A stretch of DNA of 64,000 bases from Bradyrhizobium centrolobii (GTDB lineage: Bacteria; Pseudomonadota; Alphaproteobacteria; Rhizobiales; Xanthobacteraceae), in contig NZ_LUUB01000066.1 of NCBI RefSeq assembly GCF_001641635.1, positions 1-64,000 of the forward strand, read 5' to 3'. Within the stretch, counting starts at the first letter, position 1. The number at the start of each line of letters is the position of its first letter. Position numbers and translations under genes: made by a program. The notes under the pieces are model-generated. The model saw nothing but the letters and a program-made list of their open reading frames with translations, did not search any database and had not been told where the DNA came from. Below, piece after piece: positions 1 to 64,000 of the stretch.

Positions 1-57
1 AGAAACTTCTTGGCTGCCGTCCACATCGCAGCCATCGTCGCCTATTGGATCAATTGA
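1..57 (+). CDS. C-terminal tail of an unidentified protein (partial)
   Basis: An open frame enters from the left edge, reads 18 mostly hydrophobic residues (start RNFLAAVH, end AYWIN) and stops with TGA at 55-57. It could be the last membrane segment of a small membrane protein whose body lies outside the window. No family can be named from 18 residues. The stop lies 26 bases before the left end of the first passenger element, so that element sits just behind the gene's 3' end. Confidence 0.35.
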   Translation, partial: RNFLAAVHIAAIVAYWIN

Positions 58-66
58 GTCTGGACC

Positions 67-82
67 CTAGTCCGCGGACTAG
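67..82. repeat. 16-bp perfect palindrome beside element A
   Basis: CTAGTCCGCGGACTAG is a perfect palindrome ending one base before the left terminus of element A. It contains CTAG at both ends; TA- or CTAG-type targets are usual for IS5- and IS630-type elements. It may be the insertion target or a trace of an earlier insertion. Confidence 0.5.
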
Positions 83-83
83 C

Positions 84-192
84 TAGGGCGTGTACTCATC
101 ACTCAAGCGCTTAATTTCGGCGGCCCAGATGTCCGCTCATCCCTCAACAGCGGCACAGGAGCGGACATCGCCGGAGGTCGCCGGTGGGCCAG
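84..192. repeat. Conserved left end, copy A
   Basis: Matches 1540-1648 with few differences. It includes the terminal repeat, an AAGCGCTT palindrome, and a subterminal hairpin whose arms ATGTCCGCTC (129-138) and GAGCGGACAT (159-168) are perfect. Similarity stops after 192. Confidence 0.75.
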
Positions 193-321
193 TGCACTCT
201 ACCTATTCCATCGCCTCGCCGGCGCAATGCGCTCCGCTGACTGACTCATGCCGAGACTGAACTCGCCCATAGGCCAGCTTCTTGGTGCTATACTGCTTGC
301 GCCTTACATAGGAGGTCCCCT

Positions 322-1301
322 ATGACAAACCGCACAGTCGTTGCTGCGCTAGTTGGGTTGGGTTTTGCCTTGCCCGTCGTTGCACTGGCGCAAGACCAGC
401 CCCTCGAGGAACAGCTCGTCAATGCAATGAACAAGGTATTCGGGGTACATCCCGGATTTCGTGCCAATCATGCTAAAGGCATCGTGGTCGAGGGTAGTTT
501 CAAAGCATCTCCGGAAGCCGCAGAGCTAAGCCGAGCGGCCCTTTTCAACGGCGGCACGATCCCCGTGACGGTGCGCTTCTCGGATTCCACGGGGTACCGA
601 ACCTGCCGGATGGGTCCAAAGACGCCAACCCGCACGGGATGGCTGTGAAGTTCCATCTGCCGGACGGCAGCGACACCGACATTGTGATCAATTCCCTCAA
701 GTTCTTCCCTGTGTCTACGGGCGAAGAGTTTCGCGACCTGCTATTGGCGCTGTCGGAGAGCCCGCCGAGTGCTACCAAGCCGACGAAATCCGAACAGTTC
801 GCGGCGAGCCACCCCTCGGTTCCTGCCGCCTTCAGCACCGTGGCCACGCCAGACAGCTTCGCCGACGAAGAATACTTCGGCATTGATGCGTTCGTTTTCG
901 TCAACAAAGCGGGTGAGAGGCAGGCGGTCCGTTATCAGATGCTGCCCGAGAACGTCGTTCATCTGGATAAGTCTGACGCTGCGAAACGAGCACCGGACTT
1001 CTTGATGGAAGAGTTGCCAGAACGCCTGAAGCGGGGACCGGTGATTTTTCACTACAAGGCACAACTCGCTGCGGCGGACGATTCCACGAAGGATCCGGCG
1101 AAGCCCTGGCCCGACAATCGTAAGGTGGTAGAGCTTGGAGTGCTGACGATCGACAGGGCAGCAGCGAACAGTGTCGAGGCCCAGAAAAGATTACTGTTTC
1201 TACCGGGACAGCTCACCGATGGAATCGAGCAGTCCGATGATCCGCTGATTGACATCCGCGGTGCCGCATATGCTGTTTCGTTCTCGCGGCGCAATCCCTG
1301 A
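322..1301 (+). pseudogene. Catalase-family peroxidase (SrpA-like), one frameshift
   Basis: Small catalase-related haem peroxidases of about 330 residues are periplasmic and use a distal His and a proximal Tyr. Here a strong ribosome site AGGAGGT (310-316) precedes ATG 322, followed by a signal peptide ending near ALAQ. The distal-His region HAKG (His50) is present. The frame breaks at the G run 591-594: four G bases where five would let the reading pass into the second frame, which carries on to 1301. The C-terminal RGAAY fits the proximal R-x-x-x-Y haem motif. Joined, the product would be about 326 residues, normal for the family. It is the only cargo of element A. Either a one-base deletion has killed it or the G run was misread; apart from that base it looks intact. 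Confidence 0.75.
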
Positions 1302-1441
1302 CCATCAGGGTATGCCGTGGTCAGAACCATGGAAGTAACGTCGTCACGTTCGCGTTCGGGGTACCCGTTCTGTGCCTGTCCTCTCCAATGATGCAGGATC
1401 TTCATCAAGAACTAATGTTCGCCTGAGCAAACCAATCGACT

Positions 1442-1533
1442 GCTCTGGATCACTAGCAGCAATGCTCCAACCGATCAGAAGATTTCCGCTCGGCCCCCAG
1501 GAGCCGACATTGTCTTATGAGTACACGCCCTAA
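1442..1533. repeat. Conserved right end, copy A
   Basis: Matches 3073-3164 almost base for base, from GCAGCAATGCTCCAACCGAT to the terminal ATGAGTACACGCCCTAA. Upstream of 1442 the two elements diverge completely. Confidence 0.75.
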
Positions 1534-1558
1534 ACTAGCTAGGGGCGTGTACTCATAA
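1515..1558. repeat. Junction palindrome between elements A and B
   Basis: TTATGAGTACACGCCC (1515-1530) and GGGCGTGTACTCATAA (1543-1558) are perfect 16-bp inverted arms around a 12-base spacer. They are the right end of A and left end of B facing each other. It could extrude as a cruciform and would be the joint of any co-transposition. Confidence 0.8.
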
Positions 1559-1648
1559 CTCAAGCGCTTAATTTGGGCGGCCCAGATGTCCGCTCATCCT
1601 CAACAGCGGTACAAAAGCAGACATTGCCGGGGGTCGCCGATGGGCCAG
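1540..1648. repeat. Conserved left end, copy B
   Basis: Counterpart of 84-192. The subterminal hairpin is kept with one mismatch in the stem (AGCAGACAT instead of AGCGGACAT). Confidence 0.75.
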
Positions 1649-1722
1649 AAGCGGTGACGCGCCGGTCATACCGTCTTCCAAATTGCAACGTAATCCATAG
1701 AAATGCGACCACTGCGTCCTGA

Positions 1723-2964
1723 TTACGGCTTCGACGCGACACTAGTGTCGGTTGGCAAATCAGGAACGACTTGCTTTATCCAATCCGTAAATGCCGAGAC
1801 GCGAGTATAGACGCCATACTTATTTGGCTTTGCGCAATCTTCACCCCAACTCGTAATTCCAATCTGATACTTGCGGCCCGCTTTATCAACGGCGGCGAGC
1901 GGTCCTCCGCTTGACCCCTGGCAAGAGTCAACTCCGCCAGCTGCAAAGCCAGCACATACGTTGCTAGTCGGATCAATATCCTTACTCATACTCGCCAAGC
2001 ACACCTTGTCTTCAACAATGGGAATTTGGGCTTCTAAGAAAGCAAAGTCCTTTGAGGCTATTGCTGCAACCATCACTACAGTCCCAGGGGCTGGGTCAGT
2101 TGCTTTCGCTCGCGATAGCGTCACGTATGGGGGCGGCAATGACTCTTTTAGGTCGAGGATAGCGATGTTGTTCCGCGGTACTGGATCCGTCGAGAACGAC
2201 GGATGCACAAAAACCTTCGCAACCTGTACCTCTTTTTTGGTTCCCTCTGCGTTTGCAAGCACTATCGAAACCGCAGGGGTTGACCCGTTAAAGCCAGAAA
2301 CGCAGTGGGCAACCGTTAGTACCGTGTGCGGACCAATTACCGTGCCCTGACAAAAGAGCGTGGCAACGGGAGCTCCGGTCAATTTTAACCCAACTAACCA
2401 AGGCCAAGCCACGCCAGAGTTTAGGGTTCCGCCGATCACCGGAGGACGCGGCTCAGATGTAGTTCCTACCTGGGGGGCGGCATCGGGATTATTCTTGAGG
2501 TACGCACTGATTTTCGCTGCATAGTCCGGCAACAAGCCAGCGTCGACCAGGAATTTAAGATTGTCTCGTACCGTTTGGGTTTTCGGACTTTCAACAAACT
2601 TTTTTATGAGATCAGCCTGAAGCGCCTGCTTTGCGGCTTGCGCTGCCGCCTCTGCTTTGGCGGTCTCGGCCCTTGCGGCGAGCTGTGCCTTGGTACCTTC
2701 AAGCTCAACGTTTGCAGATGCGGTGAGATGATTTGAGATAATTGTACTCATGACGGTGATGAAACCACCCACGATCGCGAGGGTGAATGGGTTGGCAAGC
2801 AACTCTTTCCATTCTTTGTCTCGAGCGCCCGCCAGTTCTTCACGTTTCAGCCGAAACTCTATCGCGGCTTTCTTCCGGTCGAACCGAAGGCGCTCCCAAT
2901 CCAGCGCGAGCCTCTCCGTCTTAGTCTCCCTGTCGCCGCTCGTGTTGCTGGCTTCTTGCTCCAT
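1723..2964 (-). CDS. Membrane-anchored trypsin-like serine protease with coiled coil
   Basis: A 413-residue protein in three parts. Residues 1-58 are charged and helical (probably cytoplasmic). Residues 59-79 form one membrane segment (FTLAIVGGFITVM...). Residues 85-125 are an Ala/Lys/Glu-rich coiled-coil linker. From residue 176 a chymotrypsin-fold (S1A) domain begins at VIGG, matching the zymogen activation site IVGG. The catalytic triad is visible: His220 in TVAHC, Asp271 in NNIAILDL, Ser352 in CQGSSGGP. The usual Asp before the nucleophile is Ser351. Asp346 in DSCQG sits where trypsin keeps its specificity Asp, suggesting cleavage after Arg or Lys. Paired Cys residues suggest an oxidising, periplasmic location. 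It is the sole cargo of element B. Substrate and role are unknown; a defence or sensing role is speculation. Confidence 0.85.
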   Translation of the reverse strand: MEQEASNTSGDRETKTERLALDWERLRFDRKKAAIEFRLKREELAGARDKEWKELLANPFTLAIVGGFITVMSTIISNHLTASANVELEGTKAQLAARAETAKAEAAAQAAKQALQADLIKKFVESPKTQTVRDNLKFLVDAGLLPDYAAKISAYLKNNPDAAPQVGTTSEPRPPVIGGTLNSGVAWPWLVGLKLTGAPVATLFCQGTVIGPHTVLTVAHCVSGFNGSTPAVSIVLANAEGTKKEVQVAKVFVHPSFSTDPVPRNNIAILDLKESLPPPYVTLSRAKATDPAPGTVVMVAAIASKDFAFLEAQIPIVEDKVCLASMSKDIDPTSNVCAGFAAGGVDSCQGSSGGPLAAVDKAGRKYQIGITSWGEDCAKPNKYGVYTRVSAFTDWIKQVVPDLPTDTSVASKP

Positions 2965-3072
2965 CGCAGGTCATCCCAAGGTGCGGATAACAAATCTTGG
3001 TCGAAGATAGGACCCAGTTCAACTACCGCTTTGAGCGCACCTCAAGCTCAATTCGATGTCGGCAGAAAATCC

Positions 3073-3164
3073 GCTGCGGGTCACTAGCAGCAATGCTCCA
3101 ACCGATCAGAGGATTTCCGCTCGACCCTCAGGAGCCGACATTGTCTTATCAGTACACGCCCTAA
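3073..3164. repeat. Conserved right end, copy B
   Basis: Counterpart of 1442-1533, ending at CGCCCTAA where the AEC gene's stop codon begins on the opposite strand. Confidence 0.75.
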
Positions 3165-4099
3165 TTCAACCCCGCCACGATCACCACCACCACCACCGGT
3201 AACGTCGCCGCCGCCAGCAGCGTGCCCAGCGCAACCGCTCCCGACACCGGGTTCACCAGCCGCTGATACTGAACCGCAAAGATATACGCGTTCGCACCGG
3301 TCGGCATCGCCGCGAACAGCACGACCACGCCGGCCGCTAGCGGCGGCAGGTCCAAGAGCTTTGCCAGCAGGAAGGCGGCCGCCGGCATCGCCAGCTGTTT
3401 TAGCGCGCACATGACGACGATGCCGAGCTTCTCGCCCTTGACCTCGAAGCGGAACAGATTGATGCCGAGCGCGATCAGCGCTGCGGGCGATCCCGCCTGC
3501 GCGAGTAGCTCGATCGTCCTGTCGACGACGGGATTGAGGCCAAAGCCGGTGAAGCGCCAGACGAGGCCGAAGCCGATCGCCAGCATGATCGGGTTGCGCG
3601 AAAGATCCAGCAGCACCGGCAGAATGATCGACAGGGCCGAGCCCGTCTGCTTGCGACCGGTCCATTCCATTTGCAGCGTGCCGCAGAGCCAGAGCAGCGG
3701 CGTGTTCACCGACAGGATCAGCGCCATCGGCCCCGCCGCCTCGTTTCCCAGCGCCGAGAGCGTGAGCGGAATGCCGAGCATCACGATGTTGCCGTAGACC
3801 GACCCGATCGCGAAGACCACGCCGTCCTCACGGTCCTCGCGCAGCAGGGCCGACAGCGCCAGCGCCGCGATCCAGGTGATCGCCAGCGCCCCGTAATAGG
3901 CGCCCCACATCCGGAAGGCGCTCAGGTGCGGGAATTCCGAGACGACGATGGTGCGGAACAGCAGGGCCGGGATGGCAATGCTGAAGGCGAATTCGGAAAT
4001 GCCCTTGTGCGCGGTCTCGGAGACGAAGCGAAACAGCACCGCCGCATAGCCGGCCGCGATCAGGGCAAAGACCGGCGCGACGATCAACACGGTGGCCAT
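3161..4099 (-). CDS. AEC-family transporter (auxin efflux carrier / malonate permease type)
   Basis: A 312-residue inner-membrane carrier of about ten hydrophobic segments, the usual size for the bacterial AEC family (MleP, MdcF and relatives), which export small organic acids or amino-acid derivatives. The N-terminus TVLIVAPVFALIAAGYAAV and the central GNIVMLGIPL fit the family pattern. The substrate cannot be read from the sequence. The TAG stop is read from bases 3163-3161, which belong to the end of element B, so the element borders the last codon without changing the protein. No partner gene is close upstream. Confidence 0.85.
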   Translation of the reverse strand: MATVLIVAPVFALIAAGYAAVLFRFVSETAHKGISEFAFSIAIPALLFRTIVVSEFPHLSAFRMWGAYYGALAITWIAALALSALLREDREDGVVFAIGSVYGNIVMLGIPLTLSALGNEAAGPMALILSVNTPLLWLCGTLQMEWTGRKQTGSALSIILPVLLDLSRNPIMLAIGFGLVWRFTGFGLNPVVDRTIELLAQAGSPAALIALGINLFRFEVKGEKLGIVVMCALKQLAMPAAAFLLAKLLDLPPLAAGVVVLFAAMPTGANAYIFAVQYQRLVNPVSGAVALGTLLAAATLPVVVVVIVAGLN

Positions 4100-4229
4100 G
4101 CGGTCCTCACATCATGGGGATATCCGCTGACCACCCCCACGCGCCCTCGATCATGGCATCATGCCGCTGTTTTGCCCGACATGTCAAAGGGGCTTCGTAA
4201 AATCCGCAAAAAGCCGCTTCGGTCCCATT

Positions 4230-4255
4230 GGCTACTTTGCATGGGGTTGTTTTCG
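4230..4255. repeat. 26-bp exact intergenic repeat, copy 1
   Basis: The 26 bases beginning GGCTACTTTGCATGGGGTTG are identical to 17445-17470, and similarity continues weakly for another 35-40 bases in both places. No gene spans either copy. The rest of 4100-4398 shows nothing else recognisable. Confidence 0.6.
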
Positions 4256-4398
4256 CATTTTTTGTCGGACGGTCACCGAAGCTCTAGGCCCCACCCGATC
4301 TCGCCAGTTCTTCCAAAGGGTTAGCCGCGCACCGCGGAGTCTTGCCCGGGATGGATCGATCGGCTACCGGGCATCGCTTCACTTTGTCCCCGCACACA

Positions 4399-4520
4399 GC
4401 TGTCATCCCCCGCGAAGGCGGGGGATCCAGTACGCCGCGGCTCCTCGGGGAACTTCAGGCGTCTCTGGAATACTGGGTCACCCGCCCCAGTGCGCATCCG
4501 CGCCAGGCGGGTGACGACAG
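4399..4520. repeat. Composite palindromic repeat, class 1
   Basis: GTCATCCCCCGCGAAGGC and its complement form a hairpin followed by GGATCCAGTA. A second inverted part lies near 4470-4520 (ACTGGGTCACCCGC ... GCGGGTGACGAC). Same class as 30426-30532 and 41050-41152. Confidence 0.7.
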
Positions 4521-4697
4521 CGGAGAATGCGGTGTGACCCACCAGCCTCGGCGCGTTGGTGCCGCCGGTCTGGCCGGTGCTGGGCTGACTGCCTGTTGCC
4601 CGGAGCGCACAGGTCGCGGTTTTCGCATCAGGGCTCGGTTGCCAACGAACGGGCGTTCACCCACTATTCCCTCCGACAAGACAATTTGGGGGGATCA

Positions 4698-5051
4698 ATG
4701 CCGGCGTTCCGCTTTGAGAAGTCCCTGGCTGCTGCAATCTCCGGGATTGCCCTGGCCATCCTGATCCAGCCCGGCGCTGGCTTCGCCTACACTCCCGAAC
4801 AGCAGCAGGCCTGCTCGCCGGATGCGATGCGGCTGTGCGGCGAGTTCGTTCCAAACGTCGATGCCATCACCGCCTGCATGGTCCAGAAGAAGGCGCAGCT
4901 CTCGCCGCCATGCCGGGTGTTCTTCCGGCAGGGGCCGGAGCCGGGCGAGGTCCGCGCCGGCCGGCCGGCCGACATCAAGCCGCATACCGCGAGGAAGAGC
5001 ACCAAGCCGGCGTCGAAGGCGAGCAAGAAGAAAAAGGCCGACGAGACCTGA
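4698..5051 (+). CDS. Secreted Cys-rich repeat protein
   Basis: A 117-residue precursor. ATG 4698 follows a purine-rich site (GGGGGGATCA). A signal peptide spans roughly residues 1-34, ending ...GAGFAY. The mature part has the spacing C-x5-LC...-C...-LSPPC, which resembles the cysteine-rich repeat of the FGFR/GLG1 type (PF00839), often a single short copy in rhizobial secreted proteins. The last 25 residues are Lys/Ser/Ala-rich, ending KKKKADET. The function of these bacterial copies is not established. A palindrome (5083-5105) follows and may terminate the transcript. Confidence 0.7.
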   Translation: MPAFRFEKSLAAAISGIALAILIQPGAGFAYTPEQQQACSPDAMRLCGEFVPNVDAITACMVQKKAQLSPPCRVFFRQGPEPGEVRAGRPADIKPHTARKSTKPASKASKKKKADET

Positions 5052-5082
5052 GCGCCCTGCTGCACCGCTCATCCGCAGACAC

Positions 5083-5105
5083 ATGCCCGGGCCTGTCCCG
5101 GGCAT
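5083..5105. repeat. Palindrome, class 5, possible terminator
   Basis: ATGCCCGGGCCTGTCCCGGGCAT is a near-perfect inverted repeat 31 bp after the Cys-rich gene. It has no T run and also belongs to an interspersed class (compare 19860-19882 and 22863-22890). Nothing else is recognisable from 5106 to 5575. Confidence 0.5.
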
Positions 5106-5575
5106 TCGCGTTTTGGTGTCGCTTGCGCGGAGCCTGGTCCTGACGGCGAGGAGATGCCTGCACCCCGAGATTCAACGTGGGACCTTTCATCCGATTGTGG
5201 AGAGGCGGAGGACCCTCAGTCAAAATGACTCAGGGCATCAGCTTCGCGACAGCCTAAGGACTCCTTTTGTTCACGCCCCACGCGGGTGGCTGCAGCAATT
5301 ACCCATTGCGATCGGCGGAAAAGAGCCGCATCAGGATTTGCGCGGCGAGGTTGCATTCCACTCTTTCCCGCATTGCTGCTCAAAAAGCGCACGAAATGCT
5401 GGTGTGACAGGCGATTCATTGCTGTTCGTATCCGCGTCGCGCGAAGCAGTGTGACTCAAAAGCCAACACGCCTTGTTATTTCGTGGCGGCGACGCAACTC
5501 CCGGTAAATTTTTCTTTCACGAATCAGCGCGGTGATTCATTTTCGTGGTCTGGGGTCAATCTGGAGGCCAGAGGT

Positions 5576-6253
5576 ATGAACGTTATTGTTTTTGCATCGC
5601 GTAAAGGCGGCTCGGGCAAGAGTACCCTGGCTGCTCATCTTGCCGCGCAGATCAAGGCGACCAAGCCCATTCTGCTCGTCGATGCCGATCCGCAGGGGTC
5701 GCTCACGCTGTGGCACAAGCTGCGTGGCACCAACGAGCCGCCGATCAAGGCAGCAGTGAACTCCGTCAGCGGCATCGTCTCCGCTGCCAAGCGCGACGGA
5801 TATGAATGGGTGTTGATCGACACGCCGCCGAATCTGTCGGCCGTCGTCGACGACGCGATCAGGAACGCGACCATGGTCATCATTCCGGCGCGTCCCGGCG
5901 TGTTCGACGTCAACGCGGTGCAGGAAACGATTCAGATGTGCCGCGCGGCGCGCAAGCCCTACGCGGTCGTGCTGAACGGTGCGCCGGCCCGTCGTGATGA
6001 CGCCGAGAGTCCGATCGTCACCATCGCCCGCGAGGCGCTGGCGAAGTTCCGCGCACCGGTGTGGGGCGGCCAGATCACCAACCGTTCCGACCTCCTGATG
6101 GCGCTGAGCCATGGCGAGGGCGCGCGGGAGTATCAGGCCGAGAGCCGTGCGGCTCAGGAAATTGCGAGGCTGTGGGCGGCGATCGAGCGTTCAGTGAAGG
6201 CTATTCGCGGCACGGCGTCGGCATCCGGCGCAATGCACAAGCAGGCGGCTTAG
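5576..6253 (+). CDS. ParA/MinD-family ATPase (orphan)
   Basis: A 225-residue deviant-Walker P-loop ATPase. ATG 5576 was chosen because the deviant Walker A motif KGGSGKST lies at residues 10-17, as usual for short ParA proteins, and GGCCAGAGG lies just upstream. The VDADPQGS segment (switch I/A' region) and LIDTPPN (Walker B) are intact. No parB-like partner or parS site is visible beside it, so it is not a plasmid partition pair. Short orphan ParA proteins of this kind position other cargo on the nucleoid or membrane; the cargo here is unknown. Confidence 0.85.
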   Translation: MNVIVFASRKGGSGKSTLAAHLAAQIKATKPILLVDADPQGSLTLWHKLRGTNEPPIKAAVNSVSGIVSAAKRDGYEWVLIDTPPNLSAVVDDAIRNATMVIIPARPGVFDVNAVQETIQMCRAARKPYAVVLNGAPARRDDAESPIVTIAREALAKFRAPVWGGQITNRSDLLMALSHGEGAREYQAESRAAQEIARLWAAIERSVKAIRGTASASGAMHKQAA

Positions 6254-6332
6254 TTTCATTATTGCGTTTCCCGGACGAAAAACGCGCGGACAAGCCGCGC
6301 GTTTTGCGTGTCCGAAGTCCGGTGGAGGCGGG

Positions 6333-6461
6333 TTACGCCACCATCAGCATGTAGAACACGATCACCGGCGACAGGGTCAGGATCACCGACCAGATGCCGA
6401 CGGACCAGAGAATGTCCTCGGTGGTAAAGCCTTGCTGTCCGGCGTCGTAATGCGACGCCAT
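6333..6461 (-). CDS. Tiny single-pass membrane protein (42 aa)
   Basis: The reading starts MASHYDAGQQGFTTEDILW and ends in a hydrophobic segment before FYMLMVA. One membrane segment covers residues 20-41. It lies 79 bp after the ParA gene on the opposite strand, which supports a separate small gene, but coding rests only on amino-acid composition and an uninterrupted frame. Function unknown. Confidence 0.55.
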   Translation of the reverse strand: MASHYDAGQQGFTTEDILWSVGIWSVILTLSPVIVFYMLMVA

Positions 6462-6610
6462 ATCGTTCTGACTATTCACAAACGCCCCCGCGATTTCTTC
6501 GCTTATGGGCCCAGGTGATACGCGAGAGGTTTTAAGATTCCGGATCGCAACTGCGTTGGCATTTGAACACAGATGCTACCCGCGGATTAACCATCCGCGC
6601 TGGGCCTTTG

Positions 6611-6760
6611 TCAGCCCACGAGCCAAACGCGAAACAGCAGGACCGACAGCAGGCCGAGCATCACGGCCCAGAAGCCGAACGACGACACCACCAGAATTCC
6701 CTGCAAGAGATCGGCGGGCGCGAATTGGCGCGCGGCCGTAGGCCGGGTTCGATGCCCCAT
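6611..6760 (-). CDS. Tiny single-pass membrane protein (49 aa)
   Basis: Starting at ATG 6760, preceded by a GGGGGAA ribosome site, the 49-residue product reads MGHRTRPTAARQFAP... with a hydrophobic stretch over residues 20-45 ending LFRVWLVG. It lies upstream of the 42-residue membrane protein on the same strand with about 150 bp between them, so the two could share a transcript. Not recognised. Confidence 0.5.
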   Translation of the reverse strand: MGHRTRPTAARQFAPADLLQGILVVSSFGFWAVMLGLLSVLLFRVWLVG

Positions 6761-6884
6761 GGTTTTTCCCCCTTCGGAAGGTCTTCGGTGAAGACGATAG
6801 GCGCGGTTGCGCAAACGGGACGTGGACGCGCCATGCCGCGGCTGCGAAGGCGGTTGGGGTGGGGTTAACCAAGAGCGCTTCTTC

Positions 6885-7060
6885 CCCTCTCCCCTTGTGG
6901 GAGAGGGTGGCTCGCCGCGGAGCGTCGAGACGGGTGAGGGGTCTCTCTCCGCGAACTGATCTGCTGCAGTGAGTGTGCGGAGCTAAACCCCTCATCCGGC
7001 GCGCACGATGTGCGCGCCACCTTCTCCCACAAGGGGAGAAGGGACGGCAGCGTGCGCGGT
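6885..7060. repeat. Composite palindromic repeat, class 3
   Basis: TCTCCCCTTGTGGGAGAGGG ... GGGTGAGGGG and the inverse CCCCTCATCC ... TCTCCCACAAGGGGAGA face each other. This class recurs near 11095, 26765, 31300, 42500 and 45395. Confidence 0.7.
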
Positions 7061-7078
7061 GGAGAGGCGAGGGAAGAG

Positions 7079-7987
7079 CTACGCCGCGACTTTCACCCGT
7101 CGTTCGATCTCGTGATCGAGTGTGGCGGCGAGCTCGCTGCTCACCTCCACCATCGGCAGGCGCACTTCGGGGCTGTCGATCAGACCCGTTCGCCATAGCC
7201 AGTACTTCGCCGGCGCCGGACTCGGTTCAGCGAACAACAGGCGCGTCAGCTCCGCGACGTCTTGCCAGCGCGCCAGCGCCGCGCTGGCGTTGCCGCGCTT
7301 CAGCTCAGTGTAGATGGCGGCGAAGGCTGCGGTCTCGAGATGGGCGGAGAGCAGGATGCCGCCGTCGGCGCCGTCGGTGAGCGCCTCGTGATAATTGGCG
7401 TCCTCGCCGGTGAGCACGCGGAAGCCCTTCGGCCGGTCGCGGAGCAGCGCGATCGATTGCTCGCGGCTCGCGCCGCAATCCTTCAGGCCGACGATGTTCG
7501 GATGCTCGGCAAGCCGCAGCAGCGTCTGGTTGGTGACGTTGACCGAGGTGCGATAGGGGATGTTGTAGAGCGCAAGCGGCCAGGCGGCGTGATCGGCGAG
7601 CGCTTCGAAATGCGCAAGCAATCCGCGCTGCGACGGCCGCACGTAGTAGGGGCTCGCGATCAGATAGCCGTCGATCGGCCAGTCCGCGGTCTCGTCGAGC
7701 CGATCCTTGAGCCGCGAGGTGTCCGCGCCGGAGAGGCCAAGGCAGATCGGCACCGTGCGGCGGCCGGCCGCCATCTCGTCGCGCACGGTAGCGACGAGGC
7801 GTTCGAGCTCGGCGTCCCGCAGCGTCATGCCTTCGCCGGAGGTCGCGCCGAGGATGTAGCCGTCGACCGCTTGCGCCGTGTAGTGCCGCGTCAGCCGCCG
7901 CAGCGACGTCTCGTCGAGACGGCCGTCGCGAAACGGCGTCACCAGCGGCAGCCAGAGCCCTTGCAGATGTTCTCGTAGACCGGTCAT
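7079..7987 (-). CDS. DapA-family lyase (dihydrodipicolinate synthase superfamily)
   Basis: A 302-residue class I aldolase-fold enzyme. ATG 7987 follows an AAGGAGAT ribosome site. The Schiff-base lysine is Lys169 in IVGLKD; the catalytic Tyr141 and Arg146 are in YNIPYRTS; the substrate loop is GATSGEG near residues 47-53. Family members make 4-hydroxy-tetrahydrodipicolinate for lysine, or catalyse related reactions (N-acetylneuraminate lyase, hydroxyproline or keto-acid degradation), so the exact reaction is open. It does not sit with other lysine genes. The upstream leader contains a promoter, a short open frame and a terminator hairpin (8031-8196), suggesting attenuation. Confidence 0.8.
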   Translation of the reverse strand: MTGLREHLQGLWLPLVTPFRDGRLDETSLRRLTRHYTAQAVDGYILGATSGEGMTLRDAELERLVATVRDEMAAGRRTVPICLGLSGADTSRLKDRLDETADWPIDGYLIASPYYVRPSQRGLLAHFEALADHAAWPLALYNIPYRTSVNVTNQTLLRLAEHPNIVGLKDCGASREQSIALLRDRPKGFRVLTGEDANYHEALTDGADGGILLSAHLETAAFAAIYTELKRGNASAALARWQDVAELTRLLFAEPSPAPAKYWLWRTGLIDSPEVRLPMVEVSSELAATLDHEIERRVKVAA

Positions 7988-8030
7988 GTTCCATCTCCTT
8001 GTCAGATTGACCTGAGACGGAGGGCACATG

Positions 8031-8059
8031 AAAAAACCCCGTCCAGGTGGCGGGGTTTT
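8031..8059 (-). terminator. Terminator hairpin in the DapA-family leader
   Basis: On the minus strand AAACCCCG and CGGGGTTT form a stem around CCACCTGGA, followed by six T residues. It ends about 44 bases before the DapA-family ATG, so it lies in that gene's leader rather than after another gene. Confidence 0.65.
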
Positions 8060-8086
8060 CGGGATTGCGACGATGACGAAGCTTGG

Positions 8087-8161
8087 CTAGCGCGCGCAAA
8101 ATTCCGAGGTCCCCGGATGGGGGCCTTTTTTCGAGACAACTGCGCACGACTTCGTGATCAT
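8087..8161 (-). CDS. Possible 24-residue leader peptide
   Basis: ATG at 8161 falls where the promoter at 8168-8196 should start transcription, so translation would be leaderless. The frame reads MITKSCAVVSKKGPHPGTSE and ends with TAG at 8087. Codons for GPHPGT overlap a GGCCCCC/CGGGG hairpin whose second arm can also pair with the terminator's CCCCG arm. That is the three-way pairing expected of an attenuator. There is no run of one amino acid, so what would be sensed is unclear. Confidence 0.35.
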   Translation of the reverse strand: MITKSCAVVSKKGPHPGTSEFCAR

Positions 8162-8167
8162 TGGCAA

Positions 8168-8196
8168 ATGATGCGGGGTATGCCTGGAACTGTCAA
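8168..8196 (-). promoter_or_regulatory. Sigma-70-type promoter for the DapA-family leader
   Basis: On the minus strand TTGACA (8196-8191), a 17-base spacer and CATCAT (8173-8168). The -35 match is perfect; the -10 is weak. It points toward the leader peptide and the DapA-family gene. Confidence 0.45.
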
Positions 8197-8227
8197 TACA
8201 CGCGGAGGGCGAATACCCAATTTGACG

Positions 8228-8257
8228 AAAAAAAGCCGGGCCCAATGAGCCCGGCTT
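8228..8257 (-). terminator. Strong intrinsic terminator
   Basis: On the minus strand AGCCGGGCTCATTGGGCCCGGCT is followed by seven T residues. It lies 170 bp beyond the stop of the lysR gene and would end either that operon or a separate small RNA. Confidence 0.8.
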
Positions 8258-8345
8258 AGGTATTGGCCACGTGAGGCCGACACAATCACCTTCCAAGAGG
8301 GATTACTGAACTCCCGCGCCACTGGAGGAGGGGGACAAATGCGCA
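8228..8345 (-). ncRNA. Candidate sRNA with anti-Shine-Dalgarno motif (alpha-r14/NfeR1-like)
   Basis: Between the lysR stop and the terminator at 8228-8257 the minus strand reads TTTGTCCCCCTCCTCCAGTG and later contains further pairing segments (CTTGGAAGG). Exposed CCUCCUCC motifs that pair with ribosome sites mark the rhizobial alpha-r14/NfeR1 sRNA family. No 5' end or promoter was identified. The segment could instead be the 3' untranslated part of the trxB-lysR transcript. Confidence 0.35.
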
Positions 8346-8429
8346 ACGCGAAGGCTCAGCGTGCAAACATTATGGGCTTGCCCTGAGCCTTGCAGCAACC
8401 GCCGAGGTCGCATGTCAGACATGCGGAAA

Positions 8430-9362
8430 TCAGGACGGCCAGCGCTGCGCCTTGCTCACCACGAAGTCGCGGAACACCTGCACGCGCGCGACCGTCTTCA
8501 GCTCTTCGGGATAAACGAAATACGTATCAAGCTGGATCGAATCCGACTCGCCGAACAGTTGCACCAGGCGGCTGTTTTCCTCGACGAGGTAATCCGGCAG
8601 CGCGGCGATGCCGAGGCCCTGCTGACAGGCGCGCACGAGGCCCAGGATGTTGTTGACCTTGAAGTACGCTTCGCGCGGACCGCTGCCGTTGCGCCCGGCT
8701 TCGATCAGCCAGTTGCGGTTCTGAAGATGCGGCGCGAAGTTGCCGTCGCTGAGCGTGATGATGCGGTGGGAGTCGAGCTCCTCCAGCGTGCGCGGCGTGC
8801 CGAAGCGCTTGATGTATTCCGGCGAGCAATAGGCGTGGAAGCCCATCGCGAACAGCTTGCGCTGGATGAGATCGGGCTGCGTCGGCTTGCGGGTGCGGAT
8901 CGCGACGTCAGCCTCGCGCATCGACAGATCCAGCTCCTCGTCGGTGACGATCAGCGAGATCCGGATCTCCGGATAGAGCGCGGTGAATTCGCCGAGTCGC
9001 GGGATCAGCCAGTTGATGCCGACGCCGGGCGTGGTGGTGATCTTGAGATCGCCGCTCGGCCGCTCGCGGCTGTCGGTCAATTTCGCACGCGCGGCCTGGA
9101 GCTGCATGAACACGTCATGCGCGGTGCGGAACAGCAGGTCGCCCTGCTCGGTGAGGATCAGGCCGCGGGCGTGGCGGTGGAACAGCGAAACCGAGAGCTC
9201 CTGTTCCAGCGCGCTGACCTGCCGCGAGACCGCCGATTGCGACAGGCCGAGCTGTTCTCCCGCATGCGTGAAGCTGCCCGCTTCCGCCGCCGCGTGAAAC
9301 ACCTTCAGCTTGTCCCAGTCCATGTCCGTAAATCCGTCGCGTGTTCTAGCCATGGTCATCAT
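8430..9362 (-). CDS. LysR-family transcriptional regulator
   Basis: A 310-residue regulator. The N-terminal winged helix-turn-helix spans roughly residues 16-75 (KLKVFHAAAEAGSF, then LSQSAVSRQVSALEQEL), followed by the periplasmic-binding-like effector domain. Its ATG overlaps the trxB stop in an ATGA arrangement, so the two are co-transcribed and translationally coupled. An alternative start (MARTR, 9353) would shorten it by three residues. The effector is not readable. It resembles GcvA/AmpR-type members in its HTH, but this is not decisive. Confidence 0.9.
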   Translation of the reverse strand: MMTMARTRDGFTDMDWDKLKVFHAAAEAGSFTHAGEQLGLSQSAVSRQVSALEQELSVSLFHRHARGLILTEQGDLLFRTAHDVFMQLQAARAKLTDSRERPSGDLKITTTPGVGINWLIPRLGEFTALYPEIRISLIVTDEELDLSMREADVAIRTRKPTQPDLIQRKLFAMGFHAYCSPEYIKRFGTPRTLEELDSHRIITLSDGNFAPHLQNRNWLIEAGRNGSGPREAYFKVNNILGLVRACQQGLGIAALPDYLVEENSRLVQLFGESDSIQLDTYFVYPEELKTVARVQVFRDFVVSKAQRWPS

Positions 9363-10330
9363 TCCGCTGCCGCGCGCTCACTGGCGCGCAGGGCCAAGAA
9401 ACGTTCGGCTTCGAGCGCTGCCATGCAGCCGAGGCCGGCGGCCGTGACGGCCTGGCGATAGGTCTCGTCGGCGACGTCGCCGGCGGCGAACAGGCCGGGC
9501 ACCGAGGTGGCGGTCGAGTTCGGGGCGACCTCGACATAGCCCGACGGTTTGAGCTTGACCTGATCCTTCACGAGCTCGGTTGCCGGCGCATGTCCGATGG
9601 CGATGAACACGCCGTCGGCTTTCACCTCGGTGAGCGCGCCGGTCTTGACGTTCTTGAGGCGGACATGGGTGACCTTGCCCGGATTGGCCTCGCCGCAGAT
9701 CTCGTCGATGACGCTCTCCCAGACCACCTTGATCTTGGGATGCTTGAACAGGCGGTCCTGAAGGATCCGCTCGGCGCGGAAGTGGTCACGGCGGTGCACG
9801 AGCGTGACCCGGGAGGCGAAATTGGTCAGGAACAGCGCCTCTTCGACCGCGGTGTTGCCGCCGCCCACCACCATCACTTCCTTGCCGCGATAAAAGAAGC
9901 CGTCGCAGGTGGCGCAGGCCGACACACCAAAACCCTTGAAGGTCTCCTCGGACGGGATGCCGAGCCAGCGCGCCTGGGCGCCGGTGGCGAGGATGACGGT
10001 ATCGGCGAGATAGACGTCGCCGGAGTCGCAGGTGAGCCGGAACGGACGGTGGGAGGTCTCCAGCTTGGTCACCAGATCGGTCTTGATCTGGGTGCCCATG
10101 TGCAGCGCCTGTTTCTCCATCTGCTCCATCAGCCAGGGGCCCTGGATCACGTCGGCGAAGCCGGGGTAGTTCTCGACGTCGGTGGTGATGGTGAGCTGGC
10201 CGCCCGGCTGGATGCCCTGGATCAGGATCGGCTCGAGCATCGCACGCGCGGCGTAGATCGCCGCCGCGTAGCCGGCGGGGCCGGAGCCGATGATGACGAC
10301 CTTTGCATGGACAGGGGCGGGCATTTTCAC
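9359..10330 (-). CDS. trxB: Thioredoxin reductase
   Basis: A 323-residue cytoplasmic flavoprotein that reduces thioredoxin with NADPH. The FAD motif GSGPAGYAAAIYAARA is at residues 15-30, the redox-active CATC pair at Cys139-Cys142, and the NADPH motif VVGGGNTAVEEA follows. Length and domain order are those of low-molecular-weight TrxB. It leads an operon with the downstream lysR gene (4-bp overlap) and is transcribed away from the lrp gene. The 261-bp gap between them holds both promoters, though no clear -35/-10 pair stands out. Confidence 0.95.
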   Translation of the reverse strand: MKMPAPVHAKVVIIGSGPAGYAAAIYAARAMLEPILIQGIQPGGQLTITTDVENYPGFADVIQGPWLMEQMEKQALHMGTQIKTDLVTKLETSHRPFRLTCDSGDVYLADTVILATGAQARWLGIPSEETFKGFGVSACATCDGFFYRGKEVMVVGGGNTAVEEALFLTNFASRVTLVHRRDHFRAERILQDRLFKHPKIKVVWESVIDEICGEANPGKVTHVRLKNVKTGALTEVKADGVFIAIGHAPATELVKDQVKLKPSGYVEVAPNSTATSVPGLFAAGDVADETYRQAVTAAGLGCMAALEAERFLALRASERAAAE

Positions 10331-10591
10331 GGACGCCTTTCTTGGGGGATTCGCAGCGCGGGCGCGGAAAGTGCCAAGAGGGCGTCGCGGAGGCGCTGAA
10401 ATATCAGAGCTAATCTAAGCCTTCTGGTGAGCTATGCAAGAATTGCATTCCCAATCGGCGGATTTTTCCAACAGGGAACAAAACTCGATTGCGTTGCACG
10501 CGCAATAAAATTGCGCACCCGATGCGGACTCGGCTATGAGGATTGCGACAGACCCACCCGATACCGCCGCTAGGCCAGGAGTTCCAATCAC

Positions 10592-11071
10592 GTGTCGCGG
10601 AACCTAGACGAGATCGATCTCAAAATTCTCGCCGAGATTCAGGCCGACGGTCGAATCACCAATGTCGAACTGGCCAAACGGGTCGGAATTTCGCCGCCGC
10701 CCTGCCTGCGCCGCGTCCGGGCGCTGGAGGAGGAAGGCTATATCCACGGCTATCGCGGCCTCCTGGACGCCCGAAAGCTCGGCTTCGACGTCACGGTGTT
10801 CGCCGCCGTGCACCTCTCCAGCCAGGCCGAGGCCGACCTGCGCGCCTTCGAGGAGTTCGTCCGCGCCGAGCCATTGGTGCGCGAGTGCTGGATGCTGTCG
10901 GGCGAAGTCGACTTCATCCTCAAATGCGTCGCGCCCGACATGGCGACCTTCCAGGATTTCGTGACGCACCTGACTGCGGCACCCCATGTGCGCAACGTGC
11001 GGACCTCGCTCGTGCTGCACAATTCGAAATACGAGGCCGCCGTACCGCTGGATGTGAAGGGGCGGAGATAG
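10592..11071 (+). CDS. Lrp/AsnC-family transcriptional regulator
   Basis: A 159-residue regulator starting at GTG 10592, with a CCAGGAG ribosome site 10-16 bases upstream. An N-terminal HTH (residues 5-60; EIDLKILAEIQADGRITNVE, then LAKRVGISPPPCLRRVRAL) is followed by a RAM/AsnC effector domain (VTVFAAVHL..., GEVDFILKC). Lrp-type proteins sense amino acids and act as octamers. Its divergent position from trxB is common in Bradyrhizobium-type genomes. The target is not shown; autoregulation is likely. Confidence 0.9.
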   Translation: MSRNLDEIDLKILAEIQADGRITNVELAKRVGISPPPCLRRVRALEEEGYIHGYRGLLDARKLGFDVTVFAAVHLSSQAEADLRAFEEFVRAEPLVRECWMLSGEVDFILKCVAPDMATFQDFVTHLTAAPHVRNVRTSLVLHNSKYEAAVPLDVKGRR

Positions 11072-11094
11072 GACCTGCTGTCTTCTCCGTCTCC

Positions 11095-11285
11095 CCGTTA
11101 TTCGCCGTTCCTCTCCCTCTCCCCGTTCTGACGGGGCCGCGACGAGCTTCGCTCGCGCTGAGAGGGGGAGGGGCTCTCCCGAACGAGTTGGCCTAGCCGT
11201 CTTCTCCATCATTGCGAGCGTAGCGAAGCAATCCAGACTGTCTCCGCGGAAAGATTCTGGATTGCTTCGCTGCGCTCGCAATGAC
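11095..11285. repeat. Two composite repeats, classes 3 and 6
   Basis: 11110-11175 is a class 3 element (TCTCCCCGTTCTGACGGG ... GAGAGGGGGAGGGG). 11205-11285 is a different palindrome (ATTGCGAGCGTAGCGAAGCA ... TTGCTTCGCTGCGCTCGCAA) seen once here. They fill the gap between convergent lrp and greA. Confidence 0.65.
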
Positions 11286-11333
11286 GCGTGGTGAGGGCGC
11301 AAGCTCGCCTCACGACGCGAAACACGCCGCAAC

Positions 11334-11362
11334 AAAAAGGCCGCGCGATGCGCGGCCTTTTC
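11334..11362. terminator. Bidirectional terminator between lrp and greA
   Basis: AAAAAGGCCGCGC-GAT-GCGCGGCCTTTT has an 8-bp GC stem with A and T tracts on both sides, so it can stop transcription from both convergent genes. Confidence 0.8.
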
Positions 11363-11391
11363 AAATCATCGTCAAACGTGACGGCAAATAA

Positions 11392-11865
11392 TTACCGCCA
11401 CTCCACCTTGGTGATCTCATAGGCCTTGGCGCCGCCAGGCGTGTTGACCTCGACGGTGGCGCCCTTCTTCTTGCCGATCAGCGCGCGCGCGAGCGGCGAG
11501 GTGATGGAAATGCGGCCCTTCTTGGCGTCGGCCTCGACCTCGCCGACGATCTGCCACACCGCCTTCTTCTCGGTGTCCTCATCGACCAGCGTCACGGTGG
11601 CGCCGAATTTGATGGTGTCGCCGGACAGCTTCGAGATGTCGATGATGTCGGCGCGCGCGAGCTTGTCCTCGAGCTCGGCGATGCGGCCCTCATTGTGGGA
11701 CTGCTCTTCCTTCGCGGCGTGGTATTCCGCGTTTTCCGACAGGTCTCCGTGTGAGCGCGCCTCCGCGATATGTTCGATGATCCGCGGACGGTCCACGGAC
11801 TGGCGCTGCTTCAATTCTTCCCCGAGCGCGGTAAAACCGGCCAGAGTCATCGGAACCTTTTCCAT
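11392..11865 (-). CDS. greA: Transcription elongation factor GreA
   Basis: 157 residues from ATG 11865, the standard GreA length. The N-terminal coiled-coil finger (residues 1-75; [20 protein letters not shown], then [20 protein letters not shown]) carries the conserved D-x-SEN-A-EY tip that stimulates RNA cleavage in backtracked polymerase. The C-terminal FKBP-like domain ends [10 protein letters not shown] longer upstream-open frame exists but does not match the family. The gene is 207 bp downstream of carB, and greA following carB in one direction suggests read-through. Confidence 0.95.
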
Positions 11866-12071
11866 CGCTTCTCTCGTTCTACGGCTGCGCGCCCTCGAAA
11901 AGAAAGGGCGTCGCAGCCATGATTCGACACTATTTCCGGGACTGAACACGCAGCCACCGGAACGTTATGTGGGTCTGGCGCCGGAACAGAACAACCACAT
12001 GGCGGGACAGTTCCTCCGGCCATTGTGGCTGCATTGCCAATCGCTTAGCGGAAGCTTCGCCCCACCAACGA

Positions 12072-15536
<3,465 letters not shown>

Positions 15537-15564
15537 CACCGCTCGCGGGCTGGAATTTAGGCAC

Positions 15565-15594
15565 AAAAAAAGGGCGCGCTCGCCGCGCGTCCCC
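15565..15594 (-). terminator. Intrinsic terminator 28 bp before carB
   Basis: On the minus strand GGG-A-CGCGC/GCGCG-CCC forms a GC-rich stem around GGCGA, followed by seven T residues. It ends the MFS transcript or acts as an attenuator in the carB leader, since only 28 bp separate the T run from the carB ATG. Confidence 0.65.
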
Positions 15595-15678
15595 TTGAGC
15601 CGAGAGCGCGGGGGTTCCCTCGCGCGCGGGTGGGTCATAGACCAGTTTTTGGGGCGGCGAAACCCCGAAAAATGCCCA

Positions 15679-16848
15679 TCAACCGGCAATTTTCACGGGT
15701 TTTGGCCGGGCCTGCCAGCTCCGGGCGAGATGCACCAGAAGCGACGCCGCAACGCTCGATCCGCCGACCCAGCCGAGATCGGTTGGCGAGAGCGCCGCAA
15801 GCACCACGCCGCCGAGCGCTCCGCCGATGGCGAAGCCGAGATACATCGCCGAGGCATTCAGCGAGAGTGCGATCATCGAGGCCTGCGGTTCGATCCGGAT
15901 GATGCTGGCGAGCTGAGCCGGATAGAACGCCCAGCCCGAGATGCCCCACAGGAAGATCGCGCCCAGCACCGCGTAATACGCCTGGTCAGGCATCAATTTC
16001 AGGACCACCGAATGCAGGATCAGGGCTGTCGCCATGCCCGCGAGCCCGAGCCCTGCGGTGGCCAGCGTGCCGAGCCGGTCGGCCAGGACGCCGCCGAGCA
16101 TGTTCCCGATCGCGGCCGCCCCGCCGAACACCAGCAGCGCAAGACTGATCCTGGAGGCGTCGAAACCGAGGCTTTTCAGCGGGACAGCGAAATAGGTGAA
16201 GACGGTGAAGCCGCCGAGCGCCCACAGGATGGTGATGACGAGCGCAATCAGGACGTTGCCGTGACGAGCCACGGCCAGCCGCTCAGTGAGCGAGGCCGTA
16301 TTGCGCGGCAGCCCGCGGGGCAGGCCGAGTAGCAGGCCTGCGAGCGCGACGGCGCCGAGCAGGGCGACCATGGCAAAGGTCGCCCGCCAGCCGAACAGGC
16401 TGCCGACGAGGTTGCCGAGGGGAACGCCGACGACAGTCGCGACCGAGATGCCGGAGGTGACCAACGCCACCGCCCGGCCGCGCCGCTCGGGCGAGGCAAC
16501 CGCAACGGACACGGCGAGCGCCGTCGGCATGCAAAGCCCGGCACCCAGTGCCATTAGCATTCGCGATGCCAGCAGCAGGGCGTAGCCCGAGGCCACGACT
16601 GCGGCGAGGTTGCCGGCGATGAAGGTCGACAGCGCGAGTGCCAGCACCGTGCGGCGGTCGATGTTGTTCAGCGTTACGGCGAGGATCGGCGAACCGACCG
16701 CATAAGTGAGGGCGTAAGTGGTGACCAACTGCCCGGCGGCGGAGACCGAAATCCCCAGATCAGTGGCGATCGCCGGCAAAAGCCCCGCAATAACAAAGCC
16801 TTCCGTGCCGATCGCGAATGCGGCCAAGGCCAGCCAGAGCACGCTCAT
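15679..16848 (-). CDS. MFS exporter (DHA1 family)
   Basis: About 389 residues and 12 membrane segments from ATG 16848 ([18 protein letters not shown]), with AGGAATATATCC as ribosome site; a TTG start 21 bases upstream is possible. The first loop and the fifth-helix region ([19 protein letters not shown]) fit proton-driven DHA1 drug or sugar exporters such as AraJ/YdhP types. It is transcribed divergently from an ArsR-type repressor gene, with two matching operator palindromes over its 5' end. An inducible efflux pump is likely; the inducer is unknown. Confidence 0.85.
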
Positions 16849-16863
16849 GGGATATATTCCTAT

Positions 16864-16929
16864 GTTCAAAGTTTATTGAACTATTGTTCGAGCAGGTTTC
16901 AGTGTCAATTGGTTCAAGAACTATTGAAC
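16864..16929. promoter_or_regulatory. Twin operators GTTCAA-N6-TTGAAC
   Basis: The palindrome GTTCAA-N6-TTGAAC occurs at 16864-16881 and again, 48 bp on, at 16912-16929, in the gap between the exporter and the divergent HTH gene. The first overlaps the region just upstream of the exporter ATG; the second precedes the regulator start. Two identical sites in a divergent gap point to repression of both genes by the HTH protein. Confidence 0.65.
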
Positions 16930-16946
16930 ATCGTCGCCGTCGCATT

Positions 16947-17330
16947 ATGATCCCGGATATGAGCCGCACGCCCCTCCACCCCACCCGTGAGCAGATCGAG
17001 CTGCCGATGGTTCTGGATTGCCTGAGCGATCCGATCCGGCTCGCGATCGTCTACCAGCTCGCCCAGCAAGAACGTGTCAGCAGCGAACTGCGCTGCGGCG
17101 ACTTCAGCGGGCTCGGGGCCAAGTCGAACCTCGCCTATCACTTCGCCAAGCTGCGCGAATGCGGACTGACGCAGACCCGTATCGTCGGCACCAGCCGCAT
17201 GACGAGGCTCCGCCGCGAGGATCTGGACGCGCGCTTCCCGGGCTTGCTCGATGCCGTGATCAACTCCGCAGCCAGGGATGCCGATCGGCTTCAGCTTGTT
17301 CCCGAGTGCGATGTGGCCGGCGTGGATTGA
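16947..17330 (+). CDS. ArsR-type winged-helix regulator
   Basis: 127 residues from ATG 16947 (a second ATG at 16959 is equally possible; neither has a strong ribosome site). The winged HTH runs over residues 22-85 (LDCLSDPIRLAIVYQL...; SNLAYHFAKLRECGL; TSRMTRLRRED). No metal-binding Cys pair of the classic ArsR alpha-3 site is seen apart from a lone Cys in the HTH, so a non-metal ligand is more likely. Divergent from the MFS exporter and probably its repressor. Confidence 0.8.
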   Translation: MIPDMSRTPLHPTREQIELPMVLDCLSDPIRLAIVYQLAQQERVSSELRCGDFSGLGAKSNLAYHFAKLRECGLTQTRIVGTSRMTRLRREDLDARFPGLLDAVINSAARDADRLQLVPECDVAGVD

Positions 17331-17444
17331 AGCTTGATGAGATGAGATTCGCCTGATCGTCGGCGAACTTGCGCGTCGGCCGCTGATTTGCCCGTCGTTT
17401 CAATGCCTTCGCAACATGCAGCGAGACATCACCCGGCCGTAGCA

Positions 17445-17470
17445 GGCTACTTTGCATGGGGTTGTTTTCG
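17445..17470. repeat. 26-bp exact intergenic repeat, copy 2
   Basis: Identical to 4230-4255. It lies 150 bp from the tRNA-like sequence. The segment 17331-17618 has no gene; apart from this repeat it holds small hairpins such as GCGTGGCTGCGCCACGC at 17579-17595. Confidence 0.6.
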
Positions 17471-17618
17471 AGATTTTGGTTGGACGGCCGCGAAAGCCCT
17501 CGAGCTACGGCGAGATCCAGTCCGTCTACGCTTTCGCTTCGCTCAAGCTACGCCGGACACGCTTTGCCGCGTCGGTCTAGCGTGGCTGCGCCACGCGTAG
17601 CCCCGTCGGGGCGAAGCG

Positions 17619-17694
17619 TGGAGACCCGGCCTGGATTTGAACCAGGATAAAGAGCGATGCACCGCCCTCGCGTAGACGCTTCCGCCACCGGGCC
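17619..17694 (-). tRNA. tRNA-like sequence, degenerate anticodon arm
   Basis: On the minus strand 76 bases fold almost as a tRNA: acceptor GGCCCGG/CCGGGTC (one G-T pair), T arm CCTGG-TTCAAAT-CCAGG perfect, and an encoded CCA end. The D stem is only GCG/CGC and its loop lacks the usual GG. The anticodon stem closes best as GGGCG/CGCTC and leaves a six-base loop GTGCAT, one short, so no anticodon can be assigned safely (GCA or TGC by position). It could be a decayed tRNA or a tRNA-derived insertion relic. Confidence 0.5.
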
Positions 17695-17748
17695 GTCTCG
17701 ATCATCGCCGATCGCGGGGCGGCAAGCCACCGCAGCCACTCGTTAACC

Positions 17749-18453
17749 CTAACCGCGCACCAATGGCGGCCGTGCGACGAAGGTCATGCGCCAGCGGTTG
17801 TGGCCGATATTGGTGTGGGCCCGCTGGACAGCGAACCCCGCCGCACTCAGCTTGGCTGTGATTTCATCCTCGCTGTAGCGCTGTAGCCCGATGCGCGATC
17901 GCAGATGACGGTAGTCCGACAGTGCGGTGCTGATCAGCCCGATCAGCGCGTCTTTCAAGAAGCCGTGACGTAGCCCGAAGCTGAGCAGTGCCATCACGTC
18001 CCGTCCCATGCCGACATTCGGCTGAAGGATGTCGCCGAGCACCAGCCTGCCGGATGGCTTCAAGAGCCGCCGGATGTTGAGAAGCGCGGAATCGAGCTCC
18101 TCGGGCGACATGTATTGCGCGACCGAATTCATGACGGCGAGGTCGACGGATTGCTCCTGCATCTTTTTCACGTCCTCGAGCGAGCGGACGCGGATCTTCG
18201 TGTTCGGGGCAAATCGCGCGATCAGCCGGCCGCGGACGCCGGGCGCGGGCTCGGCCAGGATCAGCTTGCCGCAGGCGGATGCCACCTGAGCGGCCGACAG
18301 CGCCTCGCCGCAGGCATAGTCCAGCACGGTCGCCTCGGGCGAGGAGATGTAGCTGAGGATGTCGCGCGCAATGATCTGGAAGTGCAAATCGCGATGCAGC
18401 TTGCTGACATAGATCGTATGCGTGGAGTCGTAATAATCGATCCAATCGTCCAT
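17749..18453 (-). CDS. Class I SAM-dependent methyltransferase
   Basis: 234 residues. Motif I is VLDYACGEALSA near residue 43, the acidic motif II follows as LILAEP, and motif IV-like VDLAVMNSVAQYM lies mid-chain. The N-terminus begins MDDWIDYYDSTHTIYVS. No neighbour defines a substrate; the gene is divergent from dps with 114 bp between. Small-molecule, quinone or lipid targets are all possible. Confidence 0.75.
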   Translation of the reverse strand: MDDWIDYYDSTHTIYVSKLHRDLHFQIIARDILSYISSPEATVLDYACGEALSAAQVASACGKLILAEPAPGVRGRLIARFAPNTKIRVRSLEDVKKMQEQSVDLAVMNSVAQYMSPEELDSALLNIRRLLKPSGRLVLGDILQPNVGMGRDVMALLSFGLRHGFLKDALIGLISTALSDYRHLRSRIGLQRYSEDEITAKLSAAGFAVQRAHTNIGHNRWRMTFVARPPLVRG

Positions 18454-18567
18454 GGTATCTGAAGGTCCCGGCCAAACGGTTCCTGCGCAGGAACCGGCGC
18501 TGCCCGCCTTGCGTTAGGGGTGCGACGGCGCGCCGTCAATGTCCGCGTCCTAACAGGAAGGTTTCCC

Positions 18568-19092
18568 GTGAGCAAAGCCAACAACAAGGTCTCGCCCGAC
18601 CTCGACACTCCCACCGATCTGTCGCCCCAGGCGGTCAACAAGGTTTCGCAGGCGCTCAACGTGCTTCTGGCCGACGCGTTCGCGCTCTATCTCAAGACCA
18701 AGAATTTCCACTGGCACATCAGCGGGCGGCATTTCCGCGACTACCACCTGCTGCTTGACGAGCAGTCGGACCAGATCTTCGCCACCACCGACCAGCTTGC
18801 CGAGCGCGTCCGCAAGATCGGCGGCACCACGCTGAAGTCGATTGGCCAGGTCGCAAAGCTCCAGACCATCAAGGACAACAACGAGGACTACGTCCCGCCG
18901 CGTGAGATGCTGCGCGAATTGATGCAGGACAATAAGCACGTCGCCGCCGCCATGCGCAAGGCGCATGAGGTGTGCGACGAGGCCGGCGATGTCGCGAGCG
19001 CGAGCATCCTCGAAAACTTCATCGACGAGACCGAGCGCCGCACCTGGTTCCTGTTCGAAGCCACCCGCCAGGAAGGCAGCAACGCGGCGTAG
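18568..19092 (+). CDS. dps: Dps/ferritin-like DNA-protecting protein
   Basis: 174 residues from GTG 18568, chosen for the AGGAAGG site 6 bases upstream. Dps dodecamers bind DNA and oxidise iron with peroxide. The ferroxidase ligands lie in FHWHISGRHFRDYHLLLDEQ and the following SDQIF...D segment. The N-terminal tail is Lys/Asn-rich, and no C-terminal extension is present. A class 4 palindrome follows the stop. Confidence 0.9.
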   Translation: MSKANNKVSPDLDTPTDLSPQAVNKVSQALNVLLADAFALYLKTKNFHWHISGRHFRDYHLLLDEQSDQIFATTDQLAERVRKIGGTTLKSIGQVAKLQTIKDNNEDYVPPREMLRELMQDNKHVAAAMRKAHEVCDEAGDVASASILENFIDETERRTWFLFEATRQEGSNAA

Positions 19093-19114
19093 TTTCTCGT
19101 CGCTTCAACAATGT

Positions 19115-19162
19115 CGTCCCGGATCAGCGCTCGCTACGCTTGCTTGTCCGGGACGACACCGT
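19115..19162. repeat. Palindromic repeat, class 4
   Basis: GTCCCGGATCAGCGCTCGC ... GCTTGTCCGGGACGAC, 20 bp after dps; related to 26063-26210 and 33337-33478. Confidence 0.6.
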
Positions 19163-19182
19163 GTATGAGGCGCGAGTTGCGG

Positions 19183-19704
19183 TTACCGCCACAGCCGCAT
19201 CAGCGCTCCATCCTTGCCGGTGACGGGATCGGCAGGCGGTAGCTTCACGGCGGGAATCGTCTTCAGCGCCTTGGCGTGGTTCTCCGGCGTTGCCCGCGTG
19301 ATCTCCATGTTCGCGCCCGGCGGATAGGCACCGATCACGCAGAAATCGTCGCTGGCCCCGATGCATTGATGCCCGGTGCCGGCGGGAAGGATCGCGACAT
19401 CGCCGGCCCTGATCTCCAGCTCCTGGCCGTGATCGCCGCCGAAGCGGACGCGGGCGTGGCCGCGCGCAACGCCGAGCACCTCATGCACGGTCGAATGATA
19501 GTGCAGATAGTCGTAGACGCCGTTGCGCCACGTGCCGCCCCAGCCGTTTGCACCGAACAGATTCTCGATGGTTTCCTCGGGATGCTTCGGGTCGAGCGTG
19601 ACTGCGCCCTGATAGACCAGGAAGGGGAGGATGTTGTTCGGCACGAGCCCGTCGTCCTCGAAGACGATGGCGAGTGGTTCGGCATTGTCGCGGACGACAG
19701 GCAT
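19183..19704 (-). CDS. Cupin-domain protein
   Basis: 173 residues with one beta-barrel cupin. Motif 1 is HYHSTVHEVLGVARG (metal-binding His-x-His and a Glu four residues on), and motif 2 is GDVAILPAGTGHQ with the second His. The N-terminus ILPFLVYQGAV... fits the bacterial family annotated as cupin domain with no assigned reaction. It stands alone between dps and carA. Confidence 0.8.
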   Translation of the reverse strand: MPVVRDNAEPLAIVFEDDGLVPNNILPFLVYQGAVTLDPKHPEETIENLFGANGWGGTWRNGVYDYLHYHSTVHEVLGVARGHARVRFGGDHGQELEIRAGDVAILPAGTGHQCIGASDDFCVIGAYPPGANMEITRATPENHAKALKTIPAVKLPPADPVTGKDGALMRLWR

Positions 19705-19779
19705 CGCGGGGCTCCTGCGTGAGAGTAGCAGAGATCAACCGATCGCGAGAGATGACGTTCCTTCCGTTGCCACTCCATC

Positions 19780-19885
19780 ACTCCGGGGCGCCTTCGCTCT
19801 TCGAGCTTCGGCGGACAAGTCGCGCGTCCCGGAATGACGGCCCGCAACCAAAAACGAAAATGCCCGGGACGAGCCCGGGCATGAC
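19780..19885. repeat. Palindromic repeats, classes 2 and 5
   Basis: A degenerate CTCCGGGGCG ... CCCGGAATGACGG element followed by TGCCCGGGACGAGCCCGGGCA (about 19861-19881). The second, close to the carA stop, may serve as its terminator though it has no T run. Confidence 0.6.
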
Positions 19886-19915
19886 GTTGTGGAATCGACT
19901 TATCGAGAGAGCGCC

Positions 19916-21106
19916 TTACGCGCTCTTCTTCTGCCGCATCAGGTCCGCGAAGCGCTGGAACAGATAGTGCGAGTCGCGCGGGCCCGGCGACGCTTCGGGG
20001 TGATACTGCACCGAGAACACCGGCCTGCCGTCGAGCTGGATGCCGCAATTGGAGCCGTCGAACAGCGAGATGTGTGTTTGCGTCGCGCCCTCCGGCAGCG
20101 TCGCCTGGTCCACCGCGAAGCCGTGGTTCATCGAGGTGATCTCGACCTTGCCGGTGGTCTCATCCTTCACGGGGTGGTTGGCGCCGTGGTGGCCCTGATG
20201 CATCTTCTTGGTCTTGGCGCCGACGGCGAGGCCGAGCATCTGGTGACCGAGGCAGATGCCGAAGGTCGGCGTGCCCGACTTGATCACGTCCTGGATCACC
20301 GGCACAGCATATTTGCCGGTCGCAGCCGGATCGCCCGGTCCGTTGGACAGGAACACGCCGTCGGGCTTCATCGCCAGGATGTCTTCGGCCGAGGTCGTCG
20401 CCGGCACCACCGTCACCTTGCAGCCGACGCCGGCGAGCAGGCGCAGGATGTTGCGCTTGATGCCGTAGTCGATGGCGACGACGTTGAACTCCGGATTCTC
20501 CTGCCGGCCAAAACCCTTGTCCCACAGCCAGGGCGTCTCGTCCCAGGTGAAGCGCTGGCCGGAGGTGACCATCGGCACGAGGTCCATGCCCTCGAGCCCA
20601 GGCCATTCGCGCGCCTCTTCCTTGAGGCCGTGCAGGTCGAACGTGCCGCTCTTCGAATGCGCGATCACGGCGTTCGGCATGCCCTTGCTGCGGATCAGCG
20701 CGGTCAGCGCGCGGGTGTCGATGCCGGAGAGGCCGATGATGCCGCGGGCCTTGAGCCAGGCGTCGAGGTGCCTGGTCGCACGATAGTTCGAGGGATCGGT
20801 GATCGCGGTGCGCAGGATCACGCCGCGCGCGCCGGGCGTCGCGGCCATGTTCACCGTCTCGATGTCTTCGTCGTTGGTGCCGACGTTACCGATATGCGGG
20901 AAGGTGAAGGTGATGATCTGGCCGGCATAGGAGGGATCGGTCAGGATCTCCTCATAGCCGGTCATCGCGGTGTTGAAGCAGACTTCACCGACGGCGTGGC
21001 CTTCGGCGCCGAGACCAAAGCCTTCGAGCACCGTGCCATCGGCAAGCACCAAGAGCGCGGTCGGCTTGTGGTCCGGCCAAGCGGGATCGTTGTCAGGTTG
21101 TGTCAT
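19916..21106 (-). CDS. carA: Carbamoyl-phosphate synthase small (glutaminase) subunit
   Basis: 396 residues. It releases ammonia from glutamine for CarB. The N-terminal CarA-specific domain begins near TALLVLADGTVLEGFGLGAE. The class I glutamine amidotransferase domain holds the nucleophile in TFGICLGHQML and the His/Glu pair near the C-terminus (VQYHPEASPGP). Transcribed in the same direction as carB but separated from it by seven genes. No pyrimidine- or arginine-responsive leader is evident upstream. Confidence 0.97.
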   Translation of the reverse strand: MTQPDNDPAWPDHKPTALLVLADGTVLEGFGLGAEGHAVGEVCFNTAMTGYEEILTDPSYAGQIITFTFPHIGNVGTNDEDIETVNMAATPGARGVILRTAITDPSNYRATRHLDAWLKARGIIGLSGIDTRALTALIRSKGMPNAVIAHSKSGTFDLHGLKEEAREWPGLEGMDLVPMVTSGQRFTWDETPWLWDKGFGRQENPEFNVVAIDYGIKRNILRLLAGVGCKVTVVPATTSAEDILAMKPDGVFLSNGPGDPAATGKYAVPVIQDVIKSGTPTFGICLGHQMLGLAVGAKTKKMHQGHHGANHPVKDETTGKVEITSMNHGFAVDQATLPEGATQTHISLFDGSNCGIQLDGRPVFSVQYHPEASPGPRDSHYLFQRFADLMRQKKSA

Positions 21107-21252
21107 GAGCCCGCTTCATAGTCTGGCAAGTGGCGCCCGTCAAAGCGGGAAAGGGCGGATTCACATGCGTTTTTGCATATTTGACAGGCCCTCTCAGGCA
21201 CTTAAGCTCGGCAGAATAATTTCCGGCAAATTACTGGGCTTGCGAGGCAATA

Positions 21253-21981
21253 ATGGACCAGACGACCCCGATTGTGCTGGTTCCGGGACTGGCCTCCTCG
21301 GCCCGGATCTACGCGCCGGTGATCCCGGCACTCTGGCCGTTCGGCCCGGTGACGGTCGCCAACCACATCCGTGACGACAGCATGACGGCGATCGGCGAGC
21401 GCATTCTCAGCGAAGCGCCACCGCGTTTTGCGCTCGCTGGCCACTCCATGGGCGGCTACATCGCCTTCGAGATCATGCGGCAGGCGCCCGAACGGGTGGT
21501 GAAGCTCGCTTTGATCAGCACCCAGGCGCGGCCCGACACGCCGGAGGCGACTGCACGCCGGCGCGGCCTGATGGAACGGGCGCGGCGCGGCGAACTGCGC
21601 GCAGCGCGCGAGGAGATGTTTCCTGAACTGGTGCATCCTTCGCGTCGCGACGACGCCAAGCTGCGCCAGCTCGTGCATGCGCAGGGCGAGGACGTCGGCG
21701 TCGACGGGTACATCAGGCAGCAGACCGCGATCATCGCGCGGGTGGACTCGCGGCCGACGCTTGCAACAATCCGATGCCCGACGCTGGTGCTGACCGGCGA
21801 TCAGGACAACACCATCCCGAACGCGCTCTCGAAGGAGATGGCGGAGGGCATTGCCGGTGCCAAGCTCGTCGTGCTCAGCAATTGCGGACACCTGCCGCAG
21901 CCGGAACAGCCCGAGGCGACGGCGCAGGCGCTGGTCGAATGGCTGAGGGGCCCGGTTGTCTCGGGGGCGCGAACGGCCTAG
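21253..21981 (+). CDS. Alpha/beta hydrolase
   Basis: 242 residues. The nucleophile elbow is GHSMGG (Ser65), the acid is the Asp in LVLTGDQDN, and the His lies in NCGHLPQPEQP, so the triad is complete. The oxyanion strand is LVPGLASS. Members of this class include esterases, haloperoxidase-like proteins and C-C hydrolases; the substrate is not readable. It is divergent from carA and followed after 33 bp by the yqeY-like gene, with which it may form an operon. Confidence 0.85.
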   Translation: MDQTTPIVLVPGLASSARIYAPVIPALWPFGPVTVANHIRDDSMTAIGERILSEAPPRFALAGHSMGGYIAFEIMRQAPERVVKLALISTQARPDTPEATARRRGLMERARRGELRAAREEMFPELVHPSRRDDAKLRQLVHAQGEDVGVDGYIRQQTAIIARVDSRPTLATIRCPTLVLTGDQDNTIPNALSKEMAEGIAGAKLVVLSNCGHLPQPEQPEATAQALVEWLRGPVVSGARTA

Positions 21982-22014
21982 ATCAGGCGACAGATATTTG
22001 AAGGGATCACGGCC

Positions 22015-22470
22015 ATGATGCGCGACGACATCAACAATGCGGTCAAGGAGGCCATGAAGGCCAAGGACGAGCGCAAGCTCTCGACGCTGCGCATGGTCAA
22101 CTCGACCATCAAGAACGCCGACATCGAGGCGCGCGGCAATGGCAAGCCGCCGCTATCGGACGCCGACCTGCTCGGCGTGCTGCAGAAGATGATCAAGCAG
22201 CGCCAGGAGGCGGTCGAGCTCTACGACAAGGGCGGCCGCGCCGAGCTCGCCGCCCAGGAGCGCGAGGAGATCGCGGTGATCTCGGCATACCTGCCGAAGC
22301 AGATGTCGGATGACGACGTGAAGAAGGCGATTTCGGACGTGATCGCCGAGACCGGCGCGGTCGGCATGAAGGACATGGGCAAGGTGATTGCGGCGCTGAA
22401 GGCGAAGTACACCGGCCAGATGGATTTTGGCAAAGCCAGCGGCCTGGTGAAGGCGGCGCTCACCGGATAG
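22015..22470 (+). CDS. GatB/YqeY domain protein
   Basis: 151 residues, all one YqeY domain: an N-terminal helical bundle (MRDDINNAVKEAMKAKDERK...) and a C-terminal tail domain like that of GatB (VISAYLPKQMSDDDVKKAI). Stand-alone YqeY proteins are linked to tRNA amidation or translation by this similarity, but their role is not proven. In many alphaproteobacteria the gene lies near carA, dnaG and rpoD, which fits this window. Confidence 0.9.
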   Translation: MMRDDINNAVKEAMKAKDERKLSTLRMVNSTIKNADIEARGNGKPPLSDADLLGVLQKMIKQRQEAVELYDKGGRAELAAQEREEIAVISAYLPKQMSDDDVKKAISDVIAETGAVGMKDMGKVIAALKAKYTGQMDFGKASGLVKAALTG

Positions 22471-22472
22471 CT

Positions 22473-22577
22473 CGTCATTCCGGGGCGACGCGAAGCGTCG
22501 AACCCGGAATCCATCGCGCCGCCGAATCCGTTGATCAATGGATTCCGGGCTCGCGCTTCGCGCGCCCCGGAATGACG
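22473..22577. repeat. Composite palindromic repeat, class 2
   Basis: CGTCATTCCGGGGCGACG ... CCCGGAATCC and the inverse GGATTCCGGGCTCGCG ... CCCCGGAATGACG flank a short spacer. Same class as 22757, 28219, 34536, 39651 and 45143. Confidence 0.75.
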
Positions 22578-22597
22578 AAGACACTGGGAGGCAACCG

Positions 22598-22750
22598 ATG
22601 ATCATCACGCCGGTCCGGCGCTGGATGGAGCCGAACTTTCCCAACATCACGTATTGGCGCGAGATGGAGAAGGGCGGGCATTTCGCCGCATTCGAGCAGC
22701 CCGAGCTGTTTGTCGGCGAGGTCAGGACGTTCTTCCGGACGGTGCGATAA
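22598..22750 (+). pseudogene. C-terminal remnant of an epoxide hydrolase-type enzyme
   Basis: A 50-residue frame from ATG 22598 reads ...TYWREMEKGGHFAAFEQPEL and stops at TAA 22750. GGHFAAFEQPELF is the C-terminal segment of the alpha/beta-hydrolase epoxide hydrolases and includes the catalytic His. The body with nucleophile and acid is absent. Class 2 repeats flank it on both sides, suggesting deletion between repeats. It may still be expressed as a fragment but cannot be an enzyme. Confidence 0.7.
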
Positions 22751-22756
22751 CTCTCG

Positions 22757-22910
22757 CGGTCATTCCGGGGCCCCAAAGGGCGAACCCGGAATCTCGAGAT
22801 TCCGGGTTCGATGCTTCGCATCGCCCCGGGATGACGCCTTAGAGGCGAGATGCTTCCCCATCGTCATGCCCGGGCTTGTCCCGGGCATCCACGTGCTTAA
22901 ACTGGCGGTC
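22757..22910. repeat. Palindromic repeats, classes 2 and 5
   Basis: 22757-22838 is a class 2 element (GGTCATTCCGGGGCCCC ... CGCCCCGGGATGACG). 22863-22890 is class 5 (ATGCCCGGGCTTGTCCCGGGCAT). Confidence 0.7.
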
Positions 22911-22974
22911 AAGCAAGAAGCGCGTGGATGGAGGAAGCTCCGGCCGTCCGCGCAAGAGGGAAACGCCCGCAGCC

Positions 22975-24585
22975 ATGCTGACCGAAGCCGCAACCTACGA
23001 CGAGCTCTACCGCAACTTTCGCTGGGACGTCCCGTCGCGTTTCAACATGGCGGAGGCCTGCTGCGACCGCCATGCCGACGGCACGGGCCGCCTTGCGCTG
23101 ATCTATGTCGACGAGAACGGCACGACGTCCCGCACCTCCTTCGACGAGGTCGCGGAGATGTCGCGCCGTTTCGCCAACGTGCTGAAGGCCGACGGGCTCA
23201 TCCGCGGCGACCGCGTCGCGGTGTTCCTGTCGCAGTCGCTGGAGCTGCCGATCGCGCACATGGCTGCGTTCCGCTCCGGGCTGATCTCGATCCCGCTGTT
23301 TGCTCTGTTTGGCGAGGACGCGCTGGAATTCCGCCTGTCGAATTCGCAAGCAAGAGCCATCATCACCGATGAGGCGGGCTGGGAGAAGCTCACGAAGATC
23401 CGCGATCGGCTGCCCTATTTGCAGGACATCTACGTCACGAGCGGCGCCGTCCACGCCGGCGCCAAACCATTCTGGTCGGCGATCGAAACCGCGTCCGAGG
23501 ACTTCGCGACCGTCGACACGTCGGCCGACGATCCCGCGCTGATCATCTACACCTCGGGCACGACCGGCAATCCCAAGGGCGCGCTGCACGCCCATCGTGT
23601 CGTGCTCGGCCATCTGCCGAATGTGGAGATGTGTCACAACTTCCTGCCGCGCCCCGGTGATCTGATGTGGACGCCGGCGGACTGGGCCTGGATCGGCGGG
23701 CTCGTCAACGGCCTGTTCGCGTTCTGGTATCACGGCATTCCGCTGGTCGGTCACCGCGCGCGAAAATTCGAGCCGCAGGCGGCGATGCAGATGATGGCCG
23801 ATCTCGGCGTGCGCAACGTCTTCCTGCCGCCGACGGCGCTGAAGCTGATGCGGCAGGCCGGCGTGAAGCATCCGGGCGTGAAGCTGCGCAGCATCTTCAC
23901 CGGCGGCGAATCCCTCGGCGGCGAACTGCTCGGCTGGGTGCGCGAAACCTTCGGCATCGATGCGCACGAGGTGTTCGGCCAGACCGAATGCAATCTCGTG
24001 ATCGGCAGCAACTCGAACCTGTTTCCGATCCGACCGGGTTCCATGGGCAAGGCGACGCCGGGCTTCGATGTCCGCATCGTCACCGACAAGGGCGAGGAAG
24101 TGCCGCGCGGTCAGCGCGGCATCATCGGCGTGCGCCAGCCGTGCCCGTGCACGATGCTCGAATACTGGCGCAATCCCGAGGCGACGGCGAAGAAATATGC
24201 CGGCGAATTCCTGCTCACCGGCGATCTCGGCGTGCAGGATGAGGACGGCTATTTCTGGTACGTCAGCCGCGAGGACGATGTCATCACCACCGCCGGCTAT
24301 CGCGTCGGCCCGTCCGAGATCGAGCATACGCTGATGAAGCATCCATCGGTGGCGATGGCGGCGGTGGTCGGCATTCCCGATCCGATCCGCACCGAATCGA
24401 TCAAGGCCTGGATCGTGCTGCGCCCTGGCTTTGCGGCAAGCGACGCACTCGCGCGCGAGATCCAGGAGTTCGTCAAGGTGCAACTTGCCGCTCACGAATA
24501 TCCGCGCTTCGTCGAATTCGCGGAGACGCTGCCGATGACCGCCACCGGCAAGGTGCTGCGGCGCGAGTTGCGTGCGAGGGGATAG
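22975..24585 (+). CDS. Acyl-CoA synthetase / AMP-dependent ligase
   Basis: 536 residues from ATG 22975. It activates an organic acid to its CoA thioester through an acyl-adenylate. The P-loop is IIYTSGTTGNPKG, the adenylate motif FGQTECN, the hinge LTGDLG and YRVGPSEIEH, and the catalytic Lys is in TATGKVLRREL. All are intact. Overall layout resembles AcsM/medium-chain types and bacterial acetyl-CoA synthetase relatives; the chain length is not readable. A MarR gene follows 27 bp downstream in the same direction. Confidence 0.9.
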   Translation: MLTEAATYDELYRNFRWDVPSRFNMAEACCDRHADGTGRLALIYVDENGTTSRTSFDEVAEMSRRFANVLKADGLIRGDRVAVFLSQSLELPIAHMAAFRSGLISIPLFALFGEDALEFRLSNSQARAIITDEAGWEKLTKIRDRLPYLQDIYVTSGAVHAGAKPFWSAIETASEDFATVDTSADDPALIIYTSGTTGNPKGALHAHRVVLGHLPNVEMCHNFLPRPGDLMWTPADWAWIGGLVNGLFAFWYHGIPLVGHRARKFEPQAAMQMMADLGVRNVFLPPTALKLMRQAGVKHPGVKLRSIFTGGESLGGELLGWVRETFGIDAHEVFGQTECNLVIGSNSNLFPIRPGSMGKATPGFDVRIVTDKGEEVPRGQRGIIGVRQPCPCTMLEYWRNPEATAKKYAGEFLLTGDLGVQDEDGYFWYVSREDDVITTAGYRVGPSEIEHTLMKHPSVAMAAVVGIPDPIRTESIKAWIVLRPGFAASDALAREIQEFVKVQLAAHEYPRFVEFAETLPMTATGKVLRRELRARG

Positions 24586-24612
24586 GTTCTTTCAATTCGA
24601 CGCAGTCAGATC

Positions 24613-25080
24613 ATGCCAAAGACGTCTCAAGCCGCGGGGCTTCACCGCGCCTCACTCAAGAAGCTGCACGATCTCGATGCGGCGCTGGAGCTCATGTATT
24701 ACGGCTGGCGCGGGATGACGCTGGAGGCCGACGCGTATCTTGCGAAGCTCGGCCTGTCGCGCCCGCACCATCGTATCCTCTACGTGGTGGCGCGCCGGCC
24801 CGATATCGCGATCGGCTCGTTGATCGAGATCCTCGGCATTTCCAAGCAGGCCTTGAACCGGCCGCTCAATCTGTTGCTGGAGCGCAAGCTCCTGACCTCG
24901 AAGCGGTCGCCCGAGCAGCATCGCTCGAAACTGTTGCGCCTGACGGAGGCGGGGCAACGCGTCGAACAAAGGGCATCGGACCACGAGCGCAAGGCCCTGC
25001 GCGAGGCGTTCGATCGCGTCGGGACGTCGGGTGCGGCCGCATGGATGGCCGTCATGGAGACCATCGCCGACAACAACTGA
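24613..25080 (+). CDS. MarR-family transcriptional regulator
   Basis: 155 residues. The winged HTH spans residues 55-110 (SRPHHRILYVVARRPDIAIG, then LIEILGISKQALNRPLNLLL, and the wing TSKRSPEQHRSKLLRLTEAG). It probably shares a transcript with the acyl-CoA synthetase gene (27-bp gap) and may sense an acyl-CoA or aromatic acid. The target is inferred only from position. Confidence 0.9.
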   Translation: MPKTSQAAGLHRASLKKLHDLDAALELMYYGWRGMTLEADAYLAKLGLSRPHHRILYVVARRPDIAIGSLIEILGISKQALNRPLNLLLERKLLTSKRSPEQHRSKLLRLTEAGQRVEQRASDHERKALREAFDRVGTSGAAAWMAVMETIADNN

Positions 25081-25162
25081 CGACTTCTCAGGTCAATATA
25101 GTTGACATGAAAGGCGAGCTTTGCCACTCTCCCTGCAACAAAGTAAGGGGAGGGTCCACGTC

Positions 25163-25531
25163 ATGAGCGGACAGGTCATGAATCGCGCAGCCGCCGAACG
25201 CTTTGTCGCGGCGTGGTGCGCGAACTGGTGCAGGGTCGATATCGACGCGGTCGTCGCGCACCTTGCCGACAATGCGGAGGTGCGCAGTCCTCTGGCGCTG
25301 AAGCTGACCGATTCCCCCATCGTCACAGGCGCCGAGAACATCCGCGTCTACTGGCGGAAAGCCTATGGCGGTGTCGAAAGCGCCGACCTGAAGATCCTCA
25401 ATTGGAGCTGGGACGACACGATCGCGCGACTGACGGTGTGGTGGCAACTGGACGACACCCGCGCCAGCGAGTTCATGGACTTCGACGATGCCGGCCGTGT
25501 GGTGCGCAGCGAAGCCTTCTACGGAAAATAG
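25163..25531 (+). CDS. NTF2-like / SnoaL-fold protein
   Basis: 122 residues from ATG 25163. The cone-shaped alpha+beta fold is suggested by AAERFVAAWCANWCRVDIDA at the start and VTGAENIRVYWRKAYG in the middle, the pattern of nuclear-transport-factor-2-like proteins that bind or isomerise small hydrophobic molecules. No catalytic residue can be assigned. Its stop is two bases before the next ATG, so the two genes form an operon. Confidence 0.75.
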   Translation: MSGQVMNRAAAERFVAAWCANWCRVDIDAVVAHLADNAEVRSPLALKLTDSPIVTGAENIRVYWRKAYGGVESADLKILNWSWDDTIARLTVWWQLDDTRASEFMDFDDAGRVVRSEAFYGK

Positions 25532-25533
25532 CC

Positions 25534-25977
25534 ATGCACCTTTCGGACTTCGTTCTGCTCCTCAACGCGCTCTGGTTCGGCGGCGCCTTCATCCAGTTCA
25601 GCGTTGCCCAGCGCAATACGTTGAAGATACTGCTGCCGGGCGAAGAGCGCAGCAATCCGATCGCGCCGACCTTGGCGGCCAGCGTGGCGTTCCTGGGTGG
25701 GATCAATCTGCCGATCGGGCTCTTGTCGCTCTATCTTCTGGCCGCTCGTCCGCCCTTCTTCCAACCGGTCGAGGCGCAGCTTGTACTGTTCCTGTTTTTT
25801 GCCGCCTGCCACTTCAGCCAGTTCGCCTATAACCTTCCGGTCCTGATGCGCGGCGGACGTGTCGGGGTGGCGTATTGGCCGGTGTTGAAGGGCCCGATGC
25901 TCAGGATCTTCGTCATCGACGCGGCTCTGTTCGTGGCCAATCTTGGCGTGGCGCTTCTGCTCGCGTGGCGCTCCTGA
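25534..25977 (+). CDS. Small four-helix membrane protein
   Basis: 147 residues with about four hydrophobic helices (FVLLLNALWFGGAFIQFSV at the start, VANLGVALLLAW at the end). Not recognised as a named family. The tight 2-bp spacing to the NTF2-like gene implies they act together or share regulation. Confidence 0.75.
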   Translation: MHLSDFVLLLNALWFGGAFIQFSVAQRNTLKILLPGEERSNPIAPTLAASVAFLGGINLPIGLLSLYLLAARPPFFQPVEAQLVLFLFFAACHFSQFAYNLPVLMRGGRVGVAYWPVLKGPMLRIFVIDAALFVANLGVALLLAWRS

Positions 25978-26059
25978 CAAGCGCCGGCGCTGCCCGTGCT
26001 CGGGCATGCGACCTGGCATCTCTATCGCCGCTTGGTGGTGCCAGTGCCGTAACAATCTC

Positions 26060-26210
26060 CAGCGTCGTCCCGGCGAAGGCCATAACCCCAGGGAGTAGTT
26101 GTGGCGCGAGATCTGGGTTGCGAGTCTTCGCCGAACCACTCCCTGTGGTTATGGTTCCCGGATCGGCGCTCACTTCGTTCGCTTGTCCGGGACGACGACT
26201 CAGCTTGGAG
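26060..26210. repeat. Composite palindromic repeat, class 4
   Basis: GTCGTCCCGGCGAAGGCC ... CTTGTCCGGGACGACG with an inner part CATAACCCCAGGGAGTAGTT that reappears inverted at 33440-33460. Confidence 0.65.
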
Positions 26211-26213
26211 CCG

Positions 26214-26726
26214 CTACGGCGTCTTGATCCCCATCGCCTTGAGCGCATCCAGCATCCGCTGCGGCGGGCCGAGCTTGACGACCAGCGGCTTGCCGGTCTC
26301 GAGCACGCTTTTGAGGTTGGAGAGGATCGCAGGCCAACCCGAGCGGCCGCCGGCCAGGATGTCGTCGCTGAGCGGCCGGTCGTGGCCCTCGCTCATGGTG
26401 AGCCGGACCGCGTCGCCGACCTGCTCGATCTCGTAGGTCACGAGCGTCGGTCCAAGCTTCTCGATCAGGTCGGGCCAGTTGACGTTGAAGGTGACGGAGA
26501 GTTTTCGCGGCGGATCGTATGCGAGGACTTCGCCGCTGATGTGCAATGCTCCGTCCGGCGTGCGCACAATGAAGGCGCCGCCGAGCCGCGGCTCGACCTC
26601 GACCGCATTGCCGAAGAAATACTTCCGGCTGAACTCCGCCGTGGTCAGCGCCTCCCAGACCTTCTCGGGTGTGGAGGCGATGTAGATGGTGTAGACCGTC
26701 AGCGGCTTGAAGTGGTTGATGTCCAT
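26214..26726 (-). CDS. AHSA1/SRPBCC-domain protein 1
   Basis: 170 residues of the START-like AHSA1 fold: VYTIYIASTPEKVWEALTTA at the N-terminus and the central GGAF and W-P-x-I-L-S-N-L-K segments. Such bacterial proteins bind hydrophobic ligands in a helix-grip pocket and often pair with ArsR regulators. It lies 209 bp downstream of two paralogues and their regulator, separated by a palindromic repeat, so it is probably a detached member of that operon. Confidence 0.85.
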   Translation of the reverse strand: MDINHFKPLTVYTIYIASTPEKVWEALTTAEFSRKYFFGNAVEVEPRLGGAFIVRTPDGALHISGEVLAYDPPRKLSVTFNVNWPDLIEKLGPTLVTYEIEQVGDAVRLTMSEGHDRPLSDDILAGGRSGWPAILSNLKSVLETGKPLVVKLGPPQRMLDALKAMGIKTP

Positions 26727-26759
26727 GGTCGTACAGACTTCTGAGTTGTTTCGGTTCGG

Positions 26760-26934
26760 CGGCGAGGTGATTTCACCTCGCCCCGCTTGCGGGGAGAGGT
26801 CGGATTTTACGCCAGAGGCGTAAAATCCGGGTGAGGGGGACTCTCCGCGAGTTCAACTGTCATCGTGTTTGCGGAAGCAGCCCCTCACCCCAATCCTCTC
26901 CCCGTAAGAACGGCGAGAGGGGGCGGCGGGCAGC
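26760..26934. repeat. Composite palindromic repeat, class 3
   Basis: TTTCACCTCGCCCCGCTTG ... GGGTGAGGGG and CCCCTCACCCCAATCCTCTC ... GAGAGGGGGC fill the gap between two AHSA1 genes. Confidence 0.65.
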
Positions 26935-27405
26935 TTACTCAAATCCCTTGATGCCAAGCGCAGCCGGTGGGATCGCGAAAGCCTTGCCGGTCTCCAAAAG
27001 GCTCTTGAGCCCGGACAGAATCGCGGGCCAGCCCTTGGAGATGCCGTCAAGCAGCTTGCTACCTTCGACGAAGCCTTCATGGGTCACGGTCAGCTTCACG
27101 AGTTTGCCCCAAGGCTCGAGCGTGAAAACGACCTTGGTCGGCCGTTCGTTCCGCATCTCTTCATTCACTTCGTGCTTGAAGCTGTAGGACAGCCGCCGCG
27201 GCCTGTCGGCCTCGAGGATCTCGCCGGTGTCGGTGGTCTTGCCGCTCATCACCAGCGCGAAGGACGAGCCGACCTTCCAGTCGGACCTGACCTCGGTGTC
27301 GAACCAGTACTGCCGTGTGAATTCGCTGTTGGTCAGCGCCTCCCACAGCTTGTCCGGCGTGGTTTCGATATAGGTGACGTAGATGAATTCGGGCCGGGCC
27401 ATCAC
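26935..27405 (-). CDS. AHSA1/SRPBCC-domain protein 2
   Basis: 156 residues: YVTYIETTPDKLWEALTNSE, then GEILEADRPRRLSYSF and W-P-A-I-L-S-G-L-K near the end. Its start overlaps the stop of the upstream paralogue by four bases (ATGA type), so translation is coupled. The repeated W...L.SLLETG pattern shows that this trio arose by duplication. Confidence 0.9.
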   Translation of the reverse strand: MMARPEFIYVTYIETTPDKLWEALTNSEFTRQYWFDTEVRSDWKVGSSFALVMSGKTTDTGEILEADRPRRLSYSFKHEVNEEMRNERPTKVVFTLEPWGKLVKLTVTHEGFVEGSKLLDGISKGWPAILSGLKSLLETGKAFAIPPAALGIKGFE

Positions 27406-27866
27406 GCAGCATCCTTCGTTGAGTAGCTCGGCGGGACGATTCCAATGGTGTGGCCGGTCTCGAGCATGCTCTTCAGGTTCGACAGCACCATCGGCCAGCC
27501 GCCGGAGATGTCGCGCAGGGTCTTGCCGTCCTCGCCGAGCTCGTCGTGCGTGACTGTCAGCTTGACGACCTTGCCGCGCGCCTCGAGATCGAAGGTCACG
27601 CGCGAGATTCCTTCGCCCGCAGCTTCAGGCTTGCGATTGTGCCAGCTATAGGCAAGCCGCCGCGTCGGATCGAAAGTGATGACCTCGCCCTCCACCGTGG
27701 GGTTGCCGTTGTTGGTGAAGCGGTAGGGCGCGCCTTCCGTCCAGTCCGAGGTGATGCGGTGGCCGAACCAGTAGCGCTCGGTGAAATCGCCGTCGGTCAA
27801 GGCCTGCCACAGTGCCTCGGGCGAGGTCTCAATGTAGGTCACGTAGACATAGTTCGGTTTACTCAT
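27402..27866 (-). CDS. AHSA1/SRPBCC-domain protein 3
   Basis: 154 residues: YVYVTYIETSPEALWQALTD, with WFGHRITSDWTEGAPYRF in the pocket region and GWPMVLSNLKSMLETGH at the end. The start overlaps the end of the ArsR gene by eight bases. Closest in pattern to protein 2. Confidence 0.9.
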   Translation of the reverse strand: MSKPNYVYVTYIETSPEALWQALTDGDFTERYWFGHRITSDWTEGAPYRFTNNGNPTVEGEVITFDPTRRLAYSWHNRKPEAAGEGISRVTFDLEARGKVVKLTVTHDELGEDGKTLRDISGGWPMVLSNLKSMLETGHTIGIVPPSYSTKDAA

Positions 27867-28173
27867 CGCGTTTCTCCAACTGACGTTTCAACTCGCTGAG
27901 CGCGGCAAGCTTGCCGCGCTCAAATTTCTTGATCCAGCGTTCGCCGATCTGATGGATCGGCACCGGGTTGAGGTAGTGCAGCTTCTCGCGGCCATGCTTG
28001 AAGGTCGTGACCAAATTGGCCTCTTCGAGAATGGCAAGGTGCTTCGTGACGGCCTGGCGCGTCATGTCCAGGCCCTCGCAGAGTTCGTTCAGCGTCTGCC
28101 CGTTCCTGGCGTGAAGCCTGTCCAGAAGCGACCGTCTCGATGCGTCGGCCAGCGCTTTGAAGACTTCATCCAT
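27859..28173 (-). CDS. ArsR-family regulator of the AHSA1 operon
   Basis: 104 residues from ATG 28173 (MDEVFKALADASRRSLLDRL). The winged HTH continues with LNELCEGLDMTRQAVTKHLA and the wing HGREKLHYLNPV. No metal-site Cys pair is present, typical for the AHSA1-linked subgroup. First gene of an overlapping operon; a perfect palindrome 13 bp upstream is its likely operator, giving autoregulation. Confidence 0.9.
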   Translation of the reverse strand: MDEVFKALADASRRSLLDRLHARNGQTLNELCEGLDMTRQAVTKHLAILEEANLVTTFKHGREKLHYLNPVPIHQIGERWIKKFERGKLAALSELKRQLEKRDE

Positions 28174-28185
28174 ACCGGCAATAAT

Positions 28186-28205
28186 ATGCAACCAAATGGT
28201 TGCAT
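28186..28205. promoter_or_regulatory. ArsR operator palindrome
   Basis: ATGCAACCA-AA-TGGTTGCAT is a perfect 9-bp inverted repeat with a 2-base centre, 13 bp upstream of the arsR-type ATG. Confidence 0.75.
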
Positions 28206-28218
28206 GTCAAGCGCCGTC

Positions 28219-28316
28219 GTCATTCCGGGGCGACGCGTTAGCGTCGAACCCCATTGCGCAATTGCGCAATGTGAAATTCGAGATCCCGGGTAACCGCTGC
28301 GCGGTTTCCGGAATGA
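28219..28316. repeat. Composite palindromic repeat, class 2
   Basis: GTCATTCCGGGGCGACGCG ... AGATCCCGGGTAACCG ... TTTCCGGAATGACTC in the divergent gap between the arsR operon and the LVIVD gene. Confidence 0.65.
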
Positions 28317-28402
28317 CTCCCGCGAAATCGTGTTTTTGGCGCACGCGAAAGCCTGTGCTAGCCTGCCACCTCAGCCAACGCAGATTGGTTCCGGGAGGAT
28401 CA

Positions 28403-29851
28403 ATGATCAGCCGAGTTCAACTTGCTGCTTGCCTTGTCCTTTTCGTCAGCAGCACCAGCGTCCACGCCCAGAAGCAGCAGGTGATCGGCGCCCCGCCGGA
28501 AGCCTCCAACATGAAGCTGGTCGGCAATAGCGACCTCCAGGCGCGCAGCGCCTATCAGCCGACCATCCATCACCAGGGCGATCGCTGGATCGCCTATATC
28601 GGTCATCACGGCGGCACCGACGACGTGCCCGCACCCCTCAATCCGATGACGGGACAGGCCGAGCCGAACGGCACCTCGATCGTCGACGTCACTGACCCGG
28701 CGCATCCAAAATATCTGCGGCACCTGCCGGGACAGGAAGGCAAGTATGAATCTGGCGGCGCGCAGATGGTGCGGGTCTGCGACGGTAAGTCGTTGCCGAA
28801 GGGCGATCCCAATGCGGTCTACATGCTCCGCACCTTCGGCAGCGAGGCGCACGAGATCTGGAACGTCGCCGATCCCGCCAATCCCGTGCTCGTCACCCGC
28901 ATCGCCGGCCTGAAGGACACGCACAAGAACTGGTGGGAATGCGATACCGGCACTGCCTATCTCGTCTCGGGCGCGCCGGACTGGCGCACGCGGCGCATGA
29001 CGCAGGTCTACGATCTCTCGGACCCTGCGCATCCTCAGAAGATCCGCGACTTCGGCCTGCCCGGCCAGGAGCCGGGCGCGACCGGCGCGGTGCCGACCGA
29101 ATTGCACGGGCCGATCTCGACCGGCCCCGCCGGCAACCGCGTGTTTTTCGGCTACGGCACCAACAAGGGTGGCATCCTGCAGATCGTCGATCGCGAGAAA
29201 CTCCTGAACGGGCCGAAGGAGCCGACGCCGGACAATCTGCGCTATCCTGAGATTTCGCGGCTGCCGATGTCCGCCTTCAACGGCGCGCACACCACATTCC
29301 CGATGCTGGACATGCCCGTCGCCGAGTTCGCCGAGGACAGGGACGGCAAGACCCGCGACATCGTCATGATCGTTGATGAAGCGATCCTGAACGAATGCGG
29401 CGAGGCGCGTCAGATGGTGTGGTTCGCGGACGTGACCACCGAGGCACGGCCGATGATGATCTCGAGCTACACCGTGCCGGAGGCGAGCGGGCAATTCTGC
29501 CAGCGTGGCGGCCGCTTCGGCTCGCATTCCTCGAATGAAAGCATGGCGCCGGTCTATTACAAGAAGATGGCCTTCATCGCCTTCTTCAATGCCGGCGTGC
29601 GCGCGCTCGACATCCGCGATCCCTACCATCCCAAGGAGGTCGGCTACTTCATTCCGTCGATCACGAGCGCGACCGACAAGCGTTGCATTCCGATCGAAGG
29701 CGGCGAGCGCTGCAAGGTCGCGATCCAGACCAACAATGTCGAGACCGACGATCGCGGTTACATCTACATCGTCGATCGCGCCAACACGGGGATGCATGTC
29801 CTCGAGCTGACCGGGCCCGCGCGCGCCGTCGCCGGCCTGCCGAAGAACTGA
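28403..29851 (+). CDS. Secreted LVIVD-repeat (beta-propeller) protein
   Basis: 482 residues from ATG 28403, with GGGAGGATCA as ribosome site. A signal peptide ends near SVHAQ (residue 23). The mature protein carries repeats of the LVIVD type, for example SIVDVTDPAHPKYLRHL, EIWNVADPANPVLVTRI, QVYDLSDPAHPQKIRDF and ALDIRDPYHPKEVGYF, which usually build a beta-propeller. His-, Asp- and Glu-rich loops (IGHHGGTDDV, ELHGPIS) could bind metal. Its function is not established for the family. A small exported or anchored protein follows after 2 bp. Confidence 0.8.
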   Translation: MISRVQLAACLVLFVSSTSVHAQKQQVIGAPPEASNMKLVGNSDLQARSAYQPTIHHQGDRWIAYIGHHGGTDDVPAPLNPMTGQAEPNGTSIVDVTDPAHPKYLRHLPGQEGKYESGGAQMVRVCDGKSLPKGDPNAVYMLRTFGSEAHEIWNVADPANPVLVTRIAGLKDTHKNWWECDTGTAYLVSGAPDWRTRRMTQVYDLSDPAHPQKIRDFGLPGQEPGATGAVPTELHGPISTGPAGNRVFFGYGTNKGGILQIVDREKLLNGPKEPTPDNLRYPEISRLPMSAFNGAHTTFPMLDMPVAEFAEDRDGKTRDIVMIVDEAILNECGEARQMVWFADVTTEARPMMISSYTVPEASGQFCQRGGRFGSHSSNESMAPVYYKKMAFIAFFNAGVRALDIRDPYHPKEVGYFIPSITSATDKRCIPIEGGERCKVAIQTNNVETDDRGYIYIVDRANTGMHVLELTGPARAVAGLPKN

Positions 29852-29853
29852 CG

Positions 29854-30396
29854 ATGCGCCGCGTGGCGACGATAGCGCTCGCGCTGATCGCGCTCGGTGC
29901 ATCGGGCGTCGGAGCCTATCAGCTCGCGCCGTCGCCGACGGACAGGCCCGCGCATTGGCGGGAGATCGCCTGGCCTTTCCCGCGCGATGGCTGGCCCGCA
30001 GGCCGCGCGTTTCGTTGCGTCGGGGCCTGCGAGGGCGCCGAGCTCTACGTCCGCGCAAAGCTCGGCTTCTGCAATTGCGACCGCGGCGTTGCCGATGACG
30101 ATGAGGTCGACCGCGTCACCGACCTCGATCTGATCAGCCCGCGCTTTGCGGCGACAGCGCCGGGCGAGAAGGTGGGCGTCGGCGAGATGCATGGCCGTGC
30201 CCGGCAGTACGATCTCGACATGGCCGATGGCACGCGCCGCGTAGCCATCGGCATCGCCCTCTCGCGCCGCTGCGATCTCCTGGTCGCGGTCGCGCAAGGT
30301 GCGCGCGAGGCGATGGCCGTCCGAAGCGTGGCACTGGAGTTCCTTGAGACGCAGGAGATGAAGTCATGGATGACGGCGGCGCTGGATGGCAGGTGA
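29854..30396 (+). CDS. Hypothetical exported or anchored protein
   Basis: 180 residues with an N-terminal hydrophobic segment (ATIALALIALGASGVGAY) that is either a signal peptide or an anchor. The rest contains four Cys residues in a short region (FRCVGACEG ... FCNC) that could form disulfides or bind metal. Not recognised. The 2-bp gap to the LVIVD gene implies one operon and a joint role outside the cytoplasm. Confidence 0.75.
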   Translation: MRRVATIALALIALGASGVGAYQLAPSPTDRPAHWREIAWPFPRDGWPAGRAFRCVGACEGAELYVRAKLGFCNCDRGVADDDEVDRVTDLDLISPRFAATAPGEKVGVGEMHGRARQYDLDMADGTRRVAIGIALSRRCDLLVAVAQGAREAMAVRSVALEFLETQEMKSWMTAALDGR

Positions 30397-30425
30397 GGGA
30401 GGCGCGACGGCGCCGCCTCCAACGC

Positions 30426-30532
30426 TGTCATCACCCGCGAAAGCGGGTGATCCAGTATTCCAGAAACGGTTGTGGGATATGGAGGGGCCGCGGCGTACTG
30501 GATACCTCGCTTTCGCGGGGTATGACAGCAGT
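30426..30532. repeat. Composite palindromic repeat, class 1
   Basis: GTCATCACCCGCGAAAGC ... GCGGGTGATCCAGTATTCC and the inverse TACTGGATACCTCGC ... GGGGTATGACAGC. Confidence 0.75.
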
Positions 30533-30623
30533 GTTTGAGGTGGCATCTTCCTCATAGTCTCAGCTTCCGTTCCCGCCTCCGCCATGCATTAATGAGCCAA
30601 AACGCCATCAGCGAGTCCTCCCC

Positions 30624-31244
30624 ATGATGTCCCTGCAAGCCTATCTCGCCTTCGTCGCTGCCAGCATTGCGCTGGCGCTGCTGCCTGGTCCGATCGTCAC
30701 CCTCGTCATTGCCAATGGCCTGCGCCACGGCACGCGTGCGGCGCTGACCAATGTCGCCGGCGCGCAGGCCGGCCTTGCGATCGTGATCGGCGTCGTCGCG
30801 ATCGGGCTGACCTCGCTGATGGCCACCATGGGCTACTGGTTCGACTGGGTGCGCTTTGCCGGCGCGGCCTATCTGATCTGGCTCGGCATCAAGCTGATCT
30901 GGGCGCCGGTCGAAGGCGTCAATGTCGACGAGCCGCCGGCGCCGCCGCGCGGCGGTTTCTTCCTGCAAGGTTTTCTGGTGCTGCTCTCGAACCCGAAGGT
31001 GCTGGTGTTCTTCGGCGCCTTCATCCCGCAATTCTTGGACATGAACCGCGACCACTTCCCGCAGGTCGCGCTGCTGGGCGCGACCTTCATGGTCACAGCA
31101 GCGATGACCGACGCGCTCTACGCCACGGCCGCCGGCCGCGCGCGAAAATTCTTCTCCGCGCGCCGGACGCGGATGATGTCGCGCGTCTCCGGCGGCTTCA
31201 TGATCGGCGGCGGTATCTGGCTGGCGTTGACCCGGGCGAAGTGA
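30624..31244 (+). CDS. LysE-family exporter 1
   Basis: 206 residues, six hydrophobic helices. The family signature lies in LALLPGPIVTLVIANGLRHG and the WLGIKLIW segment. LysE/RhtB proteins export amino acids or their derivatives. No regulator sits beside it. A second family member lies at 41867-42478. Confidence 0.9.
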   Translation: MMSLQAYLAFVAASIALALLPGPIVTLVIANGLRHGTRAALTNVAGAQAGLAIVIGVVAIGLTSLMATMGYWFDWVRFAGAAYLIWLGIKLIWAPVEGVNVDEPPAPPRGGFFLQGFLVLLSNPKVLVFFGAFIPQFLDMNRDHFPQVALLGATFMVTAAMTDALYATAAGRARKFFSARRTRMMSRVSGGFMIGGGIWLALTRAK

Positions 31245-31299
31245 GCGCTGGTCGAAAAGCTGTTCGAGATAGGTTGCCGTCCTCTCCATTGGCTCCGCT

Positions 31300-31445
31300 C
31301 TGCTCCCTCCCCCCTTGCGGGGGAGGGCAGGGGAGGGGGGTAGCCCAGGAAACGGTGTAGCCGTCGTCGAGAAAGAGTCTTGCTCCATTGGGAGAGTGTG
31401 CCGCGTGGCACCCCCTCCCTAGCCCTCCCCCGCAAGGGGGGAGGG
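31300..31445. repeat. Composite palindromic repeat, class 3
   Basis: CTCCCTCCCCCCTTGCGGGG ... GGGAGGGGGG and CCCCCTCCCTAGCCCTCCCC ... GGGGGGAGGG. Nothing else is visible from 31245 to 31521. Confidence 0.65.
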
Positions 31446-31521
31446 AACGCGGCGTGCGTTGTCGCTGCACCGTCTGATGCGTCGAGAAGATTTGCGTCGA
31501 CGACGGTCGGGACGCAAGGCG

Positions 31522-32325
31522 CTACACCAATCCCTCCGCCCGCAGCTCCACCTCGATCGCGGCAAAAATCCGCGCCAGCCGGTCGGCCCATTGCTGCTGG
31601 CCGGATTGATCGGTGATCAGGTCCTGGCGGATTTCGATGCCGGTGTTGATCAGGCCGCGGGCTTCGCCGTGCACGGGGATGGTGTAGTCGGTGAGATCGC
31701 TCACCGGATAGGGCTCGTTGTTGCCGACGACGAGATCGCTCTCGGAGCGCAGATGCCTCAGCAGCAGGTGCGGCAGCACCGTATCGCGGTGATAGAGCGT
31801 GCCGATGTGCCAGGGACGCGCGACGCCGGCATAGACTGGCGTGAAACTGTGCAGCGACACCAGCACGGTCGGCCGCTTGGCGTGCACGCGGGCATCGATC
31901 ACGGCGTGAATGCGGCCGTGATAGGGATCGAAGATCTCGCGCCGCCGCGTCTCGCGCTCCTGCGCCGATATCCCCTCATTGCGCGGGATCGCGGTTGCCT
32001 CTGAAATGGCCGGGATCGAGCTTGCGACGCCGGGTGGACGGTTGCAGTCGATCACGAGCCGCGAATAGTGTTGCGCGATCAGATGCGCATCGAGCATTTT
32101 GGCCAGCCGCTCGGCGACGCCGGCAATGCCGATGTCCCAGGCGATGTGCCGCGTGAGCTCGCGATCGGCGACGCCGAGATCGCCGAGCGCGCGCGGCAGC
32201 ACCCGTCCATGGTGATCGGAGGTGAGCAGGAAGGGCGATGCCCCCTCTGCATTCGCCTCATGCACGGGAGGAATGTCGCCTTTGCCGAGAAGTTGAAACG
32301 TTGCGTCCGTCGTGTCTAAAGCCAT
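31522..32325 (-). CDS. N-formylglutamate amidohydrolase family protein
   Basis: 267 residues. The family hydrolyses N-formylglutamate, the last step of one histidine-degradation route, using a metal site. SPFLLTSDHHGRVLPRALGD carries the first His pair, YSRLVIDCNR the next motif, and LVSLHSFTPVY the third. No hut genes are nearby, so it may act on another formylated or amide substrate. Confidence 0.85.
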   Translation of the reverse strand: MALDTTDATFQLLGKGDIPPVHEANAEGASPFLLTSDHHGRVLPRALGDLGVADRELTRHIAWDIGIAGVAERLAKMLDAHLIAQHYSRLVIDCNRPPGVASSIPAISEATAIPRNEGISAQERETRRREIFDPYHGRIHAVIDARVHAKRPTVLVSLHSFTPVYAGVARPWHIGTLYHRDTVLPHLLLRHLRSESDLVVGNNEPYPVSDLTDYTIPVHGEARGLINTGIEIRQDLITDQSGQQQWADRLARIFAAIEVELRAEGLV

Positions 32326-32417
32326 TCCGATGCCTATGGAAAAAGCGCGCCGCCCCTCAAAATCGGGCAGCGAACGCTATAGAATAACCGGTCTAAAATC
32401 ACCATGATCGCCTGACG

Positions 32418-33284
32418 ATGCCGCTGCTCACGATTCATCACAAGACCGAGTATCGCTACAACCGTCCCGTGGCATTCGGCGAACATCGCATCATGCTGCG
32501 TCCGCGCGACGGGCATGATCTGCGCGTGCTCGACAGCCGGCTCGACATCGTGCCCGAGCCGATGTCGCTGCGCTGGATCCACGACGTGTTCGGCAATTCG
32601 GTCGCGATCGCTAATTTCGACGAGCGCGCGGACAGGCTGACCTTTGACTGGCACGTCACGGTCGAGCACAATCCGGTGGAGGAGTTCGCGCTGACGCCGG
32701 ACGATCCCGCTTTCTTCTATCCCTTCGTCTATGACGACGAGGAATTCCCCGATCTCGTCCAGTACATCACGCCGCAATATGCCGATCCCGGCGGCGAGCT
32801 CTCGGAATGGGCGCGCGGCTTCCTCGACGAGGACGCGCCGACGCCGACGTTCAAGATCCTGAGCGGCATGACGCATGGCATCCGCGAGGCGTTCGAGTAT
32901 CGCAAGCGCCACGAGCAGGGCACGCGGCATCCGCGCTCGACACGCTGCGGTCGGGCAGCGGCAGCTGCCGCGATTACGCGCTGTTCATGATCGAGGCGCT
33001 GCGCCAGCTCGGCATCGCCGCGCGCTTTGTCTCCGGCTACATCTTCGTGCCCGAGGATATCGAGCAGCGCCATGTCGGCGGCGGCTCGACGCATGCCTGG
33101 GTGCAGGTCTACCTGCCGAGCGCGGTGGTTCACCTTCGACGCGCGCCATAATGTCCCCCGCATCGGCCGCATCCTGATGGCGACCGGGCGCGACGCCGCC
33201 GACGTCGCGCTCTCGACGAGTTTTGGGCGGATGGAATTGAAGAGGTTCGAGGTGGTCAGCGAGGAAGTGGTGAAGGCGGGGTGA
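32418..33284 (+). pseudogene. Transglutaminase-like protease with two compensating frameshifts
   Basis: The N-terminal beta domain (LLTIHHKTEYRYNRPV, residues 1-160) is open from ATG 32418. Near 32925-32945 the protein moves to the minus-one frame, where the catalytic segment SGSGSCRDYALFMIEALRQL and the His motif GGGSTHAWVQVYLP are found. At 33125-33130 an extra G returns it to the first frame (WFTFDARHN... to the stop at 33284). All three catalytic regions (Cys, His, Asp) survive and the total length is normal for the family, about 289 residues. Two shifts of opposite sign less than 200 bp apart look like either sequencing errors or very recent decay. Confidence 0.8.
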
Positions 33285-33336
33285 GCTGTTGCTCTACGCA
33301 ATGCCGGCGTTGAGCGAATGTGCGATGCCAACCCAA

Positions 33337-33478
33337 TGTCGTCCCGGCGAAGGCCGGGACCCATACCGCGTGATCTAACGAGGGCGCGCGATGCGTATCG
33401 CGGGCGGACAACGCAACTGGGCGTCTTCGTCAAACTACTCCCTGGGGTTATGGGTCCCGGCCTTCGCCGGGACGACGG
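33337..33478. repeat. Composite palindromic repeat, class 4
   Basis: GTCGTCCCGGCGAAGGCCGG and CCGGCCTTCGCCGGGACGAC face each other around about 100 bp. Confidence 0.75.
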
Positions 33479-33527
33479 CGGGTGTGTGGCGCTGTCGCTC
33501 TGTCAAATTGACCGCTATAGAGAGCCC

Positions 33528-33926
33528 ATGACCTCCGATCTTCTTTTCGTCTACGGCACCCTGATGCGCGGCTTCGATCATCCGATGGCGCGGCTGCTTG
33601 CCATGCATGCGGATTTCCTGGGGGAGGCGACCTGCCGCGGGCGGCTGTTCCTCGTGAAGCACTATCCCGGGTTGCTGCTGTCGGATGCGCCGTCCGACCT
33701 CGTCCATGGCGAGCTGTTTCGCCTGCGCGCGGGCGACGAACTCCTGCGCGAGCTCGACATGTATGAGGCCTGCGGCGAGGGCTTTCCGGAGCCGACCGAA
33801 TATCTGCGCGAGCGGATCGATGTAACGCTCGCAGATGGCGCGATCACGAAAGCGTGGACCTACGCCTACAATTGGCCCGTGACACACCTGCCGCGCATCG
33901 AGTCGGGCAAATTCCTTCAGCACTAG
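33528..33926 (+). CDS. Gamma-glutamylcyclotransferase-like (AIG2/GGCT) protein
   Basis: 132 residues. The family motif VYGTLMRG is at residues 7-14, and the acidic active-site residue is expected in LDMYEACGE. These small enzymes cyclise gamma-glutamyl-amines to 5-oxoproline. The stop overlaps the 3' end of the convergent chlorite-dismutase-family gene by four bases. Confidence 0.85.
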   Translation: MTSDLLFVYGTLMRGFDHPMARLLAMHADFLGEATCRGRLFLVKHYPGLLLSDAPSDLVHGELFRLRAGDELLRELDMYEACGEGFPEPTEYLRERIDVTLADGAITKAWTYAYNWPVTHLPRIESGKFLQH

Positions 33927-34492
33927 CCCGCGAGTACCTCCCGCACCAGGCGCATGTCGATCTCGCGCTCGACGTAAGTCCACTCCTCGGTCTGCCGCAG
34001 CATCGCGACCAGCTCCTCGAAAGCCGAGGCATCTGCCGGTGCGAATTCGAACCAGGTGAGGAAATCGAAGGGCTCGCCGAGGTCGCGGCAATGGTAGAGC
34101 TGCCGCGCGATTGCCGGCAGGAAGCGCAGGCTGCTTGCAATGTGGTGCGACTTGTCCTCGAAGATCTTGCGTCGCTCTTCCGGCGTCAGCTCCCACCAGG
34201 CTTGCGACTTGCGGATCGGGATCAACGCCGCGCTGGTCGCCTCGGGTCGGTCGAGCCCGGCCTGCACGGCCGTGAGCTGCTCCGTCTCCGCGCGCTCGGT
34301 GTAGCGCAGGTAGCTGGCGACGCCGACCAGCCGCCACGAATTGCGCGAGGGCACCAGCGGCAATGAGACGGCGTCGCTGTCCGTCACCGACAGCGCCGGC
34401 ACGAAGGGCAGGGGTTCGCCCGTCACGGGCGACATCGAGGTGATGCGCCAACCCCCGCTATGGCCGCCTCGAAACGTCCTGAACATGACCAT
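33923..34492 (-). CDS. Chlorite dismutase-family haem protein (short form)
   Basis: 189 residues, matching in length and pattern the short, dimeric Cld proteins described from Nitrobacter winogradskyi. Conserved stretches include GVASYLRYTERAETEQL, AWWELTPEERRKIFEDKSHH, and LYHCRDLGEPFDFLTWFEF, whose His is the likely proximal haem ligand. The distal Arg could not be placed with certainty. True family members turn chlorite into chloride and oxygen; other members have different haem roles. A chlorite dismutase in a soil bacterium without chlorate respiration genes nearby suggests a detoxification role or another function. Confidence 0.75.
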   Translation of the reverse strand: MVMFRTFRGGHSGGWRITSMSPVTGEPLPFVPALSVTDSDAVSLPLVPSRNSWRLVGVASYLRYTERAETEQLTAVQAGLDRPEATSAALIPIRKSQAWWELTPEERRKIFEDKSHHIASSLRFLPAIARQLYHCRDLGEPFDFLTWFEFAPADASAFEELVAMLRQTEEWTYVEREIDMRLVREVLAG

Positions 34493-34535
34493 ATGGAAGC
34501 GTGGAAGCGGCCCAGGTTCAAGGGGCCATTGCCGT

Positions 34536-34582
34536 TATTCCGGGGCGCCCGAAGGGCTAATCCGGAATCCACCGCGCCACCG
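34536..34582. repeat. Palindromic repeat fragment, class 2
   Basis: TTATTCCGGGGCGCCCG ... AATCCGGAATCC, in the 211-bp gap before dnaG. Confidence 0.6.
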
Positions 34583-34703
34583 GGCGGGGCTGTGAATAGG
34601 TCGAATAACCCGGATAAGGCGGACAATTCTGACTTTTCGGCAGGCCGCACCTATATCCCTAACCTTTCGCCCGACTCACGCGGTTTCGCGCTAAACACAG
34701 GCC

Positions 34704-36701
34704 ATGCGCTTCACGCCTCAGTTCCTCGACGAATTGCGTGCCCGGCTTCCGGTTTCGGAAGTCGTGGGCCGGCGCGTGAAGCTGAAGAAGGCGGGCAAGG
34801 AGTGGAAGGGGCTGTCGCCGTTCCAGCAGGAGAAGACTCCGTCCTTCTACGTCAACGACCAGAAGGGTTTTTACCACGACTTCTCCTCCGGCAAGCACGG
34901 CGACATCATCACCTTCGTGATGGAGACCGACGGCGTGCCGTTCGGCGAAGCGGTGGAGCGGCTTGCCAACATGGCGGGCCTGCCTTTGCCGGCGGTGACG
35001 CCCGATGCGGCGCGGCACGAGCAGCGCCGCAAGTCGCTGCATGACGTCATGGACCTCGCCGCAAAATTCTTTGCGGAGACGCTGGCCTCGCGCGTCGGCG
35101 CGAAGGCGCGCGGCTATCTCGCCGATCGCGCGATCTCGCCCGCGACGCAATTGCAGTTCCGCCTCGGCTACGCATCGCCCGAGCGCTTTGCGCTGAAGGA
35201 GCATCTCGGCAAGCAGGGCGTCTCCGTCGACGACATGGTCGAGACCGGCCTCCTGATCGCCGGTAACGATATTCCCGTGCCCTACGACCGCTTCCGCGAT
35301 CGCGTGATGTTTCCGATCACGGACTTGCGCGGCCGCGTCATCGCCTTCGGCGGACGCGCGCTGGAGAAGGACGTTCCGGCAAAATACCTGAATTCGCCGG
35401 AGACGCCGCTCTTCCACAAGGGCGACAATCTCTACAACCACCAAGCTGCGCGTGCAGCCTCCCATAACGGCGCGCCGCTGATCGTGGTCGAAGGCTATGT
35501 CGACGTCATCGCGATGGTGACCGCCGGCTTTGCCGGCACCGTCGCGCCGCTCGGCACCGCGCTCACCGAAAGCCAGCTTGCGCTGCTCTGGAAGATGGCG
35601 GACGAGCCGATCCTCTGCTTCGACGGCGACCGGGCCGGCCAGAAGGCGGCGTATCGCGCTGCCGACCTTGCCTTGCCGTTCCTCGCGCCAGGAAAGAGCC
35701 TGCGCTTCGCATTGCTGCCGGAGGGGCAGGACCCCGATGATCTCGCCCGCTCCGGTGGTCGCGGCGCGATCGAGGAGGTGATCGCGGCGGCCCGCCCGCT
35801 CGCCGACATGATCTGGTCGCGTGAGCTCGAAGGCGGCAGCTTCGTCACGCCCGAACGCCGCGCCGCGCTGGAGGCGCGCATCAAGGAGCTCTCCAACGGC
35901 ATCCGCGACGAGGTGGTGCGGCGCTATTACCGCGACGACTTTGTCCAGCGGCTCCAGCGCGCCTTTGCGCCCGAGGGCGGAGGCGGCGGCTTTGCCGGCC
36001 GGGGTAATTTCCGGGGTGGTGCCGGCCGTCCGTTCCAGCCGCGCGGGGCGGGTGGCGCGAATCGATTCGCCGGGCCCGGCCGCCGTGGCGGGCCGGTCCC
36101 GACCTTGCTCCCCTCCGGCCCCTACCAGGCGGCGAGCCCGCAACTGGCGGCAAGCCCGATCATGCGGGGCCAGCGCAGCGCCATGTCCCGCCGCGAGGCC
36201 CTGATCCTGCAATGCCTGATCAATCACCCCTGGCTGCTACACGAGCATCTGGAGGAGGTGGCGGCCCTCGAGCTGGCTCATCCCGAGGCCCACAAGCTCC
36301 GGGCCGGCATCATCGCCGCCTTCGCCAACGATCATCACCACAGCCCTGACCCTGGCGAGCAGGCCGAGAAGATGCACGCCGACCTGGAGAAGGGCGGATT
36401 TATCCCGTTACTTCAAAGGGTTGAGCGCGCCATCACAACCCAGGCCGTGTGGGGCGCCCGCGAGGGCGCTGCGCGCGACGATGTTCTCGCCACCTGGCAC
36501 CAGCTCGTTGCCTTGCATCGGCAATGGCATTCACTACTTAGAGAGCTGAAAGACGCTGAGCTGGCCTTGGGGGAAGACCCCAGCGAGGCCAATTTGGCGT
36601 GGCTGCGTGACGTCAAGGCCCGGATGGGCGAGGTCGACGGCACCGAGGCCCTGATCGAGGGTTTTGGCGAGCTGTCGGGCCGGTTCCAGAAGAGCGTTTG
36701 A
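34704..36701 (+). CDS. dnaG: DNA primase DnaG, zinc ligands replaced
   Basis: 665 residues. DnaG lays RNA primers for replication. The N-terminal domain keeps the fold signature EKTPSF, but the four zinc ligands of the usual CPFH ... CFGCG are Ser38, Gln41, Asp59 and Ser62, so no zinc can be held. The TOPRIM core (VVEGYVDVIAM; CFDGDRAGQKAA) is intact. A Gly/Arg-rich linker near residues 425-475 precedes the C-terminal helicase-binding domain. The gene starts 211 bp after the Cld-like gene on the other strand and precedes rpoD by 372 bp, the classical dnaG-rpoD order. Confidence 0.95.
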   Translation: MRFTPQFLDELRARLPVSEVVGRRVKLKKAGKEWKGLSPFQQEKTPSFYVNDQKGFYHDFSSGKHGDIITFVMETDGVPFGEAVERLANMAGLPLPAVTPDAARHEQRRKSLHDVMDLAAKFFAETLASRVGAKARGYLADRAISPATQLQFRLGYASPERFALKEHLGKQGVSVDDMVETGLLIAGNDIPVPYDRFRDRVMFPITDLRGRVIAFGGRALEKDVPAKYLNSPETPLFHKGDNLYNHQAARAASHNGAPLIVVEGYVDVIAMVTAGFAGTVAPLGTALTESQLALLWKMADEPILCFDGDRAGQKAAYRAADLALPFLAPGKSLRFALLPEGQDPDDLARSGGRGAIEEVIAAARPLADMIWSRELEGGSFVTPERRAALEARIKELSNGIRDEVVRRYYRDDFVQRLQRAFAPEGGGGGFAGRGNFRGGAGRPFQPRGAGGANRFAGPGRRGGPVPTLLPSGPYQAASPQLAASPIMRGQRSAMSRREALILQCLINHPWLLHEHLEEVAALELAHPEAHKLRAGIIAAFANDHHHSPDPGEQAEKMHADLEKGGFIPLLQRVERAITTQAVWGAREGAARDDVLATWHQLVALHRQWHSLLRELKDAELALGEDPSEANLAWLRDVKARMGEVDGTEALIEGFGELSGRFQKSV

Positions 36702-37073
36702 TGAAGAATCATGCGGACGGCCGGGGCCGCAACCGCTAAAAGACTCGCCAAATCCAAGGTTTGGCGGCAAAAACAGGGTTAATCGAGGCTTAACGGTCTT
36801 GTAGCACTTTGGCCCACAGGCGGCCGCAGGCAGAACAGACGCGTCAGGAATGAATCCGCGCAACACTGTTGGCACTTTACCTGCATCCGCCGCGACAAAG
36901 AGGCTCACGAAGCGTTAGGCAAATCCGGCGAGAGAAGTTTCGGGGTGGCGATAAAGGTTTGCGCCGCCCTTTCCGTGTCGAGAGCTGCCGAAGCGAGAGC
37001 GTCGAGCAACAGGTTCAAGTGAATTCAGGCAGACGCGGCGAACGTCTGTATGAAGCGCGTTTAGGAGCAATGG
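36702..37073. other. dnaG-rpoD intergenic region
   Basis: No gene or repeat is recognisable. It must carry the rpoD promoters and ends in a good ribosome site (TTAGGAGCA, 37061-37069). No convincing -35/-10 or heat-shock promoter was found by eye. Confidence 0.5.
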
Positions 37074-39221
<2,148 letters not shown>

Positions 39222-39260
39222 TCGGGGATTGATCGGCCGGCGAGGTCCGGCCTCAGCCTC

Positions 39261-39294
39261 AATAAACGGCGGGCCGAAAAGCCCGCCGTTTATT
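39261..39294 (+). terminator. rpoD terminator
   Basis: AATAAACGGCGGGC-CGAAAA-GCCCGCCGTTTATT has a 14-bp stem with A/T flanks, 40 bp after the rpoD stop. Confidence 0.9.
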
Positions 39295-39650
39295 GTTGGT
39301 CTTCAGCGTCGCCCGGGGCTGGCGGGGCAACAACCTAGAATAGAAGGCTATCGCCTGCGTCACGCGATGGCAAGGTAAATCGTCGCGGCGTCGATGTCGC
39401 AGCGAGCGGAACAGATATGCGTTGATTGTGAGCGTAGGTTCCAGTGTGTTCCTGAATCAACTGTTTGGATGATCGAAGTACTTTGTTCATGCTGTCCGCA
39501 TCTCGCGATGTAGCGCGAGCCGCGCGTCCTGTTCGGAGGTGCGTCGAGCTGCATGTGTTTCCGCGCGCGTGCAGAACTCTCTTGCGACGAGTTCATCTCG
39601 CGGTGCACACGTCAGCGCCGGACGAACTTCAATCTTACGGCGGCCATCTC

Positions 39651-40172
39651 CGCTCGTCATTCCGGGGCGCGCGTAAGCGCGAATCCGGAATCCATCTGAC
39701 CGCATCGTCGGTGGCGCAATGGATTCCGGGCTCGCGACTTCGTCGCGCTCCGGAATGACGACGAAAAGTGCACGCCGCTTGTCTTCACACGGCTCGCAGC
39801 GCGAAGTTGATGCGGATCAAGCTTGCGGCGCTATCGTTGCCGCGGTTCTGCGAGGTCTTGCTGCTTTGACGGGAATCCTGCTCCCGGGCATGATCCCGCG
39901 CTGCTTCGCGTCCGCTCGTCATTCCGGGGCGCGTGTAAGCGCGAACCCGGAATCCATCTGACCGCATCGTCGGTGGCGCAATGGATTCCGGGCTCGCGAC
40001 TTCGTCGCGCCCCGGAATGACGACGAAGAGTGCATGCCGCTTGTCTTCACACGGCTCGCAGCGCGAAGTTGATGCGGATCAAGCTTGCGGCGCTATCGTT
40101 GCCGCGGTTCTGCGAGGTCTTGCTGCTTTGACGGGAATCCTGTTCCCGGGCATGATCCCGCGCTGCTTCGCG
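39651..40172. repeat. 262-bp tandem duplication containing class 2 palindromes
   Basis: 39651-39912 and 39913-40172 are near-identical direct copies, each with a class 2 composite palindrome (CATTCCGGGGCGCG ... CCGGAATGACGACGA) plus about 150 bp of unique sequence ending GCTGCTTCGCG. Only a handful of bases differ. The second copy ends 25 bp before the lytic transglycosylase ATG, so that gene's promoter region is duplicated. From 39295 to 39650 nothing is recognisable. Confidence 0.9.
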
Positions 40173-40197
40173 CAAGGATTCTTTGGGGGCGTTCCAT

Positions 40198-41004
40198 ATG
40201 CTGAGATTTGCACTGGCCACCGCGTTCGTCGTTTGTCTGGGCGGCGGCTCGGCTGAGGCCGCGCGCTGCGGCGGCGACTTCAACAGTTTTGTCGCCAACA
40301 TGGCCTCGGAGGCGCAGGCCGCCGGCGTCTCGGCGAGCGTGACGAGTTCGGCGTTCGGTGGCATGACGCAGGATGGTGCCGTGCTCGCCTTCGATCGCCG
40401 CCAGCGCTACACCTTCAACAAGAGCTTTGAGCAGTACGTCTCGACGCGCGTCGGCCCGGGCCGCATCAACGGCGGCCGCGCGCTGCTCCAGCGCCACGCC
40501 GCGCTGCTCTCGCGCATCGAGCAGCAGTTCGGCGTGCCCCGGCAGATCCTGGTCGCGATCTGGGGACTGGAAAGCGATTTCGGCAAGGGCGACATGGGCA
40601 AGCTGCCGGTGATCCGCACGCTGGCCACGCTCGCGCATGACTGCCGCCGTACCGAGCTGTTCCAGGGTGAGCTGCTGGCGGCGCTCAAGATCGTGCAGCG
40701 CGGCGACCTGCCGCTGCGCGACCTCATCGGCGCCTATGCCGGCGAGATCGGCCAGACCCAGTTCCTGCCGTCGTCCTACATCAAATACGGCGTCGATTTC
40801 GACGGCGACGGCCGCGTCGACCTTCGCCACAGCGCCGCCGACGTGCTCGCCTCCACCGCGAACCTGCTGCACACCAACGGCTTCAAGATGGGCCAGCCCT
40901 ACGGCGAAGGCACCGCTAATTTCGAGGCCATGCGCGAGTGGAACAGAGCGCTGATCTACCGCAAGACCATCGGGTATTTTGCCGATCGGCTGATGGGGCA
41001 GTGA
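40198..41004 (+). CDS. Lytic murein transglycosylase (MltB-like)
   Basis: 268 residues from ATG 40198, with GGGGGCG upstream. A signal peptide ends ...SAEAARC, and the Cys nearby could suggest a lipoprotein but no lipobox is clear. The catalytic Glu is in IWGLESDFGKG, and AGEIGQTQFLPSSYIKYGVD and FDGDGRVDLRHSAADVLAST are the family's next motifs. It cleaves the glycan strand of peptidoglycan to 1,6-anhydro products. The usual C-terminal peptidoglycan-binding domain of longer members is absent. Confidence 0.92.
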   Translation: MLRFALATAFVVCLGGGSAEAARCGGDFNSFVANMASEAQAAGVSASVTSSAFGGMTQDGAVLAFDRRQRYTFNKSFEQYVSTRVGPGRINGGRALLQRHAALLSRIEQQFGVPRQILVAIWGLESDFGKGDMGKLPVIRTLATLAHDCRRTELFQGELLAALKIVQRGDLPLRDLIGAYAGEIGQTQFLPSSYIKYGVDFDGDGRVDLRHSAADVLASTANLLHTNGFKMGQPYGEGTANFEAMREWNRALIYRKTIGYFADRLMGQ

Positions 41005-41049
41005 ACCAGCGCTGCCAAGAGACGGAGCGCTCGCGCCACATATGCTGCG

Positions 41050-41152
41050 TCATCACCCGCGTAAGCGGGTGATCCAGTATTCCAGAGGCGGTGACGCGAT
41101 ACCGAGAGGCCGTGGCGTACTGGATGCCCCGGTCAAGTCGGGGCACGACAGC
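41050..41152. repeat. Composite palindromic repeat, class 1
   Basis: GTCATCACCCGCGTAAGC ... GGGTGATCCAGTATTCC and the inverse TACTGGATGCCCCGG ... GGGGCACGACAGC. Confidence 0.75.
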
Positions 41153-41165
41153 GAAGTTGCGGTCC

Positions 41166-41330
41166 TCACGTCCCCTTCGCCATCTTCTCCAGCTTTTGCT
41201 GCAACGGCGCCCAATATGTCCCCGGGCGGAAGCGCTGTAGAATGCCCATGAAGCGGGCGGGATGTGCGGTTTGTTTCGCTCGATGCCCTTGATGATGCGC
41301 CGCGCCGCTTGTTGTCGCGTCGTCAGGAAA
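41166..41330 (-). pseudogene. C-terminal remnant of a short-chain dehydrogenase
   Basis: On the minus strand one frame reads RQQAARRIIKGIERNKPHIP, typical of the C-terminal part of SDR enzymes. It then shifts into the frame ARFMGILQRFRPGTYWAPLQ and ends with TGA at 41168. About 50 residues remain, with no Rossmann core or catalytic Tyr. A shift between the two pieces and the missing body make it a relic. Confidence 0.6.
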
Positions 41331-41435
41331 AGGGAACTTCCATGTACATTTTTTCAGTTTGGAACCGAACCATATCGCGGTCGCGCCCTTAACATACGTT
41401 AGTTCAACGAGGACGATCATTTTTGGAGCGGCCAC

Positions 41436-41810
41436 ATGGGACGCGCAAAGCCATATCGAGCGACCGCGTTGATTGTCGAAGACGATGCCATGCAGCGCGA
41501 GATGCTGAGCCTCCTCCTGGAGGAAAGCGGCTTCGAGGTTATCCAATGCGAGAGCGCCGAGGCGGCCGAACGCGTGTTGGAGAGGAACGCGGGGACGCTG
41601 TGCCTGATGCTGACCGACGTTCAGCTCGCCGGCCGCATGAACGGCGTGGATCTCGCCTATGTCGCCAAGGACCGCAATCCGAAGCTCGACGTCGTCGTCA
41701 CTTCGGGCCGTCCGCTGGTGCAGCCGCTGCCTGACGGCGCGAAATTCTGGCCAAAACCCTGGGCGCCGCTCGACGTGCTGCGCGAGGCCGAGATCGCACA
41801 ATTGTCGTGA
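41436..41810 (+). CDS. Single-domain response regulator
   Basis: 124 residues, one CheY-like receiver. The acidic pair is VEDD, the phospho-acceptor Asp lies in LMLTDVQLAG, the switch Thr/Ser in VVVTSGRP and the Lys in FWPKPWAP. No output domain is attached and no kinase is next to it, so it probably accepts phosphate from a distant hybrid or HWE-type kinase. Starts at ATG 41436. Confidence 0.88.
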   Translation: MGRAKPYRATALIVEDDAMQREMLSLLLEESGFEVIQCESAEAAERVLERNAGTLCLMLTDVQLAGRMNGVDLAYVAKDRNPKLDVVVTSGRPLVQPLPDGAKFWPKPWAPLDVLREAEIAQLS

Positions 41811-41866
41811 TGGCGCATCCCGGGAGCTCGCTTTCTCGGCGTGAAAGGCGGTGATAGGGTCCATCC

Positions 41867-42478
41867 ATGACCTTGTCCTTCCTGCTCACCTCGCTCATCG
41901 TCGTCGCGTCCCCCGGCACCGGCGTGCTCTACACGCTGGCCGCGGCACTGACGCGCGGCTCGCGCGCCAGCATCGCAGCGGCCTTCGGCTGCACGCTCGG
42001 GATCGTGCCGCACATGACGGCGGCGATGCTCGGGCTTGCCGCCGTGCTGCATACCAGCGCACTAGCCTTCGCCGCGCTGAAATGGTGCGGCGTGGCCTAT
42101 CTGCTCTACATGTCCTGGCAGGCGCTGCGCGAGACCGGAGCGCTCGCGGTCGAGGGCGAGATCAAGGAGCGTTCGGGCGGCCGCGTGATCGTGACCGGCT
42201 TCCTGATCAACATCCTGAACCCCAAACTCTCGATATTCTTTCTCGCTTTCCTGCCGCAGTTCATCGCGGTGGACGAGCCCCATGTGCTGGCGCGGATGCT
42301 GGAATTGAGCGGCGTCTTCATGGCGATGACGTTTGCGGTGTTCGTCGTCTATGGCCTGTGCGCGGCCTCGGTGCGCGAGCGCGTCATCTCCCGCCCCCGC
42401 GTCATGGCGTGGCTGCGCCGCAGCTTTGCCGCCGGCTTTGCGCTGCTCGGTGCGAAGCTGGCGTTCGCGGAGCGGTAG
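41867..42478 (+). CDS. LysE-family exporter 2
   Basis: 203 residues and six hydrophobic helices. The signature is SPGTGVLYTLAAALTRGSRA, with WCGVAYLLYMSWQALR and LNPKLSIFFLAFLPQF downstream. It has no adjacent regulator. The 56-bp gap to the receiver gene allows a shared transcript. Confidence 0.9.
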   Translation: MTLSFLLTSLIVVASPGTGVLYTLAAALTRGSRASIAAAFGCTLGIVPHMTAAMLGLAAVLHTSALAFAALKWCGVAYLLYMSWQALRETGALAVEGEIKERSGGRVIVTGFLINILNPKLSIFFLAFLPQFIAVDEPHVLARMLELSGVFMAMTFAVFVVYGLCAASVRERVISRPRVMAWLRRSFAAGFALLGAKLAFAER

Positions 42479-42494
42479 AGGTCGCAGCGATCTC

Positions 42495-42648
42495 CTCTTC
42501 GCCTCTCCCCGCCTGCGGGGAGAGGCCGCATCCCATCGCAGATGGGATGCGGGTGAGGGGGACTCTCCGCGAGTCCGATTATCACCGTCTTTGTGGAAGC
42601 GGCCCCTCACCCCAACCCTCTCGCCGTAAGAACGGGGAGAGGGAGTGG
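42495..42648. repeat. Composite palindromic repeat, class 3
   Basis: CCTCTCCCCGCCTGCGGGGA ... GGGTGAGGGG and CCCCTCACCCCAACCCTCTC ... GGGGAGAGGGAG. Confidence 0.7.
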
Positions 42649-42666
42649 CTGCAGCATTCTCTCGGC

Positions 42667-42693
42667 AACAAAAAAGCGGGCCTCGCGCCCGCC
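42667..42693 (-). terminator. Terminator of the Lys/Ala micropeptide gene
   Basis: On the minus strand GGCGGGCGCGAGGCCCGC is followed by six T residues. It lies 75 bp beyond the micropeptide stop and faces the right way. Confidence 0.8.
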
Positions 42694-42767
42694 ACCTTCA
42701 AACTTTCAACCTTACCCGACGCCCGGGCGGAGCGAGGCTCCACCCGGGCAAAGAAAAAGAAGCTGCG

Positions 42768-42836
42768 TTACTTCTTCTTCGCCTTCTTGGCCTTTTTCGC
42801 CTTCGCCTTCTTCGCCTTCTTCGCTTTCTTAGCCAT
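42768..42836 (-). CDS. 22-residue Lys/Ala-repeat micropeptide
   Basis: ATG 42836 is preceded by the ribosome site AGAGGAT and the frame encodes only Met, Ala and Lys: MAKKAKKAKKAKAKKAKKAK plus two Lys, then TAA. Fourteen of 22 residues are Lys. The composition is that of a histone H1-like or HC2-like tail, so nucleic-acid binding is the simplest guess. Downstream, 42667-42693 is a strong terminator, so the unit has start, stop and end signals of its own. Being so simple, it could also be the surviving tail of a longer H1-like gene. Confidence 0.65.
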   Translation of the reverse strand: MAKKAKKAKKAKAKKAKKAKKK

Positions 42837-43250
42837 AGTATCCTCTCAAGGGTTAATGGTGAAACGCGACACGAGGGATGCTCGGCGGAGGGCCAGCCTC
42901 GCAACATCCTCGATGACAAACTCAGCAGATTCGCGGGCACCTGCCCCGTGCTGTCATATCTCCGTCATTGCGTTATCCACAGCTCAGACGCATTTTCGGG
43001 TGATTTTTGCCCGCGAATCCGCATTGGCGCGCTGCGCCACGGCCATCCCCCGCGCATCAAGCCTTGCTTAACGATGCCGGATTCCGATCGTGCAATTCAT
43101 CAATCCAAAACCAAAAGCCCGGTTTGCGCGATCGCGGTGAGACTCCATTAAGCGCGCCGCGCGCATTGTCGTCCGCAAGAACGCGGGGGCGATTATGGAC
43201 GGACGGGTGCCAAACGAAGGGGGCGGGACGCTGCATGTCCCGCTGTCGCC

Positions 43251-44468
43251 ATGCTGAGCGTGCCGACACTCTGGACGGTCATCGTCATCAACTTCCTGGC
43301 GCTGGGCCTGATCTGGGCCTATGTGATGCGCTCCTATCCGAACTTCGAGGCGGCGCGGTACTGGACGGCAGCCGCAGTGCTCCAGGCGTCCGGCGCGGGC
43401 ATCTCCATGCTGCGCGATTACATGGATCCGGCCTTTCCGCTGGTCGGCGGCGGCGGGCTGATGATTTTTGCGTCCTGTCTCGCCTGCATGGGCGTGACAC
43501 GCTTCTACCACAAGCCGGTCTCCTGGCCGGTCGCGATCGCCATCTCGATCGTCAGCTCTGCCGGCCTTGCCTGGTTCCTCGTCGTTGTCGACTACATGCC
43601 GGCGCGGGTGTTGATTTATTCGATCGCGCAGTCGACGCCGGTCCTGATGGCGTTGCCGCTTCTGCTCGGCAAGCAGGACGGTCGCGAAAATCCCGGCGCG
43701 CGCCTTGCCGCGATCGTGGCCTTCATGATCCTCGGCGTTCACGTGGTCCGCTCCGGCGCCGCGCTCACCGGGCTCGGTGGCGGCATCACCGCGGTCAATT
43801 TCAACGGGCTGCAGGCGCTGCTGACCCTGATCCTGGTCTTCCTGGCGATGGCCTGGAATTTCGGCTGCCTGCTGATGGCGATCGAACGGCTGCGCAACGA
43901 GGTCGCCGACCTCGCGCTGCTCGATGACCTCACTGGTGTGGCCAACCGGCGACATCTGTTGCAGCGCCTCACCGAGGAATGCGCTCGCTCCGAGCGCAGC
44001 GGCAAGCCCTTCTCGCTGCTGCTGATCGACATCGACGGCTTCAAGACCATCAACGACACCCACGGACACGCGGCCGGCGATGCCTGCCTCCAGCACTTCA
44101 CCCTGATGGCGCAGACGCGGCTTCGGCCCGGCGACATGCTCGCGCGCACCGGCGGTGACGAGTTCTGCGTCGTGCTGCCGTCGTCGTCCCTGCACGAGGG
44201 CGCGCTGATCGCCCGCCGCGTGCTGGAGGTTTGCCGCCAGGACGCGGCCGCCTGCATCGGCAACGATATCCCGATCGCGATCTCGATCGGCGTCGCGCAA
44301 TGGGATCGCTGCATCGGCCAATTCCCGGACCGCCTGATGGCCAAAGCCGACGAGGCGCTCTATGCGGCCAAGAAGAACGGCAAGAACGATTTCGCGGTCT
44401 ATGAACCGGCGCCGCCGCTCACGCCCGAACTGCCCGGTCCGGCTGCGGCCGCGCGCAAATTCGCTTGA
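43251..44468 (+). CDS. Diguanylate cyclase with membrane sensor
   Basis: 405 residues. About six hydrophobic helices (residues 1-200) precede a GGDEF domain that makes c-di-GMP from two GTP. Entry helix LLDDLTGVANRRHLLQRL, metal site LLLIDIDGFKTINDTHGH, active-site GGDEF in RTGGDEFCVVLP, and an allosteric I-site RPGD exactly five residues before it, so product inhibition is expected. No EAL domain. Starts at ATG 43251. Upstream 42837-43250 holds a single TTATCCACAG box (42973-42982) and no gene. Confidence 0.95.
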   Translation: MLSVPTLWTVIVINFLALGLIWAYVMRSYPNFEAARYWTAAAVLQASGAGISMLRDYMDPAFPLVGGGGLMIFASCLACMGVTRFYHKPVSWPVAIAISIVSSAGLAWFLVVVDYMPARVLIYSIAQSTPVLMALPLLLGKQDGRENPGARLAAIVAFMILGVHVVRSGAALTGLGGGITAVNFNGLQALLTLILVFLAMAWNFGCLLMAIERLRNEVADLALLDDLTGVANRRHLLQRLTEECARSERSGKPFSLLLIDIDGFKTINDTHGHAAGDACLQHFTLMAQTRLRPGDMLARTGGDEFCVVLPSSSLHEGALIARRVLEVCRQDAAACIGNDIPIAISIGVAQWDRCIGQFPDRLMAKADEALYAAKKNGKNDFAVYEPAPPLTPELPGPAAAARKFA

Positions 44469-44505
44469 AGCCGTGCTAGGCTCGGGTCCGCATTGGACCC
44501 GCACG

Positions 44506-45129
44506 ATGATCTCTCGCCTGTTCGCGGTGGTTCTCGCCGCCCTCGCTCTTATAGCTCCCGCTGCTGCAATGGACGCCGACCTCGCCAAGGTCGCGCGCGT
44601 CTCCGGCACGCCCGACATTCCAGGCCTGAAGATCGTCTGGCTCGCGCCGTGGGGCGACGTCGCGGAGGCCCATGCTTGGCGCAACATCATCGTGCACCAG
44701 ACCGAGGGACCGGCGGGCTCGGCGCGGGGTGGCGCGCTGGAGCAGTCGAAGAACCCGACGCGGCGCGGCGTCACGGTCTGGGTCGAGACCGACGGCACGG
44801 TCTATTGGGCGGTCGCTGAAACTCTCGTGCCGACCCATGGCGACGGCGCCAATCGCAACGACAACAAGTACATCGACAACAGGGCGACCTATCGACAGGT
44901 CGTGCGCGACAATTCGATCGGCGTCGAGTTCGCCGGCAACTATCCGGACGTTGCAGCGGGCCCGACCGAGGCGCAGGTCGCGTCCTGGCGGATTCTCGTC
45001 CGCGTGCTGCGCACGCGCTACGACATCCCGCTCGATCACGTCTACGCTCACAACTGGATCGACTACAAGGACGCACGCTATTGCGAAGGCTGCTGGCTCG
45101 CGACGCTGGCCCGGACGTGGGCGGAGTGA
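44506..45129 (+). CDS. Secreted N-acetylmuramoyl-L-alanine amidase
   Basis: 207 residues from ATG 44506. A signal peptide spans residues 1-21 (LFAVVLAALALIAPAAAM). The amidase_2 zinc site uses the His in NIIVHQTEG, then the HNWID His and the Cys-rich KDARYCEGCW segment; SIGVEFAGNY is the family's second motif. It cuts the bond between MurNAc and the stem peptide in the periplasm. It follows the diguanylate cyclase by 37 bp and may share its transcript. Confidence 0.88.
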   Translation: MISRLFAVVLAALALIAPAAAMDADLAKVARVSGTPDIPGLKIVWLAPWGDVAEAHAWRNIIVHQTEGPAGSARGGALEQSKNPTRRGVTVWVETDGTVYWAVAETLVPTHGDGANRNDNKYIDNRATYRQVVRDNSIGVEFAGNYPDVAAGPTEAQVASWRILVRVLRTRYDIPLDHVYAHNWIDYKDARYCEGCWLATLARTWAE

Positions 45130-45142
45130 CGCCTTGGCGCAT

Positions 45143-45460
45143 CGTCATTCCGGGCGCGCGACCTCGTCGCGCCCCGGGAGTGACGAGCTAAATCGGCTGC
45201 GCCATCCACCCGAACAGACGCCGGATCAATCCCGGCCGCCGCGGCACCTCCGGCGGCGCCGACTACAAGACACAGGCGGGCGCGCTGCTCGACGAGACAC
45301 CGGCGCAGCTGGAATCGCTGGTCGAGCCGGAGACGCTCGCGGATTATTTCCGGGCGCTTTATTGAGCCGCACTCTCTCCGCGAACTCCGCTGAACCCTTT
45401 CCCCTTGTGGGAGAGGGTAGCTTCGCGGAACGCGGAGCCGGGTGAGGGGTCTCTCTCCGC
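45143..45460. repeat. Palindromic repeats, classes 2 and 3, around coding debris
   Basis: 45143-45186 is class 2 (GTCATTCCGGGCGCGCG ... CCCCGGGAGTGACG). 45395-45460 is class 3 (TTTCCCCTTGTGGGAGAGGG ... GGGTGAGGGGTC). Between them a short frame ending ETLADYFRALY at 45365 may be a gene remnant. Confidence 0.6.
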
Positions 45461-45531
45461 GCGTGAACCGCTTGCAGTAGATTTGCGGCATCGTCGATCC
45501 GAGCGAGCGACGCCCGCGTACCCGCCCCCGC

Positions 45532-45798
45532 TCAGGGGAACCACCACAATCTCATTACGCGCTTCCAGAGCCGCAGGGATACTGGATCTTCCTCCCGGCC
45601 AGGAACGATCGGGGGCGCGCCGCCGTCCAATTCGGTAAGCCTCTCTGCCAATCCTTGCAGCCGCGAAGGTACCGGGGAGGCATCGTGCGCGAGGGTATCG
45701 CGAAGTCGATCACCAATCTCCTTGCGGATCGCCCGGCCATGCTCCGGCTCTAAGTCGGACGATTGACCATGGTCGTGGGTCGGAAGGGATTTCACCAT
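45532..45798 (-). CDS. NepR-like anti-sigma factor candidate
   Basis: 88 residues from ATG 45798, or 117 from GTG 45885; neither has a strong ribosome site. RKEIGDRLRDTLAHDASPVP, then SRLQGLAERL, matches the NepR core pattern I-x3-LR ... PVP-x-R ... L, by which NepR holds the EcfG sigma factor of the general stress response until phosphorylated PhyR takes it away. No phyR or ecfG lies beside it, so it would be an extra, detached copy. Identification rests on one short motif. Confidence 0.5.
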   Translation of the reverse strand: MVKSLPTHDHGQSSDLEPEHGRAIRKEIGDRLRDTLAHDASPVPSRLQGLAERLTELDGGAPPIVPGREEDPVSLRLWKRVMRLWWFP

Positions 45799-46030
45799 GG
45801 CTGCCACCGTTGGGCTTTGTGCGCAGCCTCCTTGCGTGTGCGCGACTTGCTTGCCGCCGCTATGAGAACGCGCGTCAGACTTCACCGATCCGGCGGAACC
45901 GAAATCTCTTTATCATAGGTGAATTTATCGTGGATGCTCGCAGCCCTTGAGGCGAGTTGCCCGAACTTGCTTAGCAACCTTTGCCCTGTGGAGGCGTTGC
46001 CCCAGCATCATCGGCCAAGACAGATTTTCT

Positions 46031-46072
46031 GTAGGCGCCGGTGCCAGAGAGAGCGATCGCGCTCCCGGTTGC
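46031..46072 (+). repeat. 42-nt leader motif, copy 1
   Basis: Starting GTAGGCGCCGGTG, it agrees with 48170-48211 at 35 of 42 positions without gaps. Both copies precede very small genes on the same strand (start 19 bases after copy 1). Confidence 0.6.
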
Positions 46073-46091
46073 ATTCCAGGGAGCAAACGTG

Positions 46092-46283
46092 ATGCTGAGA
46101 AGACTTCGTTTCAAGAACACCACTTTGGAAGAACTGCTCGTGGAGGAGGCGCAGCGTCTGCGGGAAGAGACCCAAGGCATTCCGCCCGGCAGAGAGCGGC
46201 TTATTCGCCAAGCCCGACGAGCTAAGACCGCTTCTCACCTGAGAGAATGGCTGGCCTCACCGGGCCTAAAGTCGCCGAAGTAA
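46092..46283 (+). CDS. Small conserved hypothetical protein (63 aa)
   Basis: MLRRLRFKNTTLEELLVEEA and then QRLREETQGIPPGRERLIRQ form a charged, all-helical peptide ending LASPGLKSPK. GGGAGCAAACGTG lies upstream. It belongs to the kind of short, Arg/Glu-rich proteins seen repeatedly in Bradyrhizobium genomes. Function unknown. A weak hairpin (46288-46312, GCCGCC/GGCGGT followed by CTTCTCATTT) may terminate it. Confidence 0.7.
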   Translation: MLRRLRFKNTTLEELLVEEAQRLREETQGIPPGRERLIRQARRAKTASHLREWLASPGLKSPK

Positions 46284-46370
46284 GAATCAGGCCGCCCCAG
46301 TTGGCGGTCTTCTCATTTCCTGTGGTCGAAGCTGAGCGAGCATCTGCCCATCCGGGGCAGGACCAAAGCG

Positions 46371-46381
46371 CCCCCCCCCCC
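46371..46381. repeat. Run of 11 C
   Basis: Eleven consecutive C bases, the longest single-base run seen in the window, lie 131 bp upstream of the 73-residue gene. It could vary in length by slippage. Confidence 0.85.
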
Positions 46382-46429
46382 GGGCTTGGCACTCACGCGG
46401 CTCTCTGGGGGTCCGTAGTTATCCGATCG

Positions 46430-46471
46430 CCAACTTGGTTCCCGTGGTATCCAACTGGGTTCCCGTGGTAT
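46430..46471. repeat. Two 21-bp tandem repeats
   Basis: 46430-46450 and 46451-46471 are CCAACT-T/G-GGTTCCCGTGGTAT, adjacent copies with one difference, 40 bp before ATG 46512. They could be duplicated protein-binding sites. Confidence 0.8.
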
Positions 46472-46511
46472 CATGTCCTTGGTACCTGCGTGGGCTTGGG
46501 AGGCTAAGAAC

Positions 46512-46733
46512 ATGTCCACCTACCTAGGTTCGCATACCCACGATTTGGACGCGGAAATGGTCAACCGCATCACGGCGGCCTACGACCAAGCGCTCCATAC
46601 CCTTTGCGTGGAGGATCGCGACGACCCCCTTACGGAAATGGTCGCGAAGAAGATCATCAAGATCGCCCAAAGCGGTCTCCATCACCCGGCGGAAATCGCC
46701 GCTTTGGCGATCAAGGAGCTCGAAATGCGGTAA
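46512..46733 (+). CDS. Small conserved hypothetical protein (73 aa)
   Basis: MSTYLGSHTHDLDAEMVNRI starts a mostly helical protein ending LAIKELEMR. The site GGGAGG lies upstream of ATG 46512. No named domain is recognised. It has the composition of a real cytoplasmic protein, and its position among other tiny genes fits stress- or environment-linked accessory genes. Confidence 0.7.
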   Translation: MSTYLGSHTHDLDAEMVNRITAAYDQALHTLCVEDRDDPLTEMVAKKIIKIAQSGLHHPAEIAALAIKELEMR

Positions 46734-46823
46734 TGGCGGGCAACGCCCGCACCGCAACCCGCAAGCATATCGCCATCGCGGTTGTTTATGCCCCAAAGTA
46801 CACGGCTCGACGAAGCTGCCCGC

Positions 46824-47133
46824 TTACATGCCGCGTTCGCTGCGTCGGGCTTCCTCCTGAGCCGCCACATAGCGACCGCCGCTGTCGCGCGGCCAATCCA
46901 GCGCCAGTCCATGGCGCACGAGCCATTGGGCAAGATCCTCACAGCCGACCGAACACGATGCGACCGCGCGTAACGATCGACCGCAACCGGCTTGCAGGGT
47001 CACCGTCTGAGCTCCAATGAACTCCATAGAGCGAGTTGGTGGCCTTGGCGCCGCACCGATATTGGAGGCTGTCCTCGGCCCGGCATAGCTGGTTGCTTTC
47101 GGATGCGTCGATGCCCCAGAGCCGGATGCGCAT
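46824..47133 (-). pseudogene. Staphylococcal nuclease-like (thermonuclease) remnant
   Basis: On the minus strand RIRLWGIDASESNQLCRAED, the substrate-loop region of SNase-fold nucleases, lies in one frame. EDLAQWLVRHGLALDWPRDS, then GGRYVAAQEEARRSERGM, the C-terminal part, lies in another. At least one shift near 47025-47035 separates them, and the catalytic middle is scrambled. No intact start or signal peptide is seen. Confidence 0.65.
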
Positions 47134-47394
47134 GCGACGTCGCGAGTTCGACCAAACTCGAGAGCGCCGGTTCTGGCACTACGAGCGCACTTCCGAAGCA
47201 TTTGCAGCCGAATGGTGACACCTAGACTATGGTCTCAGGCTCTCGGCTTAAATTTAATTGGCGCAGGGCAATCCGAGTTCGATAGTAGGAACCAAGAGCG
47301 ACACGACCGGCAATAGCGCCGGACGAGAAGGCGCTGCACTACCAAGAAGATCAACAAGCAAGCACAGCCACTTTTCGTCCGCGCGGAGAGATAG

Positions 47395-48009
47395 TTGCCC
47401 GGCATTATCCATGTCGTGGACGACGATGCGTCGTTCCGAACAGCCACCCAGCGTTTGCTAGAAGCAGCCGGTTATCGCGTGATCACGTACTCGTCCGCTC
47501 AACAGCTGCTGGACGAGCAACCAGACGACAAAATCGCGGGCTGCATTCTTCTCGATGTCCAAATGCCTGGCTTGAGCGGCCCCGAGTTACAGAGCCGTTT
47601 GGCCGAAATGGGCTCGACATTCCCTGTTATTTTTCTCAGCGGCCACGCCGACGTGAGCGTCACCGTGAAGGCGATCAAGGCGGGGGCGGACGACTTCCTG
47701 ATCAAACCCGTAACGTCGGATCAGCTACTCAGCACAATTGAGAAAGCGATAGCTCGGCACCGGATAGCACAGAGACTGGCGAAGGACATCGAAGCTCTCC
47801 GAGACCTTCTTTCGAGCTTAACCCCGCGCCAGCGGCAGGTACTCGATCTGATTGTCAGGGGAAAGCCAAACAAACAGATCGCGCATGCATTGGGGTCGAC
47901 AGAGCGCACGGTCAAGGCGCATCGACAGGTGATTATGGAGAAAATGAAAGCTCAATCGTTGGCGCAACTCGTCGTAATCGCCGAGCGGCTCAGCCTTCTG
48001 ATCAAGTAG
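47395..48009 (+). CDS. FixJ/NarL-type response regulator
   Basis: 204 residues from TTG 47395, with GGAGAG six bases upstream. Receiver domain: VVDDDASFR, phospho-acceptor Asp in ILLDVQMPG, Thr/Ser switch in VIFLSGHAD, Lys in FLIKPV. LuxR-type HTH: LTPRQRQVLDLIVRGKPNKQ, then IAHALGSTERTVKAHRQVIM. The layout is that of FixJ and TodT/NodW relatives. No cognate kinase gene is adjacent. 47202-47394 shows no other gene. Confidence 0.92.
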   Translation: MPGIIHVVDDDASFRTATQRLLEAAGYRVITYSSAQQLLDEQPDDKIAGCILLDVQMPGLSGPELQSRLAEMGSTFPVIFLSGHADVSVTVKAIKAGADDFLIKPVTSDQLLSTIEKAIARHRIAQRLAKDIEALRDLLSSLTPRQRQVLDLIVRGKPNKQIAHALGSTERTVKAHRQVIMEKMKAQSLAQLVVIAERLSLLIK

Positions 48010-48169
48010 GTCGCCTCATGGAGCGAAGACGTGCGTCAATTTACCAAACCCAACGCAAGCTACTGGTTATTCGCGAGTGGCGGCGTTGGCATACAGTTTT
48101 TCTGGCTGAGTTCCGTCTCGAACCAACTGCGACCCGAGTTCGTTACCCCGCATCACCGGTTGAGACGCC

Positions 48170-48211
48170 GTAGGCGCCGGTGGCTGAGAGACCGGTCGCG
48201 CTCTCGCCTGC
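48170..48211 (+). repeat. 42-nt leader motif, copy 2
   Basis: Partner of 46031-46072. It folds as a hairpin with arms GCGCCGGT and ACCGG-T-CGC, and ends four bases before an in-frame ATG. Confidence 0.6.
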
Positions 48212-48229
48212 ACAATGAGAAGCGCGCCA

Positions 48230-48391
48230 ATGCAGGACGATCAGCTTCTCCAAAGGGCCGACAAGGCCATCGCAGAAAGTGAACGGCTTGTAGTCGAACT
48301 GCTCAGCACGATACATAGAGCACAGCAACTGGACGACCAGCTAAACTTTCTCCATCGGCTGCGCATGCAGGACAAGCGCGCCAAGCAGTAA
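48230..48391 (+). CDS. Small helical hypothetical protein (53 aa)
   Basis: MQDDQLLQRADKAIAESERL starts a charged helix with heptad-like hydrophobics, ending RMQDKRAKQ. ATG 48230 has GAGAAG upstream; the in-frame ATG 48215 would add five residues. Not recognised. It shares its leader motif with the gene at 46092. Confidence 0.55.
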   Translation: MQDDQLLQRADKAIAESERLVVELLSTIHRAQQLDDQLNFLHRLRMQDKRAKQ

Positions 48392-48427
48392 GGCCGCCTC
48401 CGTCTCTGGCAGATCCGACGCCACCGA

Positions 48428-48541
48428 TCACGGTATGAGAACCGCAGCGAACGCCATGGCGATGGGAAGCAACCCGAGACCGATCACGCCGGCCCTGTAA
48501 GCAATCCCGTTGTCGAGTAGCGGTTTGGATCGGTGACGCAT
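48428..48541 (-). CDS. Tiny single-pass membrane protein (37 aa)
   Basis: MRHRSKPLLDNGIAYRAGVI and then GLGLLPIAMAFAAVLIP form a basic N-terminus and one membrane helix. A strong ribosome site GAGGAGGG lies 8-15 bases upstream of ATG 48541. Function unknown. Confidence 0.6.
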   Translation of the reverse strand: MRHRSKPLLDNGIAYRAGVIGLGLLPIAMAFAAVLIP

Positions 48542-48964
48542 GACCAAGCCCTCCTCACGGCCCGACTGGCAGCCTCCGCAATGGGGCAACCTCGGCAACG
48601 GCAGCATGCACCCGCTCTAGGAAATGTGCTAGGGCTTCTGCAATCGTTTGGCAGTGCACACGCTGCCTCGTCGGTGCGTTCCGGTGGCGCCGCGACCAGA
48701 CATCCCACTCGAAGCCTCGCGAGCACCAGCGACCAAACGGCGCGTTTCGCGGTGTTTCAAAAGAACAGCCCGATTCCGGGTCGAGGGGCAGGCGACGAGA
48801 CGAAGCTCGGTTTCAACAGGCTGGCCGATGTTGCGCCGCATCTCGTCCGCCACGCCGTCCAGGACGTGCGCGCTTCTCCTTCATGCAATTGGAGTCGGAT
48901 TGCTGATCGGCGGACAACGTCGCCGCCGTTGTACACATCCTGCCGGAATGGTAGCAATTCATCC
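48542..48964. other. Region without recognisable gene
   Basis: Frames are open on both strands because of GC content, but none shows a known domain or a good start. Nothing supportable was found. Confidence 0.4.
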
Positions 48965-49189
48965 ATGGCCGAAGGCGACCCCATCCGCATCATCCCTCAC
49001 CGCGGCGCAGACGATGACTGCGGAAGTTTCGAGGTATGGTTCGCCGACGGACGGAAATCGGTCAGGTTCTATTGGGATAACCTTGTCTCGCGCCGGTTGA
49101 ACCCCAACACCCTCACGCGTGAACAGGCCATCGAGAAAGCCACGGCCCTGGCGAGGGCTGAGATGGACAAGCTCGACAACCCCGAGTGA
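48965..49189 (+). CDS. Small conserved hypothetical protein (74 aa)
   Basis: MAEGDPIRIIPHRGADDDCG, then SFEVWFADGRKSVRFYWDNL, form a compact beta-rich half followed by a helix (REQAIEKATALARAEMDKL). The pattern is that of a short family frequent in Bradyrhizobium, without known function. A longer upstream frame is open but does not look coded. Confidence 0.7.
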   Translation: MAEGDPIRIIPHRGADDDCGSFEVWFADGRKSVRFYWDNLVSRRLNPNTLTREQAIEKATALARAEMDKLDNPE

Positions 49190-49339
49190 AGGTTCGCGAT
49201 CTACCCCCGCTGAGCGCCAGCGGCAGATCAGAGAGCGTCATCCTGATTTTTGGGTTCTCTCGACGCTTTTGGCGTTGAAAGATGTCCCACAAGGGAGAAG
49301 GGGGGCAGCGAACGCTTGGCGGACACCTCCGCAACAAAC

Positions 49340-49365
49340 AAAAAAGCCGGCGTTGCCGCCGGCCT
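49340..49365 (-). terminator. rpoH terminator
   Basis: On the minus strand GCCGGC-GGCAAC-GCCGGC is followed by six T residues, 45 bp beyond the rpoH stop. Confidence 0.85.
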
Positions 49366-49410
49366 TTCTGTCTTTTCGATCCGCCAATTTCTGGCGCCGA
49401 AACGCTGCGC

Positions 49411-50310
49411 TTAGTGCGCGGCTTCCAGCGCAGCCTGTTCCTGCTTCGCGATCGCGCCCTTGACCGCAGTCTGCACCTTCTCGAAGGCGCGGACCTCGAT
49501 CTGGCGGACGCGCTCGCGCGACACGCCGAACTCGGCGGCAAGGTCTTCCAGCGTCATCGGCTCATCGGCGAGGCGGCGGGCCTCGAAGATGCGGCGTTCG
49601 CGCGGGTTGAGCACGCCCATGGCGCCGTTGAGGGCGTCACGGCGGTGATCGTACTCCTCGTGCTCGGCCATCATGGCTTCCTGGTTGGGCGTATTGTCGA
49701 CCAGCCAGTCCTGCCATTCGCCGGCCTCGCCGTCGTCGCGGATCGGCGCGTTGAGCGACGCGTCGCCACCGAGGCGGCGGTTCATGTCGATCACGTCCTG
49801 ATCGGTGACGCCGAGGCGCTTGGCAATCGTCCGCACCTGGTCGGGGCGCAGATCACCCTCGTCCAGCGCGTTGATCTTGCTCTTCGCCTTGCGCAGGTTG
49901 AAGAACAGCTTCTTCTGGTTCGCGGTGGTGCCCATCTTCACGAGCGACCAGGAACGCAGGATGTACTCTTGAATCGACGCCTTGATCCACCACATGGCGT
50001 AGGTGGCGAGACGGAAGCCCTTCTCGGGCTCGAAACGCTTCACCGCCTGCATCAGGCCGACGTTGCCTTCCGAGACAACTTCGGAGATGGGTAGGCCGTA
50101 GCCGCGATAGCCCATGGCGATCTTGGCCACGAGCCGCAGGTGACTGGTGACGAGTTGATGTGCTGCCTCGCGATCGTCGTGCTCGCGCCAGCGCTTGGCG
50201 AGCATGTATTCCTGCTGGGGTTCCAGCATCGGAAACTTGCGGATCTCGGCGAGGTAGCGGGAAAGGCCGGATTCTCCATTGAGGACCGGCAAAGCAACGG
50301 TACGGGCCAT
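49411..50310 (-). CDS. rpoH: Heat-shock sigma factor RpoH
   Basis: 299 residues of the sigma-32 type. Region 2 (LVTSHLRLVAKIAMGYRGYG ... FRLATYAMWWIKASIQEYIL) is followed by the RpoH box as NQKKLFFNLRKAK, which separates it from RpoD, and region 4 ends VSRERVRQIEVRAFEKVQ. Alphaproteobacteria such as Bradyrhizobium carry several rpoH genes, so this may be one of a set. The 215-bp upstream gap (50311-50525) separates it from the RluD-type gene's 3' end; no clear promoter was recognised. Confidence 0.95.
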   Translation of the reverse strand: MARTVALPVLNGESGLSRYLAEIRKFPMLEPQQEYMLAKRWREHDDREAAHQLVTSHLRLVAKIAMGYRGYGLPISEVVSEGNVGLMQAVKRFEPEKGFRLATYAMWWIKASIQEYILRSWSLVKMGTTANQKKLFFNLRKAKSKINALDEGDLRPDQVRTIAKRLGVTDQDVIDMNRRLGGDASLNAPIRDDGEAGEWQDWLVDNTPNQEAMMAEHEEYDHRRDALNGAMGVLNPRERRIFEARRLADEPMTLEDLAAEFGVSRERVRQIEVRAFEKVQTAVKGAIAKQEQAALEAAH

Positions 50311-50525
50311 AGTGCGCCCTCCAAAGGTTCAGGCCCCCGATAGCGGCGGGCCAGGCAGACGACCGCTTGGTTAAAGCCGGCCGGACTGCGATGTTCCGCG
50401 TTGGTCTTTCAACGCAGCCGCAATATACCCCATCGGGGGTCATTTAGGGAAGGATTACTGACGTCACGTCCCCGTGTGCCAGCTATAACTTTTTGTAAGG
50501 TAAGGGTTTTCTGAAGCCGCCTGCG

Positions 50526-51533
50526 TCATAGCGCCGCTTTCAGAGCGCTTTCAAGGAGAAGCAAATCCTCCGGCAAAGGCGCTTCCCAGTGAAGAAGTTC
50601 TCCCGTCCTCGGGTGCTCCAGTACCAGCAAATAGGCATGCAGGGCCTGCCGTCCAAGGGCCGCCAAAGCCGCCTGCGCTTCAGGGCCGAGCTGGTTTGCC
50701 TTGGTCTTGAAATGCGGGCCATAGAGGGCATCGCCCATCAGCGGATGTCCGATATGGGCGAGGTGAACGCGAATCTGGTGGGTGCGTCCGGTCTCGAGCT
50801 CGCAGGCGAGCAGCGCCGCCACGCCCTTGCCGTCGCGCCCGGCAAAGCTCTCCAGAATCTCCCAATGCGTCACCGCCTCGCGGCCGCTCTGGCGCACCGC
50901 CATCTTCTCCCGCGCATACGGGTGGCGGTCGATCGGCGCATCGACCGTGCCGCGCTGCCGGTTCGGCAGCCCCCAGGCGAAGGCCATGTAACCGCGCCGC
51001 ATTGCACCTGTCCGCCCGTGATCGGCGAATTGCGCGGTCATTGACTGATGGGCGAGGTCGTTCTTGGCGACGACCATCAGCCCGGTCGTGTCCTTGTCGA
51101 GCCGGTGCACGATGCCGGGCCGGCGCACCCCGCCGATGCCCGACAGCGAGGTGCCGCAATGGGCGATCAGCGCATTCACCAGCGTCCCGGTCTCGTGGCC
51201 GGCCGCGGGGTGCACCACGAGGCCCTTCGGCTTGTTGATGACGATGATGTCGTCGTCCTCGAACACGATGTCGAGTGCGATGTCTTCCCCTTGGGGCTCC
51301 GCGGGCGCCGCCTCCGGCACGTCGATTATGATCGTATCGCCCGTTCCGACGTGATAAGCGGGGTCGCGGACCGCGGCGCCCCTGTGGCTCACCGCGCCCG
51401 CCAGAATCAGGGTTTTCAGCCTTGATCGCGACAGGTCCGGCAAGCGCGCGGCCAGCACCCGGTCGAGCCGGGCCGAACCCTCGTCGCCGGCAACGACAAC
51501 CTCCAACCTTTGCGCTGACCCAGAGCCCTGCAT
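50526..51533 (-). CDS. RluD-type 23S rRNA pseudouridine synthase
   Basis: 335 residues from ATG 51533. An S4 RNA-binding domain lies at residues 15-75 (RLDRVLAARLPDLSRSRLKT), then the catalytic domain with the Asp in HRLDKDTTGLMVVAK and the motif ETGRTHQIRVHLAHIGHPLM. RluD modifies helix 69 of 23S rRNA; RluC/RluD paralogues are hard to separate by eye. Its start codon shares CATG with the start of the divergent gene. Confidence 0.92.
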   Translation of the reverse strand: MQGSGSAQRLEVVVAGDEGSARLDRVLAARLPDLSRSRLKTLILAGAVSHRGAAVRDPAYHVGTGDTIIIDVPEAAPAEPQGEDIALDIVFEDDDIIVINKPKGLVVHPAAGHETGTLVNALIAHCGTSLSGIGGVRRPGIVHRLDKDTTGLMVVAKNDLAHQSMTAQFADHGRTGAMRRGYMAFAWGLPNRQRGTVDAPIDRHPYAREKMAVRQSGREAVTHWEILESFAGRDGKGVAALLACELETGRTHQIRVHLAHIGHPLMGDALYGPHFKTKANQLGPEAQAALAALGRQALHAYLLVLEHPRTGELLHWEAPLPEDLLLLESALKAAL

Positions 51534-51873
51534 GACGACCGAAACCGCTGTTCCCGAACCGACCCCCGAGCAGGCCGCGCTGTTCGCGCGGGTGCGGCGG
51601 ATGATGCTGATCGCGGGGTTGACCACGGCGCTGGCGATCTGCGCCGTCCTGATCGCGGTGGGCTACCGCCTTTTCAAGTCGGAGGGAAGGGTGGCCGAGG
51701 CCATGAGCGACGTCACCGCCACCCTGCCGAAGGGCGCCAGGATCGTCTCGACCGCGGTGGCTGGCGATCGCCTGGTGGTCACGCTCGATGTGGGCGGGGC
51801 GACCGAGATCCGCACCTTCGATGTCCACACCTTGAGGCCGGCCGGCAAGCTGAAATTTGCCAATGAGCCATAA
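51532..51873 (+). CDS. Small single-pass membrane protein (DUF6476-like)
   Basis: 113 residues. One membrane segment (MLIAGLTTALAICAVLIAVG) lies at residues 25-44, followed by a beta-rich C-terminal part (RLVVTLDVGGATEIRTFD). Such proteins are regularly divergent from rluD in alphaproteobacteria. The start shares the CATG of the synthase start, so neither gene has a separate leader. Function unknown. Confidence 0.8.
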   Translation: MTTETAVPEPTPEQAALFARVRRMMLIAGLTTALAICAVLIAVGYRLFKSEGRVAEAMSDVTATLPKGARIVSTAVAGDRLVVTLDVGGATEIRTFDVHTLRPAGKLKFANEP

Positions 51874-51929
51874 AAGGCCCGTTCGGTCCTTGCGGCGGAC
51901 AAATTTCGAGGCTATTCGGTACCCCTCAC

Positions 51930-52004
51930 GCTCCCTTCGTCTAGCGGTTAGGACGCGGCCCTCTCAAGGCTGAAACAGGGGTTCGATTCCCCTAGGGAGC
52001 GCCA
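51930..52004 (+). tRNA. tRNA-Glu (CTC)
   Basis: 75 bases with acceptor GCTCCCT/AGGGAGC, D arm GTC...GAC, anticodon loop CTCTCAA with anticodon CTC, T arm CAGGGGTTCGATTCCCCTA and an encoded CCA. All stems pair. Gene debris starts right behind it. Confidence 0.97.
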
Positions 52005-52021
52005 TGTCATGCTAAAGTACG

Positions 52022-52207
52022 ATTTTGTGCGATAGCGTCCGCTGCGAAATCGCTTACCCGCACGGCTTCGTCAGCGACGCTCATTTCAGCCATGTCTTTC
52101 GCCAGAAATTCGCGTTTAGCCCGCGCGATGTGCGCATCGGCTTGCCCGCGGCGATCGAAACTCCGGCAGACGACAACGAAACATCCATGTTCAGGCGCAG
52201 CGGCTGA
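52022..52207 (+). pseudogene. AraC-type HTH remnant
   Basis: The frame reads IAYPHGFVSDAHFSHVFRQK and then FAFSPRDVR, the second helix-turn-helix of AraC/XylS regulators. The first HTH and the effector domain are missing. It starts 18 bp after tRNA-Glu, typical of debris beside an integration-prone tRNA gene. Confidence 0.7.
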
Positions 52208-52256
52208 GCCGACCAGCTCCTCGCCTCGTCCGATTCCACTTTGTTATCGGTCGCTT

Positions 52257-52790
52257 TCACCAATTGTACCGCAGGACGCCGGTGCCGGCATAAGTTTGCG
52301 CGCCAGCGGCGAACTCGCCGTCGAACTTGGCAGCAAGCGACCAGTTGGCAGTGACGTGCAGTTCGGCGCTGACTGAAGCGAGTGCGGAATCCCGCGGCGC
52401 CGCTGCGCCCTGGACCGTGAAGCTTGCGCCCGGCAGTGTCTCGAACATCGCCTCGAGCGAGGGATTGCTGACCCAATCATGGGCCCATGCGGCGCGGGCC
52501 CGCAGCACCAATGGCATGGCCGCCAGAGTGGTGAGTTGGTCGAAGCGGCCCCGCGCGGGTCGCGGCGTAGAGACCTGCCTGGAATGCATCGCTTCGGCCG
52601 CCGCCAAGCCCCTGGTCGAGTGCCCGGCTGGTGCCGCCGCCAGCAAGCGCAAACCCGTAAACCGTGTTCGACGAAACGTGATAATCCATGCCGGCGGCGT
52701 AACCATAGTCGCGCGCCGTGACATCGGTCGAGCCGTTGGCCGGATCGCCGGGGCTGGGAGCCGGGTTACCGCAGGTCGGGCTCGGCGTCG
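52257..52790 (-). pseudogene. C-terminal remnant of an autotransporter
   Basis: On the minus strand the last part reads WSLAAKFDGEFAAGAQTYAG and ends in RYNW, the barrel end with aromatic C-terminus of autotransporter beta-domains. Further upstream DYHVSSNTVYGFALAGGG, in a different frame, is the start of such a barrel domain. At least one shift near 52520-52560 separates them, and the passenger is gone. Confidence 0.7.
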
Positions 52791-52814
52791 ATTGAAAGGA
52801 TGCTGAAGGTTACC

Positions 52815-53507
52815 ATGAGCCGGAAGAATCGAGTTCCACTTGGCGATCGCGTCGCGAAGGCAGCTGAAGAGGCACCTGCCTCCCGGCACTTTGTGAGCGC
52901 CACCGACGTCCTCATCGGAATCGGCTGGCTTGATCCCGGAGCGGTCGGGCCCTGGCAGCGCGGGCAGGTCGATTGCATGGAGGAAGTTGTCCGGGTCGAT
53001 CTGCCGCGCATCCTGGAAGCCATGCAGCTTTTCCAGTCCTGGGCGATCAAGAGAGGGCTGATCGCGAGCCCGACAGCCTATGTTGATCGTACTCCGCAAC
53101 GCCGGACACTGCATTTCAGTCGAAGCGGAGATCCTAAGATCGAGGCGTCATTTCGGACGCATTGGATGCCGCCGGAACTCTCCGAGGCGAAGCGCGAGCG
53201 CCTGGCGGAAAAGGCAAGCCGCGGCCCGGAACTGGTAGTGGTCCAGCCATTGAACAGGGAGTGGACATGCCATCGCTGCGGCGGCACCGGTGATCTCCTG
53301 ATGATGGAGCCTCCCGGCCCGGCGTGTCTGCGCTGCATTGGCCTCGATGATCTCGAGTTTCTGCCGGCGGGCGATGCCCTGCTCACGCGGCGCGTCAAGG
53401 CGAACAGTACCCGATATGCCGTTGTCGTACGCTTCAGCAGAACTCGCCGCCGTTACGAACGGCAGGGCCTGCTGGTCGAGCCGCGGGCCCTTGCGGATGC
53501 GCGGTGA
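52815..53507 (+). CDS. Conserved hypothetical protein with a zinc ribbon
   Basis: 230 residues from ATG 52815 (GAAGG upstream; ATG 52800 also in frame). A Cys-x2-Cys pair in CHRCGGTG and a second in CLRC about 20 residues on form a probable zinc ribbon near residues 150-180. The C-terminus is Arg-rich (RFSRTRRRYERQG). Bradyrhizobium-type proteins of this pattern exist but I know no function. Nucleic-acid binding is plausible from ribbon and charge. Confidence 0.7.
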   Translation: MSRKNRVPLGDRVAKAAEEAPASRHFVSATDVLIGIGWLDPGAVGPWQRGQVDCMEEVVRVDLPRILEAMQLFQSWAIKRGLIASPTAYVDRTPQRRTLHFSRSGDPKIEASFRTHWMPPELSEAKRERLAEKASRGPELVVVQPLNREWTCHRCGGTGDLLMMEPPGPACLRCIGLDDLEFLPAGDALLTRRVKANSTRYAVVVRFSRTRRRYERQGLLVEPRALADAR

Positions 53508-54035
53508 CCGAGCATCGATCATTGCGCTTTGTCGAACACCATTGGAATTTCAATCACATACGAGTTCGCAGTTTTATTCTGCGGTGGCGCGCCAAGCTGC
53601 GATATTCCGCGGTGTTCTGCGACATTTTACGATGCCGCCCCCGTCGGGTAGCGCTATGTGATTGCTCACCGCCGACTGCATCAGCGAAGTTTTCTGACTT
53701 GGCGGCTCAATTCGCATAATGAGCGATTACAGAATGTCCGCTCCTGCGGGCAAGGCAGACCTGGCTTAAACCTTCCAGCATAGCCGTGACCCCGTTCCGG
53801 GCCATTTGGTTTAGCTCGCGCTCTTGAGGGAAGATCGGCTTTGGAGCGCGAGACAGAGAAGGCGGAGTTCGGTTCGTCGCGGCCAGCAAAGCGGTTCTGA
53901 ATCACGGCTGCCGCCGACCAGACGAACAAGGGCTCCTGTGCGCGCGGCCTACCTTCTTGCCGAATCTCGTCGCTAGTCCCGCACCCAGGAAGGCGGAAAA
54001 CGAGCGCAGTCATGGCACGATTTCCATCACCAGGA
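53508..54035. other. Gap with one repeat and no gene
   Basis: Contains the direct repeat at 53546-53600. The remaining open frames have no recognisable domain or ribosome site. Confidence 0.4.
53546..53600. repeat. Island-flanking direct repeat, left copy
   Basis: Matches 59466-59520 in the same orientation at roughly 45 of 55 positions, with GTTTTATTCT fully conserved. The two copies bracket the sugar gene block. Confidence 0.55.
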
Positions 54036-55148
54036 TCATCGCCGCCGCGTGCTCTGTTCTTGGATGAGTGTTGAACTTCCGCGCGGCAGACGCTTGTCCC
54101 GTCTCACCTTGCCGACAATGGGACGAGGCGGGACTGGCTGAAGCACTCTGGACGGAAGCCTTGCGTTGCCTTGTGCCAATAGTTTGCGTTCCCAAGCGAG
54201 CGCATGGCGGACAATAAGGGAAAGATCATCCCATTGGGGTTGCCAGCCCAGCAGATTGCGTATCCGTTCCGCTGACGCCACGATCTTCGCCGGATCGCCA
54301 GGCCGGCGCGCGGCAAGTTCGACGGGAAAGTCGTTTCCGGATTCGTGCCGCATGGCGTCGATCACCTGCATGACCGAAAAGCCGCGGCCGTAGCCGCAAT
54401 TTAGCGTCAGGGGCTCTCCACCACCGCGCAGGTATGAAAGCGCGTGACAATGAGCGTTTACGAGGTCGCTCACGTGGATATAGTCGCGAATGCAGGTCCC
54501 GTCAGGCGTGGGATAATCGGTGCCGAAAACCTGCATCTTCTCTCGTAGACCCACGGCGGTTTCCGCTGCAACCTTGATAAGATGCGTTGCCCCTCGCGTT
54601 GCCTGCCCAGTGCGGAGGGCAGGATCGGCCCCTGCTACGTTGAAATATCTCAAGATGACGTAGCGTAGGCCATGAGCGCGTGCAGCATCACGCAGCATTG
54701 TTTCGGCCATCAATTTGGATGAGCCGTAAGGTGATACAGGCGCAACGGGGGTGTCTTCCGTGACGGGATTTGCCTGCGGATTCCCGTAGACCGCAGCCGT
54801 CGACGAGAGGATGAAACACTGCACTCCGCTCCTGATTGCGACCTCGAACAGGCTTCGGGAATTTTCGGTGTTGTTGCGATAATATCGAAGCGGTGCGGCA
54901 ACCGACTCCGGGACAACGACAGAAGCCGCGAAGTGAATGATCTCCGAAATCCCATACTTGGCGATCAGCGACGCAACTCGCCTCTGATCCCCGATGCCCT
55001 CAACGAAAAGCGGGGCCCCGGATGGTATTGCCCATTCGAACCCCGACGAAAGATCATCGATCACGACGAGCTGTTCGCCACGATCAACGAGTTCGTACAC
55101 CATGTGGCTCCCAATGTATCCGGCACCTCCGGTGACAAGGATCGCCAT
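54036..55148 (-). CDS. galE: UDP-glucose 4-epimerase
   Basis: 370 residues. It interconverts UDP-glucose and UDP-galactose for cell-surface sugars. The NAD motif GGAGYIGSH is at residues 7-15, the catalytic Ser in SSTAAVYG and the Tyr-x3-Lys as YGSSK. SVVVPESVAAPLRYYRNNT is typical of GalE. The last 35 residues extend past the usual end of about 335 and are basic, suggesting a fused tail or a lost stop. It is divergent from the GT39-like gene. Confidence 0.92.
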   Translation of the reverse strand: MAILVTGGAGYIGSHMVYELVDRGEQLVVIDDLSSGFEWAIPSGAPLFVEGIGDQRRVASLIAKYGISEIIHFAASVVVPESVAAPLRYYRNNTENSRSLFEVAIRSGVQCFILSSTAAVYGNPQANPVTEDTPVAPVSPYGSSKLMAETMLRDAARAHGLRYVILRYFNVAGADPALRTGQATRGATHLIKVAAETAVGLREKMQVFGTDYPTPDGTCIRDYIHVSDLVNAHCHALSYLRGGGEPLTLNCGYGRGFSVMQVIDAMRHESGNDFPVELAARRPGDPAKIVASAERIRNLLGWQPQWDDLSLIVRHALAWERKLLAQGNARLPSRVLQPVPPRPIVGKVRRDKRLPRGSSTLIQEQSTRRR

Positions 55149-55369
55149 TGTTAATCTGCCTTGGGATGCCTGAATTGAAACTTCGGAACAAAGTTCCCTT
55201 CAGGCGTGTTATCGGAGCCCAGCCAAGGACAACACTTGAGATGCGCTGGGGGTTCGCTCGCGATTGAGCGGGGTGTCGCCTGATGTGATGCAGGCGGCAG
55301 GGCAGAGCCGCTTGCGTCATGATCCGCCGCTTGAACTCCTCGGGCAGCCGCTCGATCGCAGGACAATGT

Positions 55370-57067
55370 ATGGCGCTTGAACGGGTGGATGGCGAAGGTT
55401 CTGGGTTTGCGAGGCCGAAACTCGGCCTCGCATTTGCTGCTCGCCATGCCGAGACGTTGCTGGTGCTCCTTGTGCTGGGCGTGGCCTTGGTCATCGGGCT
55501 TGCGACCGCCGCGGATTACGGGCCATCCACCGACGAATTCAACACCGACGAGTACGGCCCCAAGGCGCTTGCCTGGTACACGAGCGCCTTTGCGGATCGG
55601 TCTCAGTTCGAGACGGTCGAAGAGTATCTGTGGATGTATGGACCGTGGTTTCAGATGCTCGTCGCGGCCGTACAGTCGCTTGAGCTCGCGAACCCGATCA
55701 CGGTCCGGCACGCGATGACCTTCCTGTTCGGCCTCGCTGGGCTCGCCGCCTTCGTGCCGATGGCACGGCTCACGGTCGGATACTGGGCTGGGTTGACGGC
55801 GCTCACCCTGTGCCTGCTGACCGGCTACCTGTACGGCAACCTGTTCTTCGCCCCTATCGACGTGCCGTTCATGTTCGCTATGAGCTGGTCGACGCTCTCG
55901 ATCGTCATGATGGTGCGGCAGGTGGTGCCGAGCTGGCGTCTGACCCTTGTGACAGGCCTCGCCACCGGCCTCGCCATCGCGACGCGCACCGGCGGGGTGA
56001 TCACGCACGCTTACCTCGTCGGCGGCATGAGCCTGTGCCTGCTCGAGGTGCTGCTGCGCCATGGCCGCGCGGGCTATGCCCAATTGCGCCAGATCGCCCT
56101 GCATACGTTGCTGGTCATCCTCATCGCCTGGCTGACGGCGATTGCGCTGTGGCCGTGGTTGCAGATTGGAAATCCGCTCATACAATTCCTCGAGGCCTAC
56201 AGGCACTTTGATACGCTCGACACCTCGTTCGAATTCCAGAACTGGGGCCGGCTCACATTCACCGATAACGTGCCCGCCTGGTACATCCCCGGACAGCTCC
56301 TGGCGCGTCTGCCCGAAGGCTTTTTGGCTTTGCTGTTGCTCGGCATGGCGGTCTGGTTCGGTGCTGCAGCGTCGTGGACCCGCGCCACCCTCGGCGCCGT
56401 GCGCCGGTCCGGCATCATGGGACTGCGACCACTCGCGGCCGAGCTTGCGGGATCGCGCGCGGTGCTGGTCGTCAGTGTGGCGGCGTTCGGGCCTGTCGCG
56501 GTGCTCATCCTGCAGGGCTCGACGCTCTATGACGGTGTCCGCCACGTATTGTTCGTGATCCCAATGCTCGCCATCGTGGCCGCGCGCGGGCTCACGAGCC
56601 TCTTGCCCGTCTTGCGACGCCTCCCGATTGTGCCCGCGGCCCTCGCGGTCGCGCACGCGGCCGCCATCGTGCTGATGCTCGTCATCCTGCATCCGCTCGA
56701 ATATATCGCGATGAACAGTCTGGCAGGCGGCGTCGCTGGCGCCTACGGCCGTTTCGACCTCGATTATTGGAGTATGGCGGCTCCCGAGGCGCTGCGCCGC
56801 CTCGAGGATCGAATTGACGCCGAGGGCCGGTTCGCGGGCGATCCACCGCGCGTGCTGGTCTGCCTGGCCTGGCGCGAGCAACTGGCAGGCGTGATGTTCC
56901 GTCGCAACTGGATTGCCGAAACACATCCGGAAGAGGCCGACTACCTGATCGCCACCGAGCGCTGGCCTTGTGCCCACGGCACGACGGCCGTACTGGTTGA
57001 TGAGATCAAGCGATTTGGCCGCCCGTTCGCCCGGATCTACGCCAATCGTCGCGGGCTCGGTGAGTGA
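55370..57067 (+). CDS. GT39/ArnT-like membrane glycosyltransferase
   Basis: 565 residues from ATG 55370 (AGGA upstream). A first helix (TLLVLLVLGVALVIGLATAA) leads into a periplasmic loop with the acidic DYGPSTDEFNTDEYG, where such lipid-linked sugar transferases place their catalytic Asp. About ten helices follow. They use polyprenyl-phosphate sugars to modify lipids or proteins; the substrate is unknown. The DUF2304 and GT2 genes downstream on the other strand could provide that donor. Confidence 0.8.
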   Translation: MALERVDGEGSGFARPKLGLAFAARHAETLLVLLVLGVALVIGLATAADYGPSTDEFNTDEYGPKALAWYTSAFADRSQFETVEEYLWMYGPWFQMLVAAVQSLELANPITVRHAMTFLFGLAGLAAFVPMARLTVGYWAGLTALTLCLLTGYLYGNLFFAPIDVPFMFAMSWSTLSIVMMVRQVVPSWRLTLVTGLATGLAIATRTGGVITHAYLVGGMSLCLLEVLLRHGRAGYAQLRQIALHTLLVILIAWLTAIALWPWLQIGNPLIQFLEAYRHFDTLDTSFEFQNWGRLTFTDNVPAWYIPGQLLARLPEGFLALLLLGMAVWFGAAASWTRATLGAVRRSGIMGLRPLAAELAGSRAVLVVSVAAFGPVAVLILQGSTLYDGVRHVLFVIPMLAIVAARGLTSLLPVLRRLPIVPAALAVAHAAAIVLMLVILHPLEYIAMNSLAGGVAGAYGRFDLDYWSMAAPEALRRLEDRIDAEGRFAGDPPRVLVCLAWREQLAGVMFRRNWIAETHPEEADYLIATERWPCAHGTTAVLVDEIKRFGRPFARIYANRRGLGE

Positions 57068-57101
57068 CGCGCCAAGTCCAGGCGCGACTTGGCAATGGCA
57101 T

Positions 57102-57512
57102 CTACTTCTTCGCCTGCGAATCGATCGGGGGCGCCTCGGCCTTTCGGCCCAACACGACCGGGCGACGTTTTCGCCGAGGGACTGCCTCACGCTGGCTCTC
57201 CTTGGCGCGATCGATCGCCACGGCGCGCGCCAGCCGCGTGATCATGTCGAGCTGGAGCCGCAGCTTGAGATGCAAGTTGAGCATGATAAGCAGGCTGATC
57301 ACGACCCAGATATAGACGATGAGGTCGGAGCCGCGGCCGATACCCACGAGGGCCGCAAGCGCTGTGGCGTGCTCCTGCACCCAGACGAAGTAGAGGCCGG
57401 CGAGCGCAGCGCCGCTCGCGAGCAGGCCGATGATCGGCACCGTCCGATGCGCCGACCAGGCGTAGACCAGAACAAACGTCAGAAGGGCTGTCAGCAACAG
57501 CTGCGCGATCAT
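57102..57512 (-). CDS. DUF2304 membrane protein
   Basis: 136 residues with three helices and the signature GIGRGSDLIVYIWVVISLLI. These proteins regularly accompany GT2 polyprenyl-phosphate sugar transferases. Its ATG overlaps the GT2 stop by four bases, so the two are coupled. The basic tail (PRRKRRPVVLGRK) is cytoplasmic. Confidence 0.85.
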   Translation of the reverse strand: MIAQLLLTALLTFVLVYAWSAHRTVPIIGLLASGAALAGLYFVWVQEHATALAALVGIGRGSDLIVYIWVVISLLIMLNLHLKLRLQLDMITRLARAVAIDRAKESQREAVPRRKRRPVVLGRKAEAPPIDSQAKK

Positions 57513-58198
57513 CGGTAGAGCCTCCGCGCAAACAGATCGATCAGGATGGTCAGCGCATCGGTGATGCGTTGACCCTTGCCCAGCGAATAGGCGCTGTACT
57601 CGATATTCACCGGCACTTCGACAAAGCGCAGGCGGCTCTGCGCGATCTGGTGCAGGATCTCGGACGCGTGCGCCATTCGGTTCTGTCGCAACGAGATCGC
57701 GCGGGCGCCGCGCGCGGTCATCGCCCGTAGGCCATTGTGGGTATCGGTGACCGGCAGTCCGGTGTTCGCGCGCGTGAACCAGAGCGCCGCGCTGAGCAGG
57801 AGGCGGCGCGACATCGGCAGATTTGCGGTCGCGCCGGTGAGAAAGCGGCTGCCGAGCGCGAAATCGATGCCGGGCTGCTCGATCGCCGCGAGCAGCGCCG
57901 GGATGGCCGCGGGGGAATGCTGGCCGTCGGCGTCGAACGTGACGAGCGCATCCGCACGCTGCTCGAGGGCGTAGTCGATGCCGGTCTGCAGCGCAGCGCC
58001 CTGTCCGAGGTTGATCGGATGCCGGACGACGACCGCGCCTGCGAGCGACGCGACGTCACCGGTTCGGTCGCCGGAGCCGTCATCGACCACGACCACCGCG
58101 TATCCGGCGCGGCGAATGCCGGACACGACGCTGCCGACCACCGGCGCTTCATTGTACGCCGCGACAACGACCCAAGGATTGCGAATCCGGCCGGTCAT
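57509..58198 (-). CDS. GT2 glycosyltransferase (polyprenyl-phosphate sugar type)
   Basis: 229 residues. The GT-A fold shows VVVAAYNEAPVVGSVVSGI, the nucleotide site VVVDDGSGDRTG and the metal motif FDADGQHSP. The pattern is that of DPM1-like synthases loading a sugar onto polyprenyl phosphate. Followed by DUF2304 (overlap) and preceded by a methyltransferase 43 bp upstream. It may make the donor for the GT39-like enzyme. Confidence 0.9.
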   Translation of the reverse strand: MTGRIRNPWVVVAAYNEAPVVGSVVSGIRRAGYAVVVVDDGSGDRTGDVASLAGAVVVRHPINLGQGAALQTGIDYALEQRADALVTFDADGQHSPAAIPALLAAIEQPGIDFALGSRFLTGATANLPMSRRLLLSAALWFTRANTGLPVTDTHNGLRAMTARGARAISLRQNRMAHASEILHQIAQSRLRFVEVPVNIEYSAYSLGKGQRITDALTILIDLFARRLYR

Positions 58199-58241
58199 GT
58201 CTCGTCCATCCGCAACGAGGATAACCCATGGGAGGCTCGTA

Positions 58242-59114
58242 TCATGGGGGCGCCTTGCTCAAGACCACGCGCATCGCGTCGAACAGGTTCACCGGAATGG
58301 CGAACCGGTTGCCGGTCGGGCTGGCCGCGATCTTGCGGCCGAGCATGCGACCGACCTGGAAGGCGATCAGGGAGAACGGCACGAATTTCCAGGGGCGATC
58401 GGAACTCTCGACGCGAAGGCCGACCGAATGGGCCAGAGACGCGATGCTGTCGCAGTTGAAGAACCACAGGTGCTGTGGAGGCGTCATCAGGCGCCAGTGC
58501 GCGCCGGTTGACCGCGCCGCCAAGGAACCGAAGTCTCCGGTCGTCAGCACGATGATTCCGTCCGGCCGGAGATGGTCCGTGCACAGCGCGAGCGCTTCCT
58601 GCGGGTCGGGCAGATGCTCGATGACGTCGAGGAGGACGATGACATCCAGGGTGCCAAGCGAGTTGAGAGTCGCTTCGCTCAGCAGGCCGCAGACGACGTT
58701 CAGGCCGAGATCGCCAGTATGGGCAACAGCCGCCTCCGCCGGCTCGATGCCGCTCACCTCAAATCCGGCGCGGCGGGCTTCATCGAGAAAAAAGCCGTAG
58801 GCGCAACCGATCTCGAGCAGGCGGCCCTGTGGCTTGCGGTGCTGGATGAACTCGACCGTGCGGGCGAACTCGCGCCGCAGCACGGGTTCGGCGCCGCGAT
58901 AGTCGGCGTAGCCGTCGGACTGACGGCCGGAAAAATAGCCATCGTCATAATAGGCGAGGGGATCGAAGCTCGATGCCTCGGTGCGTCCCAGTCCGCAGTC
59001 ACGACATTGGAAGATGTCGCAACCGTTCTTAGCGTAAAGAAACCGATGCGGCGTCGCCCGACTGCACGCGGGACACTCAAGTGTAAGCGCAGTTCGGTCG
59101 TTTCGCATCAGCAC
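58242..59114 (-). CDS. Zinc-ribbon class I methyltransferase
   Basis: 290 residues from GTG 59114 or ATG 59108. Two Cys-x2-Cys pairs (CPACSRA; CRDCGLGR) form an N-terminal ribbon, then SAM motif I LLEIGCAYGFFLDEA and motif IV VIVLLDVIEHL. This arrangement is common among methyltransferases of polysaccharide clusters, acting on sugar nucleotides or lipid-linked sugars. It heads the GT2-DUF2304 run on the minus strand. Confidence 0.85.
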   Translation of the reverse strand: MLMRNDRTALTLECPACSRATPHRFLYAKNGCDIFQCRDCGLGRTEASSFDPLAYYDDGYFSGRQSDGYADYRGAEPVLRREFARTVEFIQHRKPQGRLLEIGCAYGFFLDEARRAGFEVSGIEPAEAAVAHTGDLGLNVVCGLLSEATLNSLGTLDVIVLLDVIEHLPDPQEALALCTDHLRPDGIIVLTTGDFGSLAARSTGAHWRLMTPPQHLWFFNCDSIASLAHSVGLRVESSDRPWKFVPFSLIAFQVGRMLGRKIAASPTGNRFAIPVNLFDAMRVVLSKAPP

Positions 59115-59334
59115 ATGCGTCGCGCCCCTAGCCTCTCTTCAATGCAAAAAATGCGTCGGATGCCGAATTGTTCCTCTCGGCGAACGTCCACGCGGCCGCA
59201 GGCGCCTGGCCGGCAGCTGCGAAATAGATCGAGGATGGTTCAGACTCTCGCCGGTGCGGCACTGTGAGACGGCGGTCATCCGAGGGTACTAGGCGCCAGC
59301 CTCGCCACGCTGGCGCCACGTCAGCTGAGGCTGA

Positions 59335-59460
59335 TCCTGAGAGCAGCTTGGCCGCGTCGTCGCCCAGGATGCTGGCGCACTGCTTGTCCGTGAGCTCCGG
59401 CGTCTTCATGACGGGCTCGATCGGATAGGAGGGTACGGCGTCGGCGCAGTCTGGAATTCG
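59335..59460 (-). pseudogene. C-terminal remnant of an amidohydrolase
   Basis: On the minus strand VMKTPELTDKQCASILGDDA and AKLL match the C-terminal end of amidohydrolase_2 enzymes; the body is absent. The direct repeat 59466-59520 begins immediately upstream, so the gene seems cut exactly at the repeat. Confidence 0.6.
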
Positions 59461-59465
59461 ATAGC

Positions 59466-59520
59466 AATCTCAATCGCATAAGAGTTCGCGGTTTTATTCT
59501 GAGTGGCCGCGCCATGACTG
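59466..59520. repeat. Island-flanking direct repeat, right copy
   Basis: Partner of 53546-53600, same orientation. It abuts the truncated amidohydrolase. Confidence 0.55.
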
Positions 59521-59567
59521 CATCATCCCAATCAGTTCTGCCTCTATCGCAGCACTCACCCGCTGGT

Positions 59568-60695
59568 TCATAGCGCCTGAAGAGCGCTGCGGGACGGTGC
59601 GATCGTCAGCCAATCCGGAATGCGGCGCTTGGCGATCCAATATGGCCGCCAGACCGATAGCCACGTGGCGCGGTCGAGCGGCGCTGTGCCCCAGCGCCGC
59701 TGTCCCGTGTTGATCTGCAACAGATCGTGCGTCTGGAGCCACTGCTGCGCGGCCCACCAGAGTTCGCGCGGTGCCTCGGTGTTGCCAGCACCTTCAAGCT
59801 CGACGATGCTCGGGAAGGGATCACGAGGACCACAGCCAACTCTCAGCGTGGCGACGCGCTCGCCATTCCTCCGGACGCTCCAGAGCCGCGAGCGATTGTG
59901 TGCCACGTTGTAGCCGTAAGTCTTGAGGCAGTTCCTCATCGCGTCCGCCTCCTCTGCGATGGCAGAGACCGAATTCAACGGAAGGAAATCGTAACCGGCC
60001 ACGTGACCAGCTCGAAGCCACATGTCGGCGATCACCTCGCGGCCGAGGCTCACATGCAACGCGATCCCCACTCGCCAATCATCCGCGGCCGCAAGGGCCG
60101 TACCCATGCGCATATCGGGCGTCCATGGCTGCGTGATGAGCTCGCGTCCGAACGTTGCCCGTTGCGTCGAAAACCACGACCACAGGCAGATGAGCCGCAG
60201 CCGAGCCGGGGTCACTCCTCTCGGCTCGCGGACGAGTTCGCGCGCGATCCACAACGCCGCCGGTTCATGCGCGAGGGAGGCGACGTCAGCCACGACCTGA
60301 AGCCAGATCGGCGCGAGTTTTGGTGAGCGCGGAAGATGGTTGGCGATCTGGCGGCGAAAGAACTCGCTGTCAGGCAACCTCGCGATCGGGCCTGCGAATG
60401 CCTCTGGAGGCAGCCTGCGCAGCCACAGGGGCAGATCGGCGGCGGCCGCCACCTCCGCGAGGCCAAGCCCATCGATCACGCATGCGAGCGCGGGCGCAGG
60501 ATCGAACGCAGGCCGCGGCACGGCCAGCGCGAACAGAAGCGCAGGAAAGCTCGCAGCGAGGTCCGCAATGCGCGAGTGCCGCATTGCCAGAGTATACACC
60601 GCTCCCCGGAAGCGGGGATGATATCTCCGCAGCCGACGCTCGAACACGTCGGTACGCTCGGCGTCCCGGCGGGAGGCCAACAGACTTGAAGTCAT
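59568..60695 (-). CDS. PcfJ-like protein
   Basis: 375 residues from ATG 60695. The C-terminal half carries the PcfJ-type pattern: EEADAMRNCLKTYGYN (acidic, then Met-x-Asn-Cys), an S-x-W-S-V-R strand and RVATLRVG, followed by a helix W-W-A-A-Q-Q-W-L. PcfJ domains come from conjugative plasmids and mobile elements; their function is unproven. Rich in Ala/Arg, with no membrane segment. It has no conjugation genes around it. Confidence 0.65.
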   Translation of the reverse strand: MTSSLLASRRDAERTDVFERRLRRYHPRFRGAVYTLAMRHSRIADLAASFPALLFALAVPRPAFDPAPALACVIDGLGLAEVAAAADLPLWLRRLPPEAFAGPIARLPDSEFFRRQIANHLPRSPKLAPIWLQVVADVASLAHEPAALWIARELVREPRGVTPARLRLICLWSWFSTQRATFGRELITQPWTPDMRMGTALAAADDWRVGIALHVSLGREVIADMWLRAGHVAGYDFLPLNSVSAIAEEADAMRNCLKTYGYNVAHNRSRLWSVRRNGERVATLRVGCGPRDPFPSIVELEGAGNTEAPRELWWAAQQWLQTHDLLQINTGQRRWGTAPLDRATWLSVWRPYWIAKRRIPDWLTIAPSRSALQAL

Positions 60696-61084
60696 GACAA
60701 TAATTCCGCTCGTGCGAACGCGAGGCCCGCAAGCAGGTTCAATCGATTTGAGGGCTTGGAATCTCACCCGGGGTTTCAGTCCCGGGGTATGCGTCAAGTA
60801 TCGCGCATCGAACCCGGGAAGCGCGCAATCGCAAACATGGCCGCCTCCAGCAATGGAATTTGTGGGCACGCCATTAGCTTGTTTCGCGGCAAGACGCAAC
60901 TCGAGACTGCATCGCCCGTAGGATGGGTAGAGCGCAGCGAAACTCGTCCGGCGTCACGCCGAGCGTTGGCGATGGTGGTGCAGTACTGTACGCTCATCAT
61001 CGAGAACAAGCGTAGTGTCACGCCGGCAAGGCGGACATCGAAATGCGCCGTAATTTGTGGGGCCCACACCCTGGAATTCGTGCC
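60696..61084. other. Gap between PcfJ-like and UbiA-like genes
   Basis: Holds a palindrome near 60765-60786 (ACCCGGGGTTTCAGTCCCGGGGT) and a CGTAGGATGGGTAGAGCGCAG motif of interspersed-repeat character. No gene is supportable. Confidence 0.4.
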
Positions 61085-61999
61085 ATGACCGCGTTGAGCC
61101 GTCCCGACCTCAGCGACATCCACCCCGGCGACTGGGTTGACCGGCGGTTGCCTTTAACATGGCGGCCGTATGCACGGCTTGCGCGCCTGGACCGGCCCGT
61201 CGGGATTTGGCTCACGCTGTTTCCGTGCCTCGCCGCGCTGATCCAGGCCTCGCACGGATCTCCTGCGCTCTGGCAGTTGATCGTCTTCTCGCTCGGCGCG
61301 CTGCTGATGAGAAGCGCCGGCTCAACCGTCAACGATATAGCTGATCGCAAGTTTGATGCGCACGTCGAACGGACACGCTTCCGACCGCTGGCCAGCAGTC
61401 AGCTCGAACTCCGCCAAGCGATCGCGTTCCTGATCGTGGAGCTCGGGCTCGCGGCGTCACTGCTGGTTTTCTTGAGTCAGTACACACGCTTGATGGCAAT
61501 CTGCGTGCTGCCGCTCGTCTTCATCTATCCGTTTTGCAAGCGATTCACCTACTGGCCACAGGCCGTCCTGGGGGCGGCGTTCAATTGGGGAATGCTGATG
61601 GTCTGGGCTGAGGCGGCCGGGCATATCCCGCCTGGCGCCATCGTGATGTGGATCGGCGCCATCAGCTGGCAAATCGGCTACGACACCGTCTACGCTTACG
61701 TCGATGTCAAGGATGACATCCGCCTCGGCTTGAAGTCGACGGCAATCCTGTTCGGCGAGAGGGGACAAGCCTGTATTGGTCTCGTCTACGCCCTTACGGT
61801 CGTATCATGGTCGCTGGGCGGCTGGCTGCTGGGCATGTCGTTGTCCTACGCTGCCGGAATGGCGGTGATCGCCGCGCACCTCGCCTGGCAGGCCTGGCGC
61901 ATCGACCTCGAGCGCCCGAACCTGAGTTTCAGCCTGTTTTTGTCGAACATTTTGACCGGCGTGTTTTTGGCAATCACGGCGCTCATGGGGACTTGGTGA
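61085..61999 (+). CDS. UbiA-family prenyltransferase
   Basis: 304 residues and about eight helices from ATG 61085. The first Asp-rich motif is NDIADRKFDAHVERT, the second YAYVDVKDDIRLGLKSTA, both complete. The pattern fits 4-hydroxybenzoate polyprenyltransferase of ubiquinone synthesis. No ubi genes are adjacent, and it borders accessory DNA, so it may be a paralogue for another aromatic acceptor. Confidence 0.85.
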   Translation: MTALSRPDLSDIHPGDWVDRRLPLTWRPYARLARLDRPVGIWLTLFPCLAALIQASHGSPALWQLIVFSLGALLMRSAGSTVNDIADRKFDAHVERTRFRPLASSQLELRQAIAFLIVELGLAASLLVFLSQYTRLMAICVLPLVFIYPFCKRFTYWPQAVLGAAFNWGMLMVWAEAAGHIPPGAIVMWIGAISWQIGYDTVYAYVDVKDDIRLGLKSTAILFGERGQACIGLVYALTVVSWSLGGWLLGMSLSYAAGMAVIAAHLAWQAWRIDLERPNLSFSLFLSNILTGVFLAITALMGTW

Positions 62000-62024
62000 G
62001 CATTCGATCCACCGGGTGAGCTTT

Positions 62025-62558
62025 ATGGCATTGGCGATCAACATCCGTGCTGACAACAGCTCAGCAGACGACATCGAACGCCTGTGGGACCAGGTCAGCG
62101 TGTTTGAGATCGAGCCGTCGATGCGCAAGCTTGGCTACCGACCTCATTTTACATTCGCAATCTACGACTCGCCCGAAATCGACGAAAAGACTGCCTGGAG
62201 TGCGATGCTCGAGGCCGTCGCTGGCCAAGCCCAAATTGGCATCGAATTCAGGCGTATCCGCTGGTTCGAAGGCAGTCCTCTTGTGCTCTGGGCAGAGCCA
62301 ACCGCCAACGACATCCTCACCCGACTCCACAGCTCGATCAGCGCCGCAATCGATCCCGCGTATTGTCGACCTCACTACCGGCCCGAAGCGTGGACACCGC
62401 ACTGCACGCTCGGCATGCACATCTCCGATGAACGGCGCGACGACGCTCTTGCGTTTGCACGATCGTTCGATCGAAAGATCGAAGTGCTGTTCGACGTCGT
62501 CGATTGCGTCGCTTTCCCACCTGTGCGGATCATTTCAGAGCGGAAATTGCTGCCTTAG
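62025..62558 (+). CDS. 2H phosphoesterase (2'-5' RNA ligase-like)
   Basis: 177 residues from ATG 62025 (GTG 62016 is an in-frame alternative). The two His-x-Thr motifs are PHFTFAIYD and PHCTLGMHI, spaced as in the 2H phosphoesterase superfamily, which opens or closes cyclic 2',3'-phosphates. It follows the UbiA-like gene by 25 bp. Substrate unknown. Confidence 0.8.
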   Translation: MALAINIRADNSSADDIERLWDQVSVFEIEPSMRKLGYRPHFTFAIYDSPEIDEKTAWSAMLEAVAGQAQIGIEFRRIRWFEGSPLVLWAEPTANDILTRLHSSISAAIDPAYCRPHYRPEAWTPHCTLGMHISDERRDDALAFARSFDRKIEVLFDVVDCVAFPPVRIISERKLLP

Positions 62559-62567
62559 ATCTGCGCG

Positions 62568-62963
62568 TCAGTCCTCGACCGGTAGCCCGTTCCCATGCAC
62601 ATACCAATCCGCGCGTGACGACCACTGCGCATGTCGGTCCGGCGTCGCGCCGAGCGGCTCATCGAACGCGCCGGCGTGAATGATCGCCTCGCGGCCGCTG
62701 CGGGTGAGGTGGGGCATGGGGCTGCCGCAGATTTTGCAGAACGCGGTGGCAAAGCTCCGCGCCGTCGGCAGGTCGTAGCGCGCGACCGAAGCCTCGCCAC
62801 GCAGCCATCGCAGCGCCGCGGCCTGCACGATTACCTCGGAGGAATGCGACGACCCGGTTGCCTTGCGACAACGCGAGCAGTGGCAGTTCAGGAAACGATC
62901 GAACGGGCCTTCGACCTCGAAGGCGACCTCGCCGCACAGGCAGCTTCCCCTGAATGTAGTCAT
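62568..62963 (-). CDS. GFA-family (glutathione-dependent formaldehyde-activating fold) protein
   Basis: 131 residues with the zinc-binding pattern CLCGEV, CHCSRCRKATG and CKICGSPM. The family includes proteins once thought to activate formaldehyde with glutathione, a claim now doubted; most members are unassigned. Convergent with the 2H phosphoesterase, 9 bp apart. Confidence 0.88.
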   Translation of the reverse strand: MTTFRGSCLCGEVAFEVEGPFDRFLNCHCSRCRKATGSSHSSEVIVQAAALRWLRGEASVARYDLPTARSFATAFCKICGSPMPHLTRSGREAIIHAGAFDEPLGATPDRHAQWSSRADWYVHGNGLPVED

Positions 62964-62999
62964 TTCGGCTTTCGCCCGCGGTCGATTATGATCACGGCG

Positions 63000-63365
63000 T
63001 CACTCCCCTTCCGGCTCTGGCGGCTTCTCGGCCACCTCGTCGGCGTGGACCTGCGGACCGCCTTGCGCGCCGCGCAGACGGATCATCGTGTCGATCACAT
63101 CGACGTCGATCTTCAGCATGTCGAGATCGCGGGTCATTTCGCGCACCTCCTGGCCCTTGCGCGCCAGCTCCTCCGAGACATCGACCGCCATCTTGCGCTC
63201 GGTCACGTTGCCCGGCGTGTTGACGAACAGTTTTGCCCGCATCCATTCGAGCCGTGCCCGCTGGGTGTCGCGCTCGAATTTCTTCTCTGCATAGCGGCGG
63301 CGTGCCTCGGCGTAGGCGCCGATCAGCGCGGTTTCCGGCAGGCTCCACAATTGCTCGACCGACAT
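63000..63365 (-). CDS. Coiled-coil hypothetical protein
   Basis: 121 residues from ATG 63365 (MSVEQLWSLPETALIGAYAE); ATG 63371 is also possible. It is all helical and rich in Arg, Glu and Lys, with an acidic/Pro tail EVAEKPPEPEGE. Not recognised. It lies 36 bp upstream of the GFA gene and may share its transcript. Confidence 0.6.
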   Translation of the reverse strand: MSVEQLWSLPETALIGAYAEARRRYAEKKFERDTQRARLEWMRAKLFVNTPGNVTERKMAVDVSEELARKGQEVREMTRDLDMLKIDVDVIDTMIRLRGAQGGPQVHADEVAEKPPEPEGE

Positions 63366-63525
63366 GGTCATGCCGCTTCGGGTCCCAAGGCTTCGGATCG
63401 GTGGGAGATTTTACTCCGCCCCCATCAGAGCCTTCCAGCGGTCAATTCTCAAGGGGTACGTCGGACGTGCGGTGGCATATTGCGATGGCCGTCATCGCCG
63501 TTGCGGCGGGTCCATGCCCGCGGTC

Positions 63526-63903
63526 TCACGCAAACTGCGCGAGGCCGTGTCCGACAGACCAGTTCTCCTTCGGAGCATCAAGGACGTTCACGAACACGTC
63601 TTCCGGCCGAATGCCCGGGCTTTCGCCGAGCAGGTCCGCGACCCTCCGGTACAGCGCTTTCTTCTGCTCGGCGGTGCGCGTGTCGAATACGGTGATCTGG
63701 ATCAGCACGGCGTCGTCGCTGCGTGTGACGCCGTAGGCGTTGCCGCAGCGGAAGTTTGCAGGCTCAAGCTCGGTGATGGTCATGAACTCGTCGCCCTCGG
63801 GCACATTGAGTGCCTCGCGCATGGCGCGGTAGAGGCTGTCGAGAATCGCCTGCCGATAGGCGTCCGGCTTTCCAGCGCGCAGCGAAATATGAAGCAGAGG
63901 CAT
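63526..63903 (-). CDS. Tautomerase-superfamily protein
   Basis: 125 residues from ATG 63903, so Pro follows the initiator (MPLLHISLRAGK) and becomes the N-terminal catalytic proline once Met is removed. The length equals a fused pair of 4-oxalocrotonate tautomerase units; SPGIRPEDVFVNVLDAPKEN is the second-half motif. The acid/base partners beyond Pro1 cannot be fixed by eye. A palindromic operator lies 60-92 bp upstream. Confidence 0.85.
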   Translation of the reverse strand: MPLLHISLRAGKPDAYRQAILDSLYRAMREALNVPEGDEFMTITELEPANFRCGNAYGVTRSDDAVLIQITVFDTRTAEQKKALYRRVADLLGESPGIRPEDVFVNVLDAPKENWSVGHGLAQFA

Positions 63904-63962
63904 CGCAAATCTCCTTCCATGCCGGCCTGAACCGCTGCGGCGCTTGCCCCACCGGTTGGTTT

Positions 63963-63995
63963 TTGACATTCTGTCAAGAAATCGCATTCTTGACA
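63963..63995. promoter_or_regulatory. Overlapping operator palindromes
   Basis: TTGACA-TTC-TGTCAA (63963-63977) and TGTCAAGAA-ATCGCA-TTCTTGACA (63972-63995, 9-bp perfect arms) overlap. An ATG at 63998-64000 may begin a divergent regulator gene to the right, so this would be the control region of a regulator-tautomerase pair. Confidence 0.6.
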
Positions 63996-64000
63996 TCATG

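Follow-up and report, generated by a model that had tools for sequence, protein, structure and literature searches.

Near the start of the window (the 64,000 nucleotides of Bradyrhizobium centrolobii DNA analyzed here), two adjacent units share their ends and have unlike centers. This raises the question of what kind of element they are, what moves them, and how a single pair of ends can come to enclose different genes. The explanation that fits best overall, and that we consider probable, is that they belong to an IS5-derived family of cassettes that is mobilized in trans and whose cargo is exchanged through tandems. The features of the locus, with unit boundaries taken from a comparison of the ends of the two units, are as follows.

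1-67: right end of a neighboring IS5-type IS (identified from C77:1-842), bordering unit A and outside it
84-85: TA preceding unit A, within ACTAGCTA (78-85)
86-1530, + strand: unit A, cassette with catalase-like cargo
86-192, + strand: end 1 of unit A, terminal repeat plus end-1 module, with the inverted repeat GATGTCCGCT...AGCGGACATC
322-1301, + strand: catalase-like cargo gene of A (PF00199), frames 322-648 and 639-1301
1442-1530, - strand: end 2 of unit A, end-2 module plus terminal repeat
1531-1541: junction of A and B, TAAACTAGCTA, with TA at 1531-1532 and 1540-1541
1542-3161, + strand: unit B, cassette with trypsin-like cargo
1542-1648, + strand: end 1 of unit B, with an extra G ahead of the repeat
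1723-2964, - strand: 413-aa trypsin-like protease (PF00089), cargo of B
3073-3161, - strand: end 2 of unit B, with one mismatch in the repeat
3162-3163: TA following unit B, within the stop codon of the permease gene at 3161-4099

The two units lie head to tail, and both are bounded by TA dinucleotides. A reading made from the letters of this DNA alone (the sequence-only reading) had described them as twin units with a common terminal inverted repeat. The boundary is indeed such a repeat, GGGCG...CGCCC between TAs, but it is perfect only in unit A, which GGGCGTGTACTCAT opens and its reverse complement closes; unit B opens with GGGCGTGTACTCAT plus one extra G, and its closing reverse complement has one mismatch. 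Counting the flanking TA, 84-106 matches 1510-1532 at 87% and 3141-3163 at 83%. The twin structure is real: likeness is confined to the outer ~105 bp on the left (96% for 86-142 versus 1543-1599, 86% for 142-192 versus 1598-1648) and ~90 bp on the right (92% for 1442-1533 versus 3073-3164), whereas between the centers we found only short matches, 14-36 nt at 72%-93%, which we read as chance. Among 209 element ends from the wider collection described below, the left ends of A and B are each other's best match, and so are their right ends; we therefore read the units as two cargo versions of one chassis.

ACTAGC does stand on both sides of A, as had been noted, but it is part of ACTAGCTA, which precedes both left ends (78-85 and 1534-1541). 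Because flanks resembling CTAGCTA also occur at other elements (L135, L346), the ACTAGC around A may reflect target choice. At the stop-codon site in the permease gene where B is found, locus L406 has the uninserted CTAATTCAA, as does L405 at an incomplete second copy of the gene; in the loci of 20 relatives, the repeat is absent from the permease-gene site at up to three mismatches. Contig C77 repeats C66:1-39844 with zero mismatches and so provides no independent copy of the units.

The two cargo genes lie in opposite orientations, as first described, but the catalase-like gene is itself split across two frames. Its 639-1301 part scores above the PF00199 cut-off and its 322-648 part below, and both match a single frame of a Microvirga homologue, implying that the gene in A is frameshifted or misassembled. 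Among 256 other genomes, one has a match to the protease of B at E <= 1e-40, at 41% over the protease domain, and the G+C content of the B cargo is 53.5%, versus 63.6% for window positions 3201-64000. When a plasmid collection was searched, the catalase cargo alone was matched, at 65%-73%; in the 3.9 kb around the one plasmid catalase homologue examined, the repeat was absent at up to four mismatches. It had been proposed that such carriers pick up genes of benefit to the host. Any such benefit would be putative, and one of the two cargo genes here is broken.

We then asked how far the ends extend beyond this locus. An exact 14-mer of the repeat occurs in 148 of 265 genomes of the genus; the control, the same letters written backwards, was present in three genomes among those listed. 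For 123 distinct exact 16-mers from a second collection, a convergent partner with up to three mismatches lies within 8 kb on the inside in 33 cases and on the outside in one, and same-direction partners were found once inside and once outside. The 123 include matches from distantly related records (Clostridia, Bacteroidota, Chloroflexota, and others), which look like chance.

From these searches, we collected at least 43 elements with convergent ends, spanning 0.6-7.6 kb: units A and B, and 41 others of 596-7607 bp (median 1414). Because they were selected by an exact repeat plus a partner with at most three mismatches, among the matches listed, the 43 do not represent a random draw, and some are connected (L121 and L123 share a site, L173 and L200 a strain, L174 and L209 their cargo); the pairs L254, L255, L257, L262, L263, L269, L271, L272, L274, and L276 were left out, as was L160. 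TA is present at both sides in 25 of the 41 and at one side in 14, and CTA...TAG in 17. The cognate transposase identified below has no match at E <= 1 inside 40 of the 43 elements, in agreement with the claim that A and B lack one, and only short tails in the other three.

The cargo is mostly unrelated from one element to the next. Among the 43 cargo or transposase proteins searched, Pfam families included adenylate cyclase, Cache domain, isochorismatase, MgtC, TauE, Na+/H+ antiporter, LysR regulator, class I (Trp/Tyr) tRNA synthetase, cytochrome c, periplasmic binding proteins, acetyltransferase, PsiE, amidohydrolase, GFA enzyme, caspase-like peptidase, and ankyrin and TPR proteins, and eight cassette proteins had no Pfam family. 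A few cargos recur, namely an ABC-type substrate-binding protein in L227 and L229 and the same amidohydrolase in L174 and L209, and some cassettes carry several genes (L124, L128, L177, L209). Paired elements also occur outside Bradyrhizobium, in Tardiphaga (L166), and in four assemblies labeled only Alphaproteobacteria, Rhizobiales, or bacterium (L192, L197, L229, L231). The ends are not confined to the window, they do not always enclose one central gene, and they are not the parts of one IS disrupted by two genes; the proposed carriers, alike at the ends and diverse in cargo, do form a family, and we are very confident in describing it as a carrier family with IS5-type ends. This supports the earlier view of A and B as transposase-less carriers.

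The elements are polar. Behind the terminal repeat lie two distinct modules, end 1 and end 2, to which a profile search assigned 35 and 33 ends, respectively, with the types defined on the same ends that were then classified. One end 1 and one end 2 were recognized in 28 of the 43 elements, a single module in nine, and none in five; in L138, one end matches both modules and the other matches end 2. Besides L138, no element among the 43 had two modules of one kind in this search, though in 15 one or both modules, or the module type, are ambiguous. A left-end model built from sequence alone matched at least 929 times across 50 genomes at E <= 0.001 (median 13, present in 49 of the 50), with stricter filters and at most 71 candidates scored per genome. 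Many of these matches, such as those listed for G025, have no terminal repeat; they could be relics or be of another nature. Others sit 5.7-9.5 kb before the transposases of L342, L343, L344, and L346 and may be the left ends of those elements. We discarded a hairpin function for end 1, since covariation in its inverted repeat did not exceed that of shuffles in four of five measures; the exception was pairing (17 of 500 shuffles).

What enzyme might act on these ends? Genes of one PF13340 subgroup are directly followed by a repeat of about GG[G/A]CG[T/C]GGACTCAT[A/T]A, and the encoded transposase belongs to the IS5 family by NCBIfam (303 bits against a cut-off of 110). This repeat differs from that of the cassettes by a single mismatch in L318 and L321 and by more in others, with at least one base different in every case. 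At one locus, L309, such repeats bound a simple IS of 841 bp. Of 20 transposase loci that we fetched, six have a matching repeat on both sides, forming elements of 1.9-4.7 kb with other genes ahead of the transposase; in the remaining 14, no accepted left repeat was found within 5 kb. CTA and TAG border five of the six, and TA flanks five on both sides, L357 having CA and TA. Two of the six, L339 and L347, show the full order of end 1 (E 4e-18 and 1e-17), cargo (a shikimate dehydrogenase and an alpha/beta hydrolase, respectively), end 2 directly before the transposase gene (E 3e-10 and 5e-7), and transposase. L340 has end 2 before the transposase and, on the left, an inverted IS end instead of end 1; L345, L353, and L357 have a weak end 1 and no clear end 2.

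Conversely, remnants of this gene survive in cassettes: the last 29-34 transposase codons are kept beside one repeat in three of the 43 (L159, L192, L231), which ties the cassette ends directly to the IS5-family transposase. Its best copies are single open frames of 264-298 aa, and as the IS427 group usually has two frames, we call it IS427-like. It is found at E <= 1e-60 in 23 of 50 genomes, in one to four copies each, often truncated. In the window's genome it is nearly full-length on C54 and on C71 and a fragment on C13; the C54 copy lies inside a 2354-bp element and has one stop within the aligned stretch. An IS5-type link had been suggested beforehand; it is borne out by a transposase of that family that lies within larger elements bounded by such ends and has an almost identical terminal repeat. 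Overall, the cassette ends derive from an IS5-family, IS427-like transposase and are probably recognized by it; the repeat is about GGGCG[T/C]G[T/G]ACTCATAA and the target CTAG, with TA duplicated. It is likely that cassettes are mobilized in trans by a transposase copy elsewhere in the genome.

Other candidate movers were weighed. An IS630-type enzyme had been named as an alternative, but in the ~3.4-kb PF13358 loci returned from 40 genomes we found no convergent repeat pair at up to three mismatches, a search that longer elements would escape; L308 and L285 had single repeat hits, and an inverted-repeat scan yielded none with the cassette repeat. On these loci, IS630 seems the less likely mover. 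The neighboring IS at window positions 1-67, which carries a different repeat (GGGTCTGTACC, seen at the opposite end on C77) and has a PF13340 match at C77:90-305, was set aside because its repeat fits less well. An IS1182-type transposase in L122 seems to have its own repeats and was taken as nested. L132 has a frame, present twice, that we regard as a putative IS110-type transposase.

The question of how cargo changes can be addressed at sites where different genomes have different cargo. There are four sites at which a pair of genomes agrees in both flanks and in 48-106 bp of each element end, with unlike cargo by blastn (at the nucleotide level only, partly on one strand). L121 (G062) and L123 (G086) are alike over 1.6 kb to the left (93%) and 1.5 kb to the right (97.6%); these stretches reach 96 and 97 bp into the element ends. 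The centers, a cyclase gene versus a gene for a 524-aa protein, have no similarity. This site is empty in two relatives, G040 and G261. Comparison of all flanks with all loci gave three more two-flank pairs, L154/L202, L144/L083, and L232/L263, in which similarity extends into the left end for 48, 86, and 106 bp and into the right end for 92, 88, and 95 bp, respectively, before it stops. Two further pairs, L209/L241 and L155/L120, have one flank and one end in common and interiors that are unlike over the compared part. L205 is an empty site for L173. Comparison of L155 with the window's own genome (L059) also suggests an empty site, but about 100 bases are unmatched. L131 and L149 have a common left flank, but this flank is repeated in other genomes and the pair was not counted. 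Replacement of cargo at fixed sites elsewhere lies beyond what the sequence-only reading could have seen in the window.

These observations suggest a mechanism. The transposase would insert a cassette into CTAG; a second cassette would join the resident one in tandem, through nearby insertion or through recombination between end modules; and recombination between the directly repeated ends would then leave one cargo or the other. The swap itself would be homologous recombination inside the ~110-bp end modules, and A and B, as two cargo versions of one chassis, would represent the tandem stage. We consider the chances that cargo is exchanged by recombination in the ends to be about even.

The alternatives must be weighed against the same data. 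Transposition might act alone, with the same-site pairs and the tandem arising as independent insertions of cassettes of one subfamily at preferred CTAG targets. The preference for CTAG is consistent with this, A and B occupy adjacent CTAG sites and could be two insertions there, and L259 has the right flank of L144 but an unrelated end. Yet in each of the four two-flank pairs, both ends of the first-named element have their best match among the 209 in the partner, and for L121/L123 and L144/L083 the reverse is also true, so we think this account unlikely. In L154/L202 and L232/L263, one end ranks only third in one of the two directions, a pattern that exchange points inside the modules would produce, although there are other possible causes; the ends of L155/L120 rank second. 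A second possibility, differential loss, is that an ancestral insertion, either a longer element or a tandem, held both cargos and that lineages deleted different parts, without any gain of new cargo. The tandem in the window and the cassettes with several genes are compatible with it, as are the widely different cargo lengths at one site (3861 and 933 bp at L144/L083), but it needs double-cargo ancestors at four sites, where none was seen, and we judge it equally improbable. Its deletion step overlaps the last step of exchange by recombination. It is scarcely credible that the shared ends have no tie to transposition and represent intergenic repeats or terminators flanking genes by chance: the end module does hold an inverted repeat and many end-1 matches lack the terminal repeat, but the 33-to-1 ratio of convergent pairing, the polar ends, the TA on either side, the sites found empty, and a transposase enclosed by the same ends all speak against it.

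Exchange by recombination in the ends can be taken one step further. Insertions may serve as permanent docking sites, with the end modules as universal adaptors through which recombination could swap in whatever gene they bracket and with tandems as intermediates. We put this forward tentatively, as somewhat less likely than exchange itself. If true, it would amount to integron-like gene exchange built from transposon ends, with no integrase needed. In integrons, too, the site stays fixed while gene cassettes with standard ends are exchanged; the elements described here resemble them in outcome and differ in having inverted transposon ends with TA duplication.

With two IS-type inverted repeats, no transposase of their own, a passenger gene, and, as target duplication, a TA on both sides (A, B, and 25 of the 41 others), A, B, and their relatives are mobile insertion cassettes (MICs) in kind. 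The IS231/MIC231 system of the Bacillus cereus group, from the IS4 family, likewise comprises transposase-less cassettes in which IS-type inverted repeats enclose a passenger gene; it also has larger relatives, where extra DNA separates the left repeat from the transposase gene (PMC2266710, PMC3913671). It has IS4-family ends and duplications of 10-12 bp, whereas the ends here are of the IS5 family, with TA duplicated. The present family also has two polar ~110-bp end modules, and its copies are numerous throughout one genus. For MIC231, movement in trans was demonstrated, as recounted in PMC3913671, whereas for cassettes of the A/B type we infer it. Changed cargo in one cassette has a precedent in mic-qnrD and the mic element of pVERM, on Proteeae plasmids, which have the same repeats and backbone, changed content, and a 2-bp duplication (PMC3913671). 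That case concerns one plasmid family with 24-bp repeats, CA duplication, and no cognate transposase found (PMC3913671); here there are four chromosomal sites and a cognate transposase.

Transporter ISs, which are ISs with passenger genes, are listed alongside MITEs and MICs in PMC3129680. The six larger elements fit that definition, being of the IS5 family with genes unrelated to transposition, unlike A, B, and the 41 other cassettes, which have no IS5-family cognate transposase. IS427-group elements, as tabulated for Paracoccus, make 2-bp duplications, are 832-865 bp long, and mostly have two overlapping frames with a frameshift (PMC3281130). Transposase family and 2-bp duplication agree with what we see, as does the length of the 841-bp L309, whereas the cargo-bearing elements, at 1.9-4.7 kb, fall outside that range, and their transposase is single-frame. 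In the open-licence PMC literature, we found no account of the repeat or of such a Bradyrhizobium family. What is new here is an IS5-type, cargo-replacing version of the mobile insertion cassette.

If this is right, the IS231/MIC231 design has a counterpart in the IS5 family, and the ways in which cassettes acquire and alter their cargo become testable at specific sites. Part of the variation in gene content of Bradyrhizobium, which are soil and root-nodule bacteria, would then be traceable to one carrier family. Because it has no transposase, such a family tends to escape annotation, and the repeat and the two modules offer a handle for finding cassette genes. In the window's own genome, the end modules already mark further candidate cassettes, for example on C131 (L448), C130 (L450), C79 (L445), and C29 (L064).

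The permease gene adjoining unit B, one of the two tandem cassettes, lies at window 3161-4099 on the minus strand, and partial copies of its 3' part were found in 16 of the 20 loci fetched from relatives (L405-L424), either placed downstream of the permease gene or standing alone. Single genes frequently sit between these partial copies; in L408 and L423 the intervening gene appears, from a reading of the frames, to be TenA-like. The permease locus of relatives looks like a gene-gathering hotspot that lacks the short terminal inverted repeat bounding the cassettes.

Within the window's own genome (G000), positions 1-39844 of the window (C66:1-39844) are identical to C77:773-40616, and on C77 an IS, at 1-842, stands ahead of the duplicated stretch. 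Because the same IS also starts or ends other contigs, the duplication between C77 and C66 is probably assembly redundancy.

Related cargo frames recur in separate cassettes (L445:7250-8035, L059:3798-4577 and L209:5191-5934) and, as read, look like Crp/Fnr-type regulators. In G000, multiple end-1 and end-2 modules, the two different stretches found behind the terminal repeat, are arranged in series on C79 (L063:5497-11950), perhaps a further cassette tandem. On C38, two terminal repeats face each other 7 bp apart, a minimal pair of 35 bp (L060:4849-4883; C38:74848-74882).
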